From Ohtaekwangia koreensis (GTDB lineage: Bacteria; Bacteroidota; Bacteroidia; Cytophagales; Cyclobacteriaceae): a DNA stretch of 64,000 nt. Under the pieces are notes generated by a model. The model ran no database searches and had not been told where the DNA came from. It saw only the letters and a program-made list of their open reading frames with translations. The stretch is taken from NCBI RefSeq assembly GCF_900167975.1, contig NZ_FUZU01000001.1, forward strand, positions 1,708,580 through 1,772,579. Reading direction: 5' to 3'. The translations under genes were made by a program, and so were the position numbers. Shown here one piece after another: positions 1-64,000 of the stretch (position 1 is its first letter; every line of letters begins with the position of its first letter).

Positions 1-34
1 GTTTCATATGGATGTTCAGTTATCTGAATGAAAC
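1..34. other. Inverted repeat / hairpin at window edge
   Basis: GTTTCA at 1-6 pairs with TGAAAC at 29-34, and an inner stem TTCAG (15-19)/CTGAA (24-28) closes a TTAT loop. It could be the terminator of a gene lying left of the window, but no T-run can be seen on the relevant side. Function is unknown. Confidence 0.3.
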
Positions 35-138
35 AAATAAAAAAATGGTGCCGCGGTTGCTTGTGGAAGTGTATATAAAAATGGGAACAGAATTTTAAGT
101 ACTTCTTATCACAGAAAAATGAAGTAAACAGAACCGCC

Positions 139-627
139 ATGAACACAACATGTAAAAAAATTACCCCACTCGAAAGATTTTCCTCTGTAGTAACGTATGC
201 GGCAGGAAGTTCCACAGCTTTTCTTGTAGCAGTCTCATTGATAATGGTGTGGCTGATTACCGGCCCCATATTTCACTATTCTGATACATGGCAACTGGTT
301 ATTAACACGGGCACAACGATAATAACTTTTCTGATGGTCTTTCTCATTCAGCGAAGTCAGAATAAAGAATCGATAGCCATTCATTTAAAACTAAATGAAC
401 TCGTAGCGGCACATAGTAAAGCCAGTAACAGGCTTGTGTCCGTGGAAGATCTTACCGAAGAAGAGTTAAAGGTATTACAGAAATTTTATGCAAAGCTCGC
501 GACTATGAGTAAACAGGAAATAAATATGCAACAGACGCATTCCATAGAAGAAGCGGAAGAACTTCACGAAGAGAAGATCGATAGAATGGAAGAAGAAGAC
601 GAACTCCGTGTAAGAGGAGAGAAGTAG
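139..627 (+). CDS. Low-affinity iron permease family protein
   Basis: A 162-residue protein resembling the low-affinity iron permease family (PF04120), small membrane proteins named after yeast Fet4; transport by the bacterial members is largely unproven. Two hydrophobic segments at about residues 19-45 and 52-70 are followed by the family-like stretch FLIQRSQNKES and a conserved-looking KLNEL helix. The last 60 residues are highly charged and probably cytoplasmic, ending in an Asp/Glu-rich tail. The ATG at 139 gives a sensible N-terminus ahead of the first membrane helix. It stands alone, with about 420 nt to the next gene. The family call is good; the substrate (iron) is taken from the family name only. 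Confidence 0.75.
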   Translation: MNTTCKKITPLERFSSVVTYAAGSSTAFLVAVSLIMVWLITGPIFHYSDTWQLVINTGTTIITFLMVFLIQRSQNKESIAIHLKLNELVAAHSKASNRLVSVEDLTEEELKVLQKFYAKLATMSKQEINMQQTHSIEEAEELHEEKIDRMEEEDELRVRGEK

Positions 628-1048
628 AACCACATTACGCCAGAAGTATCGATTCAACTCATGTCCAAGTATATATTGACTCAAGCACTGGCAAGCGTTA
701 TACATTTTTGTTGCGCATGCACTATGCAAATCTTTGAGCGCGACCTCCTATTTTCAAATGAGAGGTTAAACATTGATCAGCAATTTACAAGTGATAACGT
801 GACACTTATCGAACGCGTCTGGTACGCTTTTATACTCCCAACCACTTGGCTACAGTTTTTTTATACCTTTTGATAGAGTGTCTGCTGATATAATTTTTTT
901 TATCTCTGATAAATCACTACTTTCTAGAATAATTTGATCGAACGAAAATGAGTAGTAGCTATCCACTATTCAATCCTGATTATATAATTCTATTAATGTT
1001 TTGATCAGTTATAGGAAATACGTTGATGTTGATCTGAATTTATATAAG
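628..1048. other. Intergenic region upstream of the signalling cluster
   Basis: About 420 nt without a convincing gene. A 70-codon open frame at 661-873 has no recognisable protein features. A weak dyad (AAGTG/CACTT) lies near 788-811. The TTTTG at 999-1003 could be part of a promoter for the downstream kinase, but the rest of the box fits poorly. Nothing else is recognised. Confidence 0.4.
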
Positions 1049-4000
1049 ATGCGGATACACCATTGGATTTATTTATTAGTAGTATGTTTTGGACTTCTGA
1101 TTTCCTGCGCTCCGAAGAACAGCAGTAAAAAATTCAGGATTGGATTTGCGCAATGTACAGGCAGCGACCTATGGAGGAAGCAGATGCTGGCTTCGATGTA
1201 TGCAGAACTGTTATTCCACCCCGACATCGAATTAGAGTATCGCGATGCACAAAACAATACTGAAAAACAACGAAGAGACATAGAGAACTTTATCGATGAT
1301 AAGATCGATTTGCTTATCGTTACACCGAACGAAGCTGATGCCATCACACCATCCGTAGAGCTTGCCTATAATAAAGGTATACCGGTAGTAATGGTAGATC
1401 GAAAGATCAATTCTGAAAAATATACTGCATATATTGGAGCTGATAATTATGAGATCGGGAAGCTGGCAGGAGCGCTCGCTGCAGAGATATCCAAAGGCAA
1501 TGGAGCTATACTCGAAGTATGGGGCTTACGCGAATCCTCGCCAGCCCTTGAAAGACATCGTGGTTTTAGCGATGCCATTGCACCGTATCCGAATTTGAAA
1601 ATTGTTGCTTCGTTAGATGGGCAATGGGAGCAGGACACTGCAGCACACAGGTTCCGCGAAAGCGCAAGTATTCTTCCTTCTTTTAATATAGTATATGCAC
1701 ACAATGATGTGATGGCGTACTCCGTATATACCTTGTGCCAGAAACAAGGGCGTGCCGATAGCATTAAATTTATTGGGGTTGATGGGCTTTCCGGTCCCGG
1801 TGGTGGCCTGCAGTTGGTGAAAGATAGAATACTGACAGCAACATTCTTATATCCTACAGGAGGCGAAGAGGCTATCCGCACAGCCAGCGATATTTTACAC
1901 GGCCAACCCTATATAAAAGATAATATACTTGAAACAACTCCCATTGACAGCCGGAATGTAAAAGTAATGCAATTGCAGCAAATGAAAATGGAGGCGCAGC
2001 GAAATGATATTGTGCGCCTTCAGCAGAATGTAAATTCACAAGGGCAGCGTTTTGATCAACAGCAATTATATATCTATATTTTGCTGGCAAGCCTTGCGGT
2101 AATGTTGTGGACAAGTGTGATTGCCATTATATCCTGGCGAAAGAAACGTGATGCGTATCAGGCGCTTGCCGTTCGCAATGAAGAGATTCTTACCATCAAT
2201 GAACAGCTAAAATCCACCAACAATAAATTGGAAGACGCTCATCGAAAGATTTCCGAGCAGACACAAACAATCCTCCGGCAAAAAGATGAGCAACTGAATC
2301 GGGTGCTCGATTCTTCCAATGATATAATCTGGTCCGTTGATCTTTCAGGTACCGGAAAGAACTACCTCAGTCGTTCTGCTATGCGGTTGTTAGGTGGACA
2401 GGTAAAAAGCGAAATGATGAACGATGCGCATTACTGGCGCGAGCATATACCTGAAGATGATTGGGCTTTGAAAGATGAAGCGTTGCACACCGTACTACGG
2501 GAGGGCTATGCGGAATGTACTTATCGCATTAAAACAAGTGGTGAAAATTATCACTGGCTCTTTGAAAAAATCAGGATTATATACGATGAGCAGGAGCGGC
2601 CTCTCCGGCAGGAGGGTTTGATCGTTGATATTACCAATCAGAAAAAAGCAGAAGAAATAATACTACGGTATCAACAGCAACTTGATATTATATTTTCAAA
2701 TACCCAGGAGATGATCGCTTTGCTCGATGTCGATGGAAAGGTACTGCTCTTTAACAAGGCCTTTGAAAACTTCATGGAGGATGCATCGGGTGTAAAACCT
2801 GCTATCGGGAAGTATATATGGGATATTACTGTAAAAGAGCGCCAGGAAACTTCACAGCGATTGTTCCAGGAGGCCCTCGAAGGTAAGTTCATTAAAACCA
2901 CAGCGGCTTTTCATGTAAAGTCAGGAACGGTATATCATTCATTGCGCTACGAACCTGTATTGTCTGAAGGAAAAACTACCCATGTGGCTATTGTCGCATT
3001 TGATATCACACAACAAAAAGAACAGGAATATATAGTTCGTGAATCGGAAGCTAACCTGAAGGCTATTTTCGACAATACACGTGACTCCTTTACCCTGGTA
3101 TCACCGGATTATAAAATTATAGCCTTCAACAAGTCCAACTATAGAAATGTATTGCTGCGAACCAACCAAGAACTTAAAACAGGTGTAAACTTATTGGACT
3201 ATATAAGTGATGATCGAAAAAGTGCGTTTGTCAATTTACTGGAACGTGTGGAGAATGGAGAAATGATTTCGTACGATGCCAATCTTCAAAACGGAGGGTT
3301 GGAAGCTGCGTGGTTCAAGACAACGATCAGCTCTGTTAAATCAGAGGAAGGTAAGTTTATAGGGTATTGCATCGAGGCACATGATATAACCGAGCAAAAA
3401 GAATTTGAAGGTACGTTAACAGCAATAGCCCGGGAGTTGTCAAGCTTAATCGAAAATGCAAATGTACCTATATTTGGTATTGATCAGCATGGCAAGATCA
3501 ACGAATGGAACAGAGTTTCATTTGAACTCACCGGTTTTTCGAGAACCGAAATGATCGGCAGAAATTGGGTAAGCAATCTGCTGGAACCAGAGTATCACGA
3601 AGTGGTTACGGCAATTATGAAGGATGCACTGAATGGTGTCCCCGTAAGCAACTTTGAATTGCCATTGCTCTCCAAGAAAAAACAGAAGCTATCCTTACTG
3701 CTCAGCATTTCTCCTCGCAGAGATGCCGAAAATAAAATCGTGGGAGCAACCATCGTTGGTCAGAACATAACGGAGTTGATCGAATATAAGCAGAACCTCG
3801 AGCGCATGGTATATGATCGCACGCGCGAATTGAACGAGGCGTTGCAAAAGGAAAAAGAATTGGTGGAGATGAAGAGCAGGTTTGTATCTATAGCCTCGCA
3901 TGAATTCAGGACACCGTTGTCATCCATTTCACTGGCGTCCGGTTTTATAAAGAAGTATAAACAGAAGATAACGCCTGAAGAGGTAGACAAGCGATTGGAC

Positions 4001-4546
4001 AATATAGAAAAGCAAGTAGGGCACATGACGCACTTGCTGGATGATGTGTTGCTGATCGGCAAAACAGAAGCTGGTAAACTGGTGGTGCATGTATCCCAGG
4101 TTGATGTTTTTGAAACATTTGAGAAATTAAAAAATGAGATCGAGCAGAGTACAGGCAATACACACACTGTAAAACTTCATGTCAGTGGAGTTACAGGTAC
4201 AATCAGTACGGATGAGAAACTGATCAGAACCATGGTGATAAATGTGTTGACGAATGCAATCAAGTTTTCGCCCGGTAGCGGGTACGTTGATCTGTTCGTT
4301 GCCGCTGCGCCCAATAAGCTAACCATTCGTGTAAAGGACAATGGCATTGGTATACCTGAAGAAGATATCAAAAATCTCTTTGAACCTTTTTATAGGGCGA
4401 GCAATGCGAATGATGTAGAGGGCACCGGGTTAGGCTTATCGATTATACGCAAAGCACTTGATTTGCTGAGAGGCTATATTGATATAAAGAGTACCCTTGG
4501 AAAGGGTACAGAGATCACCATTGTAATTCCGTTAGCGCATGACTAA
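1049..4546 (+). CDS. Periplasmic sugar-binding domain / 4xPAS sensor histidine kinase
   Basis: A 1165-residue membrane histidine kinase. I start it at the ATG at 1049 because this places a hydrophobic signal with a lipobox (LISC, Cys20) at the N-terminus; the in-frame TTG at 1001 adds 16 hydrophilic residues. About residues 28-310 form a type I periplasmic-binding domain of the ribose/LacI kind (FRIGFAQ, GADNYEIGKLAG, YAHNDVMA, GVDGLSGPGG). A TM helix (about 339-363) and coiled coil lead to four PAS domains (about 418-540, 541-655, 665-785, 797-911). HisKA follows with H951 (SHEFRTP), then HATPase with N box (NAIKFSP), DNGIGIP and GTGLGLS. It probably senses a small sugar-like ligand. Its stop overlaps the next receiver gene by 8 nt, which suggests that receiver is a partner. 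Confidence 0.88.
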   Translation: MRIHHWIYLLVVCFGLLISCAPKNSSKKFRIGFAQCTGSDLWRKQMLASMYAELLFHPDIELEYRDAQNNTEKQRRDIENFIDDKIDLLIVTPNEADAITPSVELAYNKGIPVVMVDRKINSEKYTAYIGADNYEIGKLAGALAAEISKGNGAILEVWGLRESSPALERHRGFSDAIAPYPNLKIVASLDGQWEQDTAAHRFRESASILPSFNIVYAHNDVMAYSVYTLCQKQGRADSIKFIGVDGLSGPGGGLQLVKDRILTATFLYPTGGEEAIRTASDILHGQPYIKDNILETTPIDSRNVKVMQLQQMKMEAQRNDIVRLQQNVNSQGQRFDQQQLYIYILLASLAVMLWTSVIAIISWRKKRDAYQALAVRNEEILTINEQLKSTNNKLEDAHRKISEQTQTILRQKDEQLNRVLDSSNDIIWSVDLSGTGKNYLSRSAMRLLGGQVKSEMMNDAHYWREHIPEDDWALKDEALHTVLREGYAECTYRIKTSGENYHWLFEKIRIIYDEQERPLRQEGLIVDITNQKKAEEIILRYQQQLDIIFSNTQEMIALLDVDGKVLLFNKAFENFMEDASGVKPAIGKYIWDITVKERQETSQRLFQEALEGKFIKTTAAFHVKSGTVYHSLRYEPVLSEGKTTHVAIVAFDITQQKEQEYIVRESEANLKAIFDNTRDSFTLVSPDYKIIAFNKSNYRNVLLRTNQELKTGVNLLDYISDDRKSAFVNLLERVENGEMISYDANLQNGGLEAAWFKTTISSVKSEEGKFIGYCIEAHDITEQKEFEGTLTAIARELSSLIENANVPIFGIDQHGKINEWNRVSFELTGFSRTEMIGRNWVSNLLEPEYHEVVTAIMKDALNGVPVSNFELPLLSKKKQKLSLLLSISPRRDAENKIVGATIVGQNITELIEYKQNLERMVYDRTRELNEALQKEKELVEMKSRFVSIASHEFRTPLSSISLASGFIKKYKQKITPEEVDKRLDNIEKQVGHMTHLLDDVLLIGKTEAGKLVVHVSQVDVFETFEKLKNEIEQSTGNTHTVKLHVSGVTGTISTDEKLIRTMVINVLTNAIKFSPGSGYVDLFVAAAPNKLTIRVKDNGIGIPEEDIKNLFEPFYRASNANDVEGTGLGLSIIRKALDLLRGYIDIKSTLGKGTEITIVIPLAHD

Positions 4547-4907
4547 AAAGATAATGGTAGTAGAAGATACACCTGATTTACTTCAGCATGTAACGGACTT
4601 CCTAACGATGGAGGGGTATGATGTTGAGCCTTGTGCCAACGGCCATGAAGCGTATAAAAGACTTGTCTATAGTATACCTGACCTGATTATTACGGATCTG
4701 CTAATGCCGAAGCTCGATGGATTTGCTTTGATCGAAAAGATCGCACAAGACAAAATGATGCGGAATATACCGATTGCTATTTTTTCGGCCAAGCCACCGC
4801 ATGAAAATGAGGCAAGAGCATTAAGCTTGAATGTAAAGGCATTTATAAAAAAACCTTGCTCGCTGGATGATTTGCACGAAGTGATAAAAAGTATACTGGA
4901 TAAATAA
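4539..4907 (+). CDS. Single-domain response regulator (CheY-like)
   Basis: A 122-residue stand-alone receiver domain. The acidic pocket is ED at 9-10, the phospho-acceptor is Asp53 (ITDLLMP), the switch residue is Ser83 (IFSAK), and the conserved Lys is K105 (IKKP). There is no output domain, so it either passes phosphate on or acts by protein contact. It overlaps the upstream kinase by 8 nt and lies 9 nt before the LuxR-type regulator, so the three are almost certainly one operon. A simple reading is that the upstream kinase phosphorylates it, and that the HPt protein encoded at 7233 shuttles phosphate among local receivers; this is inference. Confidence 0.9.
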   Translation: MTKKIMVVEDTPDLLQHVTDFLTMEGYDVEPCANGHEAYKRLVYSIPDLIITDLLMPKLDGFALIEKIAQDKMMRNIPIAIFSAKPPHENEARALSLNVKAFIKKPCSLDDLHEVIKSILDK

Positions 4908-4916
4908 AAAGACCGT

Positions 4917-5588
4917 ATGGATACAGTAAAAGTTATAGTTGTTGATGATCATGGATTGGTACGCCAAGGTATAGTTTCGTTACTGCGCGAAACAGGCGAA
5001 GTTGAAATTCTAAGGAGTCTTGAAAGCGGTGAGGAAGCCGTGAATAGTGCAACCGAGCTTGCTCCGGATGTTGTGATCATGGATATAGTCATGAAAGGTA
5101 TGACGGGTATAGAAGCTACGCGCTGGATCAAAGAGCAAAATCCTCAAACGAAAGTTATACTTGTATCCAGTGAAGTGAATAAAGATTTTATACGGGCCGG
5201 ACTTCGCAGCGGAATGGATGGATACCTGAATAAGAACAGTACACCTGAGGTTTTGGTCAAAGCTATACGAAGCGTTGTAAAAGGAGAGAAGTATTTTAGT
5301 GCTGACGTTACGTCCCTGGTGCTCGATGATTTTTCATCGCCTGTGAAATCCGGACAACGTGATTCAAATAAAGGCGATCAACTGAAGAGTAGCATCCTTT
5401 CAAAACGCGAAGAAGAAGTACTCATGCTCATAGCGGAGGGTAAAAGCCTGAAGCAAATTGGAGAAGAGTTATTCATCAGCGTAAAAACGGTAGAGACGCA
5501 TAAGCTACATATACAGGATAAGCTCGGTCTTTCGGGTACAGCACAGCTTGTACGATATGCGTTGGAAAGGAAAATACCGCGGTCCTAA
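4917..5588 (+). CDS. NarL/FixJ-family response regulator (REC-LuxR HTH)
   Basis: A 223-residue DNA-binding response regulator. The N-terminal receiver (about 1-120) has DD at 10-11, the phospho-acceptor Asp56 (VVIMDIVM) and the Lys in YLNKNS. A LuxR-type helix-turn-helix lies at about 158-215 (LSKREEEVLMLIAEGKS, then KTVETHK). It is the third gene of the operon starting at 1049 and the only DNA-binding protein in the 10-kb signalling cluster. Its own stop codon lies inside an inverted repeat (5585-5601) that recurs before the next genes, which makes it the best candidate to bind those sites. Proteins of the NarL family usually bind inverted heptamers. Confidence 0.92.
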   Translation: MDTVKVIVVDDHGLVRQGIVSLLRETGEVEILRSLESGEEAVNSATELAPDVVIMDIVMKGMTGIEATRWIKEQNPQTKVILVSSEVNKDFIRAGLRSGMDGYLNKNSTPEVLVKAIRSVVKGEKYFSADVTSLVLDDFSSPVKSGQRDSNKGDQLKSSILSKREEEVLMLIAEGKSLKQIGEELFISVKTVETHKLHIQDKLGLSGTAQLVRYALERKIPRS

Positions 5589-5677
5589 GTGTTTTACTTA
5601 GAGCTCCTAAGTCATACCCTGATTTTACAAAATCATTTTCTCCCTGTCTAAATATAGCCGGGGTAGCAACATCTTTG
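5585..5677 (+). promoter_or_regulatory. Composite promoter element, copy 1 (before the GAF gene)
   Basis: Site A is a perfect 6-5-6 inverted repeat, CTAAGT-N5-ACTTAG, at 5585-5601; an extra CTAAGT half-site lies at 5607-5612. Site B is the inverted repeat TGATTTT-AC-AAAATCA at 5620-5635. Exactly 33 nt after the 8-base right half of B (ending at 5636) comes CATCTTTG (5670-5677), one base off the Bacteroidota -7 box TAnnTTTG. The ATG follows 18 nt later. The same order recurs at 6189-6290 and 7101-7193. Confidence 0.7.
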
Positions 5678-5695
5678 TGCTACTAACGAAAGGAC

Positions 5696-6181
5696 ATGAC
5701 AACAAAGGCGGATGCTGAACAAATTCCAGAAGAAAAGCTGAAAAGCTTGTTGCCGGATTTTGTTGACAACGTGGCCAATGAACGTTTTTGGAAAGAACTC
5801 GCACAACTCGCCATCATCATCAGCAGAACCACTTCCGTGTCCATCTGTTTTTTTGTCGATAATACGTTACAAGCTTTTGCTTCAGCAGGAAATGCTGTTA
5901 CAGATGAGCGTGTTCAGTTGTGGGAGTCTATCATACGTGATCATCATTATACCGAAATAGAAGACACGCTAAAGGAAGCTATATTTAAATTCGATTCACG
6001 TGTGTTTGATCAACCTGTTATTCGTTTCCTTGCCGGTATGCCAATTGTTACAGCGGATGGCATTGTGCTGGGTACTATAGGATTGGCAGACAACAAGCCT
6101 CGTAAATTTTCGGGCGAACAAATTCAATCATTAGGCATTCTTAGCCGAATCATTTCCACGCACCTGGAAATGAGTAAATAA
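5696..6181 (+). CDS. Stand-alone GAF domain protein
   Basis: A 161-residue soluble protein that is essentially one GAF domain. It has the typical late motif RFLAGMPIVTADGIVLGTIG followed by a helix (about 140-158), as in the GAF domains at the start of many Bacteroidota hybrid kinases, including the one at 7713. There is no output domain. It probably binds a small ligand or redox signal and acts on a partner, perhaps the sensorless kinase encoded next at 6313. It has its own composite promoter element, and the intergenic spacing argues against simple read-through from the LuxR-type regulator. The domain call is good; ligand and partner are unknown. Confidence 0.78.
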   Translation: MTTKADAEQIPEEKLKSLLPDFVDNVANERFWKELAQLAIIISRTTSVSICFFVDNTLQAFASAGNAVTDERVQLWESIIRDHHYTEIEDTLKEAIFKFDSRVFDQPVIRFLAGMPIVTADGIVLGTIGLADNKPRKFSGEQIQSLGILSRIISTHLEMSK

Positions 6182-6188
6182 TTTTGAG

Positions 6189-6290
6189 TTAAGTGTTTTA
6201 CTCAGGTGATTTCCTGATGATTTCTGCGCCCTGATTTTTTCAAAATCAGTGGGTGGCGCATTCGATATAGATCTCTATTTACCAATTTTG
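6189..6290 (+). promoter_or_regulatory. Composite promoter element, copy 2 (before the sensorless kinase)
   Basis: Site A at 6189-6205 (TTAAGTGTTTTACTCAG) matches 15 of 17 bases of copy 1. Site B is CTGATTTT-N3-AAAATCAG at 6231-6249. After exactly 33 nt comes CAATTTTG (6283-6290), then 22 nt to the ATG. The hexamer ATATAG sits at the same offset inside the 33-nt spacer as in copy 1. Compared with copies 1 and 3, site A is 9 nt further from B, close to one helical turn. Confidence 0.7.
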
Positions 6291-6312
6291 TTATCATCAA
6301 TTCACAGTTAGT

Positions 6313-7065
6313 ATGCTATCCAGTAAAGTTATTGTAATGGAAGAAAAAGAGCGGGAAGAACAATCTATTGGTAAAGAACTTGCAAAAGCGAAGAACGTTA
6401 TCGACAAGTTCCTATATAATTGTTCTCACTCAATGCGTGGTCCACTTAAATCCATTACAGGATTGGTGACGATATTAAAAAATCAACCGGCTGATACTAT
6501 TCAGTTGCCACAACACCTTGAACTGATTCAAAAGACGGTAAATAAAATGGAAACCATTCTGAGCGAGCTTGAGCAATTTCTCGCGAACTCCAGAAAGGAA
6601 CTGGTGATCGAATCAGTTTCCATGAATGAAGTTCTGGACACTATATTGGAAGACCATAAAAAGGAAGCAGAAGATAAGAACATCAGGCTGTCCAAAAATG
6701 TAGTGCAGACGGTTCCATTCTATACTGATCAGGAGCGACTTGTGATGGTATTCTCGCAGTTGATATTAAACGCTCTTGTTTTTAATGATTCCTCTAAAGA
6801 GGATCGCTATGTAGATATATTCGTGCGCGTAAACAGTAATGGTTGTCACATCAAAGTATTGGACAACGGTATCGGTATATCTGCCGATATTCAAAAGAAT
6901 ATATTCCAGCTTTTTTATAGAGGTTCACAGCAGTCGCAAGGTGCGGGTATCGGCCTCTATATTGTAAATGAAGTGTTGCGCAAAATGAGTGGCAGTATAA
7001 CGGTTAATTCGGAGGAAGGTTGCGGGTCCAGCTTCTTTGTGTGGATTCCGAACTTAAAGGCTTAA
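6313..7065 (+). CDS. Soluble sensorless histidine kinase, variant H-box
   Basis: A 250-residue cytoplasmic kinase with only a short N-terminal helix, a dimerisation/phospho-acceptor domain and an HATPase domain. The acceptor is H39 in NCSHSMRGPLKSITG. The residue after His is Ser, not the Glu or Asp seen in standard HisKA domains. The ATPase part has LDNGIGISADI, FYRGSQQ and the lid GAGIGLYIV (about 178-230). With no sensor of its own it probably takes its signal from the GAF protein encoded just upstream. The start could also be the ATG at 6337. Both sites of the composite promoter lie in the 131-nt gap before it. Confidence 0.85.
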   Translation: MLSSKVIVMEEKEREEQSIGKELAKAKNVIDKFLYNCSHSMRGPLKSITGLVTILKNQPADTIQLPQHLELIQKTVNKMETILSELEQFLANSRKELVIESVSMNEVLDTILEDHKKEAEDKNIRLSKNVVQTVPFYTDQERLVMVFSQLILNALVFNDSSKEDRYVDIFVRVNSNGCHIKVLDNGIGISADIQKNIFQLFYRGSQQSQGAGIGLYIVNEVLRKMSGSITVNSEEGCGSSFFVWIPNLKA

Positions 7066-7100
7066 AAATCATCCTCTCTTGTGCGCATTTTACGGATTGT

Positions 7101-7193
7101 TTAAGTGAAAAACTTAGATCATTCTACACTTCCTGATTTTACTAAAAATCAGCCTTATGCTGATTTTTAAAGTGGCTTTTCAATGCATTTTTG
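7101..7193 (+). promoter_or_regulatory. Composite promoter element, copy 3 (before the HPt gene)
   Basis: Site A (TAAGT-GAAAA-ACTTA) lies at 7102-7116, aligned as 7101-7117 with the other copies. Site B is CTGATTTT-N4-AAAATCAG at 7133-7152. After exactly 33 nt comes CATTTTTG (7186-7193). A third CTGATTTT at 7160-7167 also lets 7145-7167 fold into a stem (AAAATCAG/CTGATTTT, 7-nt loop). Because the -7-like box covers the TTG at 7191, the HPt gene should start further downstream. Confidence 0.7.
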
Positions 7194-7232
7194 TACATGA
7201 ATTCTCAGGCTGAAATCTTAAATTTTAAAAGT

Positions 7233-7682
7233 ATGAATACGAACAGATCAATGAATCAAATTCTTTTGAAGAACCAGACCTTTGTGGAAGTATCTGTTCA
7301 GGAACGTGATGTAGCGGCTAAGAATAAACCTGCTGAGCGTTTTTTTGATGTTGATAAATTTAATAAGCTCACCGGGGGCTATGATAAAATACAAGAAGAA
7401 CTACTCGGTGCTTTCCTGGAATTTACACCCGTGTTATTGGAAGAACTCAAATATATAGTGTCTTCGAACAATGCCAGTGATGCTGCACGCATACTGCATA
7501 AATTAAAATCTTCTACATCGCTGTTGTGTACCAACGTGCTATATGCTGAGATTATTCATTTGGAAGAAACTTCTAATACTATACATGGTTCCGAGTATAA
7601 AGACCGGATCGTTAAGCTCATTGCTTCACATGAGGTATTGATGGACGAAGCAAGAGCTATGCAAAAAATCCTTTCATCTTAA
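7233..7682 (+). CDS. Histidine phosphotransfer (HPt) domain protein
   Basis: A 149-residue protein, counted from the ATG at 7233, whose C-terminal 110 residues look like an HPt four-helix domain. The phospho-acceptor is probably H89 in ARILHKLKSSTSLL, matching the family pattern AHxLKGSS with Lys and Ser at the expected places. An in-frame ATG at 7197 and a TTG at 7191 exist, but they coincide with the putative promoter box, so 7233 is preferred. A lone HPt protein next to a hybrid kinase and two receiver proteins is the expected shuttle of a multistep phosphorelay: hybrid kinase receiver to HPt to REC protein. Partner choice is inference. Confidence 0.78.
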   Translation: MNTNRSMNQILLKNQTFVEVSVQERDVAAKNKPAERFFDVDKFNKLTGGYDKIQEELLGAFLEFTPVLLEELKYIVSSNNASDAARILHKLKSSTSLLCTNVLYAEIIHLEETSNTIHGSEYKDRIVKLIASHEVLMDEARAMQKILSS

Positions 7683-7691
7683 GTGCACTTA
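7680..7691. promoter_or_regulatory. Perfect 12-bp palindrome TAAGTGCACTTA
   Basis: It overlaps the HPt stop codon and lies 21 nt before the hybrid-kinase ATG. It contains the same TAAGT/ACTTA half-sites as site A of the three composite elements, but with a 2-base instead of a 5-base spacer. It could be a variant operator for the downstream kinase; there is no B site here. Confidence 0.4.
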
Positions 7692-7712
7692 TATTTCTAG
7701 ATATCCTAACCT

Positions 7713-10649
7713 ATGAACTGCCCCCTTCCGAACGCTTCAGAAGAAGACCGACTGGAAACGCTTCGTAAACTTCAGGTTCTTGATACAAAAGATGAAGAGG
7801 ACCTGAACGATATCGTAAAGCTTACTGCTGCTATTTGTGATGCCTCGATATCCGTGATCAGTTTAGTAGATGCACGCAGGCAATGGTTCAAGGCAAAGGT
7901 AGGACTAGATATACAGGAGACTCCCCGTGAGCATGCGTTTTGCGCACATGCCATTCAACAAGATGATATGATGATCGTGCCAGATGCACGAAAGGACAAT
8001 CGTTTTGCAAACAGTCCTTTGGTTACAGGTGAACTGGGAATTCAGTTTTATGCAGGCATGCCGTTGATTACATCCGATGGATATAAGATCGGTACGCTGT
8101 GTGTAATGGATACTTCACCAAAAGCACTAACCGAAATTCAATATTCAAGTTTGCGTACACTGGCAAACAATGTTGTTAAGCAGATCGAGCTAAAATATAT
8201 AGCAAGCCAGATGAATGACAAGGCAAAGACCTTGCATGATTCTAATCTACAGCTCAGCGTACTCAATAATGAATTACAAGCTTCAGAAGAGGAAATACGC
8301 AGTAATATCGAGCAGATTCAAACGCTGCAAGATCAACTTGAAGCTCGCGAACGCCAGTATAGAGAAATGGTGGAGAACGCAACCGACCTGATCTATGAAC
8401 TGGATATTAATGGTTACTTCTGTTTTGTGAATCCGGTAATGGAATGTGCCTGTGGATATACCCGTGAGGAATTATTATCCAAACAGTATTGGGAACTTGT
8501 ACACCCGGATTATCAACGGGAGGTAGTCGAGTTCTACAAAGCGCAACGAAAGTCAAAGGAAAGTAATACATACTTTCAGCTCGTCATGCTTACCAAGAGT
8601 GGCGAAGAGCGTTGGCTTGGCCAAAGCGTGAATATGCAATTTTCAAATGACGGTCAAGTATTGAAGGTAAGTGTTATATCACGCGATATAACTGCATTAA
8701 AGAATATAGAGATCGAACGTACCGAAAGCGAGCAGCGATTTCGGTTGCTTGCCGGAAATGCGCCGGTTGGTATTTTTCAAACTGATGCAACTGGTGCATG
8801 TACCTATGTGAATAAGCGCTGGTGCGAAATTGCCGGCTTAACCGAGGAGCAGGCACTCCATGAAGGATGGTTACACGCAATCTATATAGAAGATCGCCAT
8901 CGTGTATTAAGAGAATGGTATAAAGCAGTTGAAAGTAAACGTGAACTTAAACTGGCATTCCGTTTTATGAATGCAGCCCGTGGTGTTCGATGGATTGTCA
9001 GCGAAGGCACGCGGATGATGAATGCCAATGGAGAAGTTACCGGGTACATAGGTACTACACACGATATCACCGAAGTAAAAGAAGTTCATCAAAAATTAAG
9101 GGATAGTGAAGAACTCTATAGACTTCTGTCCAGCAATTCGAAAGATCTTATTACGTTATATAAGACCGATGCGAACACTACTCGCACCTTTGTATCACCT
9201 TCGGTGGAAGAGATCTTGGGATATACTCCTGATGAACTTATAGGCAGTTCTCCGTACGACAATATACATGCAGACGATGAAGCGTATGTGCGGGAGATCA
9301 TGCAGTCTGTAATCTTCGAAGGAAAATCAGCTACCATCGAATACAGGATGCGCAGGAAAGATGGCTCCTATATTTGGTTCGAATCGAATGCTCATCCGTT
9401 TTTCGATGATAAAGGTGATATGATCGGCTTTCAGACTTCTGCCCGCGATATATCCAAGCGGAAAGAGTTTGAGGCATCTCTTCAAATTGCAAAAGAGAAA
9501 GCAGAAGAAGCCACGCGTGCCAAGAGTTTGTTCCTCTCGATGATGAGTCACGAGATACGTACACCGATGAACGCTATTATAGGGCTTACCAATCTAATGT
9601 TGCAGAATGATCCGCGTGAAGATCAACGCGAGCGTCTTCATTTATTAAAGTTCTCAGGCCACAACCTGTTAACCATCATTAACGACATCCTTGATTTCAG
9701 TAAAATTGAAGCCGGTAAGATCGTACTCGAATCCATTGATATCAATTTGAATTCGCTGTTATCAGACACGAAGCAAATGCTGGAGCAGCGTGCGAAAGAA
9801 AAAAACATCGCCCTATATATGAAATACGATGGGCATTTGCCTGAATTTGTAAAGGGCGACACGGTGCGTATTTCTCAGGTTGTTACAAACCTGTTGAGTA
9901 ACGCTATCAAATTTACCGAGCGCGGCTATGTTGAATTTTCGGTTACATCGCTGGGTGAAGAGAACGGTAAATGCAAAGTGCTTTTCGCGGTGAAAGATAC
10001 CGGCATCGGTATAGATGCCGACAAGCTCGATACTATATTTGATCACTTTTCACAAGCTGATAATGATATCACCCGCAGGTTTGGTGGTACAGGGCTTGGC
10101 TTGACCATCACAAAGGGATTACTTCACTTAATGGGTAGCAAGATTGAATTAGAAAGTGTTCCCGGATATGGCTCTACATTCTCGTTTGTGTTGCTCATGG
10201 AGAAAAGTAAAGGTGTGCGTGTTTTAGAAAAACGTGTTGCGTCCGGTAAGTTTGTAAATGATAAAACGATTAGTGTGCTGCTCGTAGAAGATAATCGTAT
10301 CAACCAGTTGGTGGCGTCTAACTTTATGGAGCAATGGGGCGTGGCTGTAGATATAGCCAATGACGGTCTTGAAGCGTTAACCATGATTGGCAGTAAATCC
10401 TATAATATGGTATTCATGGATCTTCAGATGCCAGGTATGGATGGCTATGAGGCTTCGCGCAAGATCCGCTCAATGGAAGACCCTTACTTCAAAGATATAC
10501 CCATCATTGCGCTTACGGCTGCTGCCATGAGTGGCATGCGTGATAAAGTAATGGAGATGGGCATGAACGACTTCATCAGTAAACCATTCGATCCGGAAGA
10601 ACTCCGTCTGAAAGTTGCCAAATTTACTTCCGTGAAACTGAGTGCTTAA
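7713..10649 (+). CDS. Hybrid histidine kinase GAF-PAS-PAS-PAS-HisKA-HATPase-REC
   Basis: A 978-residue soluble hybrid kinase with no membrane segment. An N-terminal GAF domain (about 1-165) has REHAFCAHAI and FYAGMPLITSDGYKIGTLCV. A coiled coil and three PAS domains follow (about 215-335, 340-460, 465-590). HisKA has H613 in MSHEIRTPMNA, and HATPase has NLLSNAIKF, DTGIGID and GGTGLGL. The C-terminal receiver has the acceptor D903 (VFMDLQMPGMDG) and the Lys in FISKPFD. The layout is ArcB/BarA-like except that the HPt domain is absent; the separate HPt gene directly upstream supplies it. It is 30 nt downstream of that gene and ends tail-to-tail with the next - strand operon, 22 nt apart. Confidence 0.93.
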   Translation: MNCPLPNASEEDRLETLRKLQVLDTKDEEDLNDIVKLTAAICDASISVISLVDARRQWFKAKVGLDIQETPREHAFCAHAIQQDDMMIVPDARKDNRFANSPLVTGELGIQFYAGMPLITSDGYKIGTLCVMDTSPKALTEIQYSSLRTLANNVVKQIELKYIASQMNDKAKTLHDSNLQLSVLNNELQASEEEIRSNIEQIQTLQDQLEARERQYREMVENATDLIYELDINGYFCFVNPVMECACGYTREELLSKQYWELVHPDYQREVVEFYKAQRKSKESNTYFQLVMLTKSGEERWLGQSVNMQFSNDGQVLKVSVISRDITALKNIEIERTESEQRFRLLAGNAPVGIFQTDATGACTYVNKRWCEIAGLTEEQALHEGWLHAIYIEDRHRVLREWYKAVESKRELKLAFRFMNAARGVRWIVSEGTRMMNANGEVTGYIGTTHDITEVKEVHQKLRDSEELYRLLSSNSKDLITLYKTDANTTRTFVSPSVEEILGYTPDELIGSSPYDNIHADDEAYVREIMQSVIFEGKSATIEYRMRRKDGSYIWFESNAHPFFDDKGDMIGFQTSARDISKRKEFEASLQIAKEKAEEATRAKSLFLSMMSHEIRTPMNAIIGLTNLMLQNDPREDQRERLHLLKFSGHNLLTIINDILDFSKIEAGKIVLESIDINLNSLLSDTKQMLEQRAKEKNIALYMKYDGHLPEFVKGDTVRISQVVTNLLSNAIKFTERGYVEFSVTSLGEENGKCKVLFAVKDTGIGIDADKLDTIFDHFSQADNDITRRFGGTGLGLTITKGLLHLMGSKIELESVPGYGSTFSFVLLMEKSKGVRVLEKRVASGKFVNDKTISVLLVEDNRINQLVASNFMEQWGVAVDIANDGLEALTMIGSKSYNMVFMDLQMPGMDGYEASRKIRSMEDPYFKDIPIIALTAAAMSGMRDKVMEMGMNDFISKPFDPEELRLKVAKFTSVKLSA

Positions 10650-10671
10650 ATATAGTATACGGCATACGGAA

Positions 10672-12582
10672 TCAATCGTGTCTCACTATGGCTGGCAGCA
10701 CTGTGGGAATAGGAATCATTAGCGTTATTGTAGTTCCAATGTCTTTTTCGCTCTGAAGACTTATTTTGCCATTCAGCCTTTCAATGATATGTCGTACTAT
10801 ATATAGACCTAACCCGGGACCGCGGGCTTTTTTATGTGCGCGGTAAAACATATCAAATACACGTGATTGAAATTCCAGGGGAATACCATCACCATTGTCG
10901 ATCACTTCTATTTTAACCGTTTTGTTTTCTTGCTGCACGTTTACAGTGATTTCACATTCCCTGGAGTCATCTGAGTAGGTAATGGAATTCTTGAAGAGAC
11001 ATAGAAATATAGGCTTGATTATGAAAGGATCGCTGTAAAAAGATATATCCTTGTCAGCGTATATGGTAAACGTTGCCTTTTCGCTTTTCGGATATTCACG
11101 CAGATCATGAATCACATCGCGAACGAGTTCTTCAAAATCAATCCGGTCGTGAATGAAAGGTTTATAGTATAGAGTAGAAATTCGCGTGAGCTCTTCCAGC
11201 ATCGTTATCATTTCCACATTGCAATCATCCAGCATTTTTAAAAAATCCTGCTCCTCGCTGTCTTGTGAAACCATTTTTAACACATTGATCAACCCGCGGG
11301 AGGAAGATACCGGTCCACGCAGTACATGCGAAGTGTGATATAGAAAAGCATTCAGTTCGGTAATCTTCGACTCCAGGTTGAACTGCACGGTTTTCAACGC
11401 AGTAATATCGGTAATCATACCAAAGGCTCCGGTATAGTGCCCTTCTTTGTTATATAAAGGATTTCCGGATATAGACGTCCATACCTTTTTGCCTGTCTTT
11501 GAATTTAATTTTATTCCGAGGGATATTTTTTTCCCCTTCTCAAGTTTTTTGAAATGCTCGATCGAACGCGCGCGGTCTTCTTCATCCATAAACGCGAAAA
11601 AAGACCTCGTCATCATTTCTTCTTCTGTAAACTCAAGCATCTCGGCCAACCGCTTGTTAACAAATATAGTCTGGTTTTGTGCATCCAGTACCCATATACC
11701 TTCCTGGGCGGTTTCAATGATCTTACGATAACGTTCTTCGCTTTCCTTCAGCATTTGTAACGCAAGGTCCTTTTCATCCTCAGTTTTCTTTTTGCGAAGC
11801 ATGTTCGTCAAGCTGATCGGAAAGCGTTTCAGGTTTGACTTTAAAAGGTAATCATCTATACCTTCACTCAGGCAGCCGGCTGCAAATTCTTCCGTTAGTC
11901 CTCCTGAGATCAAAATGAATGGAACACGGGGATTTTTCTTGCGGAGAAGTCGAATGGCTTGTATGGCATCGAAGTTGGGAGGTATATTGAAATCTGCGAT
12001 AACAACATCGGGGTCAAAGCTCTCCAGCGCCAGTATATATTCTTCTTTGTTACTGGCAATTTTAGAAACGAGCTGAATATTAAAGGATGCGATTTCGTAG
12101 AGGAGTAATTCAGCATCGTCAGGGTTGTCTTCCAGTATCAAAATGCGATACGTTTTTAAATATAGCTGTACCTGTAGCAGTGCTTCTTCGAATTTTTCGA
12201 AATCAAGTTTCTTATGAATATAGGTGGTGACACCAAGTTTGTATTGCTCAAAGAGTTTATGGTCACCTTCACCGGAGGTAAAGATCATCACCGGTATATT
12301 TCGGGTCGCCTTGTTACTTCGCAGTTGTTTTAGTGCTTCCAACCCACTGATATTATCCGGAAGACTTACATCCATTAAAATTACTTTGGGAAGGTGTTTC
12401 AATGTTATCGTTTCGTAACTCCCTTTTTCAAAAAGAAAATCCAGTAGTTCCCCAGCATTTTTGAGACGTATGGTATTGTTCAGGATACTATTTTTAGCAA
12501 GTGTCCTGGTAATCAATTCTGAATCCTGATCATTGTTCTCTACAAGAATAATGTCAGTATCCCGGCTGGGTGTAGTATTCAT
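10672..12582 (-). CDS. REC-REC-PAS histidine kinase, variant H-box
   Basis: A 636-residue soluble protein with two N-terminal receivers, a PAS domain and a kinase core, the reverse of the usual hybrid order. REC1 (about 9-140) has acceptor D71 (ILMDVSLP) and KK near 124; REC2 (about 145-262) has D197 (VIADFNIP) and a Lys in YLLKSN. PAS spans about 283-400 (GIWVLDAQNQTIFVN). The phospho-acceptor is H419 in HTSHVLRGPVSS, followed by Val where HisKA normally has Glu/Asp. HATPase shows IDNGDGIP and GPGLGLYIV. It is the last gene of a three-gene operon, 12 nt after the receiver gene, and can plausibly be modulated by phosphate received from other kinases. Confidence 0.88.
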   Translation of the reverse strand: MNTTPSRDTDIILVENNDQDSELITRTLAKNSILNNTIRLKNAGELLDFLFEKGSYETITLKHLPKVILMDVSLPDNISGLEALKQLRSNKATRNIPVMIFTSGEGDHKLFEQYKLGVTTYIHKKLDFEKFEEALLQVQLYLKTYRILILEDNPDDAELLLYEIASFNIQLVSKIASNKEEYILALESFDPDVVIADFNIPPNFDAIQAIRLLRKKNPRVPFILISGGLTEEFAAGCLSEGIDDYLLKSNLKRFPISLTNMLRKKKTEDEKDLALQMLKESEERYRKIIETAQEGIWVLDAQNQTIFVNKRLAEMLEFTEEEMMTRSFFAFMDEEDRARSIEHFKKLEKGKKISLGIKLNSKTGKKVWTSISGNPLYNKEGHYTGAFGMITDITALKTVQFNLESKITELNAFLYHTSHVLRGPVSSSRGLINVLKMVSQDSEEQDFLKMLDDCNVEMITMLEELTRISTLYYKPFIHDRIDFEELVRDVIHDLREYPKSEKATFTIYADKDISFYSDPFIIKPIFLCLFKNSITYSDDSRECEITVNVQQENKTVKIEVIDNGDGIPLEFQSRVFDMFYRAHKKARGPGLGLYIVRHIIERLNGKISLQSEKDIGTTITLMIPIPTVLPAIVRHD

Positions 12583-12594
12583 TTTCAGATCTGC

Positions 12595-13038
12595 CTATAC
12601 AGGCTTTTCATTTATTGTATTCCAATACAATGTTATCGTCTTTACTACATGAACATAAAACTCGAACTCTACCGGCTTCACTACATAACTATTCACGCCA
12701 AGGCCATACGCTGTAATGATATCTTTCTTTTCTCTCGAAGATGTAAGGATAACAACAGGTAAAGATTTGGTGCTATCATTTTCACGAATCTTTTTAAGGA
12801 TTTCGAGCCCATCGATTTTAGGAAGCTTTAAATCCAGCAACACAAGTCTCAGATCTTTTTGTATTCGCTTGTTCTCGTAACTCTTCTTCTCGAATACAAA
12901 GTTGAGCGCCTCTACGCCATCGTTTATATGCAGGAAGTTTACGTTGCTGTTGCCTTGCTTTAAGGCGTGTATCGTCAACTCCGCATCATCCGGATTGTCT
13001 TCTACTAGCAATATCTCTACACGATCAGCTTGTTCCAT
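12595..13038 (-). CDS. Single-domain response regulator (Rcp1-like)
   Basis: A 147-residue stand-alone receiver of the type found beside phytochrome-like kinases: [14 protein letters not shown] at the N-terminus, acceptor Asp69 ([13 protein letters not shown]), switch Thr/Ser in ILTSSRE and K121 (YVVKPVEF). There is no output domain. It overlaps the upstream 3xPAS kinase gene by 14 nt and is followed 12 nt later by the REC-REC-PAS kinase, so it is almost certainly the receiver partner of the first and perhaps a link to the second. Confidence 0.92.
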
Positions 13039-14878
13039 TCGTTTGTGAATTTATAGTTAATGAAAAATAAAAAACGGCACCTATGTTTTCTTCTCCTTCA
13101 GCCCATACACGACCACCGTGCCGTGCTATAATTCGCTTGACTATAGCTAACCCCACACCGGTGCCGCTATATTCATGTGGATTGTGCAGTCGTTGAAAAA
13201 CTCCAAACAATTTGTTATAGTATTCCATGTCGAAGCCCACACCATTATCTTTAACGAAATAATGAATTTCAGAATCTTGTTTTGTTGCTCCGATTTCAAT
13301 GACCGGTTGTTCTTTTTTTGCAGAGTATTTAACAGCATTAGAAATAAGATTGAGAAATACTTGCTTTATAAGTGCAAGATCTCCGTTCGTTTCGGGCAGC
13401 ATGCCAACCTGCACATGTACCTGGGCAGTCGTCTTGGCTTCCTTGAGTTCTTCCAGTACAGAATTCACAAGTGCATTCATGTCAATAGGAGTGAGCTCTA
13501 TATCTTTCATGCCAATGCGTGAGAGCATAAGAAGATCGTCGATGAGGTTGCCCATCTTGATAACATTTCTCCGGATGTTGTCGAGTAAGCGTTTCCCTTC
13601 GGCATCAACAGTGGTGTGATATTTATCCAGGAAGATCGCTATAAATCCATCTACCGCCCGCAACGGTGCGCGCAGATCATGTGATACTGAATATGAAAAT
13701 GATTCGAGCTCAACTATATGTTCTTCCAGTTCGCGGTTCAGTTGCTGAATCTGCTGCTCTGATTTTTTGCGCGCAGTGATATCGCGGATGGCCGCAAGTG
13801 CCAGTGTGCCTCCTTCTGTTTCGAGGGGACTTAAACTTATTTCTATCGGAAATTCGGTTCCGTCTTTTCGTTTGCCGAACAACTCGAGTCCTATACCCAT
13901 ACCGCGTACACGCGGATCCTGGAAAAAATTCTGCCGATGTTTCGGATGTGCATGATGAAAACGTTCCGGTATAAGTTTTTCGATGGGCATACCTTCAATC
14001 TCATTTCTTTCAAACTGAAAAATGTTATGGATCTGCGCATTCACCATTTGAATTTTTCCGTCTTGTCCTACAATTACCATCGCATCGGGAGCGGATTCCA
14101 ATAAGCCCTTGAATTTTTCTTCAGATTTTTTTCGTTCTGTTATATCGCGTATAGCTGCGAGTGCCAGTGTTCCTTCTTCTGTTTCCAAAGGACTCAGACT
14201 GATCTCTAGCGGAAACTCCGTTTCATCTTTACGTTTGCCATACAACTCGAGGCCTATACCCATGCTGCGCACGCGCGGGTCAGCAAAAAAGTTTGAGCGA
14301 TGATGCGGATGATGTCCATGATACCGTTGTGGTATGAGCATCTCGACACTCTGATCCAGAATTTCTTCTCGATTATAGAGGAAGAGTCTTTCAGTTTGCG
14401 CGTTTACCATATGGATTTTTCCATCGTTGCGCACAATCACCATAGCGTCCGGAGCAGATTCCAGTAACGCTTTAAACGTTTCGCGCGATTTGCGTTGTTT
14501 GCTATAGTCGCGAGCAATTTTAGCGTAGCCTACAATACTACCTTGTGGATTTTTAAGAGGCGATATGGTTAATGATATATAGATAAGCTTGTGGTCTTTT
14601 CGTAGTCTTTCAGTTTCGAAGTGCTCTATATATTCTCCTTTTTTCAATCGCTCGAATAATTGAGATTCTTCATTGTGTCGATCCGGAGGAAGAAATAGCG
14701 AAGTATGTTTTCCTAAAGTTTCTTGCTTTGTGAAGCCGAAGAGTTTCTCAGCTCCTCTGTTCCAACTTGTAATTGTTCCGTCAAGTGAACTGCTATAAAT
14801 GGCATCATCTGTACAGTCAACAATAGAAGCCAACAATGCTTCGTAATCTTCGGGTTGTTTGGTAGCGAACGGGTTCAT
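13025..14878 (-). CDS. 3xPAS sensor histidine kinase with duplicated PAS domain
   Basis: A 617-residue soluble kinase. PAS1 covers about 10-130. PAS2 (135-255) and PAS3 (256-376) are a tandem duplication with about 73% identical residues, including [10 protein letters not shown] and [10 protein letters not shown] short coiled coil leads to HisKA with H400 ([15 protein letters not shown]) and HATPase ([27 protein letters not shown]). This DHp/CA type is the one found in bacteriophytochromes and usually pairs with an Rcp1-type receiver, as here. It is the first gene of the - strand operon. No cysteine or chromophore motif suggests light sensing; the PAS ligand is unknown. Confidence 0.92.
13751..14476 (-). 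repeat. Tandem internal duplication encoding two PAS domains
   Basis: Two adjacent 363-nt units (14114-14476 and 13751-14113) encode PAS2 and PAS3 of the kinase. By eye, 88 of 121 aligned residues are identical, with most differences in the middle of the domain and the ends nearly identical, so the duplication is fairly recent or kept similar by gene conversion. Confidence 0.8.
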
Positions 14879-15305
14879 TATTAGAACAAGCGATTAGTAT
14901 CAGGAAAATTCCAGCTGCACAGTGCAGATAATTAAAAGCAACTATTTGATTCCCGATGGGCGTTGTGATCAAACGAGATCAGGAGGGAGGGGGAATCTAC
15001 AATTAAATTAACAGTCTGCGTTAACTAATCCAAATGTTAAGAAGCTGTAATTACAGATTCTTTATGGCGTAACGAACAATATAAACCGATTTGCAACAGA
15101 CAGAGGGTAAGTATAAATACGGACGCTGAATTCAGCATTAAATGTGCACATTCCTAGCGAAGTTTTCGGGCAAGCTCTTTTTTCGACAAACACTACTTTT
15201 GACTTCATGGCATTTTGCTGACATCCACCACCTATTAGTCGATAAGTATTGGTAGTGGTATAACGTGATTCGGTAAAAAACCATACGGAGAGAAAAGAGA
15301 CTGAA
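14879..15305. other. Divergent intergenic region between kinase operon and propeller gene
   Basis: This 427-nt region must carry the promoters of both flanking transcription units. Two clean dyads are visible: CTGCAC-A-GTGCAG at 14915-14927 and the perfect palindrome CTGTAATTACAG at 15045-15056. No clear TAnnTTTG box and no small gene was found. The dyads are candidate operators only. Confidence 0.4.
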
Positions 15306-18059
15306 ATGAAGTACGCTAGCGCATTTTTCGTATTAATGATTTATACTTTCATGTGCTCTGCGCAGGAAGGCGATTATTTTTTAACACATCATGCATACGA
15401 TGATAACCGGTATGATCCCGAAAATTTCGATGTAGAGCAAGATAGCAATGGACTGATCTATATAGCTAACAAGGGGGGCGTACTGCGCTATGACGGAAGA
15501 AGCTGGGATCTCGTTCGATGCCCAGGTTCCGTTTATGATGTCCTGATCACACCAAAGAACCAGGTATATGTTGCCGGTAAAATGGGCTTTGGATATTTGC
15601 AGTATACAACCGGCCTGGCCAATGCCTCCTATATTCCATTGTTCAGTAAAGTTGGTCCCGATGGTATTCTGAAGGCAGAACAACGTAACGATAGTATTTT
15701 TTTTATAAGCAATCAAACACTATACCTATACCTGGAGTCGACCAAAACTATTCGGTCTATACGTGCACCGGAGAGCAATGAGTTTACCAATATGTTTTTT
15801 TTGTCGGGTTCGCTACTACTTCAAACACAAGACAAAACTATATATACCTATCGCAAAGGAAAGTTAAGGCCTGTTCATGCAGGTATTCCCAAAGACACCT
15901 GGATTCTTTTTACAGCCAGGCATCCCACGAATAAATCCGTCTCGCTGATTGGAACAGACCAGAATGAATTGTACTGGATGCGCAACGGAAAGGCCACGAA
16001 AGTAAATACAAAAGATGATGGCTATATAGAACAGTCCGAATTAACATCATGCCGCTGGATCAGCAATAACCTGATTGCTATAGGGACGCTTCGTGGAGGC
16101 GTTGTTTTTCTGAACGCCACCACAGGGGCAATTGATAAAATTGTCAATTATCGTACGGGCTTACCCGATAATGAAGTATATGCGCTGGGAAATGATCGCG
16201 ACTTGGGTGTGTGGGTAGCGCATGCATATGGTTTCACACGCATTGCACCCGATCTGCCGTTTCGCTGTTATTCTAACTTCCCTGGTATGGAAGGAAATCT
16301 TCTGGCGGTGATGCCTTTTGAAAATACACTATATGTAGGCACGAGTACAGGAATGTATTTTCTCAACGAGGTAAAGGACTATCAAACTACATTGAAGCAG
16401 GTAGTGATTAAGGGATATCCGAAAGTAAATAAACCAGCGGTTAAAGAAAAAAAGTCAGCTACAACCGCAGCTGTGAACCAATCGGTAGAAGACAAGAATG
16501 CGAAGAGTAAACGGAAGCCTTTTTCTTTTCTGCGATCAAGAAAGAAAAAAGAAGAAGCATTACAACAGTCTACAGAAGTTAAGGAACCTGTTGAAGTGAA
16601 GAAGCCGATTGAAGAAAAAAAACAAAAGGAAGGATTTCTACGAAGGATTTTTTTAAGGAAGCCCAAAAAGGTATTTGAGCGTCACCGTGAACTGAAGTCG
16701 ATTCGCTATACCTATAAACCTGTTGTCGGTTTTTCAGGAAAGAGCATAAGCATCAAACAACTTAAAGGTAGTTTGCTTTCCGGTGGAACCGGAGGCCTGT
16801 TTGAAATAAAGGAAGGTAAGGCTTCTCAACTTGATGGCGATAATACACTTGTATTCACATGTGATGTTTCGTCAGCTACTATATTTTCATTTACAGATGG
16901 TCATGTATTGAAAGTGTTCTCCCGGCAAGGTGCTAAAGGGCAGTGGGGAATAACGTCTTCGCTAAAGATTGAAGATGATATAGTACATATCAATCGCACA
17001 AATGAGAAGGAAGTATGGCTCACCGGGAGAAGCGCAGTCTATCAATTGAAGTGCGGTTCTGATAATCAGTATAGTATAACTCAGACATTGCGTATCGAAA
17101 ACCCTTTTAATGATGAGGTCTATTCGTTCGTTCGCAATGGTAAAGTATATTTTATAGCCTCGCATGACTGTTTTTACTATGATGCTGGACGTAAAGTGCT
17201 TTTGCACGACCGTGAGATTGTAAAACAGCTTGGTAAAATTGAACGTGTTATACTAAGCAATGAAAATATCTGGGTCTTTAATGGTGACCATTGGATGTGC
17301 CTTTCCGATGATGCAGTACAGCATGAAGGCCTGAATGTACTTGGGTTTTTCAAACAGATTCAGTCGCTATATGTGCAACATGCAGGAGAGTTCTGGGTGA
17401 CAACCGGCACGAATGAACTCTATCGAATATCCTCTTCGAAGTATAGCGAAGCACCTGTATCGCATAAAGTACTTTTGAAAGAAGTACGGAGTAAAGGCGG
17501 AGAGCTTTTGCCTGTGCGTGATTTACAAGTTGACCAGGATAATAGTTCGCTTGCCTTTGAATTTGTACACCCTGATTATCGCGGGTTGTTGGGAACACAA
17601 TATCAGTATAAACTAAATGGTCTCTCCGATCAATGGACAGCATGGACTCCCAATGCCTCGCTCTCGTATCAACTTCTTCCCGCAGGCTCGTATGATCTTC
17701 ACGTCCGCATTCGCGATGCTTTGGGATCAGTCTCCGAAGAACAGCTTATTCATTTTAATGTCGTGCCTCCGTATTGGAAAACTTCATGGTTTTATTTGCT
17801 TGAGATCATCTTCTTCGGCGCATTGCTAGGTATAACATTCAGGCTCAACCGGAAGGAAAGCCGCTATGAATTTGTGACCCGTATACTCACATTTTTAACA
17901 TTGATTTTGATCATTGAACTAATACAGAATCTGGCAGAAAGCTATTGGACCACCAATACATCGCCTGTTATTAACTTTTTTGTTCAGGCTGTCATTGCCC
18001 TACTGGTATATCCGATAGAGAAAATCCTCAGGAAGTTTCTTTCCGGAAAAACTGAATGA
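15306..18059 (+). CDS. Exported propeller / triple-tyrosine (Y_Y_Y) membrane protein without output domain
   Basis: A 917-residue protein with a signal peptide (cleavage likely after MCSA, about residue 19). Repeats such as GLIYIANKGGVLRYDG and NEVYALGNDRDLGVWVA indicate a two-component-regulator-type beta propeller. A triple-tyrosine domain (YQYKLNGLSDQWTAW, then LPAGSYDLHVR) lies at about 743-822. Three hydrophobic segments follow (about 826-846, 858-880, 888-910), and the protein ends after a short basic tail. HTCS proteins and Y_Y_Y kinases would have a kinase or DNA-binding region after the first TM; none is here. Residues about 375-460 are a Lys/Glu-rich low-complexity insert that interrupts the propeller. 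It is probably a sensor acting through partners. Confidence 0.75.
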   Translation: MKYASAFFVLMIYTFMCSAQEGDYFLTHHAYDDNRYDPENFDVEQDSNGLIYIANKGGVLRYDGRSWDLVRCPGSVYDVLITPKNQVYVAGKMGFGYLQYTTGLANASYIPLFSKVGPDGILKAEQRNDSIFFISNQTLYLYLESTKTIRSIRAPESNEFTNMFFLSGSLLLQTQDKTIYTYRKGKLRPVHAGIPKDTWILFTARHPTNKSVSLIGTDQNELYWMRNGKATKVNTKDDGYIEQSELTSCRWISNNLIAIGTLRGGVVFLNATTGAIDKIVNYRTGLPDNEVYALGNDRDLGVWVAHAYGFTRIAPDLPFRCYSNFPGMEGNLLAVMPFENTLYVGTSTGMYFLNEVKDYQTTLKQVVIKGYPKVNKPAVKEKKSATTAAVNQSVEDKNAKSKRKPFSFLRSRKKKEEALQQSTEVKEPVEVKKPIEEKKQKEGFLRRIFLRKPKKVFERHRELKSIRYTYKPVVGFSGKSISIKQLKGSLLSGGTGGLFEIKEGKASQLDGDNTLVFTCDVSSATIFSFTDGHVLKVFSRQGAKGQWGITSSLKIEDDIVHINRTNEKEVWLTGRSAVYQLKCGSDNQYSITQTLRIENPFNDEVYSFVRNGKVYFIASHDCFYYDAGRKVLLHDREIVKQLGKIERVILSNENIWVFNGDHWMCLSDDAVQHEGLNVLGFFKQIQSLYVQHAGEFWVTTGTNELYRISSSKYSEAPVSHKVLLKEVRSKGGELLPVRDLQVDQDNSSLAFEFVHPDYRGLLGTQYQYKLNGLSDQWTAWTPNASLSYQLLPAGSYDLHVRIRDALGSVSEEQLIHFNVVPPYWKTSWFYLLEIIFFGALLGITFRLNRKESRYEFVTRILTFLTLILIIELIQNLAESYWTTNTSPVINFFVQAVIALLVYPIEKILRKFLSGKTE

Positions 18060-18391
18060 GCAGCGATCGATTGATACGCAAGATCTATAGTTATGTCAGT
18101 AAAAATACTGAGGTCATTTTCAGTAAATAAAGATCGTTTGGTAAGCATTAAAACAGACATCAATTCCTTTGCGAAGAATATACTTTTGTTACCAGGCAGG
18201 GGGCTTACTCCTGCATAAGTATATGGTAAGTATAACGGCTATAAAATTTCATGTTTGCATTGAAGTTGAAATGGTTTTTGCCATCTATAGTTTTTTGCCT
18301 TATCGAAACGAAAATTCAAAGTAAATACAATTTAATACATCCGCCCCAAGCCAGTTCATGTATCATTTAAACGAAGAAAAGCGCATTTTTT
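18060..18391. other. Intergenic region before the first GAF coiled-coil receptor
   Basis: About 330 nt with no gene. CAGTA-N4-TACTG at 18097-18110 is followed by a further CAGTAAA at 18121, so three like half-sites lie within 31 nt, possibly an operator. No clear promoter box or terminator was recognised. Confidence 0.35.
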
Positions 18392-20788
18392 ATGAAATTG
18401 AAATTTAATCTTTCGCATCAGATATCCATTGGATACCTGGTTATACTGGTGGTAGCTATAGCTGCTGTACTCTCTTGTTTTCTGACGCTGAAGAAAAATG
18501 CAGAGCTGGATAATCAGATCGATCAGGTATATATGCCACTCTTTTCTTCATTAAAGGAGCTGAGTACGCTACAGAATAATTCTATACGGTTAACAAATCG
18601 TTGGATACACAATCCAACGGAGCGGCAAGAGAAAAAAGATCAGGAAGTGATCTATAGGACGCGCTATCAGGAACTAAAGCAGGAGCTGACTGAGGTACTG
18701 GATAATTTGCCTCAGCAAGACGAAAAGAAGAGTTTACTGAATATGCTGGAGGAGTTTCAGTTAATTCTGATGGAAGAAGCAAAGTTGATGAATACGTTGA
18801 AGAATGATTCGTCTTATGCAGACAGTGAATTGCTCAACAATGCGATTCGGAGATGGGATCGTGTCGTGGTGCCCCAAGCCAAAGATTTTAAAATCAAATT
18901 GGATGCGCAGGTAAAACTGTTATATACTAAAATTGAAACCGCGCGAAGTGAAAAGCAGCATTCGAACAACGTCATAACGTTTGTGCTGGTGATTATGTTG
19001 GTACTATTTATAGGCACTTCCGCTATAGCTTATTTTCTATCGGTCACTCGTTTAGTAAAGCCCATTATACAATTGAAAGATGTGATTCGTGAGATCGGAG
19101 AGGGAAGTATGGTGAAAGCGACTTTTGAGAAGCGAAAAGACGAGATCGGTCAAATCACGCAAGCGCTTACCAACCTGATGGATGGTATAAACGGAAAATT
19201 GATTTTTGCAGAACAAATTGGTAAAGGTGAGTACACTGCTGATTTTCAATTGCTGAGCGAGCGTGATGCTATGGGAAAGGCGTTGCTGGAGATGCGCGAC
19301 AATCTAAAACATAACACAGAAATAGAGCGTCAACGAAACTGGGCCGTTACAGGTCTTGCCGAATTTGCTGATATTATTCGGAACCAGAACGATCTTCAAA
19401 TGTTGGGCGATGCGATTATCCGCAACATCGTAAAATATACCAGTTCCAATCAGGGAAGCCTTTTTATTATCAGTGATGATGGTGAGGAAAGTGAAGTATA
19501 CCTGAAGCTTCAGGCCTGCTATGCATGGGATAAAAAGAAGTTTGAAGAGAAGATTATATATAGAGGTCAGGGTCTGATTGGTCAGTGTTGGGAAGAACGC
19601 GAGCCGATTTTTATGAAGCAAGTTCCCGATAACTATGTGAATATAACTTCGGGCTTGGGATATGCTACACCACGTTCAATTTTCATCGTTCCACTGAAAG
19701 TAAATGATTCAGTTTACGGAGTATTAGAGCTTGCATCTTTTGAGCCATATCAAAAGTATAAAATGGAGTTTATAGTTAAAGTCTGTGAAAATATAGCATC
19801 CGCTATATCTTCTGCACGAAACTCTGAGCAAACTAATCGGTTGTTATCATTGAGCAGACAACAGACGGAAAATCTGCACGCACAGGAGGAAGAGATGCGT
19901 CAGAATATGGAAGAACTGGCGGCTACACAGGAAGAGATGCAGCGCGTGTTGGTAGAAACGCAGAATAAAGAACGTTATCTCCGTGACATGATGAATGCTT
20001 CAACAGATTCCATTCTGACATTCAATACTGAATATAAAGTATTAAACTATAATACTGTAGCGCAAAAATCTTTTCAGGCTGGCGGTAGTAAACTGGAGGT
20101 TAACGCAGACTTGCTAAAGTTGGCTTCCTCCGCAGGCAGAGAGATTAAGCCTATATATGATCGTGCATTGGCCGGGGAAATTGTTCATCTGGAAACTGAA
20201 TATAGCGGGATGCACTACTCGATTCAGCACGTGCCTATGCGCAATGACCGCGGTGAAGTATTTGCCGTTGCCATTTTTGCGAAGGACATAACTATTATAA
20301 AAAAAGCCAAACTCGAAGTTGATCGATTGCTTGCTGAGAGTCAGGCACAAGAAGAAGAGTTGCGTCAGACTATGGAAGAGTTGCAAGCAACATCGGAGAG
20401 CGAAGCGAAACGTGCAAGAGAACTCGAACGAACTTCCGGGCAACTCGATGCTCAGAAACAGATGATGTTCCGCACAATCGAGAAGCTAAAGGAAAAAGAA
20501 AAGGAATCACTCGCACAGGAGGAAGAGCTACGCCAGGCAATGGAAGAATTGCAAGCTACCATGGAATCGGAATCCAGGCGTAACAAGGAACTCGAACGCA
20601 GTGCTTCACAAATGGAGGCACAAAAGCAAATGATGTTAAAGACGATTGAGAAATTGAAGGAAAAGGAAAATGAAACGCGTGCTCAATCAGAACAGATCAA
20701 ACAAAAAGAAGAACAGCTTCTTGCACAGGAACAAGTGCTTCGACAAATGATGGAAGAATTGGGAACGTCACCCGAAGCCAAGAAGTAA
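18392..20788 (+). CDS. Membrane HAMP-GAF-PAS coiled-coil receptor lacking a kinase domain
   Basis: A 798-residue receptor. TM1 (about 14-34) and TM2 (about 194-217) flank a 160-residue, mostly helical periplasmic domain. HAMP follows (about 218-270), a GAF domain (about 318-473, with LIGQCWEEREPIF and TPRSIFIVPL), a coiled coil, a PAS domain (about 533-636) and then 150 residues of coiled coil. The coil carries repeats of the type AQEEELRQxMEELQAT at about 484, 650 and 710. There is no HATPase, GGDEF, phosphatase or methyl-accepting signalling tip, so it must signal through a bound partner. Its closest relative in the window is the protein at 21386. The small SpoIIAA-like proteins encoded between and after the two receptors are the obvious candidates. 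Confidence 0.8.
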   Translation: MKLKFNLSHQISIGYLVILVVAIAAVLSCFLTLKKNAELDNQIDQVYMPLFSSLKELSTLQNNSIRLTNRWIHNPTERQEKKDQEVIYRTRYQELKQELTEVLDNLPQQDEKKSLLNMLEEFQLILMEEAKLMNTLKNDSSYADSELLNNAIRRWDRVVVPQAKDFKIKLDAQVKLLYTKIETARSEKQHSNNVITFVLVIMLVLFIGTSAIAYFLSVTRLVKPIIQLKDVIREIGEGSMVKATFEKRKDEIGQITQALTNLMDGINGKLIFAEQIGKGEYTADFQLLSERDAMGKALLEMRDNLKHNTEIERQRNWAVTGLAEFADIIRNQNDLQMLGDAIIRNIVKYTSSNQGSLFIISDDGEESEVYLKLQACYAWDKKKFEEKIIYRGQGLIGQCWEEREPIFMKQVPDNYVNITSGLGYATPRSIFIVPLKVNDSVYGVLELASFEPYQKYKMEFIVKVCENIASAISSARNSEQTNRLLSLSRQQTENLHAQEEEMRQNMEELAATQEEMQRVLVETQNKERYLRDMMNASTDSILTFNTEYKVLNYNTVAQKSFQAGGSKLEVNADLLKLASSAGREIKPIYDRALAGEIVHLETEYSGMHYSIQHVPMRNDRGEVFAVAIFAKDITIIKKAKLEVDRLLAESQAQEEELRQTMEELQATSESEAKRARELERTSGQLDAQKQMMFRTIEKLKEKEKESLAQEEELRQAMEELQATMESESRRNKELERSASQMEAQKQMMLKTIEKLKEKENETRAQSEQIKQKEEQLLAQEQVLRQMMEELGTSPEAKK

Positions 20789-20920
20789 AGGGGATACAGA
20801 AGAGCGTATAGATTCTGTAAGTATAGAATTTGAATACACTTCATGTATAGACGGTCCATGTGTGACGGAGCGGTGACGATGACATTGAAAAGTATATACC
20901 TATATAACAGATAATTAAGT

Positions 20921-21334
20921 ATGCAGCCCTACTTTGAAAAGGAATTTGTGAGTATCGAGCATGACAAGCGTAATGCAATCGTTGTGATGAAATGGAAGAG
21001 TAATCCCACATCGGAGGAATATAGATTGGGACTTAATACTTTGCTTTTTGCAATGCAGCAATTTAAAACCGGTAGAGTTATTATAGACACAGTACAGCTG
21101 GGTGAAGTTACATCTGAAGACCGGCAATGGTCTGCCACGACCTGGACTAACATGGCAGTGCGATCAGGTTATTCTCATCAAGCTACCATTGTATCTGCAG
21201 ACGATTTTTCAAAACTACCAGCAGAAGATGTAGTCAGCAAAGAAGTTGGTATTCTCCTCTTTGCCACTTTCGATAATCACCAGGCAGCGCATGACTGGAT
21301 GAATACTGAATATAAGCGGGCAGAATCGATTTAA
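20921..21334 (+). CDS. SpoIIAA-like (STAS/SEC14-type) small protein, paralogue 1
   Basis: A 137-residue soluble protein, first of a family of at least five close paralogues. Shared signature: an N-terminal [YF]FxxE[FY]xxI strand, then PTSEEYRLGLNTLL, QFKTGRVIIDT, an acidic EDRQW and a C-terminal AxxWM. The alternation of strands and helices fits the SpoIIAA-like/STAS fold, which in other bacteria forms protein-protein switches; this is recognition by pattern, not by alignment. It lies 132 nt after one GAF coiled-coil receptor and 51 nt before the second, which suggests a receptor-bound partner. No catalytic residues are evident. Confidence 0.7.
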   Translation: MQPYFEKEFVSIEHDKRNAIVVMKWKSNPTSEEYRLGLNTLLFAMQQFKTGRVIIDTVQLGEVTSEDRQWSATTWTNMAVRSGYSHQATIVSADDFSKLPAEDVVSKEVGILLFATFDNHQAAHDWMNTEYKRAESI

Positions 21335-21385
21335 GACACCAGGAGTATTCAATTATATACTTAACTCTTCATCGAATACACCAGA

Positions 21386-23065
21386 ATGAAAAAACGGATT
21401 AAGAATTTTTTTGCAAGGAATATAATTCTCATGGCTGTTGTACTGATCGCAGGACTCCTGATCATGAATGTTGCTCTTATTTTTCAATATAAGAAAACCA
21501 TCGTAAAGAATAATAACATTAAGCAGGAGGCAAAGGCCATTAGCTTTAAAGTTGAACAATTGATAAGCTATACACTCCATAACATGGATCTTGGTATACG
21601 GGCGTATGGCGTTACAAAGAATAGAGAGATGCTAGGTCCTACAACGTCAGCGATCAAAGGCGTTGATGCAATGTTTAGCGAGCTTGAAACAAGACTTGTG
21701 GCGCAATCCTATGATATATCTGGGCTGAAAGATCTTAAAAAAACATTTGTAGAGTATGGTGAATTTGTAACGCAGATGGAACATATGGTAGATATGGACA
21801 GTATGCATACATTTCAAAAGATGTTGGAAGAAGATCGTGGATTAAAGGTATTCATGCATTGGAATGATGTAGGGGTAAAAGCTCAGATTTTTGAAGATAC
21901 GATGCTGTGGAAGGCAGAGGATAGCTACCAGGCTGCGATCGATGGTAATATATACTTGCAGATTTTTATTCTGGTCGTAAGCCTTCCTACGTTAGGTTTT
22001 ATAGTGTATAAAATTAAGAGCGATGATCGTTCACGTCTCTCTCTGTTGGCTTCGTTGGAAGAGAACAATCGTAAATATGTATTCAATCCTGGGGCGGAAG
22101 TATATTTCGATAATCCTAAAGAAATGATCGAGCGATCCATCAGTAACCTTCAGCAGGCAAGTGGATTTATTGAAGATATCTCTGTCGGTAAATATGATAC
22201 CGAATGGACTTCGCTGAACGATGCAAACAGAAGCCTCAACGAAGTTAACCTGGCGGGAAGACTTGTCAACATGCGCGATCAGCTGAAGCAAATGAAAAAA
22301 GAAGAAGAGCGCAGGTTGTGGACCAATGAAGGATTGACCAAATTTTCAGAGACGGTTCGCAATTATCAAAATAATTTTTTGGATTTGTCGAATGAAGTCG
22401 TACGATTCCTAACGAAATATATGGGCGCTCAGCAGGGCGGACTTTTCGTATTAAAAGAAGACGAAACAGAACCTTACCTTGAACTTACCGCATGTTACGC
22501 TTTCGATAGAAAGAAATTTGTTGAACGGAGAATTGAAATTGGTGTAGGGCTGATTGGCCAGGCATACCTGGAAGGTCAAACTACATTTCTTACAAGGGTA
22601 CCACAAGGATATACCTATATAACTTCCGGAATGGGTGAAGCTACACCCCGCTCTGTTGTGATCGTGCCAATGAAATACAATGATAAAACGGAAGCGATCA
22701 TTGAACTCGCAAGCCTTGAGGAATTTGAAGATTATCAAGTAGCCTTCCTCGAGAAAGCTGGAGAGTTTGTTGCGTCTGCGCTGCAAAGCGTACGAACTAC
22801 GGAGAAAATGCAAAGCTTGTTAGAGTCATCACAGCGCCAGGCAGAGGAGATGCGCTCGACAGAAGAAGAGATGCGGCAAAATCTTGAAGAGCTGCAGGCG
22901 ACACAAGAAGAAATGGTTCGCAAACAACATGAGCTTGACCGTGTACAGGCAGCAGACGCAGAGCGTGCGCGAATTACTTCTGAAAGTAACAGACAGGCAA
23001 CCAACAAGATCATTGAAAAGCTTAAGGCTACCGAAGAAGAGCTCCGAAAATTAAAAATGGCGTAA
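21386..23065 (+). CDS. Membrane GAF coiled-coil receptor lacking a kinase domain
   Basis: A 559-residue paralogue of the receptor at 18392. TM1 (about 11-33) and TM2 (about 188-210) bracket a helical periplasmic domain. A HAMP-like linker region, a GAF domain (about 318-468: TACYAFDRKKF, GVGLIGQAYLEG, ATPRSVVIVPM) and a C-terminal coiled coil with RSTEEEMRQNLEELQATQEEM follow. It lacks the PAS domain and most of the coil repeats of its paralogue, and it also has no output domain. Placed between SpoIIAA-like genes with short gaps (51 and 81 nt), it is probably in the same transcription unit and the same sensory complex. Its ligand is unknown. Confidence 0.8.
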   Translation: MKKRIKNFFARNIILMAVVLIAGLLIMNVALIFQYKKTIVKNNNIKQEAKAISFKVEQLISYTLHNMDLGIRAYGVTKNREMLGPTTSAIKGVDAMFSELETRLVAQSYDISGLKDLKKTFVEYGEFVTQMEHMVDMDSMHTFQKMLEEDRGLKVFMHWNDVGVKAQIFEDTMLWKAEDSYQAAIDGNIYLQIFILVVSLPTLGFIVYKIKSDDRSRLSLLASLEENNRKYVFNPGAEVYFDNPKEMIERSISNLQQASGFIEDISVGKYDTEWTSLNDANRSLNEVNLAGRLVNMRDQLKQMKKEEERRLWTNEGLTKFSETVRNYQNNFLDLSNEVVRFLTKYMGAQQGGLFVLKEDETEPYLELTACYAFDRKKFVERRIEIGVGLIGQAYLEGQTTFLTRVPQGYTYITSGMGEATPRSVVIVPMKYNDKTEAIIELASLEEFEDYQVAFLEKAGEFVASALQSVRTTEKMQSLLESSQRQAEEMRSTEEEMRQNLEELQATQEEMVRKQHELDRVQAADAERARITSESNRQATNKIIEKLKATEEELRKLKMA

Positions 23066-23146
23066 CTGCAGTATATATATGACAATGCAGCGTGTAGCCT
23101 CATGTCAGTGAACAACGAGTAAAGAATATCTAAAATTAAGGATACG

Positions 23147-23539
23147 ATGGAAACATACTTTCAAGTAGACTATATGTTGATCAGCTTCGATGTGATGCGG
23201 AGAGTCATAATTGCACAATGGCTCGTATCTCCAACGTCAGAAGAATTGCGTGCAGGATCGTATAAGGTTATTGATGCGGTTAAAGAGTATGGAACCGGTA
23301 AAATTGTATGGGATACGACACACCTGGGTACCATACATCCGGACGATCAGCAATGGGCATCTACAGAATATGCGCTGGAGTTAAAAAGCGCTGGTGGCTC
23401 ATATTCAGCCTTTATTATACCGCAGGAAATTTTCACACAACTCTCGGTAGAAGATACGATCAGCCAGGGTGCCGACTTAGTACCGTTTGCATACTTTAGT
23501 AATATTGATTTGGCACTGGAGTGGTTAATTGGTCGCTAG
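23147..23539 (+). CDS. SpoIIAA-like small protein, paralogue 2
   Basis: A 130-residue member of the local family with PTSEELRAG, GTGKIVWDTTHLG, HPDDQQW, IFTQLSVEDT and LALEWL. The DTTHLG..HPDDQ.W block is nearly the same as in the paralogue at 24702, so these two look like recent relatives although they are separated by two others. It starts the run of four complete copies downstream of the second receptor. The ATG at 23147 fits the common N-terminus of the family. Confidence 0.7.
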   Translation: METYFQVDYMLISFDVMRRVIIAQWLVSPTSEELRAGSYKVIDAVKEYGTGKIVWDTTHLGTIHPDDQQWASTEYALELKSAGGSYSAFIIPQEIFTQLSVEDTISQGADLVPFAYFSNIDLALEWLIGR

Positions 23540-23560
23540 GTAAGTTAAACAAGTATATAT

Positions 23561-23998
23561 ATGCGAATTTTTTTTGAGGAGGACTATATTACAATTCAGT
23601 ACAATGAAACGAATTGTACGTTGGTTACTACGTTTATAAAACCATCGTTATCCAAGGAATTCCGCGAAGGAATGCTTGTTCTCATTGGTGCCATGCAACA
23701 TTTTAAAACCGGTAGGGTTATTTTCGATACCAGCGGTCTTGGCGCTCTGTTTCTGGAAGACCAGTTATGGATTGCTGAATATTGGTATGAACTGGCTATA
23801 AGTGCAGGGTATGAAAAAGTTGCTTTCATAATTCCTGAAGGAACATTTGCTCAATTCAGTGTAACTGGAGCAACAACGATGGTAAAGAAGAGAATACCTA
23901 CAGGTTACTTTGGTACTGAACAAGAAGCATACGACTGGATAAACGAAGGTTTCATTCATGGTGATGAAGTTTTGAAAAGCGAACGTACGGATAAGTAA
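23561..23998 (+). CDS. SpoIIAA-like small protein, paralogue 3
   Basis: A 145-residue family member and the most changed of the tightly clustered copies. It keeps HFKTGRVIFDTSGLG, AISAGYEKVAFIIP and TFAQFSV, but the acidic loop reads LEDQLW and the SEEYR motif is SKEFREG. About 12 extra charged residues extend the C-terminus. It lies 21 nt after paralogue 2 and 30 nt before paralogue 4, with the spacing of an operon. Divergence of the loop while the core stays constant would fit different binding partners. Confidence 0.68.
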   Translation: MRIFFEEDYITIQYNETNCTLVTTFIKPSLSKEFREGMLVLIGAMQHFKTGRVIFDTSGLGALFLEDQLWIAEYWYELAISAGYEKVAFIIPEGTFAQFSVTGATTMVKKRIPTGYFGTEQEAYDWINEGFIHGDEVLKSERTDK

Positions 23999-24028
23999 TA
24001 CACATATAGAATAGATTGAATTATAGAC

Positions 24029-24421
24029 ATGGAGCTTTATTTTGAAAAAGAGTACGCCAGCATCCACTTCGATAAAGATAATGGTATGCTGATCATGAAA
24101 TGGATAATGTCTCCGATGTCAGACGAATATAGGGAAGGCTTGAGTACGCTTCTTGTTGCCATCGATAAATTCAGAACGGGAAAAGTTATTTTCGATATTC
24201 GAAATGTTGGAGCTCTCCATCCGGACGATAGCGAGTGGGCTATAGCCAGTTGGTTTCCCGCAGCAGAGAAGGCAGGTCTGACTCACTCCGCCATTATTAT
24301 GCCTGCCGATATTTTTGCTCAAATGAGTATCGAGTCACTTAAAGGAGATGCAAGTAAAACTTTCATAGACTGCTATTTTGATAGCAGGGAAGATGCCTTC
24401 AATTGGATGATAAAGCAGTAG
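24029..24421 (+). CDS. SpoIIAA-like small protein, paralogue 4
   Basis: A 130-residue family member: LYFEKEYASIHFDKDNG, SDEYREGLSTLL, FRTGKVIFDIRNVG, HPDDSEW, ADIFAQMSIESL and AFNWM. Its N-terminus is closest to paralogue 1 (both have YFEKE[FY]xSI). The Asp-Thr after the central strand, present in paralogues 1, 2, 3 and the copy at 24702, is Asp-Ile here, which argues against a strictly conserved phosphorylated Thr at this place. Confidence 0.7.
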   Translation: MELYFEKEYASIHFDKDNGMLIMKWIMSPMSDEYREGLSTLLVAIDKFRTGKVIFDIRNVGALHPDDSEWAIASWFPAAEKAGLTHSAIIMPADIFAQMSIESLKGDASKTFIDCYFDSREDAFNWMIKQ

Positions 24422-24478
24422 CGCTATACGATATACTATAATTAGTAATATCTCATTGTTAAGAATAAGAAATATAGA

Positions 24479-24667
24479 ATGGTCACGATATTACACACAC
24501 TAGAAAGCGAAACTATAGATTTTGATACGTTTGGACAGTTTGCACTTGAAGAATATGAAGCCTTGCATGCAGAAAATAAACCTGAAGCGGCTTTTGAAAT
24601 GAAAGCGGTATCGAGTATTGCGTCAGCTAAAGAATGGCTTCAAAAATCAATTGCGCGTTGTGATTAA
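24479..24667 (+). CDS. Short ORF, possible C-terminal fragment of a SpoIIAA-like paralogue
   Basis: A 62-codon open frame sitting between complete paralogues with the same spacing (57 nt and 34 nt). Its end, ASAKEWLQKSI, resembles the closing AxxW[LM] helix of the family, and FDTFGQFALEE could correspond to the xxIFAQMSxE segment. The N-terminal half, with the SEEYR and FKTGKV motifs, is missing and the bases before it contain stops. It is either a decayed copy or a short, independently used half-domain. The similarity is faint. Confidence 0.4.
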   Translation: MVTILHTLESETIDFDTFGQFALEEYEALHAENKPEAAFEMKAVSSIASAKEWLQKSIARCD

Positions 24668-24701
24668 ATTCTTATCTATTTAAGACTATATATACTGAAC
24701 C

Positions 24702-25094
24702 ATGGAAATATATTACGACCAAGATTATGTGGTAGTCTATTATAGTGCAGAAGCCAATGCTGTGGTTATGCGCTGGAAAGCCGCTTCTACTTCAGAAGAA
24801 TACAGGGCCGCTTTGAATGTATTGCTTGCTGCGATAGAACACTTTAAGACTGGTAAGGTCATTGCGGATACAACGCATCTAGGCACAATCCATCCGGATG
24901 ATCAAGCGTGGTCTGTTACAGAATGGACACTAAAAGCTATTAGCGCGGGGTATTCGCATCTCGCGATTGTTCTACCAACGGAAGTCTTTACCAAGATGTC
25001 TGTAGAAGAAACGATGGGTCAGGTAACGGAGATTTTACGATTTTCCTACTTCGAAGGTATGGATGCAGCCATTGTCTGGATCAAACAACAGTAA
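24702..25094 (+). CDS. SpoIIAA-like small protein, paralogue 5
   Basis: A 130-residue family member with STSEEYRAALNVLL, HFKTGKVIADTTHLG, IHPDDQAW, AISAGYSHLAIVLP, EVFTKMSVEET and a terminal AAIVWIKQQ. The DTTHLGTIHPDDQ.W block matches paralogue 2 almost exactly. It is the last close copy of the array; the next gene is a much more divergent relative. Like the others it is soluble, single-domain and free of catalytic motifs. Confidence 0.7.
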   Translation: MEIYYDQDYVVVYYSAEANAVVMRWKAASTSEEYRAALNVLLAAIEHFKTGKVIADTTHLGTIHPDDQAWSVTEWTLKAISAGYSHLAIVLPTEVFTKMSVEETMGQVTEILRFSYFEGMDAAIVWIKQQ

Positions 25095-25187
25095 GTATAT
25101 ATAGTATCAATTAACAAGGTTGTTTATCGGTGTACAGCAAATATGATGCAAGCATCGTACTGTAACACCGCTTATGAATCAACGTCT

Positions 25188-25658
25188 ATGAATACAATAG
25201 AATTGCTCAGGCTCACGACTACTACCGGACGAACATATTTGATCGTCAATATGGTGGATGACGAGATTATGGAAATAATATGGCAAGGTTTTACTCCAGA
25301 ACTTATATTCAAAGCTGGTATTGATACTATCGCGGACCTGATGATTAAGCATCATCCTGCAGGGATAATATTTAATATACTGGATCATAAAAGCATCAGC
25401 AAAGAGTCACAACGCTATGCAGCAGCCGCCACGCTCGAGTATGTAAAGAAATATTTCGTCAGAACCATTTCACGGCAGCGATTCAAGCGTGTTATCGTAG
25501 CCCCCGGTGATGTAGTACTTCCGGAAGCTGAAGATCAGCCCGGTGGATACTTCTTACGACTGTCCGAGTCAAGGGTGGAAACAATTGTTCTGCGGGATAT
25601 GGAGGAAGTATACCGCGTATTTGAGTTGCAAACTTTCCAACGCCAGAGTGAAAGGTAA
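25188..25658 (+). CDS. Divergent SpoIIAA/STAS-like protein
   Basis: A 156-residue protein, started at the ATG at 25188; an earlier in-frame ATG at 25143 adds 15 residues without family character. The order of strands and helices follows the upstream paralogues: a strand (YLIVNMVDDEIMEIIW), a long helix, a strand (HHPAGIIFNILDHKSIS), then KESQRYAAAATLEYV, which sits where the others have DDQxW plus a helix. The C-terminal half is not similar. I read it as a distant family member, but this needs profile comparison. It lies 12 nt before the DHp-only membrane protein and was probably translated with it. Confidence 0.5.
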   Translation: MNTIELLRLTTTTGRTYLIVNMVDDEIMEIIWQGFTPELIFKAGIDTIADLMIKHHPAGIIFNILDHKSISKESQRYAAAATLEYVKKYFVRTISRQRFKRVIVAPGDVVLPEAEDQPGGYFLRLSESRVETIVLRDMEEVYRVFELQTFQRQSER

Positions 25659-25670
25659 CAACTAAATGAG

Positions 25671-26693
25671 ATGATCAACCGATATCCTGCGCATCAGCGA
25701 ACATTGGAGATTAACATCTTACTCCGTTTTATAGTGAGTACGATTCTCATTATTCTCCTTTATCTAACTTTTGATTTATACAAATCTAGTTATGATGCCG
25801 CCCTAAAAGCAGCGGTAAGCATAGTAGTATATGGTGCATGTTATGGATTGATCATCTATACCCGTGGTTCACGTGGGAGCACCCGGTTTGTGATGTGTAT
25901 ATTTATACTTTCAATTATAGGTGGATTCTTTTTTCAGGGAGGGATGTTTGGTATAAACTCCCTGGACATGTTCGGGCTCATTATCGTTCTCCTTATCATT
26001 TTTTCTGGCTGGGACCGAAATGTATTTGTAGTGATATATTTTCTGGTACTTGGGATGATGATTTTCGTTCAGCTGTACCGTTTCGAATGGATAACAGATG
26101 ACGGTAAAGACGACACTGTTCTCATGAATATCTTTGAGATAATCGCGCGCATCGGCAATACGGTATATATTAATTACCTCTATAAATGCGAATTTGAACG
26201 GGAGCGGGTTCGGGTTTTTGATGTCAATGAGCAATTGGAGCAAACCAGCATCGAAATTTCGGCCCAGAATGAAGTGATTGCAACCTATAATAAGAGGCTT
26301 GAGGTGCTGGTTGAGGAGCGGACGAAGGATATCCAGATTTTGAACAGGAAACTAATCGAATACGCGTTCTTTAATTCGCATAAGGTGAGGGGACCGCTGG
26401 CCCGTATTCTCGGGCTGGTATACCTGATGAAACGTGCAACCGTTTCGTCACAGGATAATTACGATCATGAACTGGTAGAGCATATAAATATGATGGATGT
26501 TTGTGCTACAGAGCTTGACGATGTAATTAAAACCATCACTAAACTTCTGGATGAAGAAACAAAAGATTTGCTGGAAACGAATACTTCAATTTCTTCGAAA
26601 GAAGATTACTATACCTTGATCACAGCACTCATTGCAAAAAAGGATGATCAATACACTGGAAAATCCCGAACAGAAAGAGCACAGACGGAATAA
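25671..26693 (+). CDS. Multi-TM protein with histidine-kinase DHp helix but no ATPase domain
   Basis: A 340-residue protein. Roughly five or six hydrophobic segments fill residues 15-165. A coiled coil (about 180-225) leads to a histidine-kinase phospho-acceptor helix with H237 in NSHKVRGPLARILGL. After the second DHp helix the reading frame ends within about 50 polar residues. No N, G1, F or G2 box exists, and none is visible in the 13 nt before the next gene, so the catalytic domain is truly absent rather than frameshifted. The residue after His is Lys instead of Glu/Asp. It may be a phosphate acceptor for another kinase or a decoy/scaffold for heterodimers. It ends the SpoIIAA-like gene array. 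Confidence 0.75.
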   Translation: MINRYPAHQRTLEINILLRFIVSTILIILLYLTFDLYKSSYDAALKAAVSIVVYGACYGLIIYTRGSRGSTRFVMCIFILSIIGGFFFQGGMFGINSLDMFGLIIVLLIIFSGWDRNVFVVIYFLVLGMMIFVQLYRFEWITDDGKDDTVLMNIFEIIARIGNTVYINYLYKCEFERERVRVFDVNEQLEQTSIEISAQNEVIATYNKRLEVLVEERTKDIQILNRKLIEYAFFNSHKVRGPLARILGLVYLMKRATVSSQDNYDHELVEHINMMDVCATELDDVIKTITKLLDEETKDLLETNTSISSKEDYYTLITALIAKKDDQYTGKSRTERAQTE

Positions 26694-26706
26694 CTATATA
26701 TACTGT

Positions 26707-27960
26707 TCAAGGATTGTTGACGACCTGATTTTCATGATCCGGTAATGAAAAGTAAAACGTTGCACCTTCGGATAACACCGCATCAGCCCACACCGTACCA
26801 CCATGCTTGGTAACAATCCGGTGCACAATGGCGAGCCCTACTCCGGTTCCTTCAAATTCCGTTGGCTTGTGTAATCTTTGGAAAACACCAAACAACTTGT
26901 CCGCATACGCCATGTTAAAGCCTGCACCGTTGTCTTTGATGAAGTAAATAATTTCATTGTCCTTCCTATACGAGCCTATTTCAATAAAGGGTCTTTCTTT
27001 CCTGGAGGAAAATTTAATTGCATTCGATATCAGATTTGCCCATACCTGGCTAAGCAAAGAATAGTCTGCATAAGATGGAAATAACGTACCTATCTGGATC
27101 GTACTTTTATGTACAGTGGATTGGTTAATTTCATTGATCGTGCTCTGCAGGAGTTTATAGGTATCAATGGTATTTCTTTGTAATTCCTTTCGCGCAAGGC
27201 GTGAGAATTTCAGTAAGTCATTGATCAGCGTATCCATTTTTCCTGCGTTCCGCTGAATGACACCGAGTACACGCTGTCCCTCCATGTCAAGCGTCTTGCT
27301 ATAGTCTTCCTCTAACATCTTCGAAAAACCAATGATCGCACGAAGCGGAGCACGAAGATCGTGCGATATAGAATAAGAAAAGGACTCAAACTCTTTCGTA
27401 ATCAGTGCAAGCTCCTTACTTACCAGTTCATGTTGCGCTGCAGCGTCTTTAGCGCGTTGCTCCAGGTCAGTATATACTTTGATGGTTTCGAGCGCGCTTG
27501 CTGCGAGGTCCGCCAGTGATTGTAATAGTGCTATCTCTTCGTGTGAAATAACACGATGTTCTGCCCAATATACACCTAACGCTCCTGTTGCATGGTCCGT
27601 ACCAATGGGTACGATCGCGATGCTTTTTACAAATGTAGGATGGTATATATCCGGTGACACCCGGTCATCTGCATAAACATCTTCAATGATAGCCACCTTT
27701 CCATGCGTCATAGACCAGCCACCCAGACAAGTGTCTATAGGGAAGCGACTTCCTTTCCACAAAGGGCTCATGGCATCTTCATCTGCATAGAAACTATAGT
27801 TTCCTTCACGCAGAATAAATGTAGCACCATCGGCCTCCGTAATTTTTCGCGCGACAGAACTTATAATGCAGGTTGCACTGCTTAGATCACGCGCCAACAG
27901 TAACGCTTGCCCGGTTTTTGCCAGGAGCTCCATGCCGGAATCCATGATCGTACTATTCAT
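26707..27960 (-). CDS. GAF sensor histidine kinase (phytochrome-like core)
   Basis: A 417-residue soluble kinase, started at the ATG at 27960. The open frame extends to a TTG at 27972, but a promoter box lies just upstream of that. A GAF domain (about 10-162: LREGNYSFYADED, LGGWSMTHGKVAIIEDVY, GALGVYWAEHR) and a coiled coil lead to HisKA with H200 ([16 protein letters not shown]) and HATPase ([28 protein letters not shown]). The core is of the same type as the kinase at 13025, although no receiver gene is adjacent. It converges on the DHp-only gene with 13 nt between stops and could be the kinase that phosphorylates it. Confidence 0.9.
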   Translation of the reverse strand: MNSTIMDSGMELLAKTGQALLLARDLSSATCIISSVARKITEADGATFILREGNYSFYADEDAMSPLWKGSRFPIDTCLGGWSMTHGKVAIIEDVYADDRVSPDIYHPTFVKSIAIVPIGTDHATGALGVYWAEHRVISHEEIALLQSLADLAASALETIKVYTDLEQRAKDAAAQHELVSKELALITKEFESFSYSISHDLRAPLRAIIGFSKMLEEDYSKTLDMEGQRVLGVIQRNAGKMDTLINDLLKFSRLARKELQRNTIDTYKLLQSTINEINQSTVHKSTIQIGTLFPSYADYSLLSQVWANLISNAIKFSSRKERPFIEIGSYRKDNEIIYFIKDNGAGFNMAYADKLFGVFQRLHKPTEFEGTGVGLAIVHRIVTKHGGTVWADAVLSEGATFYFSLPDHENQVVNNP

Positions 27961-27980
27961 AACTGGTTGCAAATGATATA

Positions 27981-27988
27981 CAAAAATA
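27981..27988 (-). promoter_or_regulatory. -7 box TATTTTTG of the GAF kinase promoter
   Basis: On the - strand this is a perfect match to TAnnTTTG, the Bacteroidota primary-sigma -7 box. Transcription would begin a few bases on, leaving a leader of roughly 15 nt before the ATG at 27960 and ruling out the TTG at 27972. No convincing -33 element is seen. Confidence 0.5.
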
Positions 27989-28237
27989 TAAACGCCTAAA
28001 CTGATTTTGGAATACTCTTCAATTAAACGTGTCTATTTTCTGTAAAGCATTGAAGATCCAGTTAGAATACCGGAATATGTTTTCAAACAGAAACGGTTTA
28101 TCCAGTATATTTTTGACAGGATCAAAAGCGCGAACAGTTTGCTGGTATTGAAGTTGATTTGATATTAAGCCATGCCAATGCAGTAATTTTATTTTATAGT
28201 TTTTTTTTCCTACTTCTGTGGATTATTACCTGCGGGC

Positions 28238-29101
28238 ATGAACCAGTTTAAACAGTTTATCTATAAGAAATTTGGCCTTTTAAATTTTGACGCAGCTTCA
28301 GTAAGTGGGGTCAATCAACAGGAATTCAACCCTTTTATAAAAATTCTCTATCTAAAAGCGGGCTCTTCCATCCAGATCGATTTCAATCGCTATGACCTGA
28401 AGACTGATGCATTGTTCTTTATAACTATAAATCAATGGTACGAGGTAAAGAAGGCAGGCAAAGGCAATAATGGATTGATTTATTATAACCGCGATTTTTA
28501 TTGCGTTGAGATTCACGATAAAGAAGTGTCATGCGATGGCATTCTCTATAATAATGTATATGATATACCGGTAATTTTTCTCTCGAAGGAAAATGCACCG
28601 GTAATGGAGCGAGTGTTTAATGAATTGGAGATTGAGTTACAGAATAATGATTCTGCGCAAGAGGAAATGCTCCGGATTCTATTAAAGGAGATAATTATTC
28701 GCTCGACTCGCATCTGGAAGGAATCAAATAAAGCAGATGATGAAACACAGGAGATAGAATTTCTTCGGCAGTTTAGCAGGCTTGTTGAATTGCACTTCAG
28801 AGAATATCATAGTGTCTCGGACTATGCAGCCATTCTGAACATTACACCGAAAGCATTGAACAAGCGCATTCATAAATATGGAAAGCTTACTCCCAACGAG
28901 ATCATTAAAAACAGAATTGTGCTCGAGGCAAAACGGCTGCTGGTCCATACAGAATATAGCGTAAAGGAGATAGCGTATAACCTCGGTTATGAAGATCCTG
29001 CTTACTTTACAAGGCTTTTCACGAAGGCTTCGGAGGCATCGCCTGCAGAATTCAAGAAGAACTATTATACCGCTTCGGGGAAAAACGTCCAACACAAGTA
29101 G
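28238..29101 (+). CDS. AraC-family transcriptional regulator
   Basis: A 287-residue regulator. The N-terminal half is a cupin-like domain with no recognisable ligand site. The C-terminal 100 residues are the double helix-turn-helix of the AraC family (HSVSDYAAILNITPKALNK, then YSVKEIAYNLGYEDPAYF and SPAEFKK). It precedes and is co-oriented with an exported hydrolase, osmC and a quinone reductase, which are possible targets. The ATG at 28238 is close behind a T-rich stretch. Confidence 0.9.
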   Translation: MNQFKQFIYKKFGLLNFDAASVSGVNQQEFNPFIKILYLKAGSSIQIDFNRYDLKTDALFFITINQWYEVKKAGKGNNGLIYYNRDFYCVEIHDKEVSCDGILYNNVYDIPVIFLSKENAPVMERVFNELEIELQNNDSAQEEMLRILLKEIIIRSTRIWKESNKADDETQEIEFLRQFSRLVELHFREYHSVSDYAAILNITPKALNKRIHKYGKLTPNEIIKNRIVLEAKRLLVHTEYSVKEIAYNLGYEDPAYFTRLFTKASEASPAEFKKNYYTASGKNVQHK

Positions 29102-29135
29102 TCTTTTGTCTATCCCCCAGGTGATTCCCTTCGTA

Positions 29136-29143
29136 TACTTTTG
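29136..29143 (+). promoter_or_regulatory. -7 box TACTTTTG before the hydrolase gene
   Basis: A perfect TAnnTTTG match between the AraC regulator and the hydrolase. The GTG at 29143 lies in the box, so translation should begin at the ATG at 29173, about 25 nt past the expected start of transcription. A -33 element is not evident. Confidence 0.55.
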
Positions 29144-29172
29144 TGTCGTTGATAATTAAACAACATCACAAA

Positions 29173-30093
29173 ATGAAAACACGAATGAACATCTTCTCAA
29201 AATCAATCTGGCTGATTGTATTTGCTGTTACAAATTTAGTACACCTTGGAGCAGCGCAACCGCGCGTTAACGCTTCATTAGGCAGAAGCGAATATATAGA
29301 AGTAGAGCCGAATGTAAAGTTGCACGTTACGGATCTCGGTGAGGGCAAACCTGTAGTATTGATTCATGGCTGGCCGTTAAGCGATGCCATGTATGAGTAT
29401 CAGTATAACGAACTTGTAAAGAATGGCTTCCGTGTGATTGGTATCACATTGCGTGGATTTGGTAAATCAGATAAACCTTATGGTAAATATAATTATGATG
29501 TATATGCTGATGACATCAAGGCTGTACTCGATAAACTTAAAATAGAAAAAGCAACGTTGGGCGGTTTCTCCATGGGAGGTGCAATTTCGATTCACTACGT
29601 GGCTCGTCATAATAGTGCGCACGTTGCTAAGTTAGCGCTCTTCGGTGCTGCCGCTCCAATGTGGACACAACGCAGTGACTATCCGTACGGTTTTACAGTT
29701 GAGGCTGTAAATGGTTTGATCTCCTTAAGCGAAACAAATCGCCCGCAATTGCTTGAAAATTTCGGTGGAATCTTTGCAGCATCAGAAACATCTGTACCAA
29801 AAGGTCTTGGCAACTGGCTTGGCGGCATCAACCTTCAAGCTTCTCCATATGCTACTACACAAAGTTTAATTGCCTTACGGGATACTGATCTTCGTCCGGA
29901 ATTAGCGAAAATAAAAATTCCTACTGTGATCTTCCACGGCACAAAAGATAAGATCTGTTCATTTGATCTTGCAAAGCAGATGAATGCTGGTATCAAAGGA
30001 TCTACGATTGTAACTTTTGAAAATAGCGGTCATGGTCTTTTCATCGAAGAACTTGAAAAGTTCAACGCAGAGCTTATCAAATTCGCCAAGTAA
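29173..30093 (+). CDS. Exported alpha/beta hydrolase (non-heme chloroperoxidase/esterase type)
   Basis: A 306-residue enzyme with a signal peptide of about 28 residues (cleavage near GAAQ). The fold is the cofactor-free haloperoxidase/arylesterase type: oxyanion loop HGWPLS, RGFGKSDKP, nucleophile elbow GFSMGG with Ser133, acid Asp259 (GTKDKICS) and His287 (SGHGLF). It hydrolyses an ester or similar bond in the periplasm or outside; the substrate cannot be predicted. The ATG at 29173 is chosen over an in-frame GTG that lies in the promoter box. osmC follows 42 nt later. Confidence 0.88.
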   Translation: MKTRMNIFSKSIWLIVFAVTNLVHLGAAQPRVNASLGRSEYIEVEPNVKLHVTDLGEGKPVVLIHGWPLSDAMYEYQYNELVKNGFRVIGITLRGFGKSDKPYGKYNYDVYADDIKAVLDKLKIEKATLGGFSMGGAISIHYVARHNSAHVAKLALFGAAAPMWTQRSDYPYGFTVEAVNGLISLSETNRPQLLENFGGIFAASETSVPKGLGNWLGGINLQASPYATTQSLIALRDTDLRPELAKIKIPTVIFHGTKDKICSFDLAKQMNAGIKGSTIVTFENSGHGLFIEELEKFNAELIKFAK

Positions 30094-30135
30094 TATTTGT
30101 TAATAGTATCATACGTATAAATAGTATATATCATC

Positions 30136-30546
30136 ATGAAAAGAAAAGCAACAGCAGTTTGGAATGGTTCCGGTAAAGAAGGTAACGGTAACCTGACAAC
30201 ACAAAGTACCGTGCTGCAAAAAACTCAATATTCATTCAACTCACGCTTCGCAGAAGGAGTAGGTACAAATCCTGAAGAATTAATAGCGGCTGCACATGCA
30301 GGTTGCTTTACAATGAAGTTGAGCTTTGTATTGGGAGATGCAGGTTTTACACCTGAGCAACTGTCCACCGATTGCTTGATAACATTTGAGAACGGCGTTA
30401 TAACCGAATCACACCTGGTGTTAACCGCGAAGGTTCCGGGTATAAGTGTAGAGAAATTTAACGAATGCACGACCGATGCAAAATTAAATTGCCCCATCTC
30501 TATACTACTAAATACATCCATAACACTGGATGCGTCTTTAGTCTGA
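30136..30546 (+). CDS. osmC: OsmC-family peroxiredoxin
   Basis: A 136-residue thiol-dependent peroxidase of the OsmC family, which reduces organic hydroperoxides. The two catalytic cysteines are C57 (AHAGCFTM) and C119 (NCPIS). The conserved Arg (SRFAEG) and Glu residues (NPEELI) that shape the active site are present, and the N-terminal KATAVWNG strand is typical. The length is that of the OsmC subgroup. It follows the exported hydrolase and precedes a strong hairpin, so the transcription unit may be hydrolase-osmC. Confidence 0.93.
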   Translation: MKRKATAVWNGSGKEGNGNLTTQSTVLQKTQYSFNSRFAEGVGTNPEELIAAAHAGCFTMKLSFVLGDAGFTPEQLSTDCLITFENGVITESHLVLTAKVPGISVEKFNECTTDAKLNCPISILLNTSITLDASLV

Positions 30547-30568
30547 GTCTTAGAATTATAGGGAATGT

Positions 30569-30598
30569 AAGCGCGTGCAACGAAAGTTGCGCGCGCTT
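30569..30598 (+). terminator. Strong GC hairpin with GAAA tetraloop after osmC
   Basis: A 13-bp stem (AAGCGCGTGCAAC at 30569-30581 with GTTGCGCGCGCTT at 30586-30598, one G-U pair) is capped by a GAAA tetraloop. No T-run follows directly (CCTATATATAG), so it may end or stabilise the 3' end of the osmC transcript rather than act as a classic intrinsic terminator. Confidence 0.55.
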
Positions 30599-30691
30599 CC
30601 TATATATAGCCCGCGCAACACTTTTAATTTTTATAGCGCGTCTTTCATCCAGGCCTTTAGCCTGAGCTCGAGTTTTACTATCATTGTTATT

Positions 30692-31684
30692 ATGAAAGCC
30701 ATTGTAATAGAGAAACCAGGAAGTCCTGAAGTATTGCAGCTGAAGGAGAAACCGAAGCCAGAGCCTGCGGCACAGGAAATACTTGTGAAGGTGGCAGCAG
30801 CCGGAATCAATAGACCAGACGTTGCGCAGCGTAAAGGTCACTACCCACCACCAGCAGGTGCATCACCAGATATACCAGGCCTTGAAATCGCGGGAACTAT
30901 AGTAGCCGTTGGTGCGAATGTAAGTCGTTGGAGAATTGGCGACAAAGTATGTGCCCTGGTTACTGGTGGAGGATACGCTGAATACTGCGTTGTTCCAGAA
31001 GGACAGGCGCTCCCTATACCGGACAATCTGAGTTTTGCCGAGGGTGCGTCTTTACCCGAAACTTTTTTCACGGTGTGGAGCAATGTATTTGATCGAGGGA
31101 GATTGCAACCAACAGAGACGTTATTGGTTCATGGCGGATCAAGCGGTATAGGTGTAGCTGCAATTCAACTGGCCACAGCGTGGGGATCAACTGTATATGT
31201 TACGGCCGGTACAAAAGAGAAATGTCTGTATTGTGAAACACTCGGAGCTGAGAAGGCTGTCAATTATAAGACAGAAAAATTTAATGACGTTCTACGTCAG
31301 GAAACCAGGGGCAGAGGTGTTGATGTGATTCTGGATATGATCGGAGGCGATTATATATCGGATAATCTGGATATACTTGCCGAAGAAGGACGACTTGTTC
31401 TGATCAATGTAATGCAGGGAGATGTAGCACAGGTTAAACTTTCAACCATTATGAAGAAGCGATTAACGGTTACCGGATCAACGCTTCGGGCGCGTGATAC
31501 TACATTTAAATCTGCGATTGCTGCACAACTCGAAAAACATGTTTGGCCTTGGCTTCAGTCCGGGAAAGTAAAGCCGGTTATTTACAAAACGTTTCCTTTG
31601 TCGGATGCCGCTGCGGCACATGCTTTAATGGAAAGCAGTGAACATATAGGGAAGATTGTTTTGCTTACCGAGGAAGTGGAATAG
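30692..31684 (+). CDS. NAD(P)H:quinone oxidoreductase (zinc-free MDR family)
   Basis: A 330-residue medium-chain dehydrogenase/reductase of the quinone-oxidoreductase/PIG3 group. Features: an N-terminal GroES-like domain (AAGINRPDVAQRKGHYPPP, PGLEIAGTIVAVG), the cofactor loop VHGGSSGIGVAAIQLA and a downstream basic patch (KEKCLYC) suited to NADPH. Structural-zinc cysteines are missing, as expected for the quinone reductase branch. I start at the ATG at 30692 (MKAIVIEKPG); the open frame runs 39 codons upstream through the osmC hairpin. It probably reduces quinones or reactive carbonyls. Confidence 0.88.
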   Translation: MKAIVIEKPGSPEVLQLKEKPKPEPAAQEILVKVAAAGINRPDVAQRKGHYPPPAGASPDIPGLEIAGTIVAVGANVSRWRIGDKVCALVTGGGYAEYCVVPEGQALPIPDNLSFAEGASLPETFFTVWSNVFDRGRLQPTETLLVHGGSSGIGVAAIQLATAWGSTVYVTAGTKEKCLYCETLGAEKAVNYKTEKFNDVLRQETRGRGVDVILDMIGGDYISDNLDILAEEGRLVLINVMQGDVAQVKLSTIMKKRLTVTGSTLRARDTTFKSAIAAQLEKHVWPWLQSGKVKPVIYKTFPLSDAAAAHALMESSEHIGKIVLLTEEVE

Positions 31685-31753
31685 TAAAATGTACCTAAAT
31701 CTTAACACACCAAGTACTGACATCGATTCAAATTATTTTGTAGCTTGGTATCG

Positions 31754-32167
31754 ATGAATCCTAAAGTATTTGAGGCGCCCTTCGCTTCGGTAACCTACTA
31801 TCCTGAGAAGCGACTACTGGTATTGGTCTGGGACGGAAGTCCATCTAAAGAAGAGTACCAACAACCATTTTTAGCTATGATCGAATATAGCAAGAAGCAT
31901 CCCGTTGATAATATGCTGTCCAATATCTCTAAGCAAGGTATTATCAGCCCCGATAGTCGCAAGTGGTTTGAAAAAGACATGATGCCGCGTGCTGCCCAGG
32001 CAGGGCTGAAGCATGCCGCTATAGTCACCAACGGTAATGCATTCAAGCTATACTATATTAACATCATCCTGTCTGCTGTAAACAAATTTCCGATCGTAAC
32101 CAAGCTGTTTAATAACCAGGATGATGCATTGCAGTGGCTGGCTCATTTTCAGAGTCCAAAATCGTAA
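31754..32167 (+). CDS. SpoIIAA-like (STAS/SEC14-type) small protein, stray paralogue
   Basis: A 137-residue protein related to the array at 20921-25094 but 6 kb away and more divergent. SPSKEEYQQPFL aligns with PTSEEYRxGL, SPDSRKWFEKD with HPDDQxW, GLKHAAIV with GYSHxAI, and DDALQWL with the closing helix. The FKTGKV motif is absent (KKHPVDNM instead), which recalls the divergent member at 25188. I start at the ATG at 31754; the TTG at 31745 adds three residues. It is a lone gene between a quinone reductase and a convergent lipid kinase. Confidence 0.62.
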   Translation: MNPKVFEAPFASVTYYPEKRLLVLVWDGSPSKEEYQQPFLAMIEYSKKHPVDNMLSNISKQGIISPDSRKWFEKDMMPRAAQAGLKHAAIVTNGNAFKLYYINIILSAVNKFPIVTKLFNNQDDALQWLAHFQSPKS

Positions 32168-32218
32168 CACCCATTCTTTAATCGATGTCTATATAGGCGC
32201 ATACCGTTTCGGATCATC

Positions 32219-33109
32219 CTAAACTCTGGTTGTTAAAAAATGGACAGCGTCTTCCTGTAGCTCTATTTTGATTTCAGTAGCTTTATCAAACTTGATATAT
32301 TCATCATCAACATGCAGGTGTACACCTTCCCAATATATTTTTAATTTTTTTGCTTTCAGGATACTAAAGAATGCAGGCTCTTCCTTTCCCATGATCTTGC
32401 TTAAAATATAGTTTGCAAACTGTTCGCGTTGTGATTCTGCAATCAAAACAACTTCAAATTGTCCGTCACCGGGATCTGAAAAAGGAACAAGATTAAGATT
32501 GGGACCAATCGAACGTGTATTCATCACCTCAGCCATCAGGTAATTTCCAGAGTGTTCGGCATCGTCAATTTGTATAGTACATTTACGCGCTTCATAGTCC
32601 AGTACGATATCGTGAAGTATCTCCAGTGCTGTCTTTATTCTTTTATCCGTGGATGCATCTTTCCTTGTAGTTATTTTTTGCATCTCTTTCATGAGTCGTG
32701 GAAAGACACCAAAGCCCAATCCTTCAATAAAAAACTTTTGATCTTTCAGATTATAAATGCGTCCCACATCGAAGCGTTTTATTCTCTTTAGATCCCACTG
32801 CGTTATAATATCTTCGGGGTCTTCTTCAAGCTCCAAAGTCTTCGCTATATTATTCGCAGTACCCAACGGAAGTAGACCAATGGGTAAACGTTTATCAAGG
32901 AATTCGAAAGCCACTTTCCGAACTGTACCATCGCCACCAGCAACAATAATTAGGTCTGTTCCCTTCGCATCCAATTTTTCCCAGCCTTCTTCTTTTGTAG
33001 AAGATAAGCTACACTCATAACCGGCCTTTTTTAAAATTGTAATTATATTTTGAGTAGGATCAGCCCCTTCCCCGGCTTTTGGGTTGTAAATCAACTTTGC
33101 AAATTTCAT
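32219..33109 (-). CDS. Diacylglycerol/lipid kinase family protein (YegS/BmrU type)
   Basis: A 296-residue soluble lipid kinase. The N-terminal catalytic region starts KLIYNPKAGEG and contains the nucleotide-binding GGDGTVRKVA and PLGTANNIAKTL. The second domain carries EVMNTRSIGPNL and PFSDPGDGQFEVVLI, as in YegS and DgkB. The family phosphorylates diacylglycerol or other lipid alcohols at the membrane with ATP. It converges on the stray SpoIIAA-like gene and diverges from surE across 86 nt. Confidence 0.9.
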   Translation of the reverse strand: MKFAKLIYNPKAGEGADPTQNIITILKKAGYECSLSSTKEEGWEKLDAKGTDLIIVAGGDGTVRKVAFEFLDKRLPIGLLPLGTANNIAKTLELEEDPEDIITQWDLKRIKRFDVGRIYNLKDQKFFIEGLGFGVFPRLMKEMQKITTRKDASTDKRIKTALEILHDIVLDYEARKCTIQIDDAEHSGNYLMAEVMNTRSIGPNLNLVPFSDPGDGQFEVVLIAESQREQFANYILSKIMGKEEPAFFSILKAKKLKIYWEGVHLHVDDEYIKFDKATEIKIELQEDAVHFLTTRV

Positions 33110-33195
33110 AGAGTATGTTTCTACAATGCTTGCAGGATAAATATATGCCTGGTATGAATTATTAAGGTTTTAAACCAGGATAAAATAAACATCAC

Positions 33196-33939
33196 ATGAG
33201 AATTCTGATCACAAACGATGATGGTATCTATAGCCCTGGTATAGCAAGTCTTGCAAAAATAGCAGCCCGTTTTGGCGAAGTACGCGTGGTAGCTCCTGAC
33301 GTTGAACAGTCTTCTATGGGACACGCAATTACAGCATCACGACCTTTATTTTATAAAAAATCACCGGTGAATTTTGGAGATATAGATGCATACCGCGTCA
33401 ACGGTACCCCTGCTGATTGTGTCGCGTTGGGGTCACACTTGTGGGCGCAGACTGATGTAGTGTTGTCAGGTATAAATATGGGATCAAACCTGGGCAACTC
33501 CATGTGGCACTCCGGAACATTGGCAGGAGCGAAGCAAGCCGTATTGCTGGGCATGAAAGGTATAGCATTGAGTACACCAGCCGGCAAAACAGAACCAGAC
33601 TTTGATACACTCGAACCGTTTGTTGAAAAAGCATTGGCACTCCTATTGGACAACCCGAATCTATCATTGGTTAACGTAAATTTTCCTCCAAACCCTGTCG
33701 GTATAAAATGGACCCGTCAGTCTGTTCGGCAATACGATGGTAAGATTGTTCCGGGCACAGACCCGATGGGCAGAAAACATTATTGGTTTACAGTTATACC
33801 ACTAGAGCCCGCAGAAGAAGGAACCGATAGGTGGGCGGTAGAGAATAATTATGTATCAGTCACACCGTTGCGCTTGGATCTTACCAATGAAAATGAGCTA
33901 ATGAAGGTATTGCAGAAAACCCCTGCACCGACAGCATAA
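33196..33939 (+). CDS. surE: 5'/3'-nucleotidase SurE
   Basis: A 247-residue metal-dependent phosphatase that acts on nucleoside monophosphates and related substrates. The N-terminus has the family signature ILITNDDGIYSPGI, whose two Asp residues (D8, D9) bind the metal. It is followed by VVAPDVEQSSMGHAIT and the metal-site Asn in VLSGINMGSNLG. Length and motif order are those of the family. It is commonly a single gene linked to stationary-phase survival in other bacteria. Confidence 0.95.
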   Translation: MRILITNDDGIYSPGIASLAKIAARFGEVRVVAPDVEQSSMGHAITASRPLFYKKSPVNFGDIDAYRVNGTPADCVALGSHLWAQTDVVLSGINMGSNLGNSMWHSGTLAGAKQAVLLGMKGIALSTPAGKTEPDFDTLEPFVEKALALLLDNPNLSLVNVNFPPNPVGIKWTRQSVRQYDGKIVPGTDPMGRKHYWFTVIPLEPAEEGTDRWAVENNYVSVTPLRLDLTNENELMKVLQKTPAPTA

Positions 33940-34211
33940 TTGTAAGGTGTATGACTATAAATATAGTGCGTTACTAAATTCAATAAGTATATAATACAAC
34001 TTTTGCAGCATGATCGTCTCACAATTTGCTTTGTGGTGGTCATGCTTTTTTTCTTTTCGGTATTAAAAGTATATATCACCCTTCTCAATAATGTTATAAC
34101 AAACATAGAAAAGTGTGCTCAAATCGTTGGCATAGAATTTAACTGCTATACACTGCCAAGTTACTTTAACTATCTATTCTGCTGATTATCGTAAATACAG
34201 AGGGGTTTAAT

Positions 34212-35555
34212 ATGAGAGTATTAATGTTCGGCTGGGAATTTCCTCCACATATTTCGGGAGGTCTGGGAACAGCTTGCTATGGATTGACCAAATCGTTAAC
34301 GAAAGAAAATGTAGAGATTTTGTTTGTTGTACCAAAATTGTTCGGAGGAGAAAGTCTTCCACGTGTTGATTTTATTGACGCGGGAAAAGTGCCCATTAAA
34401 ATCAATCAACGAAAAGAAATAATTACTCAACAAATCGAAATACCAGGAGAGGAGCGTACAGAAGTGGAGGTCTCCATTACTACGATTGAAGTTGAGTCCA
34501 ATCTATCACCGTATCGGTCAACAAGCTATCAATCCCCAGTGCTTCATATGGAAAGCTGGAGCTATACTTTAGAACCCACAACCAGCGAAGTAACTACCGA
34601 AGTAGAAGTGAGCGATACCTTCACGCATAAATTTTCAGGAACATACGGTCCTGATCTTATAGAAGAGACGAAACGTTATGCAGAAGTAGCAGCAGCGCTC
34701 GCGCGTGAACTTACCTTCGATATAATTCACGTTCACGACTGGATGACATTTCCTGCAGGCATTGCTGCACAAGAGGCCAGCAACAAACCTCTTATAGTAC
34801 ATGTCCACTCCACGGAGTTCGATCGTTCCGGAGAGAATATAGATCCGAGAGTATATAATATCGAGAAAGAAGGCGTAGAAAAATCCGATCATATTCTTGC
34901 TGTTAGTAAATGGACAAAAGATATACTGGTGTCACGCTATAAAATAGACGCTGATAAAATCAGTGTTGCTTATAATGGAATTGTTCCGAAAGATTTGAAA
35001 GATCTTCCTGCGATTCCATCGATAGGCTCTCATGTTGTAACTTTTTTGGGAAGACTTACTTTTCAAAAAGGTCCGTTCTACTTTGTTGAAGCAGCACGCA
35101 AGGTCCTTGAGAAGTTTCCAGATGCTCATTTTATTGTAGCAGGTTCGGGGGACCTTTTTCCGCAGGTTGTTGAACGTGTGGCACAGTTAAGACTCTCTTC
35201 GAGATTTCACTTTACCGGATTTTTAAAGGGTGATAATATCGATAAAGTATGGTCGGTATCAAGTGTATATGTGATGCCTTCTGTATCGGAACCCTTTGGT
35301 ATTACCCCTTTGGAGGCTATACAAGCAGGGGTACCCGTAATTGTGTCCAATCAATCCGGTGTAGCGGAGGTAATGCCGCATGCTATAAAAGTAGATTTCT
35401 GGGAAACCGATGTGCTTGCTGATGCAATCTGCAATGTACTTGCGTACGAAAGTTTATCAACTACTTTGAAGAAGAACAGCCTGAACGAGATTAAGAACAT
35501 TACCTGGGATAAAGTAGCAAAAAAAATAAAGAATATATATCATGAACTTATCTGA
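34212..35555 (+). CDS. GT4-type glycosyltransferase, probable glycogen/alpha-glucan synthase
   Basis: A 447-residue retaining glycosyltransferase of the GT-B fold. The N-terminus MFGWEFPPHISGGLGTACYG has the glycine loop typical of glucan synthases. IHVHDWMTFPAG and LAVSKWTKD follow, then the C-terminal FLGRLTFQKG and the EX7E motif in SEPFGITPLEAI. A 130-residue insert (about 60-150) is hydrophilic. It opens a run of five overlapping genes of alpha-glucan metabolism; the next one (GH57) overlaps by 14 nt. The context points to glucan synthesis from a nucleotide sugar, but donor and product cannot be read from the sequence. Confidence 0.8.
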   Translation: MRVLMFGWEFPPHISGGLGTACYGLTKSLTKENVEILFVVPKLFGGESLPRVDFIDAGKVPIKINQRKEIITQQIEIPGEERTEVEVSITTIEVESNLSPYRSTSYQSPVLHMESWSYTLEPTTSEVTTEVEVSDTFTHKFSGTYGPDLIEETKRYAEVAAALARELTFDIIHVHDWMTFPAGIAAQEASNKPLIVHVHSTEFDRSGENIDPRVYNIEKEGVEKSDHILAVSKWTKDILVSRYKIDADKISVAYNGIVPKDLKDLPAIPSIGSHVVTFLGRLTFQKGPFYFVEAARKVLEKFPDAHFIVAGSGDLFPQVVERVAQLRLSSRFHFTGFLKGDNIDKVWSVSSVYVMPSVSEPFGITPLEAIQAGVPVIVSNQSGVAEVMPHAIKVDFWETDVLADAICNVLAYESLSTTLKKNSLNEIKNITWDKVAKKIKNIYHELI

Positions 35556-36846
35556 CACTACAACCAAACAGCACCTGGTATTGTATCTTCAGGTGCATCA
35601 GCCACGCAGATTGCGTCCGTTCCGTTTTTTTGATATAGGATCACGCGGCGAATATTTTGATGATAGGCAAAATAAGGAAGTCGTTGAACGCGTAGCACGA
35701 CAAAGTTATCTGCCAGCCAATGCTATACTGTTGAAATTGATAAAAAAATATCCACAGATCAAAGTGGTTTTTTCTGTTTCCGGTGTAGCAATCGATCAGT
35801 TTAAGGAATATACACCGGAAGTATTGCAAAGCTTCCGTGCATTGGCAAATACCGGTAACGTTGAATTTTTGTCGGAGACCGATCACCATTCCCTTGCTTG
35901 CATGATGCCAGGTGATGAGTTTGAAATTCAGGTGCTTGACCATACTGCAAAACTACATGAACACTTCGGTGTACGGCCTTCAGTCTTTCGCAATACAGAG
36001 TTAATATATAATGACGAGATCGGTAAACGTGTGGAAGCACTTGGATTCAATGGCGTCTTCATCGATGGCGTTGATCGTGTGCTGCATGGAAGAAGCCCAC
36101 ATCATCTATACCAGCATCCGGATCAGCAGGGTTTGAAAATATTCACACGGAACTATAATCTGAGTGATGATATAGCATTTCGTTTTGCACATCATGGTCC
36201 CTTAACCGTAGAGCGGTATATGTCGTGGCTGCAAGGTATACCGGCACATGAAGATCTGATTACGCTGGCAATGGATTATGAAACCTTTGGTGAGCATCAG
36301 AAACAAAACAGTGGTATACTTAACTTCTTCGAAGGCTTATTAAAGGCATTGGCTAAACAAGATAGAATTGTAATGGCAACGGCATCGGAAGCTATTGTAA
36401 ATCTGAAGCCACGCCATATACTTTCAGTGCCACACTATATTTCATGGGCAGATCGTGAGCGCGATCTCTCTGCGTGGCTTGGAAACGACATGCAGCGTGA
36501 TGCGTTTGATTGCATGGTGCGCATGGAACGCGACATCAAGTGTATAGATGATTCAGAACTCCTGGAACGCTGGCGCTGGTTGCAGACCAGTGATCATTTT
36601 TACTATATGTCTACCAAGAAGAATGATGACGGAAATGTTCATGCATACTTCAGTCCATACCCATCGCCTTACGAAGCGTTCATGAACTATATGAATGTAC
36701 TGAATGATTTCTCTTACCAGGTAAGTGAGCATGAAAGACATCCGTTGAACAATCAGAAGGCAGGAGCAATTCGTTCGGAAGCAGAACGAAGGGAATTACA
36801 CGTGCCTACATGGGCAATGAATTTACAAAACAGTTATGAGCACTAA
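35542..36846 (+). CDS. GH57 alpha-amylase / 4-alpha-glucanotransferase-like
   Basis: A 434-residue cytoplasmic glycoside hydrolase of family 57. The opening LYLQVHQPRRLRPFRFF is the family's first conserved region. The catalytic nucleophile is probably E153 (FRNTELIYND) and the acid/base D245 (LAMDYETFGEHQ). Family members cut or transfer alpha-1,4-glucan chains. The gene overlaps the preceding glucan synthase by 14 nt and glgX by 11 nt, which implies coupled translation and a role in shaping the same polymer. Confidence 0.9.
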   Translation: MNLSDTTTKQHLVLYLQVHQPRRLRPFRFFDIGSRGEYFDDRQNKEVVERVARQSYLPANAILLKLIKKYPQIKVVFSVSGVAIDQFKEYTPEVLQSFRALANTGNVEFLSETDHHSLACMMPGDEFEIQVLDHTAKLHEHFGVRPSVFRNTELIYNDEIGKRVEALGFNGVFIDGVDRVLHGRSPHHLYQHPDQQGLKIFTRNYNLSDDIAFRFAHHGPLTVERYMSWLQGIPAHEDLITLAMDYETFGEHQKQNSGILNFFEGLLKALAKQDRIVMATASEAIVNLKPRHILSVPHYISWADRERDLSAWLGNDMQRDAFDCMVRMERDIKCIDDSELLERWRWLQTSDHFYYMSTKKNDDGNVHAYFSPYPSPYEAFMNYMNVLNDFSYQVSEHERHPLNNQKAGAIRSEAERRELHVPTWAMNLQNSYEH

Positions 36847-39025
36847 AGAAATGGATGTAGAGCCGGCAACCCGGCCTAAGAATAAATTAAAAGCTTATCC
36901 CGGTAGCCCGTTTCCATTAGGAGCTACCTGGGATGGCAACGGTGTAAACTTTGCTTTGTATGCAGATAAGGCTACAAGCGTTGAACTTTGTCTGTTTGAG
37001 ACACCAAACGATGAAGCAGAGTGTGCACGTATTAAACTAACAGAGCGATCACACCAGGTATGGCATATATATATACCCAGTCTCAAGCCCGGACAACTCT
37101 ACGGCTACCGGGTGGATGGACCTTACGAACCACAGAATGGACAGCGGTTTAATTCTAATAAACTTTTGTTGGATCCATATGCAAAGGCTATAGCCGGAAA
37201 AATAGAATGGAACGATTCTCTTTTCGGATATGAGATTGGAAATGAAGAGGAAGACTTAAGTTTCAGTAAACTGGACAGCGCTGCATTTCTTCCGAAATGT
37301 GTCGTGGTGAATCCGTACTTCAATTGGGAAGACGACCGGCATCCAAAGATACCGTATCATAAGTCTATAATTTTTGAAACGCATGTGCGCGGCTTCACCA
37401 AACTTCATCCGGATATACCCGAAGAGATACGAGGCAGCTACGCAGCACTGGCACATCCGGTCACGATAGATTATTTAACGAAACTCGGGATCACCGCGAT
37501 TGAATTAATGCCGGTGCATCACTTTATAGCAGACCGTCATTTAGTAGAGAAGGGTTTGACGAACTATTGGGGCTATAATACCATTGGCTTTTTCGCACCT
37601 GAAGTCCGCTATTCCAGCAGTGGTGTTTTGGGCGAACAGGTAACGGAGTTCAAAGACATGGTAAAGGAACTTCACAAGGCAAATATAGAAGTGATCCTGG
37701 ATGTAGTATATAATCATACAGCAGAAGGAAATCAGATGGGCCCAACGCTATGTTTCAGAGGTGTTGATAACGAATCTTACTACCGGCTCGCAGAAGACAA
37801 GCGCTATTATATGGATTACACCGGAACCGGTAATACATTGAATGCGAATCTCCCCAATGTACTGCGCCTGATGATGGACAGTCTTCGCTATTGGATCACG
37901 GAGATGCACGTTGATGGTTTTCGTTTTGATCTTGCATCTACATTAGCCCGGGAGTTGCATGAAGTAAATAAACTGAGTGCTTTCTTCGATATCATTCACC
38001 AGGATCCTATTATATCACAGGTAAAGCTGATAGCCGAGCCATGGGATATAGGAGAGGGTGGTTACCAGGTTGGTAAATTTCCTTCCGGTTGGGCAGAATG
38101 GAATGGTAAATATAGGGACTGCATGCGCGACTACTGGCGCGGTGCGGATAGTGTACTGGGTGAATTTGCACAGCGCCTTACAGGAAGCTCGGATCTATAT
38201 GAAGGAGATTATCGCAGTCCAACGGCGAGTATAAATTTCATTACAGCACATGATGGCTTTACGTTGAACGACCTGGTGTCTTATAATGAAAAGCACAATG
38301 AGGCGAATGGCGAAGATAATAATGACGGGGAGAGTCATAATCGTTCGTGGAATTGTGGAGAGGAAGGTCCTTCCAAAAATCAAGATATAGTTGCCTTACG
38401 CGATCAGCAGAGGAGAAATTTTCTGACCACGCTTTTTTTATCACAAGGAGTGCCAATGTTATTGGCAGGTGACGAAATAGGAAGGACGCAACAGGGAAAC
38501 AACAATGCTTATTGTCAGGACAATGAGCTCTCATGGACCAATTGGGACAATGCTGATTCACAATTACTGGTGTTCACGCGAAAGCTTATTGCTTTGCGAA
38601 AAGAGCATCCTGTATTTTGTCGCAGACGCTGGTTCCAGGGACAACCGATCAAAGGTGTAGGCCTTCAAGATATAGCCTGGTTTATGCCGGATGGTTCGGA
38701 GATGAGTGAAGAACACTGGTCAAATGATCTTGCAAAATCGCTGGCTGTATTTTTAAATGGCAAAGGTATACATACTCCGGGGCCGAAAGGCGAACAGATC
38801 CTTGATGATGATTTTTATCTGATTTTCAATGCACATCATGAAGCAATGGAGTTCAAACTTCCGCCAACAAAGTATGCTCCTAAGTGGACGCGTTTATTAA
38901 ATACAGCAGAAAGTAATATAGGACTTGGCGAGGAACATGAGGCAGAGAGTGTAATCAAGGTAGAAGGGCGCGCGATCCTTTTGCTGCAACATCCTATTGT
39001 TTATGACAAGTCCGGTAAACATTAA
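36836..39025 (+). CDS. glgX: Glycogen debranching enzyme GlgX (GH13/CBM48)
   Basis: A 729-residue debranching enzyme that hydrolyses alpha-1,6 branches of glycogen. The N-terminal CBM48 domain begins PGSPFPLGATWDGNGVNFAL. GH13 regions include VVYNHTAEGN, the nucleophile D365 (VDGFRFDLAST), the acid/base Glu in LIAEPWDIGEGGY and the transition-state Asp in FITAHDGFTL. Size and motifs match GlgX/TreX. In trehalose operons this TreX activity provides linear chains for TreY and TreZ, whose genes follow at once; the stop overlaps the treZ start by 23 nt. Confidence 0.95.
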   Translation: MSTKEMDVEPATRPKNKLKAYPGSPFPLGATWDGNGVNFALYADKATSVELCLFETPNDEAECARIKLTERSHQVWHIYIPSLKPGQLYGYRVDGPYEPQNGQRFNSNKLLLDPYAKAIAGKIEWNDSLFGYEIGNEEEDLSFSKLDSAAFLPKCVVVNPYFNWEDDRHPKIPYHKSIIFETHVRGFTKLHPDIPEEIRGSYAALAHPVTIDYLTKLGITAIELMPVHHFIADRHLVEKGLTNYWGYNTIGFFAPEVRYSSSGVLGEQVTEFKDMVKELHKANIEVILDVVYNHTAEGNQMGPTLCFRGVDNESYYRLAEDKRYYMDYTGTGNTLNANLPNVLRLMMDSLRYWITEMHVDGFRFDLASTLARELHEVNKLSAFFDIIHQDPIISQVKLIAEPWDIGEGGYQVGKFPSGWAEWNGKYRDCMRDYWRGADSVLGEFAQRLTGSSDLYEGDYRSPTASINFITAHDGFTLNDLVSYNEKHNEANGEDNNDGESHNRSWNCGEEGPSKNQDIVALRDQQRRNFLTTLFLSQGVPMLLAGDEIGRTQQGNNNAYCQDNELSWTNWDNADSQLLVFTRKLIALRKEHPVFCRRRWFQGQPIKGVGLQDIAWFMPDGSEMSEEHWSNDLAKSLAVFLNGKGIHTPGPKGEQILDDDFYLIFNAHHEAMEFKLPPTKYAPKWTRLLNTAESNIGLGEEHEAESVIKVEGRAILLLQHPIVYDKSGKH

Positions 39026-40850
39026 CAGAAGATCGATAGGTGTAAACTTTACAGAAACCGGAGAAGCTGAAGTCCTGTTATGGGCACCGTTGTGTAACAA
39101 GGCGTGCATACGTTTATTGGACAGTAACCGTATGCACGCCTTGCAAAAACAGGAATATGGCTATTGGCATTTGCGCACGGATCAGTTACGGCCGGGTGAT
39201 GTATATAGTTTTGTGCTGGACGAAAAAGAGGAACTTCCTGATCCAGCATCACTGTCTCAGCCCGAAGGTGTACATGGCCCTTCGCGCGCTATAGCTCTTC
39301 ACGATTTTCAATGGACCGATCAGGAATGGAAGAATCCCTTGCTGGAGGACTATATATTCTATGAGGTACATGTCGGTACATTTTCTGATCGCGGTACATT
39401 TCGCGCACTCGAAAAGAAATTGCCGTATCTGAAATCACTGGGTATAAATGCCATTGAAATTATGCCGGTAGCACAGTTCCCCGGAGAACGTAACTGGGGA
39501 TATGACGGTGTCTTTCCGTTTGCCGTACAACAATCTTATGGAGGAGCAAAAGATCTGCAGCATCTGGTGAATGCATGTCATAACCATGATATAGCGGTGG
39601 TACTCGATGTAGTATATAATCATTTTGGTCCGGAAGGAAATTACATGTCGAAGTTTGCGCCTTACTTCACGGATAAGTATAAAACCCCGTGGGGCGATGC
39701 TGTTAATTTCGATGATGCATGGTGTGATGGTGTGCGACAATATTTCATTGAGAACGTATTAATGTGGTTTCGCGATTTTCATATCGATGCACTGCGGCTG
39801 GATGCGGTCCATGCTATTAAGGATTTTAGCCCGATGCATATTCTTCGTGAAATACGCGAACATGTTAATCAGCTGATTCATGAACGGTGGAAAATGCATT
39901 ATCTGATTGTTGAGCTTGACTTGAATGATACCCGCTATATAGATCATCCTGAAAGGGGTGGTTATGGAATGGATGCTCAGTGGATCGATGAATTTCATCA
40001 TGCACTGCGCGTAACATCAGGTGAAGGACAAAATGGATATTATTCCGACTTTGATGGTATCCGTCACCTCGCCAAATCATACCGTGATGCGTATGTATAT
40101 GATGGTATATATTCACCACACCGTCAGAAAAAGTTTGGTGTGAAGGCCGATGAACATCCAGGGTTTCAATTCATAGTATTCTCACAAAATCATGATCAGG
40201 TTGGTAACCGGATGTCAGGCGAACGTACCAGTCAGCTGGCAAGTTTTGAAATGCAAAAAATGTTGGCTGGCGCTATGTTGGTAAGTCCATATTTACCCTT
40301 GCTGTTTATGGGTGAAGAGTATGGTGAAACCAATCCGTTCCTATATTTCGTTAGCCATAGTGATCCTGAATTGGTGGAGAATGTCCGGAAGGGAAGGAAG
40401 GCAGAGTTTGCTGCATTTCACCTGCAAGGCGAAGCACCCGATCCGCAGGCAGAAGAAACTTTCCGTCAATCAAAACTGCAGTGGGAATTGCTGGAGCAGG
40501 ACCAAAATAAAATTCTTTTTTCATTTTATCAATCCCTGATCGCCTTACGCAAAGAACTTCCGGCCTTGCGTCATCTCAACAGAAAGCAGTTGGATGTATC
40601 CTGGAATGAAGACACCAATACACTACAGCTTCATCGATGGGACCACGAACATCATGTGCTTTGCCTGATGAATTTTTCAAATTCACGGCAAACCGTTTCT
40701 GTTACCACCGAGCAGCGCTGGAAAAAAGTATTTGATTCCGCTGATCCTCAATGGAACGGACCTGGTGCCTCGGCCGATCTCCTTACCAATATTTCAGTTC
40801 TCGCGCTTCAGCCAGAATCCATTATACTATATACCTCTGAATATGTTTAA
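39003..40850 (+). CDS. treZ: Malto-oligosyltrehalose trehalohydrolase
   Basis: A 615-residue enzyme that releases trehalose from maltooligosyl-trehalose. An N-terminal CBM48-like domain (GVNFTETGEAEVLLWAP) is followed by a GH13 barrel with YEVHVGTFSDRGTFRA, VVYNHFGPEGNYM, the nucleophile Asp in IDALRLDAVHAI, the Glu in LIVELDLNDTRY and the Asp in SQNHDQVGNR. I start at the ATG at 39003 rather than the TTG at 38997. It lies between glgX and treY with overlaps on both sides. Confidence 0.95.
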   Translation: MTSPVNINRRSIGVNFTETGEAEVLLWAPLCNKACIRLLDSNRMHALQKQEYGYWHLRTDQLRPGDVYSFVLDEKEELPDPASLSQPEGVHGPSRAIALHDFQWTDQEWKNPLLEDYIFYEVHVGTFSDRGTFRALEKKLPYLKSLGINAIEIMPVAQFPGERNWGYDGVFPFAVQQSYGGAKDLQHLVNACHNHDIAVVLDVVYNHFGPEGNYMSKFAPYFTDKYKTPWGDAVNFDDAWCDGVRQYFIENVLMWFRDFHIDALRLDAVHAIKDFSPMHILREIREHVNQLIHERWKMHYLIVELDLNDTRYIDHPERGGYGMDAQWIDEFHHALRVTSGEGQNGYYSDFDGIRHLAKSYRDAYVYDGIYSPHRQKKFGVKADEHPGFQFIVFSQNHDQVGNRMSGERTSQLASFEMQKMLAGAMLVSPYLPLLFMGEEYGETNPFLYFVSHSDPELVENVRKGRKAEFAAFHLQGEAPDPQAEETFRQSKLQWELLEQDQNKILFSFYQSLIALRKELPALRHLNRKQLDVSWNEDTNTLQLHRWDHEHHVLCLMNFSNSRQTVSVTTEQRWKKVFDSADPQWNGPGASADLLTNISVLALQPESIILYTSEYV

Positions 40851-43800
40851 TCCTGTAGCTACATATCGTATTCAATTTCATAAAGATTTTAATTTCAGTG
40901 ATTTTGAGAGCAGTATACCGTACCTGCAAAAGTTAGGGGTACAGACTATATATGCATCGCCTATATTTGAGGCTGTGTCCGGCAGCATGCATGGATACGA
41001 TGTTGTCAATCCACTGCGTATAAATCCGGAGATTGGAACGGAAGAGCAACTGCGCAGCATCAGCAAGCGTTTAAAGGACGCTGGCATTCATTGGGTACAA
41101 GACATTGTTCCCAATCACATGGCGTTTCATGCAAACAACATGTGGCTGATGGATGTACTTGAGAAGGGGCGCAACTCTTTATATGCTTCTTTTTTCGATC
41201 TGGCCTGGACGAGCGATCTTTTTCAGGGCCGACTTATTGTTCCTTTTTTAGGCAGTCCCCTCGAAGATATACTGTTCAATAAGGAGATTCAGATTGAATA
41301 TTTTCAGCAGCGATTTGTAGTGCGCTACTATGAGAATACATACCCGATTCATCCACGTTCGTATGCTACGATACTGCAATCGGAGAATGCACCCGAGGCG
41401 ATTCAGTCATTAGTCAGTCAGATTGCCGAACTTCATCAAATAGAAGATGCCATGTCCTATACCTTGCGATGGCATGAACTGCTGTTGCAAGTGGGTGCGC
41501 TAATGAACAACCCGGATATTCATGGCTATATACATGAACGCCTGAACTATATCAACGATCACGAAAGCCAGCTTCGTAGCGTATTGGAAGAACAGAAGTA
41601 TAAACTAACAGCGTGGCGAAAGTCAGACGAGGAAATAAACTTCAGAAGATTTTTCACCGTCACCAACCTGATTGGACTCAACATGCAGCATGAGCGGGTG
41701 TTTGATCAGTATCATCACCTGATAAAGGTATTGGTGGAAGATGGTGTATTTCAGGGATTGCGAATCGATCACATTGACGGCTTATTTGACCCCACGCAAT
41801 ATCTGGAACGACTACGAAATATGGTCGGTCATGATGTATATATAGTGGTAGAGAAAATTCTGCAGGTAGACGAAGATCTCCTTGCATGGCCTATACAAGG
41901 AACTTCTGGATATGACTTCCTTGCATACGTGAATAATGTGCTTACCTATAATGAATCAGAGCGAAAGCTTTCGGTATTTTATAACAAAATGCTGGGCGAT
42001 AAACAACCTGCAGATGTAAAAATATGGGATAAAAAAGCACATATACTATATCGCCACATGGCAGGTGAGTTGGACAATCTGAATCACTTCTTACTGGAGC
42101 TTAACTTGCTCGAAGAATCTGTTCAGGCAACGCTGAATCCGGAAGATATCAAAAGCACCGTGGCGGAATTCCTGATCCGGTGTCCGGTATACCGGTACTA
42201 TGGTAACCAGATGCCCTTGCAGGAAGAGGAAGCAAAAGCTGTACATGGTATATTTCAGAATATCCGTGAACACAATCCACATCTGGCGGCAGCGTCAAAT
42301 GCCCTCGAGGATGCTTTACTAAAGAAAACTCACAGTGAAGATATAGAGTATAATGAACGGGCGCTCCGGTTTTATATGCGTTGCATGCAGTTCACCGGGC
42401 CACTCATGGCAAAGGGTGTTGAGGATACGCTGATGTATACTTACAACCGGTTTGTTGGTCATAATGAAGTGGGCGATTCGCCTGTGTTTTTTGGTATTAC
42501 CAATGAGGAGTTTCATGCGCGCATGCAGGATCGCAAGAAGCGCTGGCCGCTTACGATGAACGCTACCTCTACGCATGATACAAAACGTGGCGAAGATGTT
42601 CGTACGCGACTCAATGTTTTGCCTGAGCTTACCGATGAGTGGATTGCTGTTGTAAAAGAATGGCAACGTATAAATGCACCAAAGAAATCGTTGGGAATGC
42701 CCGATAGCAACGATGAGTATTTTATATACCAGACATTGATTGGTGCACTTCCTTTTCAAGAGGACAATACGTTCGGGCAGCGACTCGAGGCATACCTTCA
42801 AAAGTCATTGCGTGAATCAAAAAGAAATTCCGATTGGGCATCTCCAAATGAGACATACGAGAAAGCAACGATAGATTTTGCGCTGCGATTGCTCCATAGG
42901 GGAGATCGTTTTTGGAAGAGCTTTGAAAAATTTAATACTACCGTTTCTGACTTTGGAATTGTAAACTCATTGGCACAAGTGCTTTTGAAATTTACATGCC
43001 CCGGTATCCCCGATATATACCAGGGTTGCGAACTGTGGGATTTCAGTTTGGTAGATCCTGATAACAGGCGACCGGTCGATTACCATCAACGGATGCAGTG
43101 GTTAATAGCCATGGAAGAACGTGCTAAAGATAACCCATCATCTTTCTTACAGGAGCTTTGGGATACCCGATATGACGCACGGATCAAGGAATGGCTTACA
43201 CATGTACTGTTGCATGAGCGAAAAAATGCAGCTGATGTTTTTTCCGAAGGTGAATATATACCGCTATCTATAGAGGGCATCTATAAAAATCACGTTCTTG
43301 CTTACGCAAGGAGACATAAGAAAATATGGTATATTATTGCTGTGCCACTACACCTCGCATCGCTTGGTAAAAGTCAGAATAAAAAGCCACTCGATATACG
43401 GTGGAAAGACACTAGAATTGTTTTACCTCGTGAGCTCTCCGGTACACTGGAGAACGTTTTGCTGAAGATAAAGCAGGAGCAGCAAGGCTATATTTTGGTA
43501 AAAGATATATTCAAAGATATACCGGTAGCCTTTTTTAAACTTGAATACGTTCCCAAAGAGCGGGGTGCTGGAATTTTGTTGCATATAACATCACTGCCAT
43601 CGCCGTTCGGTATAGGCGATCTGGGGCCGGAAGCATATGCGTTTGCAGATTTTCTATACCGAGGTAATCAAACATACTGGCAACTTTTACCTCTGGGCCC
43701 TGTTGACGAAGGAAGTAAGTATTCCCCCTATAGCGCCTTCTCCGGCATGGCGGGAAATACATTGTTGATTAGTCCGGAATTATTGATGAAGGACCATTTG

Positions 43801-45057
43801 CTTTCATTCCAGCAATTGGAGCAGTATAGCCAGCCGGTTGTTGATGCTGTTAGCTTTGCCAATGCGCATGACGTTCGGGAAGCGCTATTGACACTTGCCT
43901 GGAAAAATTTCACAGCGAATAAGAGACATTCACTTCATGGTCCCTTCAGAAAGTTTACCGAAGAAGAAGCGTATTGGCTGGATGATTTTTCCCTATATAT
44001 AGTGCTAAAACAACAACATGAAAATCGCTGCTGGTGCGACTGGCCTCACGAGTATAAAAGACGCGATCCGGAAACGCTTGCTCAATTTGTTGCACAGCAT
44101 TCTGAGACAATCTTGTACGTGAAGTGGCTTCAATTTATTTTCTCCAGGCAGTGGAAGAAACTAAGAGCTTACTGTGCAAGCCTGGATATTCAATTGTTTG
44201 GTGATCTTCCGTTTTATATGTGCTACGACTCTGCAGATGTATGGGCACATCCGGAAATTTTTCATTTGACAGAGGATGGGAGCATTCAATATATAGCAGG
44301 TGTACCTCCCGACTACTTTAATGTAGACGGGCAGCTTTGGGGGATGCCCGTATTTCGGTGGGATATATTGAAAGCGGATGGCTATACCTGGTGGGTGCAA
44401 CGCCTGCGCAAGAACATGGAGCTATATGATATACTCAGACTTGATCACTTTCGTGCGTTCTCAGGGTATTGGGAAGTGCCGGCTGGTGAAAAGACTGCTA
44501 TCAATGGCAAGTGGCAACCCGGTCCCGGTCCTGACTTTTTTAAAGTACTCCAGGAGCAACTTGGAAAGCTTCCTTTTGTTGCCGAGGACCTGGGCGAAAT
44601 CACCGAAGATGTATATCAACTCCGCGATGCCTTTAAGTTACCTGGTATGAAGGTGCTTCAGTTTGCTATCAGTGATGATATCGGTAAATCCTTGTATAGC
44701 CCTCACAATTATAGCAATAGTAATTTTATAGCGTATACCGGTACGCATGATAATAACACGACACGCGGTTGGTTTCAAACGGATCTCAAAAGGAATAATT
44801 TAAAAGAGCTTTCCAATTATACCGGTATCCCTGTAAAGGAGAGTACAATTCATGAGGTGGTAATACGGATGGCTTATAGTTCTATTGCTAAAATAGTGAT
44901 TGTGCCCTTACAAGATGTATTGGGTATGGATGCAAAGTCACGGATGAATACGCCAGGTTCTACAACGAGTAACTGGTTGTGGCGTTTGTTGCCAGGTCAA
45001 ATAACCGCTGCTACCGAAGAACAATTACGCACATGGATCAGACTATATAATCGTTGA
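40843..45057 (+). CDS. treY-malQ: Fusion of malto-oligosyltrehalose synthase (TreY) and 4-alpha-glucanotransferase (MalQ)
   Basis: A 1404-residue bifunctional protein started at the ATG at 40843, which overlaps the treZ stop by 8 nt; the frame is open upstream through treZ. Residues 1 to about 900 are TreY, which turns the reducing end of a maltodextrin into trehalose: NPVATYRIQFHKDFNF, FQGLRIDHIDGLFDP, TSTHDTKRGEDVR and GIPDIYQGCELWDFSL. From about 905 the protein is an amylomaltase of type I length (500 residues): GAGILLHITSLPSPFGIGDL, LRLDHFRAFSGYW, FVAEDLGEI and GTHDNNTTRGW. No frameshift or stop separates the halves. MalQ would disproportionate short dextrins left by TreY/TreZ into longer substrates, so the fusion makes metabolic sense. 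Confidence 0.93.
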   Translation: MFNPVATYRIQFHKDFNFSDFESSIPYLQKLGVQTIYASPIFEAVSGSMHGYDVVNPLRINPEIGTEEQLRSISKRLKDAGIHWVQDIVPNHMAFHANNMWLMDVLEKGRNSLYASFFDLAWTSDLFQGRLIVPFLGSPLEDILFNKEIQIEYFQQRFVVRYYENTYPIHPRSYATILQSENAPEAIQSLVSQIAELHQIEDAMSYTLRWHELLLQVGALMNNPDIHGYIHERLNYINDHESQLRSVLEEQKYKLTAWRKSDEEINFRRFFTVTNLIGLNMQHERVFDQYHHLIKVLVEDGVFQGLRIDHIDGLFDPTQYLERLRNMVGHDVYIVVEKILQVDEDLLAWPIQGTSGYDFLAYVNNVLTYNESERKLSVFYNKMLGDKQPADVKIWDKKAHILYRHMAGELDNLNHFLLELNLLEESVQATLNPEDIKSTVAEFLIRCPVYRYYGNQMPLQEEEAKAVHGIFQNIREHNPHLAAASNALEDALLKKTHSEDIEYNERALRFYMRCMQFTGPLMAKGVEDTLMYTYNRFVGHNEVGDSPVFFGITNEEFHARMQDRKKRWPLTMNATSTHDTKRGEDVRTRLNVLPELTDEWIAVVKEWQRINAPKKSLGMPDSNDEYFIYQTLIGALPFQEDNTFGQRLEAYLQKSLRESKRNSDWASPNETYEKATIDFALRLLHRGDRFWKSFEKFNTTVSDFGIVNSLAQVLLKFTCPGIPDIYQGCELWDFSLVDPDNRRPVDYHQRMQWLIAMEERAKDNPSSFLQELWDTRYDARIKEWLTHVLLHERKNAADVFSEGEYIPLSIEGIYKNHVLAYARRHKKIWYIIAVPLHLASLGKSQNKKPLDIRWKDTRIVLPRELSGTLENVLLKIKQEQQGYILVKDIFKDIPVAFFKLEYVPKERGAGILLHITSLPSPFGIGDLGPEAYAFADFLYRGNQTYWQLLPLGPVDEGSKYSPYSAFSGMAGNTLLISPELLMKDHLLSFQQLEQYSQPVVDAVSFANAHDVREALLTLAWKNFTANKRHSLHGPFRKFTEEEAYWLDDFSLYIVLKQQHENRCWCDWPHEYKRRDPETLAQFVAQHSETILYVKWLQFIFSRQWKKLRAYCASLDIQLFGDLPFYMCYDSADVWAHPEIFHLTEDGSIQYIAGVPPDYFNVDGQLWGMPVFRWDILKADGYTWWVQRLRKNMELYDILRLDHFRAFSGYWEVPAGEKTAINGKWQPGPGPDFFKVLQEQLGKLPFVAEDLGEITEDVYQLRDAFKLPGMKVLQFAISDDIGKSLYSPHNYSNSNFIAYTGTHDNNTTRGWFQTDLKRNNLKELSNYTGIPVKESTIHEVVIRMAYSSIAKIVIVPLQDVLGMDAKSRMNTPGSTTSNWLWRLLPGQITAATEEQLRTWIRLYNR

Positions 45058-45108
45058 TTATTACGTTGATCGTTATATAATACCTACAGAGTTTAAATAC
45101 TTCAATAA

Positions 45109-45141
45109 CAAAAAAGAGGAGTGCTCGTAAGAACACTCCTC
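45109..45141 (-). terminator. Intrinsic terminator of the DUF4142 gene
   Basis: The stem GAGGAGTG (45116-45123)/CACTCCTC (45134-45141) is followed on the - strand by a run of six T (45110-45115). This is a typical rho-independent terminator for the gene ending at 45169. On the + strand the same hairpin lacks a T-run, so it may only shield the treY-malQ mRNA end. Confidence 0.8.
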
Positions 45142-45168
45142 GCTGAAGTATATATAGAAAGAGGGGTT

Positions 45169-45759
45169 TTACTTTTTAGCCTTATCTTTTTGATCGAAGG
45201 CTTCCTTGGCTTTCTTTGCCATTTCAAGGTGATGCGTCAGGATTGGTAATTTTGCAGCAGCCCATGACTTAAGCTCAGGATCTTTTCCATCTTCAGATTC
45301 CTTGCGGAATGCATCGATGTCTTTTTCATGATCGTCAATCATATTTTCGATATAGGCCTTGTCGAATTCTGCTCCTGATTTTTCGGAGAGGTCATCATAC
45401 TTCTTTTTGTATTTGTCGCTTACAGAGTCAGGAATTGAAATGTTTTTTTGTTGCGCCAATGCTTTCAACTCTTCATTTGCTTTTCCATGATCAGCTACCA
45501 TGCTTTGTCCAAAGGCTTTTACCTGAGGATCTGTGCCCTTGCTCTCGGCAAGTTTTCCGAGTTCAACTTCCGCCATACCACCATCGGCTGCAGCTATAGC
45601 AAATTCCCAATCTGCCTTGAGATCGGTTTCGTCAAACTTCTCTTTATTTTCTTCCTTCGCTTCTTCTTTACTGTCTTCCTGCTGTTTGCTCTTATCACAG
45701 GAAACGGCAATGAACGTTAGTGCAAAGAGCATTAATGAAATGTGTGCATACTTTTTCAT
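45169..45759 (-). CDS. DUF4142 lipoprotein
   Basis: A 196-residue lipoprotein. The signal ends in a lipobox (IAVSC, Cys21), followed by about 30 Lys/Glu-rich linker residues. The DUF4142 domain (about 45-185) is an all-helical, ferritin-like-looking bundle with the family pattern ELGKLAESKGTDPQVKAFGQ and MVADHGKANEELK; conserved His residues occur in ADHGK, DDHEKD and LTHHLEMAK. The function of DUF4142 is unknown; Bacteroidota often have many copies. It is alone on the - strand with its own terminator. Confidence 0.9.
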   Translation of the reverse strand: MKKYAHISLMLFALTFIAVSCDKSKQQEDSKEEAKEENKEKFDETDLKADWEFAIAAADGGMAEVELGKLAESKGTDPQVKAFGQSMVADHGKANEELKALAQQKNISIPDSVSDKYKKKYDDLSEKSGAEFDKAYIENMIDDHEKDIDAFRKESEDGKDPELKSWAAAKLPILTHHLEMAKKAKEAFDQKDKAKK

Positions 45760-45852
45760 ATAACAATTTTTTGGTTCACGGACTATAGATAAAAAACTAT
45801 GCCGGCTTCAAAATATACCGGCTAAGCGTGGCATAAGATTTACACACATTCA

Positions 45853-46608
45853 ATGAACTCTATAAAATTTCTGTCTATGCGCTTTCTTACCTTTTTCCTG
45901 GTTGGATCAGTTGTTATGATTCAGTCAGATCCACGGCTCAACCGCCAGTCGGATAGTCTTTATTATGCATCCCTGAATGAAGCTATATACCAGGGACAAT
46001 ATGATGGTGTTACAACAGTTCATGAACTGCAAACCCATGGTGATTTTGGTGTCGGGAGTGAAGAGAAGCTTGAAAGTGAGTTAGTGTTATTGAACGGAGT
46101 CGCCTATGGTATACCGGAGAACGGTAAAGCCCGCGTGATGCCAAAGTATAGCAAGATTGCCTTTGCCGCGGTTAAGTTTTTTATGAGCGATAAAAAGATT
46201 TTTGTTAAGGAGGCGATGACGATGAAAGAACTCGAGTCGCTACTTGATTCTGTAATTACCCAGAACGCATTTGCAGCGATACGAGTCAAGGCCACATTTT
46301 CATCCGTTCGGTATAGATCTTTTGAAAAACAGGAACAGCCATACAAACCTATTAAGGAAGTTGAAGAAAAGATTTTCACCCGCTCGTCTGTGGATGGAGA
46401 TCTTGTAGGATTCTTTACTCCAAAAGCTGCTGAAGTATTAAATAGCCCTGTTTATCATTTTCATTTTATAGATCACCAAAAGACAACAGGCGGACATCTG
46501 CTCGATTGTTCCATTGCTAAGGCTGAAATAGATATAGACTATACTTCGGAGTTTACAACAAAGCTCGCCAATCCTTCGCTTCTCCAACACATAGACCTGA
46601 ACGAATAA
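45853..46608 (+). CDS. budA: Alpha-acetolactate decarboxylase with signal peptide
   Basis: A 251-residue acetolactate decarboxylase, which converts 2-acetolactate to acetoin. Family signatures: THGDFGVGSEEKLESELVLL, NAFAAIRVKATFSSVRYRS, EQPYKPIKEVEE, and the zinc-site region YHFHFIDHQKTTGGHLLDC. A hydrophobic N-terminus (MRFLTFFLVGSVVMIQS, from the internal ATG at 45877) looks like a signal peptide, so the enzyme may be exported. No acetolactate synthase or alsR-like regulator is nearby. It is a single gene ending at a bidirectional terminator. The start may be 45853 or 45877. Confidence 0.9.
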   Translation: MNSIKFLSMRFLTFFLVGSVVMIQSDPRLNRQSDSLYYASLNEAIYQGQYDGVTTVHELQTHGDFGVGSEEKLESELVLLNGVAYGIPENGKARVMPKYSKIAFAAVKFFMSDKKIFVKEAMTMKELESLLDSVITQNAFAAIRVKATFSSVRYRSFEKQEQPYKPIKEVEEKIFTRSSVDGDLVGFFTPKAAEVLNSPVYHFHFIDHQKTTGGHLLDCSIAKAEIDIDYTSEFTTKLANPSLLQHIDLNE

Positions 46609-46621
46609 TTTCAAAGTAAAA

Positions 46622-46653
46622 AAGTTAAGGGGCCATAATTAGCCCCTTAACTT
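46622..46653. terminator. Bidirectional intrinsic terminator
   Basis: A perfect 12-bp stem (AAGTTAAGGGGC at 46622-46633, GCCCCTTAACTT at 46642-46653) with an 8-nt loop sits between convergent genes (acetolactate decarboxylase + strand, TreS-maltokinase - strand). A-rich sequence on the left serves the - strand and T-rich sequence on the right serves the + strand. Confidence 0.85.
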
Positions 46654-46677
46654 ATAATTTATAGACAGCCAACTGAC

Positions 46678-49600
46678 TCAGACAGTGGCCAACTCTAATT
46701 GGTCATGTTCTTCCTTACTCATAATGGCTTTTATACCACGCAATGGAATAATTACCCAATCAGGTCTGTTGTTGAGTTCATAGTTAAGCTCATATATAGC
46801 TTTTTCCAGCAGGAATGTATTCATCAGCGTTTCCATGTCTTCTCTTTCCTTCGGAATAAACGCGCTACCCTCTACTTTTTCCAGATATGCCTTCACAAAG
46901 AATCCACTTATATAGTGATACCATTGTTCAACGTATGGTATCAATCTGCTATAATCTTCTTTTCGAATTTGATTGTCAAGGAATAAGCTGGCGTATGCTG
47001 CATAGTGGAATGAACGAACCATGCCTGCTATATCACGAAGTGGTGAGCGCTTCAGTCTTCGTTCACCGTAGCTTCGTGCCGGTTCTCCTTCGAAGTCAGT
47101 AATAACAAAGTCTTTTCCGGTAAAGAGAACTTGGCCCAAGTGGTAATCACCATGAATGCGGATTTTCACCACGTCAATTTTCTTCTTATATATATTCTTG
47201 AACGTTTTTAGAATATCCTCTTTCATCGCCAGTACTTCCTCTGCTTCATACCGTACTTCTTCTGACAGCTTGGCCAAAGCTCTCGCCTGATTTTGAAATG
47301 TACCACGCACCAGCGATTGAAGTCCAGAGAATAGTGACCGTTGATAGTGCAGTGAGTAATCTTCCGGTGCGAATGCAGGGAAGTCATTTCCGGTGGCAAG
47401 GGCCAAATGCATTTCTGCTGTACGGATTCCCAGTAGTCGTGCACGCTCTGCCAGCGTAGGATCAATCAATTCTTTTAGTTCGCGGGGCACTTGTTCATAA
47501 TCTATAGGGTCTGTTATACTTCCTATCAATGGTGGAAGATTGTGAATTTCTACCTGCGACAGAACCTTGTCATTGAAATCATCAAGACGATCCAATATAT
47601 AGGTCCAGGCATCACTGCTGCTTTCTACCATTTCCTGCATCATACCCAGAACAATAGCGTCATTACCGACATGCCATTCTACAGCGCCCACAAAGTTTGG
47701 TACGTGTTGAAAGTGCGCGTGTTCTGTAAGGAAGTGCGCGATCTCCAAATCAGGATTGATCACACGGTCAACTTTTCTATAGAGCTTCAGGAAGAAACGA
47801 TTGTCATAGGTAATAGAGGTGTTGCTTTGTTCTCCACCCAATACGCGCGGTTTAATTGCTTCCTGGTCGTGAACATGTTTTTCAAGAACCTTATTGCCAT
47901 AAGTCCGGATTTCCCCTTCTTTCAAGCCTATACTTTGATTGCCGGCCATGTTCGTAATGAGGGCGAGCTGGAAGTCGATTCCATATATAGCATCGTATAG
48001 TATTCCCTGCTCATCGCCAATGGTAAGGTTACAAATTACAGACTGCGGGCAACTTTCCTGTAGCTTCGCGGCCAATGCATCCTTACCAAATGCTACGGGT
48101 AACTGGTATATCTCTGAAAGGCCGCTTTGATAGTATACTTCGATCAGTAGAATTACTGCTATGCTATCTTCCTGTGGAATGGTGGCGTACTGAACGATCT
48201 GCATACTTTCAATAACACGTCCTTTGCCACCAAACCAGCGAAGCTTCATCATATAGTCTGGTAAAATACTTTGCGATAAGTAATCGAGCACGCGCTTGCT
48301 TGTTAATTCCTTCCAATCGCGTAAAGCAAACTGCGGCAATTTATTCGTGCGTGGTATTTCCGGATGTACTTTGTCCAATGCAAACCATTGGCAGTCGTTG
48401 GCACTTAGCGTAAAGAAATAAGATCCATCTTCTTTGATCAATGGAAATTTATTGTTGCTGAATATTTCCTTTGGAACATATCCAAGGTATTCGCTTAAAT
48501 TCAGTTCCGCAGGTTGAGTATATCTGGAAAGGTTTACGATTACGAGTATACTCTCATCCTGGTAATTGCGTGTGAAGGCGAGGATCTTAGGATTTTCACA
48601 CGGTATAAATTTCATGTCGCCACGACTGAAAGCTTTATACTGCTTGCGTTTATTAATGATTCGCTTCATCCACCATAATAAGGAAGATGTATTGCGACTT
48701 TGAATTTCTACATTGACTGATTCGTAATGATAATCCGGATCAAGGATTACCGGCAGATATAGTTTATGCGGGTTGCACTCCGAGAACCCTGCATTTCTAC
48801 TAGACGACCATTGCATCGGTGTGCGCACGCCATCACGATCTCCCAAATAAAAATTATCGCCCATACCAATCTCATCCCCGTAATATAGCACAGGTGTACC
48901 TGGTAGTGAGAACAATAGGTAATTCAGGAGTTCGATTTTATTGCGATTGTTTCCCATTAGTGGTGCCAGCCGGTGCCGTATACCCAGGTTAATGCGAGCC
49001 TTCGGATCTTTGACATATACTTTATACATATAGTCACGTTCTTCATCCGTTACCATTTCAAGTGTAAGCTCATCGTGGTTTCGTAGAAATATAGCCCACT
49101 GGCATGTTTCAGGTATAGCGGGTGTCTGATCGAATATATCTGTGATCGGATAACGGTCTTCTGTTTGCAACGCCATGAACATACGCGGCATTACGGGAAA
49201 GTGATAATTCATCTGGCATTCATCGCCATCACCGAAGTAAGAAGCGGAATCCTCTGGCCACATATTCGCTTCCGCGAGCAATAATGTTCCGGGGTATTTT
49301 TCGTCAACATGTTTCCGAAGCTTCTTCAGGAACGCGTGCGTCTCTGGTAAATTTTCTCCGTTAGTTCCTTCACGTTCGAAAAGGTATGGGACAGCATCCA
49401 GCCGAAATCCATCCACTCCCATGTTACACCAGTAGTCTATAATTTTAAAAACTTCCTGCTGCACGAGCGGATTGTCGTAATTCAAATCCGGTTGATGAAA
49501 AAAGAATCGGTGCCAATAAAATTGTTGTGCGACAGGATCCCATGTCCAATTGGACTTTTCGAAATCCTGAAAGATGATGCGCACATCTTTATACTGCTTT

Positions 49601-50031
49601 GGATTGTCGGTCCATACATAGTAGTTCCTATAGTCAGAATCCTTTGGAGATTTTCGCGCACGCTGAAACCACGGATGCTGATCAGAAGTGTGGTTAATAA
49701 CCAGTTCAGTGATGACTTTTAAATTACGGTCATGCGCTTCTTTCAGAAATTGTTTGAACTGATATATAGTTCCGTATGACGGGTTGATATTGTAGTAATC
49801 AGCAATGTCGTAACCATCATCTTTTAAAGGAGAAGGATAAAACGGAAGCACCCAGATCGCGGTAACGCCAAGATCTTTCAGGTAATCTAGCTTTTCCAGC
49901 AGGCCATCGAAATCGCCAATGCCATCACCGTTCCCATCACGGAAAGCTTTAATGTGTAATTCATAGATCACGGCATCTTTGTACCAGTGAATCTTGTCAT
50001 CCAGTTCATTTCTATCTCCGGGCATATTCAT
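46678..50031 (-). CDS. treS: Trehalose synthase / maltokinase fusion (TreS-Mak)
   Basis: A 1117-residue bifunctional enzyme. Residues 1 to about 560 are TreS, a GH13 maltose-trehalose isomerase: WYKDAVIYELHIKAFRDGNG, nucleophile D212 (VDGFRLDAVPYL), E254 (LLAEANMWPED) and D320 (FLRNHDELTLE). The C-terminal part, from about 580, is maltokinase, which makes maltose 1-phosphate from ATP: LRWFGGKGR, LGGEQSNTS and the kinase-like catalytic loop HGDYHLGQVLF plus ITDFEGEP near 957-975. This fusion is well known in TreS-Pep2-GlgE systems; no glgE lies in the window. It connects the trehalose of the + strand operon to glycogen precursors. Confidence 0.95.
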   Translation of the reverse strand: MNMPGDRNELDDKIHWYKDAVIYELHIKAFRDGNGDGIGDFDGLLEKLDYLKDLGVTAIWVLPFYPSPLKDDGYDIADYYNINPSYGTIYQFKQFLKEAHDRNLKVITELVINHTSDQHPWFQRARKSPKDSDYRNYYVWTDNPKQYKDVRIIFQDFEKSNWTWDPVAQQFYWHRFFFHQPDLNYDNPLVQQEVFKIIDYWCNMGVDGFRLDAVPYLFEREGTNGENLPETHAFLKKLRKHVDEKYPGTLLLAEANMWPEDSASYFGDGDECQMNYHFPVMPRMFMALQTEDRYPITDIFDQTPAIPETCQWAIFLRNHDELTLEMVTDEERDYMYKVYVKDPKARINLGIRHRLAPLMGNNRNKIELLNYLLFSLPGTPVLYYGDEIGMGDNFYLGDRDGVRTPMQWSSSRNAGFSECNPHKLYLPVILDPDYHYESVNVEIQSRNTSSLLWWMKRIINKRKQYKAFSRGDMKFIPCENPKILAFTRNYQDESILVIVNLSRYTQPAELNLSEYLGYVPKEIFSNNKFPLIKEDGSYFFTLSANDCQWFALDKVHPEIPRTNKLPQFALRDWKELTSKRVLDYLSQSILPDYMMKLRWFGGKGRVIESMQIVQYATIPQEDSIAVILLIEVYYQSGLSEIYQLPVAFGKDALAAKLQESCPQSVICNLTIGDEQGILYDAIYGIDFQLALITNMAGNQSIGLKEGEIRTYGNKVLEKHVHDQEAIKPRVLGGEQSNTSITYDNRFFLKLYRKVDRVINPDLEIAHFLTEHAHFQHVPNFVGAVEWHVGNDAIVLGMMQEMVESSSDAWTYILDRLDDFNDKVLSQVEIHNLPPLIGSITDPIDYEQVPRELKELIDPTLAERARLLGIRTAEMHLALATGNDFPAFAPEDYSLHYQRSLFSGLQSLVRGTFQNQARALAKLSEEVRYEAEEVLAMKEDILKTFKNIYKKKIDVVKIRIHGDYHLGQVLFTGKDFVITDFEGEPARSYGERRLKRSPLRDIAGMVRSFHYAAYASLFLDNQIRKEDYSRLIPYVEQWYHYISGFFVKAYLEKVEGSAFIPKEREDMETLMNTFLLEKAIYELNYELNNRPDWVIIPLRGIKAIMSKEEHDQLELATV

Positions 50032-50268
50032 AAAATTTATATTACGGCAGGGGTACTATCAAGGCTATAAAATAGTGTACCAAGTCCCCTGCGAGCTGGT
50101 GGGTCCTTTTGAAAAAGGATCGAATCCGCATGCTTTTATCCTTTTTTATTTCTGGATCGTAAAGATTTATGCATCGGTAGGTGCTGAAAGCAGGCGAGGT
50201 GTAATATTTAGCGGTAACTTCCATTTCTATACTCTTACTTTTTCGACACTTTTGGAGAAAATCTACTA
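50032..50268. other. Divergent intergenic region treS-mak / TPR kinase
   Basis: This 237-nt region must carry promoters for both flanking genes. A perfect inverted repeat TCCTTTT-GA-AAAAGGA lies at 50104-50119, a candidate operator or small hairpin. No clear -7 box was recognised. Confidence 0.35.
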
Positions 50269-52278
50269 ATGCCCTTTTTGATACGATTTTTTTCAGGATG
50301 CTTAGTTTTTATGTTGAGCTTTCAATCTGTTTATGCGCAGCAGCAGGCAGACAGCTCAATCGTATGGTATGAAAGTTTTTTCCAGGCGCGCAAACGAAAA
50401 CCTGTCGAGAAAGAACTTGAGCAGGCGTCCACCCGACTACAGCAGGCAGAGGCGGCTCAGAATAAAGCAACGGCTGCGAAAATATTAAAGGAGATTGGTC
50501 TTGTTCATCTCACGCGCACGCATAGCATGGAGACTGCTATGGATTTTTTTATCCGCGCACTCGCGATCGAAGACTCTTTAGATTTCAACAACGAAAAGAT
50601 TTTTACCTATATCGCCATGGCCCAGGCGTTTGAAGAGGTAGGCGATTATCATAAAAGTGCTGATCTTCTTAAGCAAGCCTTTGCCATCAGCGAGCCGTTT
50701 AAGAATGCGAATATTTTTGTGTTGATCCTGAACAAACAAGGAAGAGTGAATGCTGCCCTTGGAAAAATAGACGAAGCATTTGAAAACTACGAGTTGGTAC
50801 TGAAATATGAAGACCAGCTTTTACAACCCCGTATCGAAGCAGAGGCGCTTTTTAACTTAGGACATCTCTTTACGCAGCAAGGTAAATATCAGGAAGCGTT
50901 GCAAAGTCATAAGCGGTCACTTGCTATAAGCAGATCTCTTCGTGATAAAAAAAGTGAAGCCACTTCGTTGAATGATATTGGTGAACTATATGGGCTTATG
51001 AAGAACGATAAAAAGGCGCTGGCCAATTATATCGTTTCTTTGGAGATCCGCCAGGCATTAAAAGATAAACGAGCTCTTGCGGAGTCCTATAATAACATTG
51101 GTGTTATATACTATCAGCAGAAGAAATATAAGCAGTCAATTCCTAATTTACTTTTAGCACTTGATGCAGGACAAGATTCGCAGTCGCAAAACCAGATACG
51201 GAAAAGCTATGAATACCTGAGCTCCTGTTATAAAGAACTGGGTGATCTGAAAAAGTCCCTATACTATAAAGATCAATACCTTGCTATACATGACTTTATT
51301 CTGAACGATCGGAATGAACAGCAGGTGTTGGCCACAGAGAACCGGTATGTACTTGATAAAAAGGAATCTCAAATTGATAAACTTGAAACTGATCGTATAC
51401 AACGCGAAAAGGAAATTGCTGCACAGAAAAAATTCCGCAATGTTCTTTTTATTCTGATTGGTTTGAGTCTTGTGATTTTAGTCTTGATCTTCTATCTATA
51501 TATAGTGAAGAAGCGATCGAACCTGATACTTCAGGAAGCTAACGACAAAGTACAATTGCAAAATATAGCGCTTCAGGATCTGAATGCTACCAAGGATAAA
51601 TTCTTTTCAATTATAAGTCATGATTTGAAAGGCCCACTAAATTCGCTGACTTCCTTCTCCGGTTTATTGATAAACCACACCGATAGCCTGAGCAAAGATG
51701 AAATTAAAATGCTGGCAAAAGATCTTGATAAATCATTGAAGAATCTTTTTGCGTTGCTTGAGAATTTGTTGGAATGGTCACGCTCTCAAACCGGTAAAAT
51801 TGAATTTAAACCTGAAGCCTTTGATGTTACGGCCTTATTGGAAGAGAATACAGAATTGCTGAAAGCACAAGCACATAATAAAAATATAGTCCTTGAGAAT
51901 ACCTATATATCTGAGCAGTTAGTTTTTGCACACAAGCATTCGATCAATACCGTTGTACGCAACTTGATCTCTAACGCTATAAAGTTTACACCAGTAGGAG
52001 GGATGATCAAAGTAGACCTTCAGCCTAAAGCAGATTCCGTTACTGTTACCATCGCAGATAACGGTGTAGGTATGAGCAAGGAAGTTATGAACAAACTTTT
52101 TCGCATCGACACCAAACACACTACCAAAGGCACAGCAGAGGAAAAAGGCACAGGCCTCGGCTTAATACTCTGCAAAGAATTTGTGGAAAAGAATGGAGGA
52201 AAAATCTGGGTTGAAAGTGAAGAAGGGAAAGGCTCAGTGTTTTGTTTTACGGTGCCGAGGGGTGGTGCTAATTCTTAG
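50269..52278 (+). CDS. TPR sensor histidine kinase
   Basis: A 669-residue membrane kinase. A signal peptide (to about residue 24, SVYAQQ) is followed by six or more tetratricopeptide repeats in the periplasm (about 65-350; for example EALFNLGHLFTQQGKYQEAL and ALAESYNNIGVIYYQQKKY). A TM helix lies at about 391-413. A coiled coil leads to HisKA with H451 (IISHDLKGPLNSLTSF) and HATPase (NLISNAIKFTP, DNGVGMS, GTGLGLIL). This layout is common in Bacteroidota. No receiver gene is adjacent, so the partner is elsewhere. A weak AT-only hairpin (52285-52309) follows the stop. Confidence 0.92.
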   Translation: MPFLIRFFSGCLVFMLSFQSVYAQQQADSSIVWYESFFQARKRKPVEKELEQASTRLQQAEAAQNKATAAKILKEIGLVHLTRTHSMETAMDFFIRALAIEDSLDFNNEKIFTYIAMAQAFEEVGDYHKSADLLKQAFAISEPFKNANIFVLILNKQGRVNAALGKIDEAFENYELVLKYEDQLLQPRIEAEALFNLGHLFTQQGKYQEALQSHKRSLAISRSLRDKKSEATSLNDIGELYGLMKNDKKALANYIVSLEIRQALKDKRALAESYNNIGVIYYQQKKYKQSIPNLLLALDAGQDSQSQNQIRKSYEYLSSCYKELGDLKKSLYYKDQYLAIHDFILNDRNEQQVLATENRYVLDKKESQIDKLETDRIQREKEIAAQKKFRNVLFILIGLSLVILVLIFYLYIVKKRSNLILQEANDKVQLQNIALQDLNATKDKFFSIISHDLKGPLNSLTSFSGLLINHTDSLSKDEIKMLAKDLDKSLKNLFALLENLLEWSRSQTGKIEFKPEAFDVTALLEENTELLKAQAHNKNIVLENTYISEQLVFAHKHSINTVVRNLISNAIKFTPVGGMIKVDLQPKADSVTVTIADNGVGMSKEVMNKLFRIDTKHTTKGTAEEKGTGLGLILCKEFVEKNGGKIWVESEEGKGSVFCFTVPRGGANS

Positions 52279-52438
52279 AAGGTTAATTAATTTAAGAAGC
52301 AAATTAATTCCTACGAAAATCGTCATTTAATCGTTTGCATAACTTTTACGTATTTAGAATACTGTTTATTATTAATATATTGCTGCCATTAATGGGAGGA
52401 ACGCATTTTCTTCCTATCCTAATCTACCTGACTTGTAT

Positions 52439-55400
52439 ATGCTATACCGTTTTATTCTAGCAAGCTTTTGCCTGATTTGTGCACTTAAAGCTAATGGCCA
52501 ACAAACCAACATCATGAATTTTGTTCCGGTTTCTCCGAATGCTGCTGCCTTGGGGAAATTTGGTAATATTCCTGTCAGTTATTACAATGGGCTCCCATCA
52601 ATTGAAATTCCACTTTATACGATTGAACAAAGGCAGATAAAGCTCCCTATATCAATTAACTACCACTCTAGTGGGATAAAGGTGTCAGAAATAGCATCTT
52701 TAGTCGGACTTGGGTGGGCTCTCAATGCCGGAGGGTCAATTGTGAGAAATGAAAGGGGGCTAGCAGATGATATACTTTCAATTGGTTATCTTAATAATGG
52801 AAAGACTATAGCGCAAGCAACTCTCAATGTAGCAGATTATTATAAGGCCGCTAAAGGCTGGTTAGATCTGGAATCAGATGAGTATTTGTTTAATTTCTTG
52901 GGAGTTTCGGGAAAATTTCTTCTTGATAAACAGGCCAATGCATTTATCACTCCACATCAAGCTATTAAAATATACCCTTTAGGCCAATATGACCAAGTAT
53001 ATACGCCTGGAACGCCTGAGGGAATCCGCGGTTGGAAAATTGTAAATACTGATGGCGCTCAATATTTTTTTCAAGCCATGGAGGTCACGGAGCAGCCTTT
53101 GCAACAAGAGAATAACACACACAATTCTGCCTGGCATCTTACCAAAATAATTTCTGCGGACAAGAGCGAGACTATTTCTTTTGAGTATGAAGACGCTCCC
53201 TATAGTACTCTAATCCCCATGGGACAGACGAAAAAAGAGCTGTTGCAAGTAGCCAATACTTGCGGTCCATCTTCCGGTAACACATTATCCCCTTATTCCC
53301 TGGTGCGGAACCTTTTTAATCAAAAGAGGTTGCGTAAAATTATTTTTAGTAATGGTTTTATAGAATTTTTTCCTTCTGTAAATAAAAGATGCGATCTGCC
53401 TGGTGAAGAATGGCTCGATAAAATAGTAGTGTCGGATAACAACAATCATACTATAAAGGAAATAGTATTTAAGTATGGTTATATGATTGGTTCATCCATT
53501 GTGCCGTTGGAAAGTGTTTCGTGTACATCTGAAATTGATGCCAGGTTGATGTTGTTGTCTGTGAAAGAAACTGGTAAGAGTCCATATACATTTGATTATA
53601 TACATGACAAAGGCCTCCCGTCACGATATTCAATGGCACAGGATCACTGGGGATATTTCAATCGGGTTGATAATGGAATTATATCCATTGTTCCAAGTAA
53701 AACAACGCTAAGTAATGATCAAGTCGTTTTAGGACCAGAGCGTGAGGCAAACTTTGATTTTGGAAAACAGGGATTGTTAAATAAATTAACATATCCTACG
53801 GGTGGAATTACAGACTTTGAATATGAGCCGCATCGTGCTGTATTGTCTTCGTTAACGAATTTTCCTGAGTATGCAGGTTCTTACAATGTCGCCACTCACC
53901 CAGACCGTACCATTCAAATTGACTATGGCCGCCATAATTTTGAAGTGGCAAGCTTTGATGTAAATTATCTCCAGTCAGGAACATCAATTTATTTTAAAAC
54001 TGAAAATTTTATCGAAGCTTCGGGCAGTTATTTTATTGTGGAGAACTCCAATGGCGTAAAAGTAAATTGCCTACTCACAAAGCGCGAAAATTCAACAAGG
54101 TTTTATAGTTGCCCCGATTTGCCGAATGGCAGTTATAAAATAAAGGCAATGCGTTTATTCGATGGTGATATAGGAGCATCTGGTCAAACTTATCCCTTAA
54201 CTATTCTTTCATATGACGATGTAACCGCTGTGGCAGGTACATCTATGATAACCATAGGAGGAGCGCGAATAAAGAAAATAATTGATACTGATTTATTAAC
54301 AGGAAATATTAACCGAAAAGAATTTGATTACTCTTTGGGCTATCTCGTTTGGGGGTTTAAATATAGGAGTATAAAGAAAGAATATTTGTGCTGGAATCTG
54401 AATGGTACGACTCTTACTTCTTATACACTTGGTGAATACGAACTGTTGACTTCGAATTCAAATTATCCCTTATCAAATACGCAAGGCGCCCCTGTCGGGT
54501 ATAAGAATGTTATTGTTCGGGAGTATTCAACTGGTGCTGGTGGTGAAAAAATTGAAAATGGTTACACATCATTTTCTTATACAGATGCTTCAGACTATCC
54601 GGATTTTACATTCCATTCATATAAGGTTGCAGGAAACCCACTTCAGGAACCACCTTCTCAGGGGCCAGCTCAATTGTATAGTGATGCAACGCAGGCAACG
54701 TATCAGTTCCCTTATGCTCCGCCTGTTAATAATGACTGGAGGCGAGGACTCTTATTGAATAAGTCCGTAATGAAACGAAATGAAAACGGTACTTATTCAA
54801 TAGTACAAAACGAGTTAAATGCCTATAGTGTCAAGAATTTAGCGGTTGGTATTTCCAATGTTAAATGTGGAGTTTTTTTCGATGCTAGTTTACCAGGAGC
54901 ACAAACCGGTGAGGTACGGCCTATCAATGCTCCTATGGATGAAGTATTATTCTCCTTTTATGATAACAGTAAAGAGTTCCTCTATTTAAAGAAAAACATA
55001 AGTAGTTCATTCGATGGTGATCATGGAGTCACCACAGAGACCGAGTATTTTTATGATAATGACGAGCACTTACTTGTTAGCAGAATTGGAAGATCGATCG
55101 ATCATGGAGAGAAGGAACTTACAGTAATATCGTATCCTCAAGACTACGCCTCGGGTACTTCATTTATTGATGCAATGGTGACAGCAAATAACATCTCGAC
55201 CCCAATAGAGAAGGTTGTTTTAAACGAGGACAAGACTGGAGTACAGACTATACTTAAAGGGGAGTTATACTATTATTCAAATGATGACAAAGGATTGTTG
55301 GAGAGCATGAAGTCAATAGAGACAGCAGGCGGTATAAATATTTCCAATTTTAAGTTTTCTAATCGTGAAACTGGTGTTGTTCCTTCCCCTGCTACATCGA

Positions 55401-56068
55401 AAGCAGCATTTATTCCACACACTTCATATGTAACCAAAGTATCGTTGAACAAATATCAAAATGGTGCAGTAATAGAAGCTCAAAAACCAAATGATTTGAT
55501 TCAAAGTTATTTTTGGGACTATAATAGCCAATATTTGACTGCGGCAATATTAAATTCTTATGTGAAAGATATAGCGTATTCTGGCTTCGAGACTGCAAGC
55601 TTAGGGAGTTGGAATATAACCGGAGGCGAAGTTAATTCATCAGTATATTTTACTGGTCTGCGTAGCTATAGTCTTGTGAACGGAAATTCGTTGTCTGCAT
55701 CCGGATTAAGCCTGGGGAAATACAAAGTGTCCTATTGGTCACAGAATGGTGCGTTAACAACAGCGGGTATAATTTCTCATACTAGACAAAAAGGTAGCTG
55801 GACCTATTATGAACATAGCTTTGATAATGTGACGTCTGTTTCACTAACCTCAAACAGCAATAATGTAATTGATGATATACGTTTATACCCGGAAGGCGCA
55901 CAGATAACTACCTATACATATAAACCATTGGTTGGTATTTCCTCCATCTCTGATAGCAATGGTAATCCGATTTTTTACGAGTATGATAGTAATGGCCGTT
56001 TAAAAGTGGTCAAAGACGGTGATGGTAAAATTGTTAGTCACTTTCAGTATCACTATAAAGGTCAATAA
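52439..56068 (+). CDS. Large secreted RHS/YD-repeat-related protein
   Basis: A 1209-residue exported protein; the ATG at 52439 is preferred over the TTG at 52433, and a signal peptide ends near ANGQ (about 22). It starts with the segment NFVPVSPNAAALGKFGNIPV and PISINYHSSGIKVSEIASLVGLGW, typical of the Bacteroidota proteins found with RHS genes. Beta-rich repeats fill the body. About residues 1040-1155 look like a carbohydrate-binding or jelly-roll insert. The C-terminus ends in YD-type repeats (NPIFYEYDSNGRLKVV, IVSHFQYHYKGQ) without an RHS core or toxin tip. It lies 39 nt before the giant RHS protein and is probably its partner. Codon use looks more AT-rich than in the upstream half of the window. 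Confidence 0.75.
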   Translation: MLYRFILASFCLICALKANGQQTNIMNFVPVSPNAAALGKFGNIPVSYYNGLPSIEIPLYTIEQRQIKLPISINYHSSGIKVSEIASLVGLGWALNAGGSIVRNERGLADDILSIGYLNNGKTIAQATLNVADYYKAAKGWLDLESDEYLFNFLGVSGKFLLDKQANAFITPHQAIKIYPLGQYDQVYTPGTPEGIRGWKIVNTDGAQYFFQAMEVTEQPLQQENNTHNSAWHLTKIISADKSETISFEYEDAPYSTLIPMGQTKKELLQVANTCGPSSGNTLSPYSLVRNLFNQKRLRKIIFSNGFIEFFPSVNKRCDLPGEEWLDKIVVSDNNNHTIKEIVFKYGYMIGSSIVPLESVSCTSEIDARLMLLSVKETGKSPYTFDYIHDKGLPSRYSMAQDHWGYFNRVDNGIISIVPSKTTLSNDQVVLGPEREANFDFGKQGLLNKLTYPTGGITDFEYEPHRAVLSSLTNFPEYAGSYNVATHPDRTIQIDYGRHNFEVASFDVNYLQSGTSIYFKTENFIEASGSYFIVENSNGVKVNCLLTKRENSTRFYSCPDLPNGSYKIKAMRLFDGDIGASGQTYPLTILSYDDVTAVAGTSMITIGGARIKKIIDTDLLTGNINRKEFDYSLGYLVWGFKYRSIKKEYLCWNLNGTTLTSYTLGEYELLTSNSNYPLSNTQGAPVGYKNVIVREYSTGAGGEKIENGYTSFSYTDASDYPDFTFHSYKVAGNPLQEPPSQGPAQLYSDATQATYQFPYAPPVNNDWRRGLLLNKSVMKRNENGTYSIVQNELNAYSVKNLAVGISNVKCGVFFDASLPGAQTGEVRPINAPMDEVLFSFYDNSKEFLYLKKNISSSFDGDHGVTTETEYFYDNDEHLLVSRIGRSIDHGEKELTVISYPQDYASGTSFIDAMVTANNISTPIEKVVLNEDKTGVQTILKGELYYYSNDDKGLLESMKSIETAGGINISNFKFSNRETGVVPSPATSKAAFIPHTSYVTKVSLNKYQNGAVIEAQKPNDLIQSYFWDYNSQYLTAAILNSYVKDIAYSGFETASLGSWNITGGEVNSSVYFTGLRSYSLVNGNSLSASGLSLGKYKVSYWSQNGALTTAGIISHTRQKGSWTYYEHSFDNVTSVSLTSNSNNVIDDIRLYPEGAQITTYTYKPLVGISSISDSNGNPIFYEYDSNGRLKVVKDGDGKIVSHFQYHYKGQ

Positions 56069-56107
56069 GATTCTCAGGGTTTATTTTAAAATGTCTATCT
56101 GATTATT

Positions 56108-59100
56108 ATGAATACTTCATCTCGTTGCGTATTGATCATCACACTTATTTATATAAGCACTGTATTTTCTTTTGCACAAACTGTCATTACCGGGCCTACT
56201 TTTGTATCGAAAGGTCAAACGGCTACTTATAGTTATACGGGTAGTTCCTCTGTGAGTAATCCTCGCTGGGCAACTGCAAAGCAAGCAGCTACTATAGTAT
56301 CATCAAGTCAAAGTGGATCAACTTATTCCGTTGTGATAAGATGGAATGGGCTTGAGCCAGGCGCTGATCAGGTAATATTTCTAAGTGGGACTACAAGTCT
56401 TGCTCAATTAGATGTATTCGTTAATTGTACATCTCCTCCTGCAACACCTTCTGTAACTTTTACAATAAGTACGAACGTGTGTGGAAACAAAACTATAACT
56501 TACTCGGGTACTCCACCCAGTGGAGTACAATGGTTTTGGCTATCAGCACCTGAGATCTTAAATACTACGAATGCAACTTCAACCTATATTGCAAGTGCCA
56601 GTGGTACTTATTATGTAAGAGCAAAAAGTACAAATGCAGATGAGTGCTGGAGTACCGGGTATGCTCAAATAAATGTAACCGTTAATCAACCGCCTGCTAC
56701 GCCTCCGGCTTTTACGGTATCCACCAATACTTGTGATGCAAAAACATTAACCAGACCAACTGCGATTCCAAATGTATCCTGGTTCTGGCAGGGCACTGAC
56801 TCTCAAGGAACACTTACCGACAACGGCACTGCTACTTACCAGGCAATTGTATCTGGTGTATATTACCTTCGTGCAAGAACCAGCGCAGGATGCTGGAGTA
56901 ATAACTCTTCATCTGCGAATGTAACGGTTGTTACTACACCGGCTACACCCACTACAGCAACGAATGCTACAGCTTTTAAAAACAGTGCAGCAGCAGTTGT
57001 TTCCGTTGGGGCAGTTGCTGGTGCAACTGGGTATAAATGGTACGGACCTTCTGGTATAATTACAAGTGCTACATCCAATGCATATCAGCCCGCTGCGTCT
57101 GTGACTACTGCTTACCAGGTATCGGCAGTCAATCAAACTTGCGAAAGCCCGGGTAAAATAGGTGTATCTGTCACCGTTTTGGCTGACCCGCAAATATCTG
57201 TGCAGAATAATATACCACCGGTTGTTACCATGCGTAAACCGATTACACTTGTTGTTAACGAAGCGTATACAACCTATACATGGAAACGGAATGGTGTAGT
57301 TGTTGGAACGGGATCGACCTTTATGGCAGACCAACCCGGTGAATATATAGTAGTGGTTACGCGCAGTGGAGTATATGGTGAAGGAATATCTGCTCCGCTC
57401 CAGGTACTTTCGGGTACGGATAACCTGGATATGAATTATATCATACGGAATGTCGTGCAGGACGGTTCTGTTACAAATCCAGCTACCATCCCTAATCTTT
57501 TTGCGGAATCCATGATGCAGACGATTCAGTATTTTGATGAGTTAGGTCGACCCATTCAGGAAATAGCGACTCAGGGATCTCCTCTCAAAAATGATCTTGT
57601 GAAACCTGTAAAGTATGATGCCTTCGGCAGAGAAGCTTCACAGTTTCTGCCATACTCAACACAGGAAGGGAGCGGATGGTATAAAGCTAATGCGGTAGGA
57701 ACTAACTATGGAAGCTCGGCACAGAAGGCGTATTATGCGAATGGTTTAGCGGATATAGTGATTGATGACAGCAAGCCATATTCGGATGTTGTCTTTGAAG
57801 CATCACCCTTAAACCGAGTATTGAAAGAATATCAGCCCGGTAGTGCCTGGGGTGCAGCGGGAACCGATAATCCAAATGGGAAAGACAAATATATAGGACA
57901 TGCTTATCTTGTAAATACTCACAGTACAGGCGCTTCCAGTATAGATGAAAAAATCATTGCCTGGAAAATTGATGCGAACGGATTGCCTGTTCGTTATGCA
58001 CAAAGTGCCGGAACCATTGAAGCTGGTGTCTACTACAGCAGCGAAAAGCTATATATAAAGGTAACAACGGATGAGCATAACAATGCGGTGCGCGAATACA
58101 CCAATAAAAAAGGACAGGTTGTTTTAAAGAAAGTACAGGTTGTTTCCGGTTCAGGAAATCTTAACAGCACCACAGATTGGGCTTTAACGTACTATATATA
58201 CGACATACAAGATAACCTTCGCTATGTATTTCCTCCTGAACTAAGCAAGACGCTGCATACGAATGCTGATACCTATGTGATTACGGCAACGGATCTGGCT
58301 AACTGGGCTTTTCAATATAAATATGATAAGCGCAAGCGCATGGCTGAAAAGAAAGTACCGGGAGCAGATTGGGTATATATGGTCTATGACGAACGCGATC
58401 GGTTAGTTTTGACACAAGATGGTAATCAACGTGCCGGTGCCACTAACGCCATCAAGTATTGGACCTTTACCAAGTATGACGAGCTTAATCGCCCGATTGT
58501 TACAGGTATAAAAGATACCACCACAAACATTCAGCTTACGCAAGCGGAAATGCAAAACGTGGTTGATACCTATTATTCTTTAATTACTACCACGAAACCC
58601 TGGCGCAAATATAGCGAGAAGTATATAGGCGCTGCTGCGCGTAACGTTCATGGGTATAGTAACTATTCCTATCCGGTTGTTACCGCTGCGGCAGTGGTTG
58701 ATCCATTCCGATATCTGACAATTACCTATTATGATAATTATACTTTCAAGTCGTTGTGGCAAGATACCTATGGGTATATATCGGATGGGCTAACCGAAGC
58801 GGTAAATGGTGTTACCTATACCCAACCCGGTAGTGAAAATCTGAAGATCATTGGTCAGGTTACCGGAATGAAGGTGAAAGTTTTGGATGGTGGCATTGCA
58901 GGTGGTAACACCTGGCTGAAGGCTGTGAACTATTTTGATGACAAGTATAGAGTCATTCAAACGATTGGTGATAACTACAAGGGTGGATCGGACCGTGCTT
59001 CTAATCTGTATGATTTTACAGGGAAAGTACTAAGAACCAAATCAACTCATATTGAGAATGATATACTCTGGAAAGATTTGGCAGGTGCTACCTTTGCTGG

Positions 59101-62100
59101 TAACTATTTAAAGAATACGGCAGCAAGCAGTGTGTGGGGTAATTCAGGAGCAGCATCTGTTCAAAGTTTACCGGCCAATCAGGATGGTTGGGTTGAATTT
59201 ACTGCTTCTGCTGGAAACGTTCATCTCATGGTAGGTTTATCTGCTCAGAATGCTGACGCAAATTATACCTCTATTGGATATGCTCTATATCTTCGTAATA
59301 CAGGCCTTGTTTCTATATTTGAAGGTGGTGGGTTAAAGAGAGATCTTGGAGCTTATAACGCTGGCGATATATTTAGAATTCAACGAGTAGGTACTGCGAT
59401 CAAATATTTTCAAAATGGTCATGAAATTTATCCCGGGGAATTAACTGTTACTCAAACGCCTTCAAGTTCATCGTTGTTAGTGGATGTATCGATCTATACT
59501 GTTGGAGCTACGGTACTGGATGCAAAAAGTTCGTTTAGTAATTCCAGTCATACTATATCGAGGCATTTCTTATACGACCATGCTGGCCGTTTGAAAAAAA
59601 TATATCACCAGGTAGATGCTCAACCGGAAGTTCTGCTTTCCTCTAATGAGTATAATGAATTAGGACAGCTTGTTGACAAAGGCCTGCATAGTGTTAACAA
59701 CAGTACGCCTATGCAGTCCGTTGACTACCGCTATAACATCCGTGGCTGGCTTACATCCATCAACAACTCGAAGCTTGCCAATGATGGTACGACCAATAAT
59801 GATGCTGGTGATTTCTTTGGTATGAACCTCGGGTATAACGAACGCTTTTCTGAAGAAACCAATACACTCGAAGTTGTATCCGGCTATTCTTTGGATGGCA
59901 ATGCGAACGACCAAAGCACGACTCCGTTGAATGGCACAGTAACAGGAGCCACAACAGTAGCTGATAATACAGGTAATGCAAATAAAGCGTATCATTTTAA
60001 CGGCACTACGAGTAATTATATACGCATTGCTGATTCACAACAGAAGCATTCCTTTATCCAAAACACCGGAAAGTTTACGATTACAGCGTTTATAAAGTTA
60101 GATGATCTGGCAGCGCGTAATATTATTGTTTCCAGTATAGGATCTGGCACCACGAAAGGATTTACTTTCTATTATGAAACAATCGGAGGAGGCTCCGGTG
60201 AGCACCAACTTCGTTTCACGGGCACAGTCGGGCAAGCCAGCTATAATGTAGCACTTGGTGGAAAATATACTATAAATGATTTAAACTGGCATCATGTTGC
60301 TGTGACGGGTGATGGACAGAATATACGCTTCTATGTGGATGGTATTGCGGATGGAAGTGCAACACCTATTCTGTATTATGCTGATGGTAATTCAACGTAT
60401 GAGACTTTGATCGGCTGTAGCTATGACGCCAATGGTGCAAGAACCTTGGGGATGAAAGGTGCGATAGATGAGTTGTACATTTTTGACCGTGCGTTAAGTC
60501 AATTTGAAATTCAAAAAATGGCGCAGCGAGCATCGCTTTCAACGGTTCTGGATAATGGTCAATACAATGGTAATATATCTGCGATCAAGTGGAGCAATCA
60601 GCAGGGTATAGGACCCGTAAAAGAATACGGATATAATTTTACGTACGATGCTTTAAATCGTTTAAGCACAGCGACTCATTCACAATCGAAACAATCGGGT
60701 ATATGGGAGGATGGTCTTTTTCATGAATCCGGTTTGCTGTATGATCTCAATGGTAACATCATGGCGCTTCAACGTAGCTCCGAGCTTGGGTTGATTGATA
60801 ACCTTGCCTATAACTACGGCACAGGTGTAACACAAAGTAATAAACTTTTGTCTGTTACCGATAAGACAGCGAACGCCATTACTAAATTAAAGGGCTTCCC
60901 TGATTTCAATGCAACTGGTACAGACTATACTTACGATGTAAATGGTAACATGACCCGTGACTTGAATAAAGGTATTGGTGCTACATTAACGGATGCTACA
61001 AATCTCATTACCTATAATTATCTTAATTTACCGGAGACCATTACAAAAAGTGGAAATACCATTCGTTATATATATGATGCCACAGGCCGTAAACTTACCC
61101 AGCGCGTTAGTACACTGTTGTCAGTAAAGCAAACGGATTACTCGGGTGAGTTTATATATGAAGATGATCTTCTCCGTTTTATCAATCATGAAGAAGGAAG
61201 AGTTGTAATGTCCTCCGAGAAATTAATGTATACCCATGATGGCGAAAATGCCACTGGACTCACAGCGTTGAATACTACACTTGCCCCGGTTACTCTGAAC
61301 GGAGAGAAATATATTCGTGTAACGTCCAACGGTGCAGTAATAGGTTCGGGAATCTTCCCGATTGGTAACACACTACAGGTTACAGCAGGAGAGAAGTATT
61401 TGATCCGCGCCAAAGGGTATAAGACTGGTGCCAACAATGTTGTTATCCAGTTGAAAAGTAACGCTATGTCAACGGTATTCTATGGTAGCTATCTGCCGGG
61501 TTCTGTTGCAACCGAGTCGTGGATGGAACAAATGTTTACAGTTCCGGTAGGAACAACACAACTTCAGGTTGGTGTAGGGTGGGGAACGGTTACTACGGGA
61601 CAACAATTTTTCCTGAATGAATTTGAAGTGATCAGACTGACAACTGCTGCTCCTGAGTATCAATACAACCTGAAAGACCATCTTGGTAATGTGCGATTGA
61701 CATTTACTTCGAAGCTGGATGTAGAGGCTCCAAAGGCTACATTCGAAGATGCTAATGTGAATACTGAACAAGGACAGTTCTTACGCTATGAGAATGCACG
61801 AAGAGTAAATCATTATTTGTTTGATCACACCAATGGCTCTAGTCCCACTGCAGTTGCCGGAGGAGCACAACGCTTAAGCGGACAAACCAATGAAGTATAC
61901 GGACTTGCCAGGTCTATCAGTGTAATGCCTGGCGATGTTATTAACATGGAAGTATATGCCAAGTATATAGATCCGAATTCATCCAATTGGTCGGCTGCAT
62001 TAAATACGTTGATTACTCAAATCGCCAGTGGTACAACTTCGAACGGAACGGTGATTGACGGAGGAAGCTATACTTCCAGTACCACAGCATTTCCATTTCC

Positions 62101-63313
62101 GGTTGACGCTGCACAAAATACATCCGGCAGCAATGAAGCCGGCCCGAAAGCGTTTTTAAGTTGGCTGGTATATGATCGTAACTATAATCTTATTCCCTCG
62201 AAGAGCGGTTTCAGACAAATGAGTTCTGCCGCTAAAGAAAACGGTAGTGATGTAGCACATGAATTGCTATCCGGCTCGCTTACTATTACAGAGCCAGGCT
62301 ATGTGTATGTCTTCCTGTCGAATGAACAAGGGACTAATCCGTATGAAGTATATTTTGATGACTTTAGAGTGGAGCAGGTTAAATCGCCTGTTATACAGGC
62401 AGAAGATTATTATCCGTTTGGCTTAGTGTTTAACTCATTTAGCAGAGAGAGTTCAGTACCCGATCACACCCTTTACAATAGTATGGAATTACAAGATGAA
62501 TTTGATTTAAAGTTGTACGATTATATGGCCAGACAATATGATCCTGTTATTGGAAGATTTTTATCTGTGGACCCGTTGGCGGATGTCTCAAGACGGTGGT
62601 CCCCTTATGCTTATGCATATGATAATCCAGTGAGGTATATTGATCCTGACGGTATGTTACCAGAAGATAAAAATGGACCCAAAGAATATAAGGATGATCA
62701 CCTTTATATTACAGTCACTTATTCCGAGGGACCGATGTCTCAATCAACCAATACAGTTACTGAAACACATACTACAAGTTCAGGGAAAATCGAAATAGAT
62801 GATGAGGGAAATGAAACTTTTGTTGAGAAGTCTACAACTACAACCACTACACAAGTAATTGGTGCGGACGGAGAAACAGTTTCACAATCGCAAACGACTT
62901 CCAACTCTGAAAAGCGGACGGAGGTAAAAGAAGGTACACAAGCACATTTATTTGGGGCTAATGAGAAAATTAAAGTCAAGGGTAAAGAATTATCTAGTAA
63001 GACAACTACAACTACAACTGATAAATTTAATGCCTCTAATGAGTTTAAAAATGTGGTAACTTTAACTTCAGAATACTCTCGGCTTAATCCTGGATCGAGC
63101 ATTAATCATGCGACTACAGATTATTTTTCAAGTCTCAATAAAAATCAAACAGCCGATGAAGGTATGAGGACTGGTGCTGTGAATACTGGTATGGCATGGG
63201 TTGCATTTGCATCAGAGTCGAAAAAACAGATATACTATGACCGTTTTAATGGTGGAGTATACGTTGATAAAACTAGACCAAAGCCAAAAATGATTTGGCA
63301 TATGGGGAACTAA
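56108..63313 (+). CDS. Giant DUF6443/RHS-repeat surface protein with LamG insert and variable tip
   Basis: A 2401-residue exported protein. After a signal peptide (about 24 residues) come Ig/PKD-like repeats to about 430. They have recurring Cys and WFWxxP-type motifs such as VCGNKTITYSGTPPSGVQWF. A DUF6443-type region follows (about 440-560: YFDELGRPIQEIATQGSP, KYDAFGREA), then YD/RHS repeats. A LamG/concanavalin-like domain interrupts them at about 1257-1474 (NWHHVAVTGDGQNIRFYVDG). The RHS core ends at about 2183 (YDYMARQYDPVIGRFLSVDP, AYAYDNPVRYIDPDGM). The last 218 residues are a Thr/Ser-rich tip with no recognised domain. In polymorphic-toxin systems this tip carries the toxin; whether it does here is unknown. 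Confidence 0.85.
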   Translation: MNTSSRCVLIITLIYISTVFSFAQTVITGPTFVSKGQTATYSYTGSSSVSNPRWATAKQAATIVSSSQSGSTYSVVIRWNGLEPGADQVIFLSGTTSLAQLDVFVNCTSPPATPSVTFTISTNVCGNKTITYSGTPPSGVQWFWLSAPEILNTTNATSTYIASASGTYYVRAKSTNADECWSTGYAQINVTVNQPPATPPAFTVSTNTCDAKTLTRPTAIPNVSWFWQGTDSQGTLTDNGTATYQAIVSGVYYLRARTSAGCWSNNSSSANVTVVTTPATPTTATNATAFKNSAAAVVSVGAVAGATGYKWYGPSGIITSATSNAYQPAASVTTAYQVSAVNQTCESPGKIGVSVTVLADPQISVQNNIPPVVTMRKPITLVVNEAYTTYTWKRNGVVVGTGSTFMADQPGEYIVVVTRSGVYGEGISAPLQVLSGTDNLDMNYIIRNVVQDGSVTNPATIPNLFAESMMQTIQYFDELGRPIQEIATQGSPLKNDLVKPVKYDAFGREASQFLPYSTQEGSGWYKANAVGTNYGSSAQKAYYANGLADIVIDDSKPYSDVVFEASPLNRVLKEYQPGSAWGAAGTDNPNGKDKYIGHAYLVNTHSTGASSIDEKIIAWKIDANGLPVRYAQSAGTIEAGVYYSSEKLYIKVTTDEHNNAVREYTNKKGQVVLKKVQVVSGSGNLNSTTDWALTYYIYDIQDNLRYVFPPELSKTLHTNADTYVITATDLANWAFQYKYDKRKRMAEKKVPGADWVYMVYDERDRLVLTQDGNQRAGATNAIKYWTFTKYDELNRPIVTGIKDTTTNIQLTQAEMQNVVDTYYSLITTTKPWRKYSEKYIGAAARNVHGYSNYSYPVVTAAAVVDPFRYLTITYYDNYTFKSLWQDTYGYISDGLTEAVNGVTYTQPGSENLKIIGQVTGMKVKVLDGGIAGGNTWLKAVNYFDDKYRVIQTIGDNYKGGSDRASNLYDFTGKVLRTKSTHIENDILWKDLAGATFAGNYLKNTAASSVWGNSGAASVQSLPANQDGWVEFTASAGNVHLMVGLSAQNADANYTSIGYALYLRNTGLVSIFEGGGLKRDLGAYNAGDIFRIQRVGTAIKYFQNGHEIYPGELTVTQTPSSSSLLVDVSIYTVGATVLDAKSSFSNSSHTISRHFLYDHAGRLKKIYHQVDAQPEVLLSSNEYNELGQLVDKGLHSVNNSTPMQSVDYRYNIRGWLTSINNSKLANDGTTNNDAGDFFGMNLGYNERFSEETNTLEVVSGYSLDGNANDQSTTPLNGTVTGATTVADNTGNANKAYHFNGTTSNYIRIADSQQKHSFIQNTGKFTITAFIKLDDLAARNIIVSSIGSGTTKGFTFYYETIGGGSGEHQLRFTGTVGQASYNVALGGKYTINDLNWHHVAVTGDGQNIRFYVDGIADGSATPILYYADGNSTYETLIGCSYDANGARTLGMKGAIDELYIFDRALSQFEIQKMAQRASLSTVLDNGQYNGNISAIKWSNQQGIGPVKEYGYNFTYDALNRLSTATHSQSKQSGIWEDGLFHESGLLYDLNGNIMALQRSSELGLIDNLAYNYGTGVTQSNKLLSVTDKTANAITKLKGFPDFNATGTDYTYDVNGNMTRDLNKGIGATLTDATNLITYNYLNLPETITKSGNTIRYIYDATGRKLTQRVSTLLSVKQTDYSGEFIYEDDLLRFINHEEGRVVMSSEKLMYTHDGENATGLTALNTTLAPVTLNGEKYIRVTSNGAVIGSGIFPIGNTLQVTAGEKYLIRAKGYKTGANNVVIQLKSNAMSTVFYGSYLPGSVATESWMEQMFTVPVGTTQLQVGVGWGTVTTGQQFFLNEFEVIRLTTAAPEYQYNLKDHLGNVRLTFTSKLDVEAPKATFEDANVNTEQGQFLRYENARRVNHYLFDHTNGSSPTAVAGGAQRLSGQTNEVYGLARSISVMPGDVINMEVYAKYIDPNSSNWSAALNTLITQIASGTTSNGTVIDGGSYTSSTTAFPFPVDAAQNTSGSNEAGPKAFLSWLVYDRNYNLIPSKSGFRQMSSAAKENGSDVAHELLSGSLTITEPGYVYVFLSNEQGTNPYEVYFDDFRVEQVKSPVIQAEDYYPFGLVFNSFSRESSVPDHTLYNSMELQDEFDLKLYDYMARQYDPVIGRFLSVDPLADVSRRWSPYAYAYDNPVRYIDPDGMLPEDKNGPKEYKDDHLYITVTYSEGPMSQSTNTVTETHTTSSGKIEIDDEGNETFVEKSTTTTTTQVIGADGETVSQSQTTSNSEKRTEVKEGTQAHLFGANEKIKVKGKELSSKTTTTTTDKFNASNEFKNVVTLTSEYSRLNPGSSINHATTDYFSSLNKNQTADEGMRTGAVNTGMAWVAFASESKKQIYYDRFNGGVYVDKTRPKPKMIWHMGN

Positions 63314-63318
63314 ACGTT

Positions 63319-63840
63319 ATGAAAAGAAAAATATTGATTTTATATTTTGTTTTCTGTGTTCTATTACTAGTAACTATACTTTACTCAGTTAGAGAGGTCG
63401 TTGTTAAGAAAAGTGATTTAGAACTTTTGGATGAATATGGGATGAAATACAACTCAAAAAGACATGCTTATAACATACCATTGCTAGAGAAAAATTGGAT
63501 TGTCCATGAGATTGATTCTTCTCATATTTTTTGGAGTGACGTACAGCGACGGGTGGATAAAATTGAACCGTTTCATTTGTATAAAATAACTTTTCTGAAG
63601 AGCGGTAACATTTATAACGAAAAAGATGCTTTCCATTTTGAGACGGACGGCGGCACCGCGTATCGACTAATGATTTGGAATTATTTTAACGATCGAAGTC
63701 TTGATAGTGTACAATTTAGATTGATAACTTACTTTAAGAACCAATATCCTCCATCGGAAACTATGGTGATAACGAAGGAGAAGGCCGATAGTATAATGTT
63801 TAATTGGAAGCAACTGAGTAAGTCATTAAATTTAGAATGA
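63319..63840 (+). CDS. Small membrane-anchored protein, candidate immunity partner of the RHS tip
   Basis: A 173-residue protein of unknown family, started at the ATG at 63319, 5 nt after the RHS stop; the open frame begins at 63295 inside the RHS gene. One N-terminal hydrophobic segment (about 5-25) is followed by a polar domain rich in aromatic residues (IFWSDVQRRVDKIEPFHLYK, FHFETDGGTAYRLMIWNYF). The gene is AT-rich like the RHS tip. A small gene directly behind an RHS tip is the usual place of an immunity gene, but many RHS proteins in Bacteroidota are followed by unrelated small proteins. Function is unassigned. Confidence 0.6.
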   Translation: MKRKILILYFVFCVLLLVTILYSVREVVVKKSDLELLDEYGMKYNSKRHAYNIPLLEKNWIVHEIDSSHIFWSDVQRRVDKIEPFHLYKITFLKSGNIYNEKDAFHFETDGGTAYRLMIWNYFNDRSLDSVQFRLITYFKNQYPPSETMVITKEKADSIMFNWKQLSKSLNLE

Positions 63841-63888
63841 TCCTAACTTTCAAAATTGCTTGTTTAAAGGTAGTAATTTTAATACCAT

Positions 63889-63940
63889 CGATTGACCTGG
63901 ATCGATAGCTTTTCAACTATAGATCACCTGTGGTCAATCG
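63889..63940. other. Long imperfect hairpin after the RHS locus
   Basis: The outer arms CGATTGACC (63889-63897) and GGTCAATCG (63932-63940) are perfect 9-bp complements. Inside, GATC/GATC (63900-63903 with 63922-63925) and ATAG/CTAT (63905-63908 with 63917-63920) continue the stem around one G/A mismatch, with loop CTTTTCAA. It could be a structured RNA end, an operator, or one end of a small mobile repeat. No T-run follows. Confidence 0.45.
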
Positions 63941-64000
63941 TACCTTTACACAGTTACTTAGACGCTACCGATAACGAAATCTGTGACGATGTCATTTACG

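Follow-up and report, generated by a model that had tools for sequence, protein, structure and literature searches.

A signalling gene cluster and its upstream gaps

The window (the whole stretch of 64,000 nucleotides that was analysed) carries four consecutive signalling genes (Table 1). The first codes for a protein with a receiver domain and a LuxR-type HTH (Pfam PF00072 Response_reg, 5e-27; PF00196 GerE, 3e-18), and is followed by genes for a GAF-domain protein, a histidine kinase in which no sensor domain was found and an HPt-domain protein. The start of the HPt gene was placed at the ATG at 7233, which was preferred, by alignment with relatives, over the TTG start of the open reading frame at 7191; the latter lies within the putative -7 box discussed below.

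The same ordered parts occur upstream of the GAF, sensorless-kinase and HPt genes, in the gaps at 5589-5695, 6182-6312 and 7066-7232, as the earlier note on this DNA had described: site A (TAAGTN5ACTTA), the palindromic site B (CTGATTTTN1-6AAAATCA) and CAnnTTTG. Site A is exact in copies 1 and 3 and has one mismatch in copy 2, and the TAA stop codon of the regulator gene does fall inside the first site A. The distance from the 8-base right half of B to CAnnTTTG is exactly 33 nt in all three copies (5637-5669, 6250-6282 and 7153-7185), confirming the count made previously by hand. The distance from site A to the right half of B needed correction, as it measures 28, 37 and 28 nt in copies 1, 2 and 3, not 27, 36 and 27 nt.

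Taken singly, the two sites differ in how often they occur. Site A is near chance, with 4 matches at no more than one mismatch in the window versus 2.47 expected. Site B occurs just three times in the whole 7.24-Mb genome, once in each of these gaps, and a reversed-pattern control gave no match in the same 7.24 Mb. Across the family, at least one B palindrome is present in 110 of 148 genomes, so the palindrome alone is not a specific signature. The hexamer ATATAG, which had been put forward as a shared part at a fixed offset in copies 1 and 2, was rejected; the relatives have TTATAC, TTTTAG, AGTCTA and AGTCTA, and as it is not kept it looks like chance.

Table 1. Genes, putative operator and promoter elements in the window, and further sites in the same genome. 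Dyad centres are relative to the predicted transcription start.
Feature	Position	Strand	Remarks
NarL/FixJ-type response regulator gene, proposed activator	4917..5588	+	Pfam hits; relatives track the motif in the genus
Distal dyad 1 (A1), TAAG-N7-CTTA	5586..5600	+	Centre ~-89; overlaps regulator stop codon
Middle dyad, promoter 1, TAAG-N7-CTGA	5608..5622	+	Centre ~-67; right half is left half of B1
Proximal dyad 1, degenerate, TCAT-N7-CTGT	5633..5647	+	Centre ~-42; more than one mismatch; left half is right half of B1 (5629-5636)
Putative -7 box CATCTTTG, GAF gene promoter	5670..5677	+	33 nt after 5636
GAF-domain protein gene	5696..6181	+	Pfam GAF 5e-5, GAF_2 1e-5 (weak)
Distal dyad 2 (A2)	6190..6204	+	Centre ~-98; one mismatch
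B2 palindrome	6231..6249	+	Right half (6242-6249) starts proximal dyad 2
Proximal dyad 2, TCAG-N7-CGCA	6246..6260	+	Centre ~-42; right half degenerate
Putative -7 box CAATTTTG, kinase gene promoter	6283..6290	+	33-nt distance
Histidine kinase gene	6313..7065	+	HisKA 2e-7, HATPase_c 7e-22; no sensor domain found
Distal dyad 3 (A3)	7102..7116	+	Centre ~-89
B3 palindrome	7133..7152	+	Left half degenerate in copy 3 of L067 and L068
Full proximal operator of copy 3, AAAATCAG-N7-CTGATTTT	7145-7167	+	
Proximal dyad 3, TCAG-N7-CTGA	7149..7163	+	Centre ~-42
Putative -7 box CATTTTTG, HPt gene promoter	7186..7193	+	33-nt distance
HPt-domain protein gene	7233..7682	+	Pfam Hpt 9e-4, below curated cut-off (weak)
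Distant site before HPt-like gene	L077, 4336		
Distant site before large secreted-protein gene	L077, 12215		
Distant site before large secreted-protein gene	L076, 3759		

The inverted repeat and its distance to the putative promoter box

Comparison of the sequences indicated that A and B derive from a single repeated unit, the inverted repeat T[AC]AG-N7-CT[GT]A, and are not separate kinds of site. Site A is one copy of this unit, reading TAAG-N7-CTTA, and a second copy, beside the promoter, has the right half of B as its left half. The alignment of 16 sites has AAAATCA[GT], then seven bases, then CTGATT or a weaker version of it; the proximal operator would therefore be AAAATCAG-N7-CTGATTTT, as is clearest in copy 3. 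The other half of the promoter-side repeat is weak in copies 1 and 2, and copy 3 is the only window copy with a proximal dyad at no more than one mismatch. The equivalence of A and B can be seen directly in a related genome (G136), where TCAG-N7-CTGA occupies the A position. The B palindrome would then be a junction at which halves of neighbouring repeats are joined, and its inner spacer would vary (2, 3 and 4 nt) because it joins two sites rather than forming one. This reading is secure for copy 1 alone, since in the other two copies the left half of B has no left partner within the one-mismatch limit. Of the earlier proposal of two activator sites with a fixed contact to RNA polymerase, the contact fits the fixed distance and the two separate sites give way to one inverted repeat. 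As a genome-wide probe the N7 dyad alone was too loose to be of use (522 matches per strand at up to two mismatches).

In Flavobacterium psychrophilum, the -7 box of primary-sigma promoters, TAnnTTTG, is described as spanning -12 to -5 (PMC9723704). CAnnTTTG resembles this ordinary Bacteroidota box and, together with the 33-nt rule, would therefore put the inner repeat near -42, a placing that rests on the Flavobacterium numbering. Near -42 is the classical position for an activator that touches RNA polymerase. When dyads with no more than one mismatch were counted over 22 sites with the box set at -12 to -5, they were centred at -42 in 16 of the 22, at -67 in five, at -89 in seven and at -98 in three. 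The total was 39 dyads, versus 4.9 in mononucleotide shuffles, for sites that were chosen by hand, that include several mutual orthologues and that were scored for N7 spacers only. The left half at -42 is present partly by construction, which does not apply to the right half or to the distal repeats. The A and the TTTG of the box are invariant in 14 aligned sites, but these sites had been picked with that pattern. The first base of the boxes here is C or G, not T, and no clear -33 element was seen by eye. If NAnnTTTG is the -7 box, the predicted arrangement is class II-like, with an operator centred near -42 that overlaps the -33 region.

Conservation of these elements was studied at loci found by scanning named genomes with the GAF protein. 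The scan yielded five loci, of which L066 hardly differs from the window (GAF protein 99%) and was not counted as independent, and the two most remote (L069 and L070) were left out. In the other two, L067 and L068, the GAF proteins are each 61% identical to that of the window, the genes stand in the same order and each of the three promoters is kept, with 33 nt to the box and no more than one mismatch. Since L067 and L068 are closely alike, they amount to fewer than two fully independent comparisons. In both, conservation is strongest at A, at and around the right half of B and at TTTG, and copy 2 has additional conserved stretches between A and B. Distal dyad 1 is kept with one mismatch, the middle dyad of promoter 1 is kept, and dyads lie at the same place as distal dyad 2. 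The right half of proximal dyad 2 is CGGA in these relatives versus CGCA in the window, and the -7 boxes of the GAF and kinase promoters are GACATTTG and GAATTTTG, respectively. The presence of the element before orthologous genes supports its being older than a recent duplication, as the earlier note had argued.

Further sites and the candidate regulator

A search of the genome with the spacing left free (18-48 nt; AAAATCAK...NANNTTTG) gave 110 matches. Among the 100 of these that were listed, ten have 33 nt and the mean at other spacings is 3.0, with nine at 28 nt; the spacing bias expected from the earlier observation is present, and moderate. Six of the ten matches at 33 nt look convincing, namely the three window copies and three distant promoters, and the remaining four (C3:391405, C5:428806, C5:662806 and C6:1406531) have no N7 right half and were put down to chance. 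At up to two mismatches the pattern TCAG-N7-CTGAT-N21-CANNTTTG has 35 matches, and its four exact ones (TCAGN7CTGATN21CANNTTTG) are copy 3 and the sites before the HPt-like gene and before two genes for large secreted proteins. A one-mismatch match at C6:1545306 was dropped because it lies inside an open reading frame on the other strand. The element is common to the three consecutive genes, as had been claimed, but is not confined to them: the repeated promoter unit, 49 nt long, is found at three more promoters. The name HPt-like is tentative, since the protein had no Pfam match at 0.01 and aligned weakly with the window HPt protein (E 0.02). One of the distant secreted proteins carries a Peptidase_S74 chaperone domain, and the gene after the other secreted-protein gene carries a type IX secretion tail.

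Relatives were searched with a sequence-only model, R1, built from 14 sites that include all six of this genome and exclude L071 (34-nt spacing) and the kinase-gap site of L072. In this genome R1 found six sites at E<=0.02 and no others. As all six had trained the model, their E-values give no independent support; the three distant sites had been found by pattern before R1 was made, and the argument stands without these E-values because it is carried by the pattern matches, the relatives and the co-occurrence. At E<=0.02, R1 found between 3 and 6 sites in six of the seven genus genomes and none in the seventh, G074. Relatives also have sites away from the three-gene cluster; 18 of these were examined, and 13 of the 18 lie before homologues of the three distant genes, three of these 13 belonging to G151, which is nearly identical to this genome. 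The other five (G150 C7, G149 C6, G127 26575, G015 and G093) precede something else, and the R1 matches in G150 did not include a site before the 597-aa secreted protein. The family search covered 148 genomes, with matches above about E 0.02 mostly set aside; matches below 0.02 were also found in G007, G001, G103 and G054.

The presence of the regulator was compared with that of the sites. The six genus genomes with sites also have close relatives of the 4917-5588 protein, and G074 has neither. In a comparison of six genomes, such close relatives are at 50-64% identity and the next matches at 38% or lower. Across the family, regulator identity falls gradually from 59% to 38%. An R1 site at E<0.02 is present in 11 of the 148 genomes, and six of these 11 are among the 16 with a regulator of at least 46% identity (hypergeometric 2e-4), a cut-off of about 46% that was chosen after the distribution had been seen; the full list of 22 genomes with a regulator at E<=1e-45 gives weaker p-values (0.0016 for the same six of 11). 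When the genomes that supplied training sites (G000, G127 and G136) were removed, the overlap was three of eight, against 13 of 145 (p 0.025) or 19 of 145 (p 0.07). We also scanned 450 nt after the regulator gene at 25 loci, with the spacing free by one base. Four loci scored above 18, those of G036, G033 and G107, which belong to other genera and have the site just downstream of the regulator gene (the G107 box ends in TTTA), and that of a paralogue in this genome (C6:2113130). The other 21 did not, including those of the close members G132 and G142; G142 has an HTH stretch identical to that of G036, yet no site at its regulator locus. The same 450-nt scan gave no convincing site downstream of the second paralogue, at C3:315659. 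Together, these data suggest a regulator-site association that is good within the genus and patchy outside it, and point to the 4917-5588 regulator, which the earlier note had also favoured, as the best candidate for the putative binding of the inverted repeats.

The binding protein might instead be another regulator, either a paralogue from this genome or a different LuxR-type protein, with the 4917-5588 regulator merely a neighbour. This genome has three members of the subfamily, whose HTH regions are very alike and which could share sites, and the strongest R1 site outside the genus (G137, E 1.6e-4) is in a genome without a regulator at E<=1e-45. We nevertheless consider this reading unlikely in view of the co-occurrence in six of seven genus genomes, the regulator gene directly upstream of promoter 1 in four of them (G000, G148, G150 and G151) and, in G127, the position of the closest homologue (60%) directly before the HPt-like promoter. 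This genome has none of its three subfamily members at the HPt-like locus, and the window regulator would therefore act there in trans. That CTGATTTT and CAnnTTTG serve as the two boxes of a dedicated sigma factor, with the inverted repeat incidental, seems to us a good deal less probable still. CTGATTTT does precede the box by 18 nt in copy 3, in its L067 and L068 counterparts and at one distant site of this genome, but copies 1 and 2 obey the 33-nt rule with a degenerate right half, and more N7 dyads lie upstream, beyond the reach of sigma contact. Moreover, NAnnTTTG resembles the primary-sigma box TAnnTTTG as given in PMC9723704, and the dedicated sigma factor offered in the earlier note is unneeded because CAnnTTTG resembles the ordinary Bacteroidota -7 box.

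Two further readings are very improbable. One is that the B palindromes work at the RNA level, attenuating or terminating transcription between the genes, and B does fold in the three window copies (z -1.6, -2.2 and -3.3). Folding in relatives, which covered copy 3 only, was no better than in shuffles (z 0.1 in L067 and -0.5 in L068) while the N7 dyad was kept, and the sole terminator-like site called in 5500-7300, at 6202-6217, is not at any B; with the hairpin lost in copy 3 of both relatives, a conserved RNA hairpin was rejected. Chance or a recent duplication is, to our minds, the least credible explanation of all; site A alone is near its chance expectation, but the element occupies the three corresponding positions in divergent relatives and is also found at distant promoters.

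Proposed activation and comparison with known systems

We favor the interpretation that the three gaps are activator-dependent promoters of one regulon, with the 4917-5588 regulator or a close paralogue as the putative activator, and we hold this to be probable. The geometry is fixed and conserved, recurs before the same distant genes in relatives and co-occurs with the regulator in the genus; from sequence we infer that the 4917-5588 protein binds and activates, and where transcription starts. A NarL/FixJ-type dimer would bind T[AC]AG-N7-CT[GT]A, whose centre would lie some 42 bp before each transcription start, overlapping the -33 region, and would touch RNA polymerase carrying an ordinary sigma factor at CAnnTTTG. 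The repeats at about -67 and at -89 or -98 would load extra dimers. In this way the regulator could raise the levels of its own phosphorelay partners (the kinase, the GAF protein and the HPt protein), a positive feedback, and in trans those of the HPt-like protein and two secreted proteins encoded elsewhere. Activation is preferred to repression because of the operator position and the lack of a -33 element, and class II activation would be the simplest account of promoters that have no clear -33 element and are helped by upstream dimers.

The Bacteroidota primary sigma factor reads unusual sequences and, to our knowledge, activator-dependent promoters have been little mapped in this phylum. 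The operator, the candidate regulator, the fixed geometry and the six promoters, most of which are kept across species, would provide a test set for how a response regulator activates the Bacteroidota sigma factor, and would link a signalling cluster of uncertain role to secreted proteins. No title describing such a regulon was found in partial title listings of the open-access literature. What appears to be new is the regulon, which is of a kind already known. We give about even odds to a bolder reading, a phosphorelay regulon not described before in Bacteroidota. In it, up to three dimers of a response regulator would load as a phased array (-89, -67 and -42) on promoters without a -33 element, each gene of the signalling cluster would have an array of its own, and the relay would control large surface proteins that are secreted and carry a chaperone domain of the phage-tail type.

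The FixJ consensus of rhizobia has the form TAMG-N7-CSTA. By that consensus, rhizobial FixJ sites have the same N7 geometry as the repeat described here, in Alphaproteobacteria and at nitrogen-fixation genes. UvrY is likewise a response regulator of the NarL/FixJ kind. The UvrY/SirA (GacA-type) system, as presented in PMC4682653, resembles ours in its inverted TAAG...CTTA, in partial extra half-sites nearby and in having few strong direct targets. It differs in that its box, TGTAAGN6CTTACA, has an N6 spacer and is centred near -183 at csrB, whereas the repeat here has an N7 spacer, is predicted near -42 and has half-sites that also read TCAG/CTGA with an AAAA/TTTT flank; it also belongs to Gammaproteobacteria and to Csr sRNA genes. 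The dyads counted here, in a count that covered N7 only, have the 7-nt spacer and are without the outer TG/CA of the UvrY/GacA box. RcsB, of the same NarL/FixJ family, has half-sites (TTAGGAA and TCTAAGA; PMC5829831) that contain TTAG/TAAG and serves another regulon, and PMC13327599 names a GTACGTAG motif. The Bacteroidota primary-sigma promoters described in PMC9723704 have a box, TAnnTTTG, that is resembled by NAnnTTTG, which here stands at a fixed distance from the repeat, has C or G as its first base and is accompanied by no -33 element that is clear by eye. Because of the likenesses to UvrY, RcsB and FixJ, we regard the inverted repeat as a probable operator of known type, with a spacing and half-site of its own.

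Possible operator variants beside related regulators

Repeats of the TCAGGGTNNNCCCTGA type, related to the dyad (the inverted repeat T[AC]AG-N7-CT[GT]A, predicted to be bound by the NarL/FixJ-type regulator of the window) but with a spacer of 8 nt rather than 7 nt, were seen by eye adjoining other regulators of the subfamily. These repeats suggest that the operator drifts. In another genome, G033, an adjacent dyad pair, TATCAGGGAATCCCTGATA then AATCATCATATCCCTGATG, 24 bp apart (L161:1463-1535), was located approximately 5 kb from the regulator gene.

Model sites in other genomes

The scan of 148 family genomes with the sequence-only model identified its strongest site outside the genus on the minus strand in G137 (L118:2838, E 1.6e-4). 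The ORF after this site has only 17 codons, and the family search (E<=1e-45) found no close relative of the regulator in G137. Model sites in G015 and G093 (L116:2566 and L119:3015) precede a secreted-looking protein of ~190 aa and, by eye, adjoin divergent kinase-like and response-regulator-like genes. Nine partial matches in the single genome G013 all scored 14.8 bits, and were probably a repeated element unrelated to the regulon.

Upstream kinase and distant targets

The sensor kinase upstream differs in length and N-terminus between the window and two relatives (L067 and L068), yet the cluster downstream of it is conserved, and so there has perhaps been a sensor swap.

The secreted-looking proteins encoded by distant targets are ~600-820 aa in size and, by eye, have in common the N-terminal stretch L(D/E)(V/L).ST(N/S)(K/S)GLL.PR. 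One of them has an S74 chaperone domain of the phage-tail type.

Coordinates of kinase genes, distant targets and variant repeats
Feature	Location	Details
Upstream sensor kinase ORF	window 1001-4546	1181 aa, with periplasmic-binding domain
Upstream sensor kinase ORF	L067:2155-4845	896 aa, N-terminus unlike window's
Upstream sensor kinase ORF	L068:2148-4838	896 aa, N-terminus unlike window's
Secreted-looking distant target	L077:12307-14100	
Secreted-looking distant target	L076:3855-6317	
Secreted-looking distant target	L112:16052-17959	
Secreted-looking distant target	L113:2871-4745	
8-nt-spacer repeats	L165 near 1291 and 5706; L167 and L164 after regulator gene	G044, G084, G062; by eye
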